32,100 bases of DNA from Nitrospirota bacterium (GTDB lineage Bacteria; Nitrospirota; Thermodesulfovibrionia; SZUA-242), in assembly GCA_027021335.1 (NCBI GenBank), contig JALUUO010000079.1, positions 1-32,100 of the forward strand, written 5' to 3'. The notes beneath the pieces are model-generated. The model was not told the DNA's origin. It saw only the letters and a program-made list of their open reading frames with translations, and did not search any database. The translations under genes were made by a program, and so were the position numbers. Of this stretch, positions 1-32,100 are shown piece by piece (the first letter of the stretch is position 1; every line of letters starts with the position of its first letter).

Positions 1-89
1 TTGCACGTGGAGCACTTAAAGCAGCAGCCTGGGTGGTGAGCCAAGATCCAGGTCTTTATACCATGCAGAACGTTTTGGGCATTGTCTGA
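1..89 (+). CDS. dapB: 4-hydroxy-tetrahydrodipicolinate reductase, C-terminal end only (partial)
   Basis: The third forward frame is open from the left edge to a TGA at 87-89 and encodes about 28 residues with the C-terminal signature of DapB: an ARGALKAA helix followed by PGLYTMQNVLG. In the family this end reads roughly 'ARGAL+AA.W....PPGLY.M.DVLGL'. DapB reduces dihydrodipicolinate in lysine and diaminopimelate synthesis in the cytoplasm. The start lies outside the window. The gene marks the left boundary of core DNA: immediately downstream come a transposase relic and then an AT-rich minus-strand cluster. The call rests on a short stretch, but the motif is distinctive. Confidence 0.72.
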   Translation, partial: ARGALKAAAWVVSQDPGLYTMQNVLGIV

Positions 90-170
90 AACCGGATTAT
101 CTTAAAAGCCTGGGTATCGTAAAAAAGTATAGATAATTTAAACTCTCACCTTCCCAACGAGGTGCTAAAC

Positions 171-308
171 ATGATGAACTGCCCGAAATGCCATTCTCAA
201 GAATGTGTTAAAGACGGCATTGTTAAAGACAAGTAAGGCCATTAATGTAAAGCATGCGGATACAGATATACTGGTGAGCACCGTGGAAAGAGTGCCTATA
301 TCTCTTGA
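171..308 (+). pseudogene. IS1-type transposase N-terminal zinc-ribbon relic
   Basis: From ATG 171 the frame reads MMNCPKCHSQECVKDGIVKDK, then two in-frame stops (TAA 234-236 and TAA 243-245), and continues CKACGYRYTGEHRGKSAY to TGA 306-308. The CPKC...CKACGYRYT pattern is the four-cysteine zinc ribbon at the N-terminus of InsA/IS1-family transposases, followed by the usual 'T.EHRGKS' stretch. The rest of the transposase is absent, because the neighbouring E1 beta gene ends at 321 on the other strand. It is therefore a decayed, truncated remnant, probably the scar of an insertion at the left edge of the island. Bases 90-170 hold nothing recognisable. Confidence 0.65.
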
Positions 309-320
309 AGCTATACTTAA

Positions 321-1223
321 TTAACAATCCCTTATAATTTTCTTTACAGTTTCAAAAATCAGCTTACTATCTGGAGCCTCATTCCTATATGGTTTACATA
401 AACACTTGGTTTTATCCAAAAGTCCAAGCGCCTTTACTGGGTATCCAGACGCATCTGACAGCTCATAAGCTATTGAGCGTGCTGCTCCACATATTTCAAA
501 ACTGTTGTCAATCACAAGGCCGAGATTAGTGCGTTTTAATGGTTCAAGCAGCCGATCTGTTATCTCGAAAGGTTTAAGCCACATAATGTGAACTATATTG
601 CAAACTATTCCATCTTCAGCCAACATTTTAGCCGTTTCTTCTAAAGCAAAACGCGGATATGATATACCGTATAAAGTTATATCCGCCTTTTTATGTACTT
701 TATCTTCAAGCTCTTCTGTATTCTGAAAACTACTTCGATGTTCGCTAACAAACATCGGCCTGTCATTTTCCATAAAAACCTCCCATGCTTCTTCATATTC
801 ACCCGGTGTCATAGGTGAACATATGATGAACCCCGGGAAATGCATAAAAACAGAGTGGAGAACACCGGAATGCACGGGTCCCATCCCTTCCGAAGCAAGA
901 GCCCTTATGAAAACTGGCGCTGTTTTGCCGTGAAGCTCCTTTACTTTGGCAGCGTAATTAACAAACGGGCTGGAGTTGAGCATCATAAAATCCTGAAACC
1001 TGACAACAAATATGGGTCGCCTTCCCATCATAGCCGCTCCCACTGCAATCCCAGCGCCGGCAACGTCAGTCATAGGAAGTTCGACAATCCCCTGTACGTT
1101 TGGAACGGTGCCATTTACCCAGCCAAGTGCCGTAATACACTGACCGATCAAAAGACCGCCGTTTTCTTCCAGGTGTTTACGAGAAACTTCTTTTATTGTT
1201 TCAGCTAGAGTTCTTTCTTCCAT
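321..1223 (-). CDS. Thiamine-diphosphate dehydrogenase E1 component, beta subunit-like (transketolase C-half type)
   Basis: 300 residues. This is the beta half of a two-subunit 2-oxoacid dehydrogenase/acetoin-dehydrogenase-type E1 enzyme, the partner of the alpha subunit encoded just upstream. The pyrimidine-binding domain is seen in AGAGIAVGAAMMGRRPIF (about 55-72) and RFQDFM, followed by a transketolase C-terminal domain from about residue 170. The segment that in E1 beta normally reads P-I-x-E-x-G carries the Glu that activates the aminopyrimidine of ThDP; here it reads P-M-T-D-V-A (D53). The start ATG lies inside the end of the alpha gene (19-base overlap) behind a GGAG ribosome site, so the two are translationally coupled. 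No E2 or E3 gene is nearby, so a full dehydrogenase complex is unlikely. A non-oxidative decarboxylase or carboligase is a reasonable alternative, but the substrate is unknown. Confidence 0.8.
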   Translation of the reverse strand: MEERTLAETIKEVSRKHLEENGGLLIGQCITALGWVNGTVPNVQGIVELPMTDVAGAGIAVGAAMMGRRPIFVVRFQDFMMLNSSPFVNYAAKVKELHGKTAPVFIRALASEGMGPVHSGVLHSVFMHFPGFIICSPMTPGEYEEAWEVFMENDRPMFVSEHRSSFQNTEELEDKVHKKADITLYGISYPRFALEETAKMLAEDGIVCNIVHIMWLKPFEITDRLLEPLKRTNLGLVIDNSFEICGAARSIAYELSDASGYPVKALGLLDKTKCLCKPYRNEAPDSKLIFETVKKIIRDC

Positions 1224-2089
1224 AAATTCTCCATTGATCGCTGAACTCTGTCTTCAATTTCGTCTATTGCTTGCTTGTGTCCTAGTTTAATGAGCTCTTG
1301 TTTTACCATTGCATGCCGTTCCCATTCAGGTGGGCCATCGGTTCCAATACCTACATGCCAATTGTTTCTGCATACACGACAGTTAATCAATGCCGGCAAA
1401 TTTTCGGTGAGTTCTTTTGTATAATGCATTATGGACCATGGGTCGTCCGCAACATCCATACAAGGCATTCCGAACCCTTTAGCGATCTTTGTAATTTCCC
1501 AGGAACGTCGTACATCAGTTGTAGTTAAAATTGAAAGGTCATTATCAACGCATACGAAATAAACAGGGAGCTTATGTGTAACGGCAAAACCCATCGCCGC
1601 TAGAACGTAATCCTCTTCTGCGGATCCGTCGCCAAAAAAACAAACAGTTTTTCTTCCACTGGCTAATGCAGCTCCAACCCCTAACGGAACGTTTTCTCCA
1701 ATAAGACCATGGTGACCAAACATAGTTAGTCCGTTCATATGGTATTGGAGGCAGTTCGAACCTCCCTTCCCCTGACTTGTGCCAGCAGGAAGGCCCATTA
1801 ACTCGTCCCTCAGCATTACCGGATTGCCTCCAAAAGTTAGATATATGTCGTGTGCACGGTGTTGTGCAAAGATCATGTAGCTTCGTAACTCAAAAGAAAG
1901 AGCTGCGGCTACCGCTTCTTGACCGGTAGACAGGTAAACGAACTTAGGTTCGCCTTTCTTCTTTATCACTTCAATTAAACCTTTTTCAAACCATCTGACA
2001 AGGCATATACGTTCATATAGCTTTAAGGATAGTTCTGTGGAAAACTGTTTCGCAATTCCGGATTTTACATTAAGATCTGGAGTTCTCAT
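1205..2089 (-). CDS. Thiamine-diphosphate dehydrogenase E1 component, alpha subunit-like
   Basis: 294 residues, somewhat shorter than typical PDH/AcoA alpha subunits (about 320-360). ThDP-binding signature: FGDGSAEEDY near 152-161 with the closing N about 30 residues later (VDNDLS), preceded by the GHHGLIGENVPLGVGAAL segment that lines the active-site channel. The beginning (YERICLVRWFEKGL, STGQEAVAAAL) matches the family. Its ATG overlaps the stop of the HAD gene as ATGA, and it overlaps the beta gene downstream. E1 alpha/beta pairs without lipoyl E2 genes also occur in surface-sugar and secondary-metabolite clusters, where they act on unusual keto substrates. The surrounding sugar-nucleotide-type genes favour that reading here, but it is inference. 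Confidence 0.82.
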   Translation of the reverse strand: MRTPDLNVKSGIAKQFSTELSLKLYERICLVRWFEKGLIEVIKKKGEPKFVYLSTGQEAVAAALSFELRSYMIFAQHRAHDIYLTFGGNPVMLRDELMGLPAGTSQGKGGSNCLQYHMNGLTMFGHHGLIGENVPLGVGAALASGRKTVCFFGDGSAEEDYVLAAMGFAVTHKLPVYFVCVDNDLSILTTTDVRRSWEITKIAKGFGMPCMDVADDPWSIMHYTKELTENLPALINCRVCRNNWHVGIGTDGPPEWERHAMVKQELIKLGHKQAIDEIEDRVQRSMENLWKKEL

Positions 2090-2736
2090 AGCCTATTTCC
2101 GTTAATAGCATTCATACAATTTCTAAGCTCGACAATATTTTCTATAATAAAATCCGCCTTTGAAAGATAACGTCTATCAAGAGTAGAACATATAGCTACG
2201 CATTCCATGTTCGCCTTTTTTGCTGATTCAATTCCCAAAGGTGCATTTTCAACAACCAGGCAGTAAGAAGAGTCAACATTGAGATTTTTTGACGCCAGCA
2301 AATAAGGCTCCGGTGCGGGTTTGGGGTTTTCAACTTTATCTCCGGTAACAATCGTTTCAAATTTTCCAAGGAAATCTGGAGGAACGGTTCTATGCAACCT
2401 TTTGTAGGTGGCACCACTGACCAGTCCCAGCTTGAATTGCGATCTAATCCCCTCTATCAAATCCAAAACTCCAGGGTAAAACATAAACGAATTATGTTCT
2501 AAGTAATGTTTTTCTTTAATTTCAACTATTTTTATGGCAAGCGATTTACTCATACTGTGTTTTCCTAGTATGGTTTTCGCCACACCTCTTGCATCAAGAC
2601 CCTCCAGTAAGAAGTATTTCGTCTTGTCCAGTTGAATACCAACAGATCTGAATGCGTAGGCCCATGCATTATAGTTATCTTCCATAGTTTTCCCTATAAC
2701 TCCATCGAAATCGAATAATATTGCTTTGTATCTCAT
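2086..2736 (-). CDS. HAD superfamily hydrolase (beta-phosphoglucomutase/phosphatase-like)
   Basis: 216 residues. Motif I is DFDGVIGKT near 9-17 (nucleophile Asp and acid/base Asp), followed by a helical cap (about 18-85), motif II at VSGAT, motif III Lys in NPKPAPEPY, and motif IV VVENAPLGIESA. These place it in HAD subfamily IA, which covers phosphoglycolate phosphatase, beta-phosphoglucomutase and many sugar-phosphate phosphatases. The substrate cannot be read from sequence. It is coupled to both neighbours by ATGA overlaps (cupin upstream, E1 alpha downstream). A role in dephosphorylating a sugar-phosphate intermediate of the cluster is a plausible inference. Confidence 0.82.
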   Translation of the reverse strand: MRYKAILFDFDGVIGKTMEDNYNAWAYAFRSVGIQLDKTKYFLLEGLDARGVAKTILGKHSMSKSLAIKIVEIKEKHYLEHNSFMFYPGVLDLIEGIRSQFKLGLVSGATYKRLHRTVPPDFLGKFETIVTGDKVENPKPAPEPYLLASKNLNVDSSYCLVVENAPLGIESAKKANMECVAICSTLDRRYLSKADFIIENIVELRNCMNAINGNRL

Positions 2737-3524
2737 AATGTTTTATTTAGTTCAATTTTCATAAAAAGAGTTTCAGAATCGATTTTCAGCCCTTCCAATC
2801 CCTCTAGATACGTACCCGACTCCGTTTCCCCGGTATCCACCGCAATGGAGCCTTCAGCTTCAAGCAGCGTTCCCTTGCAAACACAGTATATCGACGATTT
2901 CGATATAGTGAAATTTCTTTTGAACTCACTATCCGATTTAAAAAACTCCATCGATACAGAACAGTTTGGACCAACGCCGTATTTTTTCCCCAAACAGTTA
3001 TCGTTTTCAAAGTAGAAGTAGTTAAAACCCTGCAGGTTCTCAGTGGCCATCTGGTTTATTCCTTCAAAGCTTGTGTCCCTTCTACCATAGTTATCTTCAA
3101 GCCTTACAAGGTCAAGTTTATCTGGAGGCGCTTCAATCTCAAGTAGATGTATACCTTCCAAAGACAACGCTTTTGTTCCATGAAATACTGCTGCTTCAAT
3201 AATTACGGCTTCTCCGGCTGATAGAAAATTACGGTATCTGAAGGTATTGCATAGGGCATTTCCTGAAAGTAGAACAAGTGATGTCCTCTTCATGGGATGG
3301 CTGTGCATTGACGTTGAATGATCTTTTTTTATATACAAGAGCCATATGGCAACGTTTTCATTTTCAAAAATAAGAAATTCATGTCCCCAGGGTTTTATGA
3401 CAACCTTGTTTTTATAATTTGCTGGTTGGTTCTGCTGTTCTATTTCCTTACACTTTGCAAACCGTTCTTTCAGCTTTAGTTTGTCTTTATGAGATAGAGT
3501 TATTCTTTTTGTTGAAGATGCCAT
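2733..3524 (-). CDS. Cupin-fold protein, mannose-6-phosphate isomerase-like
   Basis: 263 residues with a cupin core near 42-150. The opening VIKPWGHEFLIFENEN resembles the 'KPWG.E....' start of type II phosphomannose isomerase C-domains. The metal-binding strand is HSHPMKRTSLVLLSG (His-x-His), and a later strand carries AVFHGTKAL (third His). A C-terminal part (about 165-263) looks like a second, degenerate cupin without obvious metal ligands. Such proteins isomerise or epimerise sugar phosphates or nucleotide sugars, or simply bind sugar. The protein begins with a Lys-rich helix (about 10-30). Its end overlaps the HAD start by 4 bases. The exact reaction is not assignable. Confidence 0.6.
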   Translation of the reverse strand: MASSTKRITLSHKDKLKLKERFAKCKEIEQQNQPANYKNKVVIKPWGHEFLIFENENVAIWLLYIKKDHSTSMHSHPMKRTSLVLLSGNALCNTFRYRNFLSAGEAVIIEAAVFHGTKALSLEGIHLLEIEAPPDKLDLVRLEDNYGRRDTSFEGINQMATENLQGFNYFYFENDNCLGKKYGVGPNCSVSMEFFKSDSEFKRNFTISKSSIYCVCKGTLLEAEGSIAVDTGETESGTYLEGLEGLKIDSETLFMKIELNKTL

Positions 3525-3543
3525 TTCTTTTCTAAATTCTTAG

Positions 3544-4494
3544 CTAGTTTAAAACCAACACTTTACTATGCAACTTTGCAAGCAAATCCTTGTACACAAG
3601 GTTTATTCCCTCTTCCAGTCCAATATTATATTTCCAGCCTAAGGAGTTAATTTTTGAGACGTCCGACACCTTTCTAAAAACTCCTTCAGGCCTGGAGGGG
3701 TCATAGATTATATCACCTTCATATCCAACTGTTTTTTTAATGATCTCGGCCAATTCTGCAATTGTACAGTCTTCTCCAGTAGCAATGTTGAAGACATCGT
3801 TTCCATGGTATTCTTCCATCAATAGAATACATGCCCTGGCCAAATCGTCCACATAAAGCAAATCCCTTGATGCTCGGCCGGAACCCCAAAGAACGACTTC
3901 GGATTTTCCGTTTTCCTTAGCTTCATGGAACTTTCTTATGAGTGCCGGTACGACAAGCGAGTTCATTCTTTCATACTTTTGGTTTGGTCCGTAAAGATTT
4001 GTTGGAATAACTGTAATGAAGTCCGTTCCATATTGACGATTATATGATTCACACATTTTAAGGCCAGTTATTTTTGCAACGGCGAAAGGTTCATTTGTAG
4101 GTTCCAGTGAACCTGTAAGGATGTATTCTTCCTTCATCGGCTGTGGACAATGTTTCGGATAAATCGATGAGCAAGCAAAAAACATCAATTTTCTAACCTC
4201 ATGAAGGAATGAAAGATGAATGACATTGCTCTGCATTGCAATATTCTCGTATATAAAATCAGCACGATATGTCTGGTTTGCGTATATACCCCCTTGCTTG
4301 GCAGCAGCCATAAATACATAATCCGGTTTTTCTTCCTTGAAGAAATCCTTCACCGCATTGTAATCAAGCAGATCGAGTGTATCGCGCGAACGGGTAACAA
4401 TATTCTCGTACTTTTTAGCCTTGAGTTTCTTAACAATTGCCGAACCCACCATTCCAGTGTTTCCAGCAACGTATATTTTTACCCCTTTATCCAT
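3544..4494 (-). CDS. GDP-L-fucose synthase homologue with altered catalytic residues (extended SDR)
   Basis: 316 residues, full length for the GDP-4-keto-6-deoxymannose epimerase/reductase family (WcaG/Fcl). Highly family-like: AGNTGMVGSAI (Rossmann, 10-20), DLLDYNAVKDFF, AAAKQGGIYANQTYRADFIY, EPTNEP, KMCESYNRQYG, PTNLYGPNQ, VVLWGSG, LYVDDLA. By direct reading against E. coli Fcl with an offset of +1, the known catalytic positions are changed: Ser107 is C108, Cys109 is S110, Tyr136 is F137 (the YxxxK motif reads FAVAK) and His179 is L180. Lys140 is kept as K141. A normal GDP-fucose synthase activity is therefore doubtful, and no GDP-mannose dehydratase gene is visible. It sits 19 bases from both neighbours in the cluster. 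The fold assignment is firm, but the function is open. Confidence 0.85.
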   Translation of the reverse strand: MDKGVKIYVAGNTGMVGSAIVKKLKAKKYENIVTRSRDTLDLLDYNAVKDFFKEEKPDYVFMAAAKQGGIYANQTYRADFIYENIAMQSNVIHLSFLHEVRKLMFFACSSIYPKHCPQPMKEEYILTGSLEPTNEPFAVAKITGLKMCESYNRQYGTDFITVIPTNLYGPNQKYERMNSLVVPALIRKFHEAKENGKSEVVLWGSGRASRDLLYVDDLARACILLMEEYHGNDVFNIATGEDCTIAELAEIIKKTVGYEGDIIYDPSRPEGVFRKVSDVSKINSLGWKYNIGLEEGINLVYKDLLAKLHSKVLVLN

Positions 4495-4513
4495 AAGACA
4501 GTTCCCCGGATTT

Positions 4514-5035
4514 CTATTGATTCTTTTTCTCCATATACTTGATTATAGATTTCATAAAATCACTGTTATTGTTGTAATGAGGTGATGTAATTATGTTGTC
4601 GTCCAATACAACTGGAACCTTATGCTGGTAGTCTGCTCCTGAATTTCGTACATCGGCTTCGATACTCCAGTATGCGGTTATTTTCCTTCCTTTTGTAATT
4701 CCAGCTGAGATGAGTATCCATGGCCCATGGCAAATGGCTGCGATAAGTTTTTTATTCTCGTCCATCTTACGTATAAACTCCAGAACCTCCGACAAGAGCC
4801 TTACCCTATCGGGAGCTTCAAATCCCCCCGGGAGGACAACAAGATCAAAGTTTTTTTCATCAAGATCTTTTGTATCCATGGTTGCCCGGGCAGGGACACC
4901 ATATTTGCCATACACAATACTACAATCCTTCGTAGCAACCTCCACTTCATATCCAGCCTCTTTTAAGCGGTAAAAAGGATAAACATACTCTTCATCCTGA
5001 AACCCTGGACCTGTAATAATTACTGAACGAACCAT
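4514..5035 (-). CDS. DJ-1/PfpI family protein
   Basis: 173 residues, the usual size for a one-domain PfpI/YhbO/YraA protein. The nucleophilic elbow is AAICHGPWIL (Cys near 101, followed by the family's His), and the acidic partner lies in GPGFQDEEYVYP near 9-20. VVLPGGFEAPD and ITAYWSIEADVRNSGA are also typical of the class I glutamine amidotransferase-like fold. Family members act as proteases, deglycases, glyoxalase III enzymes or hydratases. In this cluster a role on reactive keto-sugars or aldehydes would fit, but that is inference. The start is supported by AAGGAG six bases upstream of the ATG. Confidence 0.85.
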   Translation of the reverse strand: MVRSVIITGPGFQDEEYVYPFYRLKEAGYEVEVATKDCSIVYGKYGVPARATMDTKDLDEKNFDLVVLPGGFEAPDRVRLLSEVLEFIRKMDENKKLIAAICHGPWILISAGITKGRKITAYWSIEADVRNSGADYQHKVPVVLDDNIITSPHYNNNSDFMKSIIKYMEKKNQ

Positions 5036-5082
5036 ACAATACTCCTTATATCGGTTAATAAAGTTAAAATCCTATAGTAACA

Positions 5083-6642
5083 TTACAACGAAAGTTTTCC
5101 GGCAGTCCACACCTGGAACTGGCTTTGCCGATTTAACTCAGATTTTGTTCTTTCCCCGGAAGCTACCTTGATAATCAATCCCAACAAATCATCACTTAGG
5201 CTGTTTTTGAGAAAATTGCCGTTTTCAGATAGAAGACTTCCAGCATCGAAATCAATATCATCAGGCATTTTTTCATAAAGCTCTGTTGTTGACGAAATTT
5301 TTATTGTCGGAACAATTGCATTACCAGTAACTGTTCCCTTACCCGTTGAAAAACATATTATATTGGCTCCAGAAGCTACCATGCCAGTAACTGACTCAAT
5401 ATCATTACCTGGACCCTGCATAAGATTCAGCCCTCGCTTAGTCAACTTTTCTCCATATTCCAATATGTCGGTTATAGCGCTTGTCCCTCCTTTTGCTACA
5501 GCACCAATGCTTTTTATACAGCTGTTAATTAGCCCACCTGCCTCGTTTTCTGGGACCAGATTGTCACCCATATCTACACCAAGTTTATTGGCGATATCAC
5601 TATACCATTCCATTATCTTTTTAAACTTTGAAATAACATTTCTATCTTTCATGCGCTGAATTAATATATGTTCGGCTCCTATCATCTCAGGCACTTCCGA
5701 TAGAATTGCGCTGCCCTTATTTGAGACAATCTTATCTATTGCGCTGCCTATTAATGGATTGGCAGTAATTCCAGAAAAAGAATCCGATGCACCGCATTCC
5801 GTTCCAACAATTAGGTCTGCTACAAGACATTGTTCTCTCTCAATATCATTGACTTTGGAGAGTCTATTTTCGATAATATCCAAACTTTTCTTAATGGTTT
5901 TTTGTGTACCTCCTTCCTGCTGGATTGTGACCCAATCAACAGTTTTTGAAGGCGAAATATTTATTTTTTCTATACAAGCGTTTAAGACGTCGTAATTAGT
6001 TTGCTCACATCCCAAATCTACTATAAGTGTGCCGCCGATGTTAGGGTGGTTTACAAAATTCATCAAGACTAGCAGGAAACGGTCTATCTGAATATTACTT
6101 GCGCAACCACACCCTTCAGTATTTGGAATTGTTGCAATACCATCGATATTTTTATATTTACCTTGTTCCAAATAACGTTCATTAGCAGCTCTAGATATCT
6201 GGAGAGCGGTCTCACTAGCGCATTGAGAAGTGGGGACAATAAGATAGTAATTTCGCGTTCCTATTTTACCACCTTCCCTCTTAAATCCTTTGAAGGTTTT
6301 TGTACGATATGTCTTTTCATATAAGGTTTTGGGTGGACTGGATTCTATTTCATAGTTTAGATAGGTATATATATCTCTGACTTTATTAGGATGGATGATA
6401 TCACCACTTTCAATGCCTTTAGAAATACCAAAAGTATATCCGTACTGGACAATTGGCTCACCTTCTGGTATGTTTTTAATTGCGAATCGTTGTCCCTTTT
6501 TTATTCCACACTTTAATAGCACTGTTTCCTTTTTCCAACTAATTGCCGTACCAGCCTTAAAATCCTTTTTACTTACAGCTACATTGTCCTTTTCAGGATT
6601 AACAATTATACATTCCTTAAAGTTTATTGATTCCTTTAACAT
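5083..6642 (-). CDS. Altronate/galactarate dehydratase family protein (UxaA-type, full length)
   Basis: 519 residues from the ATG at 6642. An N-terminal SAF-type domain (about 5-90) is fused to the large altronate-dehydratase domain, as in E. coli UxaA. Recognisable family blocks: GGKIGTRNYYLIVPT, NTEGCGCASN (Cys near 178 and 180), DLGCEQTN, GTECGASDSFSGITANPLIG, ENEAGGL and MQGPGNDIESVTGMVASGA. The family dehydrates sugar acids such as altronate or galactarate to 2-keto-3-deoxy acids with an iron cofactor; relatives split sulfolactate. No uronate isomerase or KDG kinase/aldolase is present, so the catabolic hexuronate pathway is not supported locally. The product, a 2-keto-3-deoxy acid, would be a suitable substrate for the nearby E1 pair, which is inference. 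A TTG two codons upstream is an alternative start; the ATG overlaps the stop of a small upstream ORF. Confidence 0.8.
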   Translation of the reverse strand: MLKESINFKECIIVNPEKDNVAVSKKDFKAGTAISWKKETVLLKCGIKKGQRFAIKNIPEGEPIVQYGYTFGISKGIESGDIIHPNKVRDIYTYLNYEIESSPPKTLYEKTYRTKTFKGFKREGGKIGTRNYYLIVPTSQCASETALQISRAANERYLEQGKYKNIDGIATIPNTEGCGCASNIQIDRFLLVLMNFVNHPNIGGTLIVDLGCEQTNYDVLNACIEKINISPSKTVDWVTIQQEGGTQKTIKKSLDIIENRLSKVNDIEREQCLVADLIVGTECGASDSFSGITANPLIGSAIDKIVSNKGSAILSEVPEMIGAEHILIQRMKDRNVISKFKKIMEWYSDIANKLGVDMGDNLVPENEAGGLINSCIKSIGAVAKGGTSAITDILEYGEKLTKRGLNLMQGPGNDIESVTGMVASGANIICFSTGKGTVTGNAIVPTIKISSTTELYEKMPDDIDFDAGSLLSENGNFLKNSLSDDLLGLIIKVASGERTKSELNRQSQFQVWTAGKLSL

Positions 6643-6722
6643 ATACAAACCTTACAGCCACATAAATATTCGATTTCAGATAAAACCATTGAGCCATCGG
6701 ACCTGCTGTTAATGGCGTGCAT
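6636..6722 (-). CDS. Candidate small Cys-rich peptide or leader ORF upstream of the dehydratase gene
   Basis: An ATG at 6722 follows a perfect AGGAGG (minus strand, 6734-6729) with 6-base spacing, the strongest ribosome site in the cluster. It opens a 28-codon frame ending at TAA 6638-6636. The C-terminal third reads EYLCGCKVCIC, four cysteines in eight residues. Its last codons overlap the start of the dehydratase gene in another frame, which suggests translational coupling. It fills the only sizeable gap (121 bases) of the minus-strand cluster. It may be a leader or regulatory peptide, a metal-binding or modified peptide, or a chance ORF using a ribosome site that really serves the dehydratase through reinitiation. 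I recognise no homologue. Confidence 0.35.
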   Translation of the reverse strand: MHAINSRSDGSMVLSEIEYLCGCKVCIC

Positions 6723-6769
6723 TTATTTCCTCCTGAATCGATATTGCCACAGTGTTCCCACGGTTGTGA

Positions 6770-7741
6770 CTACCTGTTATAGGTATGCCCCTCTTCTTGA
6801 CACGTCTTAAACCAATCGACCAGATCATACAGCCCTTCTTCAAGAGAAATCTCCGGTCTGAATCCAAGCGTTTCCTCTGCTTTAGAACAATCAACCGCCC
6901 TTACAGGAATAGTTGTTGGCTTGGAATCATCGAAAACAACGTCTGTTTCTGAGCGTCCGGCAGCTCTCATAATTATTCTGGCAACATCAGCAATAGTAGC
7001 AGTTTTTCCATACCCTATATTAACTGGATCCGAGGCAGAACCTTTGCTTAAAAGGAGCAAACATCCACGAATCATATCGGAAATATGAAGAAAATCTCGT
7101 TGTTCGTTTCCTGATCCCCATACTACGAGAGGGCTTTCGCCGGATAACACGCGACGAATGAGCGAAGGAATAACGTGATCAGAATTATCATGTTGCCCAT
7201 ATATAGCAGTTGGACGACAGATCATTACCTGTAAAGGGGAGGTTCTGCTAACGTAATCTCCCAGCAATTCAAAATAACGTCGCATCCAGCCATAGCCGAA
7301 GTACACAGGCGCTGGAGGAGCTTTCCACATATCTTCCTCTTGGACCGGATGGTCGAAGGGGGGGTATCCTGCTGTACTGCTTGAAAAAATGAGGATCTTT
7401 TCACAATGCATAGAAGCCGCTTCCAGCAATCTGGAGGACATAACCAGGTTCTCCACTATTGGCGAAAGCAGGTTTGAACGAATATTTCCTGCATTGGCAA
7501 CACTTCCAGCAGCATGAATCACATAATCCATCCCTTTGCAAACCCTTGCGCAATCTTCCGGCATGGTAAGGTCAGCTTGTACTAGATCAACAACATTCGG
7601 CAGAAACGGAGAGGGTTGATTGTGGAGTGTGGTTCTTACATGCACACCGGTATTCAACAGTGTTTCAACAAAGTTTCGCCCAATAAAACCACTCCCACCA
7701 GTTATTAAGACCTTCCTGCTTTTCAGAAAAGTTAGGTCCAT
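6770..7741 (-). CDS. NAD-dependent epimerase/dehydratase (extended SDR, sugar-nucleotide type)
   Basis: 323 residues. Rossmann motif GGSGFIG (15-21), acidic QADLTMPEDC, HAAGSVA, active-site strand FSSSTAGY (about 119-126), substrate-side blocks RPTAIYGQ, NSDHVIPSLIRR, VVWGSGNEQRDFLH and VNIGYG. The catalytic Tyr motif aligns as YGWMR (Y150...R154), so the expected Lys of YxxxK is Arg. The substrate blocks resemble GDP-fucose-synthase relatives more than UDP-glucose epimerases. The stop of the radical SAM gene is 2 bases before this ATG, and CGGAG just upstream serves as ribosome site. Substrate and direction are unknown. Confidence 0.82.
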   Translation of the reverse strand: MDLTFLKSRKVLITGGSGFIGRNFVETLLNTGVHVRTTLHNQPSPFLPNVVDLVQADLTMPEDCARVCKGMDYVIHAAGSVANAGNIRSNLLSPIVENLVMSSRLLEAASMHCEKILIFSSSTAGYPPFDHPVQEEDMWKAPPAPVYFGYGWMRRYFELLGDYVSRTSPLQVMICRPTAIYGQHDNSDHVIPSLIRRVLSGESPLVVWGSGNEQRDFLHISDMIRGCLLLLSKGSASDPVNIGYGKTATIADVARIIMRAAGRSETDVVFDDSKPTTIPVRAVDCSKAEETLGFRPEISLEEGLYDLVDWFKTCQEEGHTYNR

Positions 7742-7743
7742 AA

Positions 7744-9234
7744 TTACTCCGCAGCAGAGTTTTTCAACCTGTAGTCGGCGATGGCCTGGGTTACACTCAG
7801 TGTCTGCCTGCCGTTTTTGCAGGTAAGCAGATGTTTCTGATGTCTCTGGGCTTCAAATTTATTCGCATAGTCTTCTAATTCCGCTATATCCATTTTGTAG
7901 GGTTTGAGGAAGAACGGAGGGTTAACATTAAGAATACGCTGATACCAATCAGTGTTACACCATAAAGAATTTAATGTGGCTTTATCTACTAAGAACAGGT
8001 TATCACGGAGGCATTGATCAAAAAGTTTTGTTCCAGGAAAAGGTGTTGCTACTGACATTTTAAAGGAGTCCAAGTCAAGTTTTTCTATCAGACTATATGT
8101 TTCTTCCAGTGTCTCTCTTGTCTCCTCCGGCATTCCCATTAAAAAGAAAGCGGCCAGATGGATCTGAGGATGCCTTCTGAACGATTCTATGACACGGAAA
8201 ATTGTATCCAATGATAACTGCTTATGCATAACCTTGTTTCTAATGAAGTCTGATCCACTTTCAATTGCCAGAAAACAGTAGGCGAAACCTGCTTCAGCCA
8301 GAGCATCAATTACATCGTCATCAAGGGTCGTTGTCATGATCCCATTGGGCATATCAAAAGAAAGATCCAAGTTGGCATCTATTATGTACTTACATATCTG
8401 CTTGACTCTTTTTTTGTCGAGAGTGAAATTATCATCCATTATGTTGAAGTATCGTACGTTGTGCTCTTTGTACAGATACTCAATTTCCTTAAATACCTCT
8501 TCAGCACTCCGGGTTCGAAAACGCGTGCCCATAACAAGATTCATAGCACAGAAACTGCACCTAAAAGGACAGCTTCTACTGGTTAATATTGGTGCAGACG
8601 TACCAATATTGAGATTTTTAGGGTTATACCAACCGCTGGAGTCAAGTTCATAATCGTCAAAATCAAATAGATCATATGCTGGAGGAGGAAGAGCATCTAG
8701 GTCGTTGATAAATGATGCCTTTGGGTTTACAAATATTTGCCCTTGGCCGTTTCTGAAAGCAAGGCCATCAATACTCTTCCATCTGTTAATGTCTAGCGTA
8801 AGAAGCTTTGCCAGCGTCTTTTCTCCCTCGCCGATTACAACCGCGTCAACATTAGGACAGTGATTTAATATGTCTTCATAGAATATGGTCGGATGCATTC
8901 CGCCAAGAATTGTAACAGATGGAGGGTTTGCCCTCTTTATGGCATCAGTAATCTTCAATACCATCTCAAATTGTTCTGAAAACAGGCAGGTAACGCCGAC
9001 AAAATCGGGCTTGAGCTTTTCCACTTCTTTCTCTACCTTTTCAATATAGGAAAAATTTCCAGCTTGCCCAGATTTAAAGAAATTATTTTTGGCAACATTC
9101 AAGTCAAGTATATGCGTTTCCGCAACTAACCTTGAAGTCCCGGACAAATACAGCAATGAAAGCGGCAGTAAAAAATATCCGGGAGATCTTATTTTGTCGG
9201 AATTTTGCGGGTTAATAAGCAAGATAGATTTCAT
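7744..9234 (-). CDS. B12-binding domain radical SAM protein
   Basis: 496 residues. The N-terminal cobalamin-binding-like Rossmann domain (1-145) contains VGVTCLFSEQFE and ILGGMHPT. The radical SAM barrel follows with CPFRCSFC (Cys 222, 226, 229), then DDNFTLDKKRV and LMGMPEET. This is the class B architecture shared by methyltransferases, cyclases and other carbon-skeleton modifiers (BchE/HpnJ-like range); the substrate cannot be deduced. It is the first gene of the minus-strand cluster, with a strong AAAGGAG ribosome site and a promoter candidate about 80 bases upstream. Its direct coupling to the epimerase gene suggests it acts on the same sugar or product, which is inference. Confidence 0.88.
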   Translation of the reverse strand: MKSILLINPQNSDKIRSPGYFLLPLSLLYLSGTSRLVAETHILDLNVAKNNFFKSGQAGNFSYIEKVEKEVEKLKPDFVGVTCLFSEQFEMVLKITDAIKRANPPSVTILGGMHPTIFYEDILNHCPNVDAVVIGEGEKTLAKLLTLDINRWKSIDGLAFRNGQGQIFVNPKASFINDLDALPPPAYDLFDFDDYELDSSGWYNPKNLNIGTSAPILTSRSCPFRCSFCAMNLVMGTRFRTRSAEEVFKEIEYLYKEHNVRYFNIMDDNFTLDKKRVKQICKYIIDANLDLSFDMPNGIMTTTLDDDVIDALAEAGFAYCFLAIESGSDFIRNKVMHKQLSLDTIFRVIESFRRHPQIHLAAFFLMGMPEETRETLEETYSLIEKLDLDSFKMSVATPFPGTKLFDQCLRDNLFLVDKATLNSLWCNTDWYQRILNVNPPFFLKPYKMDIAELEDYANKFEAQRHQKHLLTCKNGRQTLSVTQAIADYRLKNSAAE

Positions 9235-9315
9235 CTGTTTTCTCCTTTAAATGTCACCGTGATTCCATCACTCATCAAAACGGCCATAATGCATTTTTTT
9301 ACATTTATAAAAGCC

Positions 9316-9344
9316 ATGTTAGCATACACTACATCATGAGTCAA
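9316..9344 (-). promoter_or_regulatory. Sigma-70-type promoter candidate for the radical SAM-to-E1 cluster
   Basis: On the minus strand TTGACT (9344-9339) is followed after 17 bases by TAACAT (9321-9316), with TGC in front giving an extended -10. Transcription would begin near 9309, about 75 bases before the radical SAM start codon. It is the best -35/-10 pair I see in the 356-base gap. Confidence 0.5.
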
Positions 9345-9560
9345 TAAGAATCAGATTCTATAAAAAGTCCATAAGTTTTAACAATATACTCGTCTATAGC
9401 TTTTAGGTGATGTTTTAAAATAGTTTTTTAAATAAAAAACGCTTAACTTATTACGTGAATTCTACTTGAAAGAATTCAAAGAGTTTAACTCATGCTTTAT
9501 AGGCCATAACCTCCTATCATCAACACGTTTTTTCATTAAGAAATTATAGATACATAATTC

Positions 9561-9577
9561 AAAAAGCTTATTAGCTT
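9561..9577 (-). terminator. Weak terminator-like hairpin after the aldo/keto reductase gene
   Basis: Read on the minus strand: AAGCT, loop AATA, AGCTT, then three more T. The stem is only 5 bp, so the call is tentative; the location, 14 bases past the stop of the reductase gene, fits. Confidence 0.25.
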
Positions 9578-9590
9578 GAAGATAAAACAA

Positions 9591-10547
9591 TCAAACGATA
9601 AAATTATTTTTTCGATAAATACTATAAAACTTTCTTAATGTAATCTCATCATACGAACTATATCGACTACTTTCTGCATTTTCTTTAACATGATCTTTTG
9701 TTAACATGCCTGGTATAACGGTCGAAACTTCCTCATGCGATAAACAAAAGCATATCGCTATTTGTGCTTCTGTCATTTTTCTTTTTTTATCTGTTTCTGA
9801 AGCAAATAGTTTATATGCATTGCTCCATAACTCTATCTGCTTTTTATTCCACCTGCTTCTGTGATCATTTTTGTTATATTTATCTTCGGCTTTGTATTTT
9901 CCAGTTAAAAACCCAAAACATAAAGGAGTTCTCACAACTATACCGACTCCATTGGCCTTGCACTTACGAATTAAACCGTTTTCCAAAATCCGTTGGTCTA
10001 GTAGATTAAAATTGACCTGTATGGCATCAACACCAAACAGGTCGGCAGCCAACAAACCATCTCTAGGGGAGCGGACTGATATTCCAGCAGTGCGTATTTT
10101 ACCTTCTTGCTTTAAAATATCTAAGGTTTTAACTATGCCACTATTTTGTTTTAATAATTCAATTGGCGGGTCATGGAGTTGATACAAATCAATATAATCC
10201 GTATGTAGTCTGCGAAGGCTCTGTTCCAAGGATTTTCTAATATATTTTTCAGTAAAATTCTGATCCCCATTAAAACTTACGAACCCTACTTTTGATGCAA
10301 TTATAATGTTATCCCGTACATTTTTTAATGTTGACCCTATTAATTCTTCACTATGCCCATATCCATATAGCGCCGCTGTATCATAAAATGTGATTCCTAA
10401 TTCATAGGCAGCAAGAAGAGCCTCCCTTGATACATTATCATTGGTTGGCCCATATGCTTTTGCATCTTTTGTTACACCACCAATTCCCCAGGCACCAAAA
10501 CCAATTTCTGAAACTTTAATATCGGTATTTCCGAGTTTTCTATAATT
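9591..10547 (-). CDS. Aldo/keto reductase
   Basis: 318 residues from the ATG chosen here. MNYRKLGNTDIKVSEIGFGAWG is the standard N-terminus of the family, so 27 in-frame residues upstream (from a TTG at 10628 with no ribosome site) are probably untranslated. The catalytic tetrad is visible: Asp and Tyr in FYDTAALYGYGHSE (about 52-65), Lys in IIASKVGF, and His in DLYQLHDPP. A C-terminal NADPH-binding part has the STVIPG element. It reduces aldehydes or ketones; the substrate is unknown. It is separated from the cluster by a gap with its own regulatory signals, yet lies within the island. Codon use is very AT-rich, like its neighbours. Confidence 0.87.
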   Translation of the reverse strand, partial: NYRKLGNTDIKVSEIGFGAWGIGGVTKDAKAYGPTNDNVSREALLAAYELGITFYDTAALYGYGHSEELIGSTLKNVRDNIIIASKVGFVSFNGDQNFTEKYIRKSLEQSLRRLHTDYIDLYQLHDPPIELLKQNSGIVKTLDILKQEGKIRTAGISVRSPRDGLLAADLFGVDAIQVNFNLLDQRILENGLIRKCKANGVGIVVRTPLCFGFLTGKYKAEDKYNKNDHRSRWNKKQIELWSNAYKLFASETDKKRKMTEAQIAICFCLSHEEVSTVIPGMLTKDHVKENAESSRYSSYDEITLRKFYSIYRKNNFIV

Positions 10548-10640
10548 CATATGAATTTTCACATCCTGTAACTTATATTCCGCTAGTCCAAGGCAGTCAA
10601 CTCTGAATTTATTTTCTTTAAATTTCAATAGGTTATGATT

Positions 10641-10913
10641 TTAGAGTTCGTCTTTAATTGCTCGTATTTCACAATCAATTTTTGATTTTACCACAGATTG
10701 TATGATTTCTTTTTCCTGTTTGTTTAGTTTTGTGAGTTCACTAATTGCTCGCTTCTGTTTTTTATAATTATCGGATAGTTTTCGAACCAGTTCTCTGTCA
10801 GCAACCCTGACGATCTTATTTTTCAATTTGCCATTTTCCCACCGCAAAAGTCTTGTTACGGGACGAACAGGCCATGTTTCACAGCTGCAGCCGGCTCTAC
10901 CACGTCGAACCAA
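10641..10913 (-). CDS. Small protein resembling DUF6788-type IS-associated proteins, possibly degraded at its 5' end
   Basis: 90 residues from a TTG start. RRGRAGCSCETW followed by a short beta stretch (LLRWENGKLKNKIVRV) and a charged helix (about 40-90, Lys/Glu-rich) resembles the layout of DUF6788 proteins (RCGKPGCRC..., then a helical tail). The same frame stays open upstream to about 11006 and reads ELIEGSLRDS just before the start, which also fits the family, but it contains no ATG or GTG. The true N-terminus may therefore be lost. It is divergent from, and its 5' extension overlaps, the IS1634-type transposase relic, so it may be a leftover passenger of that element. The family assignment is from memory of the pattern and is tentative. 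Confidence 0.45.
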   Translation of the reverse strand: MVRRGRAGCSCETWPVRPVTRLLRWENGKLKNKIVRVADRELVRKLSDNYKKQKRAISELTKLNKQEKEIIQSVVKSKIDCEIRAIKDEL

Positions 10914-10939
10914 CGAATCTCTAAGGCTTCCTTCAATAA

Positions 10940-11340
10940 GTTCACACGGACGAAATAAGAACAGATGCTGTACACAAGAAATATGTAATAGGGGCTCATC
11001 CTATTATTCAACTCTTTATGGATAGGTTACAAATCAATGAGAGATCATAGGTTCTTATGTTAAGCAGGATAAGCCCTTAGCACAGAAAAAACTTTCTGTA
11101 ATGATTCATAATGTACTGACAACACCACTACCGATGTATGAGATTGCGGATTGGCTTAAACTTTTGTATGAGGAAACGCTGGGTTTGAGTTCAGGAGAAT
11201 CTTCTTTGATAGGTGACGATCGTGTTGGCAAGGCACTGGAGAGTTCCCATTTCTGTCGACACAAAGCAATCAAGCTTTTTGAAATTGATTGAAGGCAAAT
11301 ACATCAAGGTACAACCATGTTACATTTCATGGCAAAAAGG
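10940..11340 (+). pseudogene. IS1634-type transposase, N-terminal relic with frameshift and stop
   Basis: The relic opens in one frame (10940-11038: ...KKYVIGAHPIIQLFMDRLQINE) and shifts at the GAGAG near 11038-11043, where an apparent 2-base GA duplication breaks it. It continues from 11041 as EIIGSYVKQDKPLAQKKL...VLTTPLPMYEIADWL...LIGDDRVGKAL...KLFEID, hits TGA at 11290-11292, and goes on IHQGTTMLHF to about 11340. In IS1634-family (IS4-like DDE) transposases this region reads '...PLYRI.EW', 'NDDR.GRAL', then 'IHxDTT', where D is the first catalytic Asp. Here that Asp is Gly. The C-terminal two thirds are missing; the DUF190 gene follows directly. It is the right-hand scar of the island. 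Confidence 0.7.
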
Positions 11341-11342
11341 AA

Positions 11343-11702
11343 TTACTTAGAAACAGAACCCTTGGGGCTGTACTTCACAACTTCTGCAAGTTCCAGGGTA
11401 AGTAGTCCTCCACAGCCTGCTTTTTCAAACAGCTTATCCACAACAGGTATAAAATCCCGCAGCTTTTCTTCTGTGTCGATTATTTCGATGACTACCGGCA
11501 GATCTTCAGAAAGCCTTAGAATTTTTGCCGTATGCATCCTGCTTGAAGCGCCGAAACCGGCCACTCCTTTAATCACAGTCGCGCCGGCCAGTTCTTTCTG
11601 CCTAGCCTTAAGAACAATATCTTCATAAAGAGGCTTGCCATCCGTCTTATCGTTTTCGCCGATAAAAATTCTTAATAATTTTCCAACACCGGAAATTTTC
11701 AT
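11343..11702 (-). CDS. DUF190 family protein
   Basis: 119 residues. Typical blocks of the PII-like DUF190 family are present: LLRIFIGENDK, PLYEDIVLKARQKELAGATV, KGVAGFGASSRMHTAKILRLSEDLPVVIEIIDTEEKL. The fold is ferredoxin-like and related to PII signal proteins; the molecular role is unclear. Genes of this family are very often next to crcB, as here (24 bases downstream of it), which suggests a part in fluoride export or its regulation. The ATG has GGAG 8 bases upstream. Confidence 0.85.
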   Translation of the reverse strand: MKISGVGKLLRIFIGENDKTDGKPLYEDIVLKARQKELAGATVIKGVAGFGASSRMHTAKILRLSEDLPVVIEIIDTEEKLRDFIPVVDKLFEKAGCGGLLTLELAEVVKYSPKGSVSK

Positions 11703-11726
11703 GTTATATCTCCATTTAATAAGTAC

Positions 11727-12104
11727 CTATATAATTTTACCTAACATAATTCCGGCCCAGGCGCCGGCCAGGCAACATAAAACCGTGACAAAGACGTTTA
11801 TGCCTGCCGTAATAATTTCTCCGCCGTGCATAAGAGCGATAGTTTCGTAACTAAAGGTGGAGAAGGTGGTAAATCCTCCAAGTATACCTATGGTGAGAAA
11901 AATTCTAATATTAGGTGTGATAACCATAAACCTGTCGGAAAGGCTTATAGTCAGGCCGATAAAAAGAGAGCCTAGTACATTTACCGACATTGTGCCGATG
12001 GGGAAGATGCTTCCTGATAAGCGTTGAACCATGCCTGAAAGACCATACCTTGAAACTGCTCCAATGCCGCCGCCCAAAAACACTAAAAAATACTGTTCTA
12101 TCAT
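11727..12104 (-). CDS. crcB: Fluoride efflux channel CrcB/FluC
   Basis: 125 residues, the normal length. Four hydrophobic segments are visible, with the family signatures GGGIGAVSRYG near 10-20, the conserved Asn in SVNVLGSLFIG, and GGFTTFSTFSYE (about 78-89), which carries the pore Phe and polar-track residues. The protein forms a dual-topology dimer in the inner membrane that exports fluoride. It is paired with a DUF190 gene. No clear ribosome site precedes the ATG. I looked for a fluoride riboswitch upstream and did not find a convincing one, though two hairpins lie between metF and crcB. Confidence 0.93.
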   Translation of the reverse strand: MIEQYFLVFLGGGIGAVSRYGLSGMVQRLSGSIFPIGTMSVNVLGSLFIGLTISLSDRFMVITPNIRIFLTIGILGGFTTFSTFSYETIALMHGGEIITAGINVFVTVLCCLAGAWAGIMLGKII

Positions 12105-12143
12105 AGCAGTTCTATAAAATCGGATCGGGTAAGGGCTTTACTG

Positions 12144-12174
12144 TGCTGCCCAAAATGTCTGAACTTGAGCAGCA
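12144..12174 (-). repeat. Imperfect 10-bp inverted repeat upstream of crcB
   Basis: On the minus strand TGCTGCTCAA, an 11-base loop, then TTGGGCAGCA: 9 of 10 positions pair as Watson-Crick. It lies 40 bases before the crcB start, in the expected leader. No U-run follows, so it does not look like a terminator. Confidence 0.45.
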
Positions 12175-12182
12175 ACCAGAGA

Positions 12183-12216
12183 GGGGATGACATCTGCACA
12201 ACCCCTGTCTATCCCC
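12183..12216 (-). repeat. Bulged 10-bp hairpin just after metF
   Basis: Minus strand: GGGGAT, a single unpaired A, GACA, a 13-base loop, TGTC, ATCCCC. It sits 15 bases past the metF stop. Without a U-tract it is not a classical intrinsic terminator. It may be an RNA processing or leader element for the metF-crcB junction. Confidence 0.45.
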
Positions 12217-12230
12217 CTTCCGGTTTTATA

Positions 12231-13112
12231 TTATAACAACCCTGCGCGCTCCATAATGGTCGGCACCTTGTCTTCCATGCCGATAGCCATGATATGTACG
12301 CCGTCGCAGATCTTCTCATCGTGAAGTTGCTTTACATGGCGTGCCGCAATGTTTAGGCCGGTCTCAAGAGCCTTTTCCTTACCGGCAGCCTTAAGCTCCT
12401 CGATAAGCTCATCGGGCACCGTGATGCCGGGCACAAAATTATTTAGGAACTTCGCCATGCCTGCGGATTTAAGTACCACGATACCGGCAAGCACTTTAGT
12501 CGAATACTGGCGTGCGTGCTCCATAAAGGTTTTGAACTTATCTATATCGTATATTGCCTGGGTTTGAAAAAACCTGGCTCCTGCCTCCACTTTTTTGCCA
12601 AATTTAATAAGTTGCGGCTGAAGCGGGTTTGCCTCTGGCGTGACAACAGCGCCCTGGAAGAAATTTGTGCTTCCTTGCAGGTCGTTGCCTGACATATCTT
12701 TGCCGTTGTTCATGCCGTCTACTACCTGAAGGAGCTGTACGGACTCTATGTCGTATACAGGCTTGGCCGCTTTGTGGTCACCTGCTGATACGTGGTCGCC
12801 GGTCATACACAAGACGGATTCAATGCCAAGCACACTTGCGCCCAGAAGATCCGCTTGAAGACCGATACGGTTTCTGTCCCTGCAGGTCATCTGCAGTATC
12901 GGCTCAAGCCCGTTTTCTTTCACTATTTGGCAAACAGCCAGAGACGAGATGCGCATTACAGCAGACTGGTTATCAGTTACATTGGCCGCATCGATTTTTC
13001 CTTTCAACACTTCTATATGATGGAGCATCTCCTTGATATCGGTCCCCTTTGGAGGACCGACCTCAGCAGTGACCATAAACTTTCCGGATTCTAAATTTTC
13101 TTTGAATGTCAC
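12231..13112 (-). CDS. metF: Methylenetetrahydrofolate reductase
   Basis: 293 residues, TIM-barrel FAD enzyme reducing 5,10-methylene-THF to 5-methyl-THF. Family landmarks: TAEVGPPKGTD (with the catalytic Glu of the N-terminal strand), VTDNQSAVMRISSLA, LQMTCRDRNRIGLQ, LCMTGDH and ARFFQTQAIYD. The GTG start overlaps the metV stop (GTGA), as expected for subunits of one MetFV complex. In acetogens and autotrophic sulfate reducers this enzyme serves the methyl branch of the Wood-Ljungdahl pathway; nearby folD and cooC support that role here over methionine synthesis alone. Confidence 0.93.
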   Translation of the reverse strand: MTFKENLESGKFMVTAEVGPPKGTDIKEMLHHIEVLKGKIDAANVTDNQSAVMRISSLAVCQIVKENGLEPILQMTCRDRNRIGLQADLLGASVLGIESVLCMTGDHVSAGDHKAAKPVYDIESVQLLQVVDGMNNGKDMSGNDLQGSTNFFQGAVVTPEANPLQPQLIKFGKKVEAGARFFQTQAIYDIDKFKTFMEHARQYSTKVLAGIVVLKSAGMAKFLNNFVPGITVPDELIEELKAAGKEKALETGLNIAARHVKQLHDEKICDGVHIMAIGMEDKVPTIMERAGLL

Positions 13113-13783
13113 TTTGTCTTCTTACCCTCCTTCTTAGGTCTTGCGGAAAGAACTTGCGGGCTCTGGCTTTTTGACCAATCTTTTGCCTTGATCACCTTTT
13201 TCATATCATCAAGCCGGTTGATTTTTTCGAGCCTGTCGTAAATTCGTACCCACGCGCACCTGATATCAGGACTCACCTCGCAATTTCCGTTGCTGGTGCC
13301 ACCGCAAGGACCGTTCAAAAGTCCCTTAGGACAGTTGGTAACCGGACATATGCCTCCGGTCTGCTCGAGTATGCATTCGCCGCACAGCGAGCACCTTTCG
13401 TCAAACATTTGAAACCGGGTCATGTTACCCAAAAAGAGCGAGTCGTTTGACGGATAAACCGGTTTGTCAGGAAACGCCTCTACCATGGCTTGTGTACCGG
13501 CGCCGCAGGACATTACAATTACAACCTGGGTATCAGCCAGTTCATCTTTAAAGGGTTTAAGTTCCACTTTTGTTCCAAGCACCTGGCATCCTGTTTTGGC
13601 ACGAAAGGTTCCCGTAACCTTTTTACCGGCTGCTTCAAGCTCCTTTTTCAGCTCTTCAAGCTCCGGCTCACCACCGGTGCCGCAAAGGCTGGCGCACTCA
13701 GAGCAACCTACCAGGAAAAAACTGTTGTAGTCTTTGATTGTCTCAAGCAGCTTTTTCCTATCTATTTTTTTCGAAATAATCAT
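13109..13783 (-). CDS. metV: Methylenetetrahydrofolate reductase partner protein MetV
   Basis: 224 residues, Cys-rich. N-terminal block FLVGCSECASLCGTGG, middle VVIVMSCGAGTQAM, then a metal or Fe-S region RCSLCGECILEQTGGICPVTNCPKG and NGPCGGTSNGNCEV. This is the 'methylene-THF reductase C-terminal domain' family (MetV), which in acetogens forms a complex with MetF and binds zinc and/or Fe-S clusters. The ATG follows AAGGAG, and the gene is coupled to metF. The C-terminal tail is Lys-rich and poorly conserved. Confidence 0.9.
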   Translation of the reverse strand: MIISKKIDRKKLLETIKDYNSFFLVGCSECASLCGTGGEPELEELKKELEAAGKKVTGTFRAKTGCQVLGTKVELKPFKDELADTQVVIVMSCGAGTQAMVEAFPDKPVYPSNDSLFLGNMTRFQMFDERCSLCGECILEQTGGICPVTNCPKGLLNGPCGGTSNGNCEVSPDIRCAWVRIYDRLEKINRLDDMKKVIKAKDWSKSQSPQVLSARPKKEGKKTK

Positions 13784-13817
13784 AAGCGCTTCTCCTTAGA
13801 AAAGTGTTACTGCTAGG

Positions 13818-14684
13818 CTACATATCAACCGGCAGGTTGTTTGCCATCTTGGCCGACATAACGGTGTTGTACATTAGCATTGCTATTGTCATAGGGCCGG
13901 CGCCGCCCGGAACAGGCGTTATATATGCCGCTCTTTCCTTGGCCGCATCAAAGTCGACATCTCCGACGATTTTGCCCTCTTCGTTTACGTTGATTCCTAC
14001 ATCTATTACGGCCGCCCCCTCTTTTACCATGTCGCCCGTAATCATCTTGGCCCGGCCGACGGCCACGCAGAGAATATCAGCCTTAAGACATTCCTCCTTG
14101 AGGTTAGGCGTGCGGCTGTGACATATGGTGACTGTTGCATGTTTTTGTAAAAGAAGAAGAGCAAGCGGCTTTCCTACAATAATACTTCTTCCCACAACCA
14201 CGGCATGCTTACCGCCGGGATCTATATTATAGGCTTCCAACATCTTCATAGCTCCATGTGGGGTGCATGGAAGAAACCCGGGCTCATCCAGCATGAGTTT
14301 GCCAAGAGAGTCAGGGCCGAAACCGTCTACGTCTTTGGACGGGGAAATCCTGTTCATCACCTCTTTTTCATCCAGCCCCTTTGGCAGGGGAAGCTGAACC
14401 AAGATGCCGTGAACCGCCGGATCTGCATTCAACCTGTCCACCACCGCAATTAACTCGGCCTGAGTGGTGGTATCGGGAATCTTGTGCGCGATGCTTTTTA
14501 TGCCTAAGGCATTGCATGTTTTTTCTTTTGACGCCACGTACTTTTGCGATGCCTTGTTTTCACCAACAAGAACAACGGAAAGGCACGGTTCAATCCCCTT
14601 GGATTTGAGATCCGCTATCTCACCTTTAAGCTTCTCCCTTATCTCGGCAGAAACCTTTTTTCCATCAATTAACTCTGCAGCCAT
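13818..14684 (-). CDS. folD: Bifunctional methylene-THF dehydrogenase/methenyl-THF cyclohydrolase
   Basis: 288 residues, standard length. Catalytic Lys in KYVASKEKTC (about 49-58), folate-binding VQLPLPKG and SPSKDVDGF, NADP-binding VVVGRSIIVGKPLALLLL, and C-terminal TPVPGGAGPMTIAML. Converts methylene-THF to methenyl- and formyl-THF reversibly. It lies 34 bases upstream of metV in the same orientation, so the two methyl-branch steps are co-transcribed. GGAGG precedes the ATG. Confidence 0.96.
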   Translation of the reverse strand: MAAELIDGKKVSAEIREKLKGEIADLKSKGIEPCLSVVLVGENKASQKYVASKEKTCNALGIKSIAHKIPDTTTQAELIAVVDRLNADPAVHGILVQLPLPKGLDEKEVMNRISPSKDVDGFGPDSLGKLMLDEPGFLPCTPHGAMKMLEAYNIDPGGKHAVVVGRSIIVGKPLALLLLQKHATVTICHSRTPNLKEECLKADILCVAVGRAKMITGDMVKEGAAVIDVGINVNEEGKIVGDVDFDAAKERAAYITPVPGGAGPMTIAMLMYNTVMSAKMANNLPVDM

Positions 14685-14750
14685 TTAATTTTTTCCTCCT
14701 ATTTGATTAATGTTAAGTTTTAAATCAAAAATTTTAGTTAAAAATCAATG

Positions 14751-15320
14751 TCAGTATCTTTTTTTAATTAATTCCAGCATCTCTTCGCGTGTGGATTCCT
14801 TTGTGCGGAAGATACCGCGTACAGCCGAAGTAACTGTACGTGCTCCGGGTTTTTTAATTCCGCGCATACTTAAACAGAGGTGCTCAGCGTCGATTATCAC
14901 CATGGCGCCTCTTGGTCTTAGGCGGCTCATAATCAGGTCGGCAAGCTGTGATGTCAGCCTTTCCTGCACCTGTGGCCGTTTCGCAAGTATTTCCAGGGCC
15001 TTGGCCAGGTCTCCTATACCCACAATTCGCCCTTCGTCGGGTATGTAAGCAAGATGCGCTTTACCGAAAAACGGCAGAAGATGGTGCTCGCATACGGAAT
15101 AGAAGTATATGTCTTTTAAGAGCACCATTTCTTCATGGTTTTCGCCTTCGATAGGCTTCAGCAGCTCTTCAGTGGTAGTGGAGAGTCCGGAGAATAATTC
15201 GGCGTACATGGCAGCCACTCTTTCCGGAGTTCCCCTTATTCCAGGGCGGTCGATTTTCTCGCCCATACCTTCAAGCATCAACCGGACACCGCTTTCGATC
15301 TTTTTTAAGTCCATGGGCAT
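14751..15320 (-). CDS. folE: GTP cyclohydrolase I
   Basis: 189 residues. Zinc and active-site residues are in place: [10 protein letters not shown] (Cys, His, His) and the second Cys in [26 protein letters not shown] and TSAVRGIF are also typical. It makes dihydroneopterin triphosphate, the entry step of tetrahydrofolate synthesis, supplying the cofactor used by the flanking C1 genes. The start overlaps the end of the 5-formyl-THF cyclo-ligase gene by 16 bases; an ATG two codons further in is equally possible. Confidence 0.95.
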
Positions 15321-15895
15321 TTAATTATTCCGTTTTCTGTCACGATCTTATTTACACGCTGATCATGAGGCTCGATGGGAACACTTTCCATCATCTGCGT
15401 TTTATATGCCAACGCAACACGCGTTGTTTTTAAGGGTACTGTTTTTAGCAATCTATCGTAATAGCCACCCCCGTAACCCACCCTACAGCCGGATGCATCA
15501 AAAGCGACGCCAGGTACGGCAATAACATCAATACTGCCTGTATCGAGCTCACGGCCTGCATTGACAGGAGGCTCGTAAATCCCGTGGTAGCCTTCAACAA
15601 GCTCATCCATAGAAGTTATTCTGTAGAGCCGGAGCCTTCTTGCTTCGCGGAACACCTTGGGCACCGCCACCTGTTTCCCCTGTTTAAGCGCATGCTCTAT
15701 AAGGTTAAAAGTCCCTACCTCCGAACGGAAAGATACATAAAGCAAAACCGTTTCAGCTTGTTGATACTCCGCCAGTTCTAGAAACTTTCTGGTGATGAGC
15801 CGGTCTTTTTCCTGCCTTGAACCAGTGTCCAGCCCATCCCGTTCTGCAAGCGCCAGTTGGCGGGTTTTCGCTTTGTTCCTGGTTATCCGGTTCAC
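15305..15895 (-). CDS. fthC: 5-formyltetrahydrofolate cyclo-ligase
   Basis: 196 residues. [10 protein letters not shown]-like block ([12 protein letters not shown]), then [27 protein letters not shown], the ATP/substrate signature of the family. It recycles 5-formyl-THF to methenyl-THF. Translation starts at a GTG overlapping the cooC stop (GTGA) and ends inside the folE start, so the three genes are tightly coupled. The symbol fthC (also ygfA) is the common one for this family. Confidence 0.9.
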
Positions 15896-16710
15896 ACCAG
15901 TTTTTCGATCGAACGAAGAATAACCGCGGCCTCTCTTTCAGCTCGTGATGATGCTGTGTGCGGAGGCACTCCACGCATATCCGCTTCCATGATCTCCGGA
16001 GAAAAAGTAATGCTGCCAATGAGGTTCATTGCGCCTATCGAACCACGTATAAACTCGATATCGGCATCACCACGGACCTTGTTGGCTACTATAAAAACAT
16101 TTTTAACGCCAAGCCCGCTTGCAAGTGTCCATACCGTCGCGGCTGTCTGAAGACTTCGCCGACCCGGTTCCACTACTACTATGAAAGCATCGACGGAATC
16201 CGCTGTACCACGGGTAAGGTGTTCTATTCCGGCCTCCATATCAACTATAACTACGTCATTGGTTTCCACTATGAGGTGCCGCAGCAGCCTTCTTAGAAAA
16301 ACATTCTCAGGGCAATAACAGCCCGAGGCCGCCTCTTTAGATTTTCCCATTATTAAAAGGGTTATGTCATTATGCCGGTAGCCGTATTCATCCGGAACAT
16401 CATCCACTGAAGGATTCAATTTGAACATTCCGCCTTGGCTGCCGGGCCGGGCCCCGGTCCTTTCTTCGATTAGGTCCGCCATTTCAGCAATGGGACGGAT
16501 CTTCGATGCCTGCTCGTCGTCTATGCCCAAGGCAGCGGCCAGATTTGCGTCAGGGTCGCCGTCCACCGCGATCACTCGTCGCCCTCTTTGCCGGTACAGG
16601 TAGCATAGTAGAGATGCAAGCGTTGTTTTGCCTACTCCACCCTTGCCTGTGATCGCAAGTTTTAAGGAACGTTTATTTTCCCCGGGGGGATCGGTATCTA
16701 TATTTTTCAT
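15892..16710 (-). CDS. cooC: CooC/AcsF-type ATPase for nickel insertion into CODH/ACS
   Basis: 272 residues, MinD/Mrp-like P-loop ATPase. Deviant Walker A GKGGVGKTT (22-30), AVDGDPDANLAAALG, and the CooC metal-binding CxC in SGCYCPENVFLRRLL, followed by VVIVDMEAGIEHLTRG and VVVEPGRRSLQTA, then ANKV. CooC proteins deliver nickel to the carbon monoxide dehydrogenase C-cluster or to acetyl-CoA synthase. CODH/ACS genes themselves are not in this window. It is the first gene of the cooC-fthC-folE unit, with a promoter candidate upstream. Confidence 0.85.
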   Translation of the reverse strand: MKNIDTDPPGENKRSLKLAITGKGGVGKTTLASLLCYLYRQRGRRVIAVDGDPDANLAAALGIDDEQASKIRPIAEMADLIEERTGARPGSQGGMFKLNPSVDDVPDEYGYRHNDITLLIMGKSKEAASGCYCPENVFLRRLLRHLIVETNDVVIVDMEAGIEHLTRGTADSVDAFIVVVEPGRRSLQTAATVWTLASGLGVKNVFIVANKVRGDADIEFIRGSIGAMNLIGSITFSPEIMEADMRGVPPHTASSRAEREAAVILRSIEKLV

Positions 16711-16762
16711 AATTTTTCATATAATTATTTTAAAACTATTTTAAAAGCATAAAAGATCTAAA

Positions 16763-16791
16763 ATTTAACATTTAATTAAAATCAAAGTCAA
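16763..16791 (-). promoter_or_regulatory. Promoter candidate for cooC-fthC-folE
   Basis: Minus strand TTGACT (16791-16786), 17-base spacer, TTAAAT (16768-16763). A start of transcription near 16756 would give a leader of about 45 bases before cooC. The -10 box is a moderate match. Confidence 0.4.
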
Positions 16792-16795
16792 AAAA

Positions 16796-16817
16796 CAGCC
16801 AGGTTTTTATCCGGCTG
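16796..16817. repeat. Hairpin between the two divergent promoters
   Basis: CAGCC-A-GG, loop TTTTTAT, CC-GGCTG: 7 bp with a one-base bulge. It lies exactly between the -35 boxes of the divergent cooC and rhodanese promoter candidates, so it could be a shared operator rather than an RNA signal. Confidence 0.35.
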
Positions 16818-16820
16818 AGA

Positions 16821-16849
16821 TAGACATATTCAAGGGGCGAATATATAAT
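16821..16849 (+). promoter_or_regulatory. Sigma-70-type promoter candidate for the rhodanese gene
   Basis: TAGACA (16821-16826), exactly 17 bases, then perfect TATAAT (16844-16849). Start of transcription near 16856, followed by AGGAGG and the ATG at 16886. This is the closest match to consensus in the window. Confidence 0.6.
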
Positions 16850-16885
16850 TTATTTTAGACGCAACGACAAACAGGAGGACGATCT

Positions 16886-17239
16886 ATGATTAACTACGAC
16901 TATATGTTTGATGATAAAAAAGATAGGTGTACTGAAATAATAGATGAAATACAAAACGGCAAAGCCCAGTTAGTTGATATAAGAGAAAAAGATGAGTGGG
17001 ATAAAGCTCATTTTAAATGTGCAATTCACCTTCCTTTGTCAGACTTAAAAAAAGGTGTTGGAATTGATGTTTTGAAGAATATAAGACAAAACAATAAAAA
17101 GATTTATTTACATTGCCGGTCAGGAAACAGGGCAAAGCAGGCTGAAGCAATATTGGCACAGTATGGTTGTAAAGAGTTTTCTGTAATCCATTCATCTATG
17201 CTTCATATGATCGAAAAAGGATTTCAATTAAAATCATAA
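16886..17239 (+). CDS. Rhodanese-like domain protein
   Basis: 117 residues, one rhodanese domain. LVDIREKDEWDKAHFKCAIHLPL is the typical first half, and the active-site loop is LHCRSGNRAKQA with the catalytic Cys near residue 76, so a persulfide-carrying sulfurtransferase is expected. No signal peptide is seen. It is a single gene with its own strong promoter and an AGGAGG ribosome site, divergent from cooC and convergent with mutS2. The sulfur acceptor is unknown. Confidence 0.88.
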   Translation: MINYDYMFDDKKDRCTEIIDEIQNGKAQLVDIREKDEWDKAHFKCAIHLPLSDLKKGVGIDVLKNIRQNNKKIYLHCRSGNRAKQAEAILAQYGCKEFSVIHSSMLHMIEKGFQLKS

Positions 17240-17268
17240 TTTTTTCGCTCACCCTCTTTATTTTAAAA

Positions 17269-17293
17269 CTTTATAATTCCTTAAGTTATAAAG
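17269..17293. repeat. 8-bp perfect inverted repeat between convergent genes
   Basis: CTTTATAA, a 9-base loop, TTATAAAG, lying between the converging ends of the rhodanese gene and mutS2. It could act as a weak bidirectional transcription end, but it is AT-rich and lacks a clear U-run. The rest of 17240-17342 shows nothing. Confidence 0.35.
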
Positions 17294-17342
17294 GAAAGTA
17301 CGAGGTAATAATTATATCCCGTGGGAAGACGGAGTAAGAGGC

Positions 17343-19799
17343 TCAAAGTGAAGCATTGAAAGGCTTTTTACTCTCCTCCTTTTCACCTATAAATACAACA
17401 GTAACTCCGCCGCCGCCTTCCGAGGGTTTGCCCGGACGTATTGTCAGCGGCATTGGGTGAGCGGACAGAAACTCCCGGACCGCTCTGCATAAAATTCCGG
17501 AGCCAAGTCCATGAATTATGCGTAATTCGGAAAGCCCTGCAAGGGCGGCCTGATCGATAAACCTGTCCAGCATTGCCAGTGCCGGCTCCACGCGTTGGCC
17601 GACGAGGTTTATCTGCTGGGATGCCTCCTCCGGTATTTCGCCTTCAAAGCGCACCCCGGCGGCGGGCTCCGGCCCGGCCTTTGCGGTGGAATCCTCAAGA
17701 ACTCCCAGTGCACTGATGTCCACCTCCACCTCCACCTGGCCTGCCGAAACACGGCAGCGGCCGGTTTTTCTATTTAACTTAATAAGAAGAGCATCACAAC
17801 CAAGTGACTTAACAAAATAGCGCTCTCCTACCCGAATATCCGCAGGTGGAACCGGCCGGAAATCTTCTTGTGAAAGTTCTTCCTCTCTGGCCTTAAGCCT
17901 AGAGATCCGATCATCCATGGCCGCAGCAGCAGCCCTGGCAATGCTTATCGTATCTTTGGCTATGCCTGCCTCGGCAGTGCCGGTTTTCAATGAGCGGATC
18001 TCTTTAAGAAGCCGATCCATTTCTACCCTTGAGTTTCGTACAATATTTAAAGCCTCCACGGTTGCTTTGTGAAGCGTTGATTTTTGTCTTTTTTTAATCT
18101 CTTCAGCCTGTTTTTTCAGGTCCTCTTTTATTTTGTCCGCATACTTTAAACTTTCTTCGGCCCCGGCCAGCTTCCGGTTTGCCGTTTCACGCAGTCCTTC
18201 AAGCTCGGAAACAAGCGCCTGAATATCTCCGGCCCCTTCCGGCATCATACGCTTGGCTTCATTTACCACATCTTCCGGAATTCCGTAACGAGCCGCAATT
18301 TCGATGGCATGGGAACTACCCGGAATGCCGATTTCGAGCTGGTAAGTGGGGGTAAGGGTTTCGTAATCGAACTTGGCGGCCGCATTGATCATATGCGGCA
18401 TGGAATGGACAAAGTTTTTTACTGCTCCCAGATGTGTTGATACCAGCACCAGCCCTCCCTTGTCCACCGCAGCCTTAAGTATGGAGCAGGCGAGCGGTCC
18501 TCCTTCTTCCGGATCAGTGCCGCCGCCGAGCTCGTCCATAAGAATCAAGCTGTTTGGACCAGACTGTGAAAGGAGTTTTGAAATCCTGGTCATATGACCG
18601 GAAAAAGTCGAAAGGCTCTGCTCGATTGATTGTTCGTCTCCTATATCTGCAGCTATTGTTTCAAGAAATGGAAAGCCGGAGCCATCTTCGGCCGGTACAT
18701 GCATACCGGACATCGCCATAAGACAGAGAAGCCCCGCAGTTTTAAGGGCTACCGTCTTACCTCCTGTGTTCGGCCCGGTTATCACGACCGCCCGCGTATC
18801 ATTTCCATTTAGAGAAATTTCAAGAGGCACAGGCCCCTCTTCCAGGCCTTCTTCGATCATCAGTGTCCATAAAAGCGGGTGCCGGCCCCCAGTGATCTTC
18901 AGAGCCAAGCCTTCCGAGATCCGTGGCGGCGTCATCTTGAGCCTGTCAGCATAAGCGGATATAGCCGTTAAGGCATCAAGGCGTACAAGTATTTGAAAAG
19001 ACAGCTCTATTTCAGGCAAAACCTCCCTGCACCTGCGGCACAGGTCCGTAATAATCCGTGCTTCCTCAGCCCGCTCGGCTGCGGCTAAGGCTCCAAGTTC
19101 GTTCCCAAGCCAGAGGGTTTCAAGCGGTTCCATAAATACCGTCTCACCGGAGTTAGATAGATCATGCACAAGCCCCGGCACCTGGCCCTGAGCATCACGC
19201 TTAAACGGAATCACCCATCGTCCGCCACGGCTGGTGACAAAATCCTCCTGTATAAACTTCCCTATCTCCGGCCGCTTCATCATCTCCTGGAGTTTTTTTC
19301 TGAGGCGGCTCTCGGATGTTTTGATCTTTCTGCGGATCGATGCCAGTTCGTTGGAAGCCGTATCCAGTATCCTGCCCCCGGGATCGATTGAGCGTTCTAT
19401 GGACTTTCTCATTTCCGGGTGAACCGCGATTTCAGACACGAATTCCCTCAGCTCCTGACAGTCGGTTCTTCCCTCAAGGGTTCGAACCACTGTCTCGGCG
19501 TTTGAGAGCAGGGGAATTAGACTTCGCAACTCAAGTGGTTTTAAAACCGCATTCATGGGTCGAAGTTGTGAAAAGAGAGGTCTAAGATCATAAAAATAAT
19601 CAAGAACCAAGGGGGCTTCTGTTTCTGTAAGTCTGCGGATTTGGCTTATCAGGTCTCGACGTTTTTCGATCTCATGCAGTGAGCCAAGCGGCCGGAGCAA
19701 GAGGACTTCTTCTTTGCCCGGATCACTGGCGGCTGACCGGGCGATTCTTTCAAGAAGTTTCGGATACTCTAGAATTTCAAGGGTATGCTTGTCGATCAC
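17343..19799 (-). CDS. mutS2: Endonuclease MutS2
   Basis: 818 residues, close to the usual length (about 780-800). Order: N-terminal core and clamp regions (1-330), MutS ATPase with TGPNTGGKT (341-349), LMDELGGGTDPEEGG and STHLGAVK, a long coiled coil (about 520-640), and a C-terminal Smr nuclease domain with VGQRVEPAL and IHGLGSG (about 762-768). MutS2 binds branched or stalled-ribosome structures and suppresses recombination rather than acting in mismatch repair. Translation starts at GTG 19799, six bases after the ruvA stop, so it is in the ruvA transcript. This neighbourhood suits a recombination role. Confidence 0.95.
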   Translation of the reverse strand: MIDKHTLEILEYPKLLERIARSAASDPGKEEVLLLRPLGSLHEIEKRRDLISQIRRLTETEAPLVLDYFYDLRPLFSQLRPMNAVLKPLELRSLIPLLSNAETVVRTLEGRTDCQELREFVSEIAVHPEMRKSIERSIDPGGRILDTASNELASIRRKIKTSESRLRKKLQEMMKRPEIGKFIQEDFVTSRGGRWVIPFKRDAQGQVPGLVHDLSNSGETVFMEPLETLWLGNELGALAAAERAEEARIITDLCRRCREVLPEIELSFQILVRLDALTAISAYADRLKMTPPRISEGLALKITGGRHPLLWTLMIEEGLEEGPVPLEISLNGNDTRAVVITGPNTGGKTVALKTAGLLCLMAMSGMHVPAEDGSGFPFLETIAADIGDEQSIEQSLSTFSGHMTRISKLLSQSGPNSLILMDELGGGTDPEEGGPLACSILKAAVDKGGLVLVSTHLGAVKNFVHSMPHMINAAAKFDYETLTPTYQLEIGIPGSSHAIEIAARYGIPEDVVNEAKRMMPEGAGDIQALVSELEGLRETANRKLAGAEESLKYADKIKEDLKKQAEEIKKRQKSTLHKATVEALNIVRNSRVEMDRLLKEIRSLKTGTAEAGIAKDTISIARAAAAAMDDRISRLKAREEELSQEDFRPVPPADIRVGERYFVKSLGCDALLIKLNRKTGRCRVSAGQVEVEVDISALGVLEDSTAKAGPEPAAGVRFEGEIPEEASQQINLVGQRVEPALAMLDRFIDQAALAGLSELRIIHGLGSGILCRAVREFLSAHPMPLTIRPGKPSEGGGGVTVVFIGEKEESKKPFNASL

Positions 19800-19802
19800 T
19801 TA

Positions 19803-20396
19803 CTAATTGCGGGAAGAGGAGAGAGTTTTTAATGCCTTGGTTATTGTGACTTCAAGAGAATGGTTTGAAGCTTCAGGCATGACCCTGCGGAGCGCCGCTT
19901 CGGTTTCGGCCTTCTTATAGCCCAGGTTCATAAGGGCTGAAAGCGCGTCATCAAAGACACTGGAAGTCTCTTCGGGAACGGATTCATCCTGACGTTCAGG
20001 AAGTTTTCCGCGGAGTTCAAATATTAGTTTTGTCGCTGTTTTTTTCCCAAGGCCGGGTATGCGGGAGAGAAATGTTACATCTTCGGATTCGATCGCTTTT
20101 CTTAAATCGACCACTTTGGCACCCGAGAGTATTGAAAGGCCAAGCTTGGGACCTACTCCTGATACGGCAGTAAGAGTCGTAAAAAAATATTTTTCCTCAG
20201 GAGAGATAAATCCAAACAATTGAAGCAGATCTTCTCTGACATGCAGGTGAGTGTGAAGCAGGACTTCAACACCTGTATCCGGCAGTTTTTCAAACGTCGA
20301 AAGAGGAATGAGTACCAGGTAGCCGACGCCCCCGGCCTCGACCACAACACGATCCGGGGACTTTAATACAAGGATGCCTCTTAAAAGCGCGATCAT
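19803..20396 (-). CDS. ruvA: Holliday junction DNA helicase subunit RuvA
   Basis: 197 residues. N-terminal OB fold (MIALLRGILVLKSPDRVVVEAGGVGYLV), two helix-hairpin-helix motifs (TAVSGVGPKLGLSIL and RIPGLGKKTATKLIFELR), and a C-terminal UBA-like domain (SALMNLGYKKAETEAALRRV). It binds Holliday junctions as a tetramer and loads RuvB. ruvB is not in the window; mutS2 takes its usual place after ruvA. Confidence 0.96.
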   Translation of the reverse strand: MIALLRGILVLKSPDRVVVEAGGVGYLVLIPLSTFEKLPDTGVEVLLHTHLHVREDLLQLFGFISPEEKYFFTTLTAVSGVGPKLGLSILSGAKVVDLRKAIESEDVTFLSRIPGLGKKTATKLIFELRGKLPERQDESVPEETSSVFDDALSALMNLGYKKAETEAALRRVMPEASNHSLEVTITKALKTLSSSRN

Positions 20397-20426
20397 TATT
20401 ATAGCCTCAGGGAGTTAAAATTGAAT

Positions 20427-20447
20427 TTTTCACTCTTCACCCTTCAC
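20427..20447 (-). repeat. GTGAAGR heptamer tandem repeat at the ruvC 3' end
   Basis: Minus strand GTGAAGG, GTGAAGA, GTGAAAA in tandem. The repeat supplies the final codons and the TGA of ruvC. A closely similar GGGGTGA heptamer forms the 3' end of ftsH. Confidence 0.6.
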
Positions 20448-20924
20448 TTTTTTCAGCCCTTTCCTGCTGTGAGCATGGCATATTGCCACTGCAAGTGCGT
20501 CGGCGTCGTCCTGGCCGGGTTTGTGTTTTAAGCCAAGGAGCACTGTTACCATTTTCTGCACTTGCGCCTTCTCAGCCCGTCCGTATCCAACCACAGTTTT
20601 TTTTACTTCCAGCGCTGAATACTCATAAACCGGTATTCCGGTGGCTGCAATGGCTGCAAGGGTTACCCCCCGGGCCTGGCCGAGACTTAGGGCGCTTTTT
20701 ACACTTTTTGCAAAAAAAACCTGCTCTACCGCCGAAACATCAGGCGAATACTGGGCAATAACATCGTTAAGTGCACTATAGAGATTTTTAAGACGAACCG
20801 CAAGTGGATCAGACCTGGAAAGTGAAATCCGTCCGGAGGTCACATGTACTATCCGTTTGCCGTCGGTCTCGATGCAGCCGTAACCACAGTAGATGCTTCC
20901 GGGATCGATTCCGAGGACCAGCAT
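20430..20924 (-). CDS. ruvC: Crossover junction endodeoxyribonuclease RuvC
   Basis: 164 residues. RNase-H-like fold with the four acidic catalytic positions: LGIDPGS (Asp7), VEQVFFAKS (Glu near 67), and GQDDADALAVAICH (two Asp near 138-141). It resolves Holliday junctions. The last codons (K-V-K-G-E-E-stop) are made from a GTGAAGR heptamer repeat (see the repeat entry), so the C-terminal tail is not conserved family sequence. Confidence 0.95.
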   Translation of the reverse strand: MLVLGIDPGSIYCGYGCIETDGKRIVHVTSGRISLSRSDPLAVRLKNLYSALNDVIAQYSPDVSAVEQVFFAKSVKSALSLGQARGVTLAAIAATGIPVYEYSALEVKKTVVGYGRAEKAQVQKMVTVLLGLKHKPGQDDADALAVAICHAHSRKGLKKVKGEE

Positions 20925-20948
20925 TATTTTGAAACTGGTGCTGCTTTT

Positions 20949-21707
20949 TTACCCAAGACACTTGGCCATAAGATCATCGGGTATATTGAAGTTAGCGTAA
21001 ACATTTTGAATATCGTCATGATCTTCCAACAGCTCCATTAGACGGATCATCTGGGCCGCCTCCTTCTCACTTGTCAGTTCAATCTCATTTTTTGGAAGCT
21101 TGGTAATTTCGGCTGATACAAGCTCTATTGATGCTTTCTCGATCGCCTCTTTAACTGCTTCGAAGTCGGATGGATCAGTGATAATCTCAAAGTTATCCTC
21201 ACCCTCTTCATTTTTCATATCTTCAGCGCCGGCATCCAAGGCAATGCTCATCAAAGTATCTTCGTCGATCTTGTTCTTATCCACCAGCAAGTAGCCTTTG
21301 CTTTCAAATATCCAGGCTACGCAGCCGGTTTCACCCAGGTTTCCCCCGTTTTTAGAAAGGATAAACCTGATTTCGGCAACCGACCGGTTTTTATTATCAG
21401 TAAGTGTATCGATCATAAGTGCCACGCCGCCCGGCCCGTATCCTTCGTAGGAAATCTCTTCATACGAAACACCCGGAAGTTCTCCTGTGCCTTTCTGCAC
21501 GGCCCGCTTGATATTGTCGGAGGGCATGTTGACAGACCTGGCCTTCTCCATAGCAAGGCGCAGGCGCGGGTTACCTGCCGGATCACCGCCGCCAAGCTTG
21601 GCGGCTATGGTGAGCTCTTTGGCGATCTTGGTAAACACTTTGCCGCGTTTCGCATCAGCCGCGGCCTTTTTGTGTTTTGTTGTTGCCCATTTTGAGTGTC
21701 CTGACAT
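20949..21707 (-). CDS. yebC: YebC/PmpR family protein
   Basis: 252 residues starting [25 protein letters not shown], the invariant N-terminus; the frame is open 12 codons further to a GTG but that extension is not family sequence. Other blocks: [41 protein letters not shown]. YebC proteins are transcription regulators, and some relieve ribosome stalling at proline stretches. It heads the yebC-ruvC-ruvA-mutS2 unit, a very common order with ruvC. The ribosome site is weak (GAAAGA). Confidence 0.95.
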
Positions 21708-21726
21708 GGCGGTTTTTCTTTCTGTT

Positions 21727-21744
21727 GGTGTACTGCAATACACC
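21727..21744. promoter_or_regulatory. Inverted repeat GGTGTA-CTGCAA-TACACC upstream of yebC
   Basis: A perfect 6-bp inverted repeat with a 6-base centre, 20 bases before the yebC ATG in the yebC/ftsH divergent gap (21708-21961). It is a possible operator. It does not match CIRCE or LexA boxes. No convincing -35/-10 pair for ftsH or yebC was found in the gap. Confidence 0.3.
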
Positions 21745-21961
21745 CCTGTTTTAAGTTACGAACTTGGAACAAAGGCGCCTGAGATGGAACCGTTTAAGGA
21801 AACTTACCGGTTTTTTAGAATATTTGGTTCCAGCAACCTTAAGTCTATTCACCTTCAGCTGTTACAAATTATCGTATATTCCACATCATTGTCAAATACT
21901 TATGATATATGGTACTTTTATAAGGTTTTACATGCGGTTAAATACCAGTGGAGGTAGTTAT

Positions 21962-23767
21962 TTGAACACCTACAAAAATGTAATCATCTGGCTGCTTATT
22001 TTTGGCCTCATGATTATAATGTTTAACGTTGTCAGCGGCCCTAAAAAGGTTGATAACGAAATATCCTATAGCGAGTTTCTGGGCAGGGTTGAGGCTGGCG
22101 AGGTTTCAGAGGTGGTTATAAAAGAGGAGAGCCTCTCCGGCCGAATGAACGACGGCACGAAGTTCAAGACCTATTTATGGGCAATGGATACAGATCTGCC
22201 TGCCACCCTTAAAAAGCAGAATGTAAGAATTCTTTCGAAGCCTCCGGAAGAGAGCCCGTGGTACGTGAACTTCTTTTTCACGTGGGGCCCGATTCTTTTT
22301 TTGGCAGGCATCTGGATATTCTTCATGCGTCAGATGCAGGCTGGCGGAAGCAAGGCAATGTCTTTTGGTAAGAGCAAAGCCAAACTGGTTGCTGAAAAAA
22401 CCGTAAAGGTCACCTTTGCCGATGTTGCGGGAGTAGAAGAGGCTAAAGCCGACGTCCAGGAGATAATCGCGTTTCTTAAAGATCCTGCCAAGTTTTCCAA
22501 ATTAGGCGGAAAGATTCCCAGGGGTGTGCTTCTTGTAGGTTCGCCAGGCACCGGCAAAACCCTTCTTGCCAAGGCGATAGCTGGTGAGGCCGAGGTTCCA
22601 TTCTTCTCTATGTCCGGCTCGGATTTTGTAGAGATGTTTGTCGGTGTAGGGGCTTCCAGGGTACGCGATCTTTTTGAGCAGGGAAAAAAGAACGCTCCCT
22701 GCATAATGTTTATCGACGAGATAGATGCTGTTGGAAGGCACAGAGGCGCCGGCCTGGGCGGTGGACATGATGAGCGCGAACAAACTCTTAACCAGTTGCT
22801 TGTCGAAATGGACGGCTTCGAGGGCACAGAGGGAGTAATTATTCTAGCGGCCACCAACAGGCCGGATGTTCTCGATCCCGCGCTTTTGCGCCCTGGAAGA
22901 TTTGACCGCCAGGTAGTGGTGCCTCTGCCGGATGTGAAGGGCAGGGATGAAATTTTGAAGGTTCATGCCAAAAAGATACAGATGGATGAGTCTGTGGATC
23001 TTGAATTAATAGCAAGGGGCACACCGGGGTTTTCCGGTGCCGACCTTGCAAATTTAGTGAATGAGGCCGCTCTTCTGGCTGCACGCCAGGCCAAGGAAAA
23101 GGTGGAGAGCTCAGACCTGGAAGCTGCCAAAGACAAGGTAATGATGGGCAGCGAGAGAAAAAGCATGATCATCAGTGACGAGGAGAAGAAAAACACCGCC
23201 TACCATGAGGCGGGACATGCGCTTGTAGCCGTACTTACTCCCGGAACGGATCCTATTCACAAAGTCAGTATTATTCCGAGAGGACGTGCCCTGGGGGTAA
23301 CACAGCAGTTGCCTGAGGACGATAAGTACACCCATGAAAAAGCCTACCTTGAGAAGGCCTTGATGGTGCTTATGGGGGGTCGGGTCGCTGAAGAGCTTGC
23401 CCTTGGACACATTACCACAGGCGCCGGCAATGATATAGAACGTGCCACGAATATCGCCAGGAAAATGGTTACTGAGTGGGGCATGAGCGATACGATCGGA
23501 CCACTCACCTTTGGCAAGAAGGAAGAGCATATTTTTCTCGGCCGGGAGATTGGTCAGCATACTGATTTCAGCGAAGAGACGGCCAGGGAGATAGACCGGG
23601 AGATAAAAAAGATAGTAAAAGATGCCTACGGCAAAAGTAAAAAACTTCTTTCTGATAACCGTGACAACCTGGAGGCGTTGGGCGCTCTTCTTTTGGAAAA
23701 AGAGACGGTTGATCTTGACGACATAAAGAAAGCACTCGGCATTGAAGGGGTGAGGGGTGAGGGATAA
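21962..23767 (+). CDS. ftsH: ATP-dependent zinc metalloprotease FtsH
   Basis: 601 residues from a TTG start. The start is chosen because GGAGG lies at 21950-21954 and the first residues then form the first membrane helix ([19 protein letters not shown], about 6-24); 66 open codons upstream carry no FtsH features. Second helix about 104-124. AAA+ domain: GSPGTGKT (193-200, Ser replacing the commoner Pro), [12 protein letters not shown] region with ATNRPDVLD and LLRPGRFDR. Zinc site HEAGH (415-419). It degrades membrane and short-lived cytoplasmic proteins in the inner membrane. The final residues GVRGEG come from a GGGGTGA repeat. Confidence 0.96.
23747..23767 (+). repeat. GGGGTGA heptamer tandem repeat at the ftsH 3' end
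   Basis: GGGGTGA, GGGGTGA, GGGATAA in tandem; the last unit contains the ftsH stop codon. It resembles the heptamers at the ruvC end. Confidence 0.55.
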
Positions 23768-23775
23768 GGCGTTGT

Positions 23776-24624
23776 GTGAAGCTTAGCTGGCACGATTACG
23801 AGTTCGATTTTTCCCGCAGGACCCATATAATGGGCATCCTGAATGTTACTCCTGACTCGTTCTCGGACGGAGGACGCTTTATAGAGTGCAGTGACGCTGC
23901 CCGGCATGCCGGGTTATTGGCTCGGCAAGGAGCCGACATTCTGGATATTGGTGGAGAATCCACTCGTCCGGGTTCCGATCCGGTCTCTGCGGACGAGGAG
24001 ATCAGCAGGGTAATTCCTGTAATAGAAGCGGTTGCTGGAGATAAAGGCCCTGGACTGCCCGTATCAATCGATACCACCAAGGCGGTTGTTGCCGAGGCGG
24101 CAATACAGGCGGGAGCCTCGCTGATCAATGACATAAGCGGGCTTCATTTCGATCCTGACATGGCCAGGGTTGCAGCTTATAACGGTGTTCCGGTGATCGT
24201 AATGCATATCAGGGGCAACCCTAAAACCATGCAGCAGTCGACCAGGTATGATTCTCTACTTGGTGAAATCAAGGAATATATCGCCGAGGGTATAGAGACC
24301 GCTCTTAGCGCAGGCGTAGATGAGAGCCATATATTGATAGATCCAGGTATAGGCTTTGGAAAAACACTCAAGCAGAACCTTGAGATTATCCGCAACCTTG
24401 AGAGCTTTAAAAAAACTTTCGGACAACCGGTTGTTCTTGGTACATCCAGGAAGGCTTTTATAGGAAAAATTTTGGATTTGCCTGTAAATGAACGTGTTGA
24501 AGGCACAGCAGCTTCTGTTGCTATAGGTATTGCAAATGGCGCTGATATGGTGCGTGTACATGATGTGCAGGCCATGGCCAGGGTTGCCGGTGTTGCTGAT
24601 GCCATTGTCGGCAAAAATAACTAA
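23776..24624 (+). CDS. folP: Dihydropteroate synthase
   Basis: 282 residues from a GTG start 8 bases after ftsH. TIM-barrel signatures in order: MGILNVTPDSFSDGGRF (17-33), DIGGESTRPGSDPV, VSIDTTKA, INDISGLHFD, DPGIGFGKT, LGTSRKAFIG and TAASVAIGIANGADMVRVHD. It joins 4-aminobenzoate to the pterin pyrophosphate in folate synthesis; folE is on the other side of the window. The ftsH-folP-cdaA-cdaR-glmM order is widely conserved. Confidence 0.96.
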   Translation: MKLSWHDYEFDFSRRTHIMGILNVTPDSFSDGGRFIECSDAARHAGLLARQGADILDIGGESTRPGSDPVSADEEISRVIPVIEAVAGDKGPGLPVSIDTTKAVVAEAAIQAGASLINDISGLHFDPDMARVAAYNGVPVIVMHIRGNPKTMQQSTRYDSLLGEIKEYIAEGIETALSAGVDESHILIDPGIGFGKTLKQNLEIIRNLESFKKTFGQPVVLGTSRKAFIGKILDLPVNERVEGTAASVAIGIANGADMVRVHDVQAMARVAGVADAIVGKNN

Positions 24625-24658
24625 GTAAAATATCTGAGCTATAAGGACGTAAATATCC

Positions 24659-25414
24659 TTGTCTGACTTTATCCAACTAATACGTCCCTGGGATTTTCTC
24701 GATATATTTCTGGTATCGCTGATTCTCTACCGCTTGCTTCTGCTTGTAAAGGGAACCAGAGCTGCCCAGATGCTGTTGGGACTTATTCTGCTTCTTGCCG
24801 CTTCTCTTCTTTCAAGCCGCCTGAATCTCTACACACTTGATTGGCTGATCCAGAGTTTCTGGGCGCAGATAGTGCTTGCCGTCATTATACTGTTTCAGCC
24901 TGAGATCAGGAGGGCTCTTGCCCAGATGGGAGGTTCCAGGCTGTTTCCTGCTGTTTCTCGTTTGGCAGGTTTTAAGTCTCTGGAGGAATTGGTAAGAGCT
25001 TCGGTCGCACTTTCAAAAAGGGGAATAGGAGCCCTGATGATAATCGAGCGAGAGATCAGCCTATCCGACCTGATAGAGGTTGGAACACCCATGGATGCCA
25101 AGGTCAGCCGTGAGCTTCTTTTAAGCATTTTTCATCCGACATCCCCTATACATGACGGTGCTGTGATAATACGCGGCAACCGTATTGTTGCCGCAGGCTG
25201 TTTTCTTCCGCTTCCGCTTACCACAAAACTGAGTAAAACCCTGGGAACCCGCCATAGGGCCGGTGTGGGTCTGACCGATGAAACAGATGCTGTCGGCATA
25301 GTGATTTCTGAAGAAACCGGCGAGATCTCTGTTGCCATGGATGGAGGCTTACAAAAGAATCTGGAGATGGACGATCTTCGTGAACTGCTAAACGCCCTGT
25401 TTGCCAAGAAATGA
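24659..25414 (+). CDS. cdaA: Diadenylate cyclase CdaA (c-di-AMP synthase)
   Basis: 251 residues from a TTG start preceded by AAGGA. Three N-terminal membrane helices (about 12-90) are followed by a DisA_N/DAC domain with HDGAVIIRGNRIVAAG (DGA at 166-168) and LGTRHRAGVGLTDETDA (RHR at 198-200), the two motifs needed for catalysis. It makes c-di-AMP from two ATP. The downstream partner cdaR overlaps its end by 4 bases, and glmM follows, the same module that controls wall precursor supply and osmotic balance in Gram-positives. Confidence 0.95.
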   Translation: MSDFIQLIRPWDFLDIFLVSLILYRLLLLVKGTRAAQMLLGLILLLAASLLSSRLNLYTLDWLIQSFWAQIVLAVIILFQPEIRRALAQMGGSRLFPAVSRLAGFKSLEELVRASVALSKRGIGALMIIEREISLSDLIEVGTPMDAKVSRELLLSIFHPTSPIHDGAVIIRGNRIVAAGCFLPLPLTTKLSKTLGTRHRAGVGLTDETDAVGIVISEETGEISVAMDGGLQKNLEMDDLRELLNALFAKK

Positions 25415-26100
25415 TGCTGGAAAAACAGATAAAGACAAAACCTTCGGGATTAAAGAAGCAATGGATTACAGAGAACTTGGGTTTAAAAGTTATTTCCGTG
25501 CTTCTTGCAGGTTTTCTCTGGTACCTGGTGAACTTTACCGGTTCTTCAGAGGTGGCGGTGGAGGTTCCCATAAAATTTGAAGGAATACCGGCCAGCTATG
25601 AACTTTTGTGGGAAAGCAGCAAAACCGCTACTGTTTTACTTACCGGCAGGGAGCGTGTTATCAGGGGCGTTGTGCCGGAGATGGTGACCGTAGCCCTGGA
25701 CCTTTCCCACTCAAAAGCCGGGGAATCGTTTTACCCTCTTAACTTCAGCAACCTGAGACTTCCGCATCATGTTTCAGCGGTTAAAATTTCACCAACGGTA
25801 ATCAGAGTTCTTCTTGAAGAGATAATAACAAAGGAACTTCGTGTGGTTCCTAATCTGGCCGGCCGGCCGGCTAACGGGTTTGTGGTTGATAGCGTGGATA
25901 TTATTCCAGAGACGATTATTGCCGAGGGGGTTAAGCGTTTTCTTGAAGATGAAAAAGAGGTGTTTACGGAACTTGTGGATATAGAAGGTATCTCCAGAGA
26001 CACGAAATTCAAGGCAAAACTGGATATGAATGGTATGGGTTACCGTATAGATTCTGACACAGTAATGCTTACCGTCAAGCTTCGGCATAAAGAGGAGTGA
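25411..26100 (+). CDS. cdaR: CdaA regulatory protein CdaR (YbbR-domain protein)
   Basis: 229 residues. One N-terminal membrane helix (LGLKVISVLLAGFLWYLVNF, about 23-42) is followed by extracytoplasmic YbbR domains (about 50-225), with repeated beta-rich 'V.V...G.P..' units. It overlaps cdaA by 4 bases (ATGA). By analogy with characterised CdaR it binds CdaA and tunes c-di-AMP synthesis. Only about two YbbR repeats fit the length, fewer than in Bacillus. Confidence 0.85.
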   Translation: MMLEKQIKTKPSGLKKQWITENLGLKVISVLLAGFLWYLVNFTGSSEVAVEVPIKFEGIPASYELLWESSKTATVLLTGRERVIRGVVPEMVTVALDLSHSKAGESFYPLNFSNLRLPHHVSAVKISPTVIRVLLEEIITKELRVVPNLAGRPANGFVVDSVDIIPETIIAEGVKRFLEDEKEVFTELVDIEGISRDTKFKAKLDMNGMGYRIDSDTVMLTVKLRHKEE

Positions 26101-26108
26101 GTTTTAAG

Positions 26109-27470
26109 ATGAGAAAACTTTTCGGGACAGACGGCATAAGGGGCAAGGTTAACCATTACCCTATAACTGCTGAAATGGCACTAAGGCTGGGCCGTTCAGC
26201 GGCTTATGTGCTAAAGAAGGAAGGTAGAAGCAACCTAATTCTGATAGGAAAAGATACCAGGCTTTCCGGCTATATGCTGGAGAGCGCTCTCACAGCAGGA
26301 ATATGCTCTATGGGAATGAATGTAATTCTTGTGGGCCCGGTGCCTACTCCGGGGATCGCTTTTCTTACAAGAAGCATGCGGTGTGATGCCGGAATTGTGA
26401 TTTCCGCCTCCCACAACCCTTACGATGATAATGGAATTAAGTTTTTTTCCCACGACGGATTTAAACTTCCAGACGATGTGGAGCTTAAAATAGAGGATGT
26501 GCTTCTAAAGGACAGGCACGACACAGTTCGGCCAACAGGAGACCAGATAGGCAGGGCAAGGCGGATCGAGGAAGCTACTGGAAGGTACATTGAGCTTATA
26601 AAATCCACGATTCCAAAGGGTATGGATTTTGAAGGAATGAAAGTAGTGGTCGATTCGGCAAACGGCGCAGCCTATAAAGTTACACCAGTAGCGCTTAGGG
26701 AGCTTGGAGCTGAGGTGATATCAATCAATGATGATCCGGACGGAACAAATATAAACCTTGAGTGCGGAAGCCTTCATATAGATCAGCTCTCAAAAGCTGT
26801 TGCTGAGCACGATGCGCATCTTGGAATAGCGCATGACGGCGATGCCGACCGTACTTTATTTTGTGACGAAAAAGGAAAAGCGGTAGATGGCGATCAGATT
26901 ATGGGTCTATGCGCAACCAGTTTGAAGGCAGCCGGGCGGCTTAACAGGGATACTTTGGTAACCACGGTTATGAGTAACATCGGACTGGACCGGTATCTTG
27001 GAAAAAACGCTATAAATATGATTCGTACCAAGGTGGGCGACCGTTACGTGTCTGAAAAAATGATCGAGGGCGGCTATAACCTGGGCGGCGAGCAGTCGGG
27101 GCATGTTATTTTTATGGACGATAACACCACAGGCGATGGTCCTGTCACAGCTTTGAAGGTTATGTCGATTATTAAAAACACCGGTTATTCGCTCTCCGAG
27201 CTTGTGGCCCCGATAGAGCTTTATCCCCAGCTTTTGATCAATGTCAAAGTTCCAATGCAGCGTCCCCTGGATGATTTTCCGGAAATACAGGCGGCGATCA
27301 GTAATGCGGAGAAAAGCCTCAAGGATGGACGAATACTCGTGCGGCCCTCGGGCACCGAGCCAAAGGTGAGGGTGATGGTGGAGGGCGAGGACTCAAACCA
27401 GATAAAAACCGTGGCTGACGAAGTGGCCGGGGTTATAGAAAAGGCTGTATGGAATAGCCGCAGCTGGTAA
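26109..27470 (+). CDS. glmM: Phosphoglucosamine mutase
   Basis: 453 residues starting MRKLFGTDGIRGKVN; the ATG at 26109 is preferred over a GTG four codons upstream that overlaps cdaR, because AGGAG at 26093-26097 suits it and the family starts here. Active-site Ser in VISASHNPYDDNGIKFF (about 100), metal loop HDGDADRT, sugar-binding GGEQSGH and phosphate-binding RPSGTEPKVRVM. It converts glucosamine-6-phosphate to the 1-phosphate for peptidoglycan precursors. It is physically linked to the CdaA/CdaR pair, known elsewhere to regulate it. Confidence 0.96.
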   Translation: MRKLFGTDGIRGKVNHYPITAEMALRLGRSAAYVLKKEGRSNLILIGKDTRLSGYMLESALTAGICSMGMNVILVGPVPTPGIAFLTRSMRCDAGIVISASHNPYDDNGIKFFSHDGFKLPDDVELKIEDVLLKDRHDTVRPTGDQIGRARRIEEATGRYIELIKSTIPKGMDFEGMKVVVDSANGAAYKVTPVALRELGAEVISINDDPDGTNINLECGSLHIDQLSKAVAEHDAHLGIAHDGDADRTLFCDEKGKAVDGDQIMGLCATSLKAAGRLNRDTLVTTVMSNIGLDRYLGKNAINMIRTKVGDRYVSEKMIEGGYNLGGEQSGHVIFMDDNTTGDGPVTALKVMSIIKNTGYSLSELVAPIELYPQLLINVKVPMQRPLDDFPEIQAAISNAEKSLKDGRILVRPSGTEPKVRVMVEGEDSNQIKTVADEVAGVIEKAVWNSRSW

Positions 27471-27483
27471 GTTAACCGTTCAC

Positions 27484-27595
27484 AGGGTGCAGTTGTCAGG
27501 GTAGAGGAATATGGATAGGACCGATCAGACTGCTCAGACCGATAGGACCGATCAAATAATTTATAGCTTTTCCTGCACACTGACAACTGCACCCT
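27484..27595. mobile_element. Small non-coding element with 16-bp inverted ends and internal direct repeats (MITE-like)
   Basis: AGGGTGCAGTTGTCAG (27484-27499) is the exact reverse complement of 27580-27595. The 80 bases between contain GATAGGACCGATCA twice (27514-27527 and 27541-27554) plus the related AGACCGAT. No ORF is present. It fills the whole glmM-comEC gap, begins 13 bases after the glmM stop and ends 7 bases before the comEC start, leaving comEC without a clear ribosome site. It could form a long hairpin in the transcript. No target-site duplication is obvious. Confidence 0.5.
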
Positions 27596-27602
27596 CTTAA
27601 TT

Positions 27603-30059
27603 GTGAAAGCTCCGCTTCCGTTGGCCCTGGTCGCCTTTCTTGGCGGTATTATCTCGTTTCATCTGTTTCCTTACCTGCGTATCATTCCAGGCCTGCTCTC
27701 CGGCATTGTTCTGCTTTTTTTTCTTCGCAACGGGTTTCCTTCCTGGTTTAGTTATCGTTTTTTTCGAGCTTTTGGAATTGTTTTAATTATCTTTCTTGCC
27801 GGGTTTTTATACACATACTTGCGCCGGCCTCACCCGCCGCTATCCACACCGCCTGAAAAAGTGACTACGCTTGAGGGCGAAGTAGTTTCCGTTCCGGACA
27901 TTCGCAGTGACCGGGTACGCTTTATTATCCATACCCCTGACTTCGGCCGGGTTCGCGTAACCACTGAAAAGGGTTCGCCGGTTCGTTACGGCGACCTGGT
28001 AAGGCTGGATGGAAAGCTTAAAGAGCCCAGAGGATTTCTGAATCCGGGTCTTACGAATTACGGGGACAGGCTTCGCCGGCAGGGAATTTTCTATCGGGTA
28101 TGGTCCAAGGATGTCTTTGTTCTGGAAGAGGGAAAATCTTTGTGGGGCGCTTTTTTTGCCTTACGCGGCACTCTTGCCGGCCAAATGGAAGAGGACTTTA
28201 CTCCTGACGTGGCCTCCTTCCTGAAGGCGGTGATTCTTGGGTATTCGGATATTGATCAGGATCTAAGGGACGCATTCAACAGGTCCGGCACGGCACATAT
28301 TCTTGCGGTATCCGGCACACACCTTACTCTTCTTTCCGCGTCGCTTTTCCTTGTCTTTAGTCTGCTTATCCGCAGACTTCCAGCCTCTCTCTACTTGCGG
28401 CTCAGCCAGCGTGTCACAGCCACCGGCCTGGCCCTTCTTCTTTCACTGCCTCCGCTTTTCTTCTATACATTAATATCCGGGGCACGTATTCCCACTATTC
28501 GCTCACTGGTTATGATCCTGAGTTTTATCACGGCGGCGCTGCTGGGCAGAAGCAGGCACTGGCCTTCCGCATTGGCGCTGGCCGCGTTTGCCGTGCTTTT
28601 GTGGCAGCCGGCGGCTGTTTTTGATATATCCTTTCAGCTCACCTTTGTTGCAGTTCTGTCCATTTTGCTTCTGTCCAGGCGGTTTATTGATCAAGACGAA
28701 GATCCGGAGGTTGATCAAATCGGCCGGACGGATCAAAGTAGCGAAACCGAACAGCGATCCATAAAAAAGAAAACATTTAAGTACTTTAAGGCGCTGATAG
28801 TGGTATCTGTAGCGGCAGCCATCGGCACTGCGCCTCTGGTAGCCGGTTATTTTCATCGTATTTCGCTGATCTCACCGGTTTCAAACTTGTTAATAATGCC
28901 TTTAACCGGGTTTTTGGTGGTTCCGCTCGGGCTTCTTCATGCGTTTTTTCTGCTTGTCTTTGACAGAAGTTTTCTTGAGCCTGTTTTGCAGCCTCTTGTT
29001 TCGTTCTTTCTGGCGGTGGTTCGGTTTTTCGGCGATATGCCATACGCTTCATTTGCAGCAGGCTCTCCTTTATTGTGGCAGGTTGGTCTTTTTTACCTTG
29101 CGCTCTTTCTACCTTTTGCTCACAGGTATCGGGCCTTTATTCTTGCTGTGCTGGTCGTGTTTATCGCACTTACAGGTAATATGAGCAGGAGTTTCGAGCT
29201 TGCCACTTTGGATGTTGGAGAGGGTGAGTCGTTATATCTTCGTCTTCCTGATCAAAAGATCGTGCTGGTGGATACAGGCGGCCTCAGGTTCTATGATATC
29301 GGCTCCAGTGTTGTGGTTCCGTTTCTCCTTAACCGGGGTGTGCGAAGCATTGATAAGGTGATTCTTACACACAGCGACTTCGACCATGCAGGTGGACTTC
29401 GTTCAATAGTCGATTCCTTGAGCATAGATGAAGTCTGGTGGAACGGCTACTTTTCTAAGAAAGGTGTAAATAAAATTGCAAGACTTGCTGAAGATCTGGC
29501 TGAAATTTCTTTTCGCGTAGTGAAACGCGGCGATTATATGGAGGGCAAGAATTACCGGATCGAGGTGCTGCATCCCGATGAGGATTTTTCTGCACCATCT
29601 AAAAACAGGCGTTACAGGAGTTCGAACAACAACTCGCTTGTGCTTAAGCTTACCGTAAGCGGCAACACCTTTCTTCTGACCGGCGACATTGAGCGGACAG
29701 CTGAGGAGTATATTTTAAATAACGAAGGCGCCGGGCTTAAAAGCGACCTGCTTAAAGTGCCTCATCATGGCGGAAAGACATCTGCAACGCGTGATTTCCT
29801 GGCGTCTGTTGCTCCGAAAGTTGCGCTTATAAGCGCGGGTAAGAACAACAGGTTCCGGCATCCGCACATGGATGTTGTTAATAGGTTGAATAGTGCTGGA
29901 GCCCGGATATACCGTACAGACAGGGATGGAGCCGTGTTGGTTGATAAAAAAGACGGCCGCCTTCGTGTACGAACTTATAAGGACTTCAGGATGAAGCCAT
30001 GGTCGGGCTGGCAGGACGAGTGGAGAAATCTAAGAGTTCTTCTGGGATTTTACCAATAG
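27603..30059 (+). CDS. comEC: ComEC/Rec2 family DNA uptake channel
   Basis: 818 residues, full length. N-terminal membrane part and DUF4131-like soluble domain (about 1-180), central competence domain with many helices (about 190-520; GTAHILAVSGTHLTLL is the family hallmark), and a C-terminal metallo-beta-lactamase-like domain from about 530 with LDVGEGESL, LTHSDFDHAGGL, TGDIE and KVPHHGGKTS. It transports single-stranded DNA through the inner membrane during natural transformation. The start is a GTG without a good ribosome site. A hydrophilic loop near residues 362-390 carries three Asp-Gln pairs from GATCAA motifs resembling the upstream repeat. No other competence gene is in the window. 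Confidence 0.92.
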   Translation: MKAPLPLALVAFLGGIISFHLFPYLRIIPGLLSGIVLLFFLRNGFPSWFSYRFFRAFGIVLIIFLAGFLYTYLRRPHPPLSTPPEKVTTLEGEVVSVPDIRSDRVRFIIHTPDFGRVRVTTEKGSPVRYGDLVRLDGKLKEPRGFLNPGLTNYGDRLRRQGIFYRVWSKDVFVLEEGKSLWGAFFALRGTLAGQMEEDFTPDVASFLKAVILGYSDIDQDLRDAFNRSGTAHILAVSGTHLTLLSASLFLVFSLLIRRLPASLYLRLSQRVTATGLALLLSLPPLFFYTLISGARIPTIRSLVMILSFITAALLGRSRHWPSALALAAFAVLLWQPAAVFDISFQLTFVAVLSILLLSRRFIDQDEDPEVDQIGRTDQSSETEQRSIKKKTFKYFKALIVVSVAAAIGTAPLVAGYFHRISLISPVSNLLIMPLTGFLVVPLGLLHAFFLLVFDRSFLEPVLQPLVSFFLAVVRFFGDMPYASFAAGSPLLWQVGLFYLALFLPFAHRYRAFILAVLVVFIALTGNMSRSFELATLDVGEGESLYLRLPDQKIVLVDTGGLRFYDIGSSVVVPFLLNRGVRSIDKVILTHSDFDHAGGLRSIVDSLSIDEVWWNGYFSKKGVNKIARLAEDLAEISFRVVKRGDYMEGKNYRIEVLHPDEDFSAPSKNRRYRSSNNNSLVLKLTVSGNTFLLTGDIERTAEEYILNNEGAGLKSDLLKVPHHGGKTSATRDFLASVAPKVALISAGKNNRFRHPHMDVVNRLNSAGARIYRTDRDGAVLVDKKDGRLRVRTYKDFRMKPWSGWQDEWRNLRVLLGFYQ
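28689..28736 (+). repeat. In-frame GATCAA motifs in the comEC loop
   Basis: GATCAA at 28689, 28713 and 28731, spaced by whole codons and each read as Asp-Gln. The last is within GGACGGATCAAA, 11 of 12 bases identical to GGACCGATCAAA of the element before comEC. The loop is a variable, non-membrane segment. Confidence 0.35.
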
Positions 30060-30060
30060 G

Positions 30061-30080
30061 AGCAGGCCCTACTGCTTTTT
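30061..30080 (+). terminator. Short terminator-like hairpin after comEC
   Basis: AGCAG, loop GCCCTA, CTGCT running into TTTT (30076-30080), one base after the comEC stop and overlapping the end of the convergent atpI-like gene. The stem is only 5 bp. Confidence 0.3.
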
Positions 30081-30455
30081 AGCATCAAGCCAGCCCTCTG
30101 CCAGAGTAAAGACGTGTACTGTTACCAGTCCTGCAAGAAGACCCAGGGGGTTTACTCCCAGATCTCTGACAAGCAAAAAAAGAATTACTGTAACGGCCAT
30201 AAGCCGAAGTATCGAAAAAAACCACAATATACCTTTCGATTTTACTCCTTTAACAAGAGTATCTGCTGTCATGCTTACGCCTTTAAGGTGCAGAATGCCG
30301 ACAATGCCGCCCAGCAGGACCGCAACTGGAAACTCTCTCCGGTCAAAAACAGATGATACCGCTGCCAAAAGAACAATAGCAAAGAAAGACCTGCTACTTA
30401 TTTTATTAAACAGATTTATTTTATTTTTGATTTTCATCATTTTCATTACTTTCAT
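30069..30455 (-). CDS. ATP synthase subunit I-like membrane protein
   Basis: About 128 residues from the ATG chosen here; other ATGs at 30446, 30440 and 30437 and a TTG at 30488 are possible, and none has a strong ribosome site. Four hydrophobic helices (FFAIVLLAAVSSVF, FPVAVLLGGIVGILHL, ILRLMAVTVILFLLV, PLGLLAGLVTVHVFTLAEG) match the AtpI/UncI layout. The preceding gene is AtpZ-like, the usual partner. AtpI helps assemble the F0 c-ring; the F0F1 subunits themselves are not in the window. The start is encoded within the end of the upstream gene. Confidence 0.65.
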   Translation of the reverse strand: MKVMKMMKIKNKINLFNKISSRSFFAIVLLAAVSSVFDRREFPVAVLLGGIVGILHLKGVSMTADTLVKGVKSKGILWFFSILRLMAVTVILFLLVRDLGVNPLGLLAGLVTVHVFTLAEGWLDAKKQ

Positions 30456-30687
30456 CTTCACTTTTACCGGATCGTTTTGCCGTGTCAAATATTTTTATGA
30501 AACCACCGGCAATCCCGAGCAGTAAAAATATGATGCTCAGCCATGGAAATGTTCCGAATACTTTGTTATCAAGAAAGTAGCCGATGCCTCCGCCTACAAA
30601 GGTCGAGACCACAAGAAATGTCCCCATGCTGCTCAGGTCGAGGAGGGCACGGTAGGCGGAAACCTTATTCTTTTTATCAAGTGGCAT
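30421..30687 (-). CDS. AtpZ/AtpI-like two-helix membrane protein
   Basis: 88 residues with two helices: GTFLVVSTFVGGGIGYFLDN (about 22-41) and WLSIIFLLLGIAGGFIKIF (about 49-67), with the GxxxGYFLD pattern typical of the AtpZ/'F0F1-ATPase subunit' family, and a charged Asn/Glu-rich tail. These proteins sit at the front of ATP synthase operons and have been linked to ion transport and c-ring assembly. It overlaps the AtpI-like gene and is divergent from obg. Confidence 0.75.
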   Translation of the reverse strand: MPLDKKNKVSAYRALLDLSSMGTFLVVSTFVGGGIGYFLDNKVFGTFPWLSIIFLLLGIAGGFIKIFDTAKRSGKSEDESNENDENQK

Positions 30688-30745
30688 GCCGGATTATCTA
30701 TATCATCAACCAATAAATTTACACAAAATATATTACACTATCTAG

Positions 30746-31882
<1,137 letters not shown>

Positions 31883-31888
31883 AAAACA

Positions 31889-32100
31889 ATGAAAATACTT
31901 CTCAAAGTCGGCAGCAATATCCTGACAACCGCTGGGAGCGGAGCATGCGTTACTGGGAGCGGAGCCTCCGCTACTTTGATTGGCCTGAACAAGCGGCGGA
32001 TAGCCTCGCTTGCAAAGGACATCAGCGCAGTGCTGCAACATAAGCATGAGGTTTTGCTTGTATCTTCTGGCGCCGTAGCTGCCGGGATGCAGAAGATGGG
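31889..32100 (+). CDS. proB: Glutamate 5-kinase, N-terminal part (partial, runs off the window)
   Basis: The frame from ATG 31889 reads MKILLKVGSNILT, then a repeat-derived insert of about 14 residues, then GLNKRRIASLAKDIS and HEVLLVSSGAVAAG, the KVGSS..LT and VSSGAV signatures of ProB's amino-acid kinase domain. It catalyses the first step of proline synthesis. obg-proB is a common pair. The insert (AGSGACVTGSGASAT) lies right after the ATP-binding beta1 loop, where family members have only a few variable residues. The 3' end is beyond the window. Confidence 0.9.
   Translation, partial: MKILLKVGSNILTTAGSGACVTGSGASATLIGLNKRRIASLAKDISAVLQHKHEVLLVSSGAVAAGMQKM
31931..31972 (+). repeat. Two tandem 21-bp palindromic repeats inside proB
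   Basis: Units at 31931-31951 and 31952-31972 share the core CTGGGAGCGGAGC with each other and CTGGGAGCGGA with the obg repeats. The second contains a perfect dyad AGCGGAG-C-CTCCGCT. Length is again 21 bases, so the frame is kept. Confidence 0.8.

Follow-up and report, generated by a model that had tools for sequence, protein, structure and literature searches.

A heptad-armed, MITE-like element between glmM and comEC of a Nitrospirota bacterium, a candidate relative of PF05635-bearing elements

Heptanucleotide repeats are known in unrelated bacteria, without an agreed origin. In Beggiatoaceae, TAACTGA heptamers lie mostly just before start codons that have no ribosome-binding site, and polymerase slippage has been proposed as the origin of heptanucleotide repeats (PMC4679880). 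In Xanthomonas, GGGAATC heptamers form 70 and 75 inverted pairs in two species, and STRR are repeats of cyanobacteria (PMC4692102). Geobacter metallireducens has ‘class 3’ sites: 16 were aligned, fifteen of them with five tandem heptanucleotides (MTYCTGA) (PMC2700814). The intervening sequence (IVS) of Coxiella 23S rRNA holds an S23p ORF in a 28-bp stem-loop that is excised by RNase III; tandem heptameric GACAGAT repeats stand just before the S23p start, and the function of S23 proteins is stated as not known (PMC4990558). Two other described systems are the Neisseria CREE, of ~100–157 bp with inverted ends, whose hairpin in mRNA can be an RNase III site (PMC2649163), and the REPs, recognized by a GTAG/GTGG head (PMC2817692). 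Here and below, these descriptions follow excerpts of the papers cited. Among the matches listed, titles and abstract openings state no general link between PF05635 and inverted heptad arrays, most subscription journals lying outside this scope.

The element described here, between glmM and comEC, shares some traits with each of these systems. Like the Coxiella IVS (PMC4990558), it is an inverted-repeat stem-loop with heptameric repeats, which in Coxiella stand beside the S23p start; unlike the IVS, for which excision is reported, it lies in an operon instead of 23S rRNA and contains no ORF. It resembles CREE (PMC2649163) in size, inverted ends and insertion near genes, but CREE have characteristic ends and a core, often TA targets and an unrelated sequence, and the excerpted text does not mention heptads. 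With the TAACTGA (PMC4679880) and GGGAATC (PMC4692102) repeats it has in common the 7-bp period and a largely intergenic position. Those are near-perfect tandem units, whereas the units here are degenerate and set in a conserved arm, and no S23 link is mentioned for those repeats in the excerpts. The Geobacter class 3 sites (PMC2700814) are also tandem heptanucleotides, drawn as looping between strands, but of another dialect and interpreted there as sites of a global regulator. Finally, REP/BIME with RAYT (PMC2817692) are likewise intergenic palindromes in many copies; in contrast to them, our element lacks the head motif, and no Y1 gene bearing these arms lies near it.

Anatomy of the element and its heptad period

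The window, that is the whole 32,100-nt stretch analysed, belongs to a genome of 2.70 Mb in 121 contigs (G000), with Nitrospirae MAGs as the closest relatives. The original prediction saw, exactly between glmM and comEC, a perfect 16-bp inverted repeat enclosing 14-bp direct repeats, in an element without coding capacity that fills nearly the whole gap. This description holds: the two copies of the repeat agree at 16/16 positions, the element of ~130 bases has no ORF of its own, and it spans the gap from the glmM stop to the comEC start.

26097–27470, plus strand: glmM, the upstream gene (Pfam PGM_PMM I–IV), with stop TAA at 27468–27470
27471–27602, plus strand: glmM–comEC gap of 132 nt, filled by the element; at most 20 nt in 34 of 51 scored relatives
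27472–27513, plus strand: left arm, six heptads TTAACCG TTCACAG GGTGCAG TTGTCAG GGTAGAG GAATATG, read from the sequence, the period of 7 being tested over 22 elements
27484–27499, plus strand: left copy of the perfect 16-bp inverted repeat, AGGGTGCAGTTGTCAG, with 7 exact copies in G000
27515–27559, plus strand: 9-bp-periodic core ATAGGACCG ATCAGACTG CTCAGACCG ATAGGACCG ATCAAATAA, containing the 14-bp direct repeats (starts at 27514 and 27541)
27573–27607, plus strand: right arm heptads CTGCACA CTGACAA CTGCACC CTCTTAA TTGTGAA, stem base in the predicted fold
27580–27595, minus strand: right copy of the perfect 16-bp inverted repeat, the exact reverse complement of AGGGTGCAGTTGTCAG (16/16)
27603–30059, plus strand: comEC, the downstream gene, with a GTG start (Pfam Competence, DUF4131, Lactamase_B)

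By simple arithmetic, a perfect 16-bp pair within ~100 bp is expected ~0.001 times per 32 kb. The extended arms (27472–27509 and 27570–27607, 38 nt) reach 79% complementarity. They are built of degenerate 7-mers, mostly NNNNCAG, which are inverted in the right arm; the GTG start of comEC falls inside the outermost right heptad, TTGTGAA (27601–27607). The 14-bp direct repeats GATAGGACCGATCA (27514–27527 and 27541–27554, at a spacing of 27 bp) turn out to be part of the 9-bp-periodic core; in the gap the strongest lag is 14, followed by 9. The paralogue C40 has similar inner flanks without this core. Short core-like stretches (ATCAGACTG CTCAGACCG) can be seen by eye outside heptad hairpins at L157:1490–1540 and L164:1480–1520 (C85 and C17 of G000).

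Over 22 elements of the genome, the self-match at lag 7 is 0.355 vs 0.257 in shuffles (z = 10.8), and lag 14 gives z = 7.9. Masking of the search motif leaves lag 7 the highest (0.318 vs 0.257, z 5.5), lag 14 without excess (0.259) and lags 3–6 and 9 slightly raised (z 2.1–3.3). Of 19 arm matches, 11 have TTGTCAG at a distance of exactly one or two heptads (7 or 14 nt) from the inner flank. The elements have the tandem 7-bp period of heptanucleotide repeats (LSSR/STRR), in units that are degenerate and not identical.

The terminal inverted repeats are able to form a stem-loop: the predicted fold of RNA 27472–27607 has −47 kcal/mol and z = −5.4, equalled by 0 of 200 shuffles. Among 14 folded stop-to-start gaps, z is at or below −2.5 in only five. 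No intrinsic terminator (a GC-rich stem, with a loop of 3–8 only, followed by a T run) was found. In positions 27000–28000 no Rfam family reached its gathering score; a single match had E ≤ 1, and it falls elsewhere.

Copies of the element and the same sites in relatives

According to the original prediction, a sequence unique in the genome and conserved at this site in all relatives would point to a local regulatory hairpin. Neither holds: the element is multicopy, and most of the scored relatives have a short or empty slot. The 16-mer with at most 2 mismatches gives 17 matches in G000 vs 1 for the reversed control. An arm model built from 24 arms gives 32 matches at E ≤ 10 and 23 at E ≤ 0.01, most of them arms used in building it; 150 of 810 first-look candidates were scored, so that further copies may be missed. 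After merging of the arms, the genome holds ~22 elements, two of them degenerate (C42b, C30a); matches at C41, C44 and C16 were left out of the 22 as coding or chance by look.

Many of the elements reach from a stop codon close to the start of the following gene. Sixteen of the 22 lie between co-directional genes, at sites that include, besides glmM–comEC, a threonine-synthase-like gene/apgM, a RidA-type gene/der, tssC–tssE, tssE–tssF and gatA–gatB (Pfam on ten neighbours). Three lie between convergent genes and one after tRNA-Thr, before a convergent gene; the C40 element has a small putative partner ORF, and that of C17 is near a contig start with one neighbour known. No element was seen between divergent genes among the 22, a count without genome-wide background. 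Copies C76, C66, C30a and C80a overlap gene 3′ ends. A type VI secretion operon carries elements in both its tssC–tssE and tssE–tssF gaps (L163:1434–2089, G000 C24).

Beyond this genome, the exact 16-mer occurs in one of 294 other Nitrospirota genomes searched (G272). Allowing 2 mismatches yields 1–6 matches each in 16 relatives, none exact, and the arm model at E ≤ 0.1 yields 1–5 matches in 9 of 20 relatives. The search for a phage or plasmid vector of the window element gave no match. IMG/VR contains six exact 16-mers, five chance-like by eye and one in a heptad hairpin (L295). On that metagenomic contig, inverted heptads similar to TAACTGA come after the 16-mer, a short way ahead of an apparent start codon (L295:7320–7400; by eye).

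We then have the junction itself. Among 80 named relatives, comEC lies at most 2.5 kb downstream of glmM in 53; in 16 there are at least 1500 nt downstream but no comEC match, and 11 are too short to tell. The gap is at most 20 nt in 34 of the 51 relatives with a scored start, many of these being TGATG stop–start overlaps (for one of the 34, L128, the glmM stop is miscalled); L090 and L104, unscored by script, read as overlaps. In the empty-site comparison suggested in the original prediction, the slot is short or empty in these 34.

Gaps above 20 nt occur in 17 relatives, 14 of which were read: six contain a clear inverted-repeat insert and the other eight show none clearly. In the nearest relative (L064 of G002, GlmM 79%) the gap holds an unrelated multicopy hairpin, a C/G-rich sequence (L064:6350–6428) for which BLAST gives 41 matches in G002 (some of them counting both strands of a single place), no match in G001 and one weak match in G000. 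The L106 gap has heptads of another dialect (lag-7 0.63), those of L067 and L112 have 12-bp inverted repeats, and L117 and L127 have a long hairpin insert in common, in gaps of 350 and 280 nt (by eye). At gatA–gatB, the genes overlap by ATGA in G002 and are separated by an element in G000 (by eye); ten gatB loci were fetched, most with other upstream genes and hence not comparable. The empty site in relatives expected of a MITE is therefore seen twice, at glmM–comEC and at gatA–gatB.

At the window's junction the overlap between stop and start that most relatives have is lost. Here a hairpin, which holds the comEC start codon, has opened up an operon junction where most of the scored relatives have a short gap or an overlap. 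Because the element is multicopy in G000 and glmM and comEC abut or overlap in most scored relatives, it is an insert and not a conserved regulator. Relatives have this junction short, empty or filled by other sequences, which makes it a permissive slot that has been filled on more than one occasion.

The element is multicopy, short and without coding capacity, and has terminal inverted repeats, all as in MITEs. The MITE-type assignment of the original prediction is borne out in copy number, the lack of an ORF and the empty sites. In the rest the element does not look like a textbook MITE: the copies read showed no target duplication by eye, and no transposase-bearing partner with the same ends was seen near those of G000. 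Copies vary in their outer heptads, so that the ends are ill defined.

Heptad arms and PF05635 genes

In G272, the genome with the exact 16-mer, arms with outer heptads like those in the window (GTAACCG, GTGAACGG) enclose ATGAAATTTGAAGATTTAGATGTGTGGAAAAGAGC, reading MKFEDLDVWKRA. A second element, ~2 kb from the first and with similar arms, reads MKFEDSDVWKRA, so that MKFEDxDVWKRA stands just inside the arms in both G272 elements of the window dialect (2/2, in a 20-kb stretch). The same contig also bears a tandem CAGAACC/CAGAACT heptad array (L317:18660–18745). In G005, of another family, MKLEDSDVWKRA lies behind similar heptads. The G272 and G005 peptides resemble the N-terminus of the four-helix-bundle protein PF05635 (S23 / 23S-IVS). 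We scored them with a profile of 18 PF05635 N-termini, with 12,191 start peptides from 15 stretches of G000 as background. The G272 peptides score 18.3 and 11.3, above the best background value of 9.0; the G005 peptide scores 3.2, a value reached by 6 of the 12,191, and is a weak remnant. Pfam gave no match for two short remnant peptides, one each from G272 and G005.

An intact PF05635 gene (E = 5.9e-28) is present in G001, of the same family as the window's genome, with CAG-heptads before it and inverted heptads after it. This locus is a biased case, because it was fetched for its heptad array; the 1.84 Mb of sequence examined, overlaps counted, gave no other PF05635 match. In G000, no PF05635 gene was found in ~0.28 Mb plus the loci round the copies, and the PF05635 N-terminal motif, the only one scored, is absent from all 22 elements, window copy included. 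The window copy has no S23p ORF between its arms; remnants of one are seen only in G272 and, weakly, in G005. Phages gave no PF05635 match at 1e-5. Viral contigs have two PF05635 loci, without clear heptad arms by eye, and no viral contig carrying the G272 start sequence was found.

The link was tested on plasmids, with all 24 records that have a PF05635 match (22 of them cyanobacterial), each read at its best place of 26 places in all. For four records without usable annotation the gene limits were set by script, one of these (L344) being a 10-codon stub; several other records are truncated. The controls are 105 further genes on three of these plasmids; their flanks are often coding, a weakness of the control. 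An array was called where a 28-nt window had a lag-7 identity of at least 0.7, upstream at most 70 nt from the start. Upstream arrays accompany 16 of the 24 PF05635 records (8 are without) vs 0 of 105 controls, and downstream arrays 10 of 24 vs 2 of 105. At a threshold of 0.6 the counts are 17 vs 2 upstream and 10 vs 7 downstream, and at 0.8 they are 13 vs 0 and 8 vs 0 (24 records, 105 controls throughout). The two flanks match each other exactly in inverted orientation over 11 nt or more in 8/24 vs 0/105; with 9 nt required, in 10 vs 4. Mann–Whitney tests give p = 6e-9 upstream, 6e-5 downstream and 1e-6 for the inverted match, for records that are not independent: sorted by N-terminus, they form ~14 groups by eye, and an upstream array at 0.7 is found in 8 of these. 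Heptad arrays are physically linked to PF05635 genes in these plasmids.

By eye, the plasmid dialects differ (GGGAACA, GGGAAAA, AGGGTGT, CAGAATT, AGCTAAA). In L322 both arrays run in the same direction, not inverted, within 70 nt. On the cyanobacterial plasmids L322, L335 and L328 the S23 gene stands between CRISPR genes (cas6/cas4 twice, a cas10/Cmr3 gene once); of these three loci, the heptad arrays are clear in L322.

Heptad arrays are also widespread in the class. The pattern CAGN4 x4 is found in 51 of 61 class genomes, G000 included, with at least 10 matches in 35 genomes; in 28 of these the count is twofold that of the reversed control or more. For G000 the counts are 15 vs 0 in this control and for G020 136 vs 55; genuine heptad arrays can themselves match the control pattern, which raises it in some genomes. 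We read 30 array loci, one per genome. Only L253 has an inverted repeat above 11 bp (21 bp), so that inverted pairing of arrays is not general in the class; a PF05635 gene adjoins one of the 30. Another dialect, TTGTCAG GGATCAG GGTTCAG TTGTCAG / TGAAAAC TGTCAAC TGATAAC TGACACC, forms an inverted heptad hairpin in G020 that apparently adjoins an EF-Tu gene (L193/L242; by eye).

Origin of the element and its effect on comEC

We favour, with a probability of roughly 0.57, the reading that the window element is an ORF-less, MITE-like member of a class of elements with heptad arms, whose fuller members carry a PF05635 gene between the arms. From the G272 remnants inside the same or similar arms we infer that the window copy descended from a PF05635-bearing ancestor. 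A wider proposal, which we put forward tentatively and would not yet bet on, is that S23/PF05635 genes are the cargo, perhaps the agent, of widespread small mobile elements marked by inverted heptad arrays. The unexplained heptanucleotide repeats of cyanobacteria, Beggiatoaceae, Xanthomonas, Geobacter and Nitrospirota, and the window element, would then be arms or ORF-less derivatives, and the ribosomal IVS a special case in 23S rRNA. With heptad arrays and PF05635 genes physically linked, both the origin of the heptads and the function of S23 become testable.

The arms could instead belong to an independent family of heptad-array MITEs with no tie to PF05635: hairpins made by slippage or template switching and spread by host or IS activity, with PF05635 genes attracting or tolerating such arrays. 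The missing N-terminal motif in the 22 G000 elements, the 51/61 class genomes with CAG-heptad arrays, the single PF05635 gene at 30 array loci and the slippage proposed for heptanucleotide repeats (PMC4679880) all speak for such a family. Yet PF05635 start codons lie inside the same or similar arms in G272, and upstream arrays mark 16/24 plasmid records vs 0/105 controls; we regard it as rather unlikely. Movement by a Y1 (RAYT) transposase, as for a classical REP/BIME or an IS200-type MITE, would suit a palindromic, intergenic element in ~22 copies, and G000 has five Y1_Tnp matches, one ~1.6 kb from the copy on C7. However, the arm model finds nothing convincing at the five Y1 loci (best 4.8 bits, E 0.86), the ends vary, and the window element has neither the GTAG/GTGG head (PMC2817692) nor a RAYT gene flanked by the repeat. 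We reject a RAYT link for it, and the lack of arm matches at these loci leaves the REP-type assignment of the original prediction unsupported; this origin is improbable.

Similarly small is the chance of a conserved local hairpin regulating comEC as attenuator, terminator or thermosensor, in spite of the strong fold (z = −5.4) and the GTG start in the stem base: the same arms recur at ~21 other loci, the slot is short, empty or differently filled in relatives, and neither an intrinsic terminator nor an Rfam match at gathering score was found. Conservation of the hairpin at comEC is refuted, and its local co-option is possible. Least probable of all, the hairpin would fold away and leave the glmM stop adjacent to the comEC start, with translation still coupled. 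The two are indeed 9 steps apart in the fold despite 132 nt, but 22 of 100 shuffles bring them as close in the window, and the effect is weaker still in the other 13 gaps; with a stop–start path not shorter than in shuffles, we reject this coupling.

Most likely, an ORF-less member of the heptad-arm class entered the tight glmM–comEC junction in this lineage, filling the gap from stop to start. It would be transcribed with the operon and form a hairpin in the mRNA. By analogy with the IVS and the Neisseria CREE (PMC2649163), RNase III may cut this hairpin and so split glmM from comEC mRNA.

As the original prediction had it, the comEC GTG has no ribosome site: no Shine-Dalgarno 4-mer was found before it. 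By eye, this GTG aligns with the ATG start of the homologue in the nearest relative (L064). Since its start lies at the stem base without a Shine-Dalgarno sequence, comEC is probably translated weakly or in an altered way. The original prediction suggested that insertion may have uncoupled comEC from the upstream operon; the lost stop–start overlap and the missing Shine-Dalgarno sequence would fit this, but many genes here lack such a sequence, 16 of the 26 other window genes at the first start. One is present at the first start of 4/14 element-downstream genes vs 10/26 other window genes (Fisher p = 0.73) and, with later starts allowed, of 4/14 vs 14/26 (p = 0.19). On these values we reject a loss special to genes downstream of the elements. 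On the minus strand, we note a promoter-like site, TTGTCA-17-TAAATT, vs 0.2 expected.
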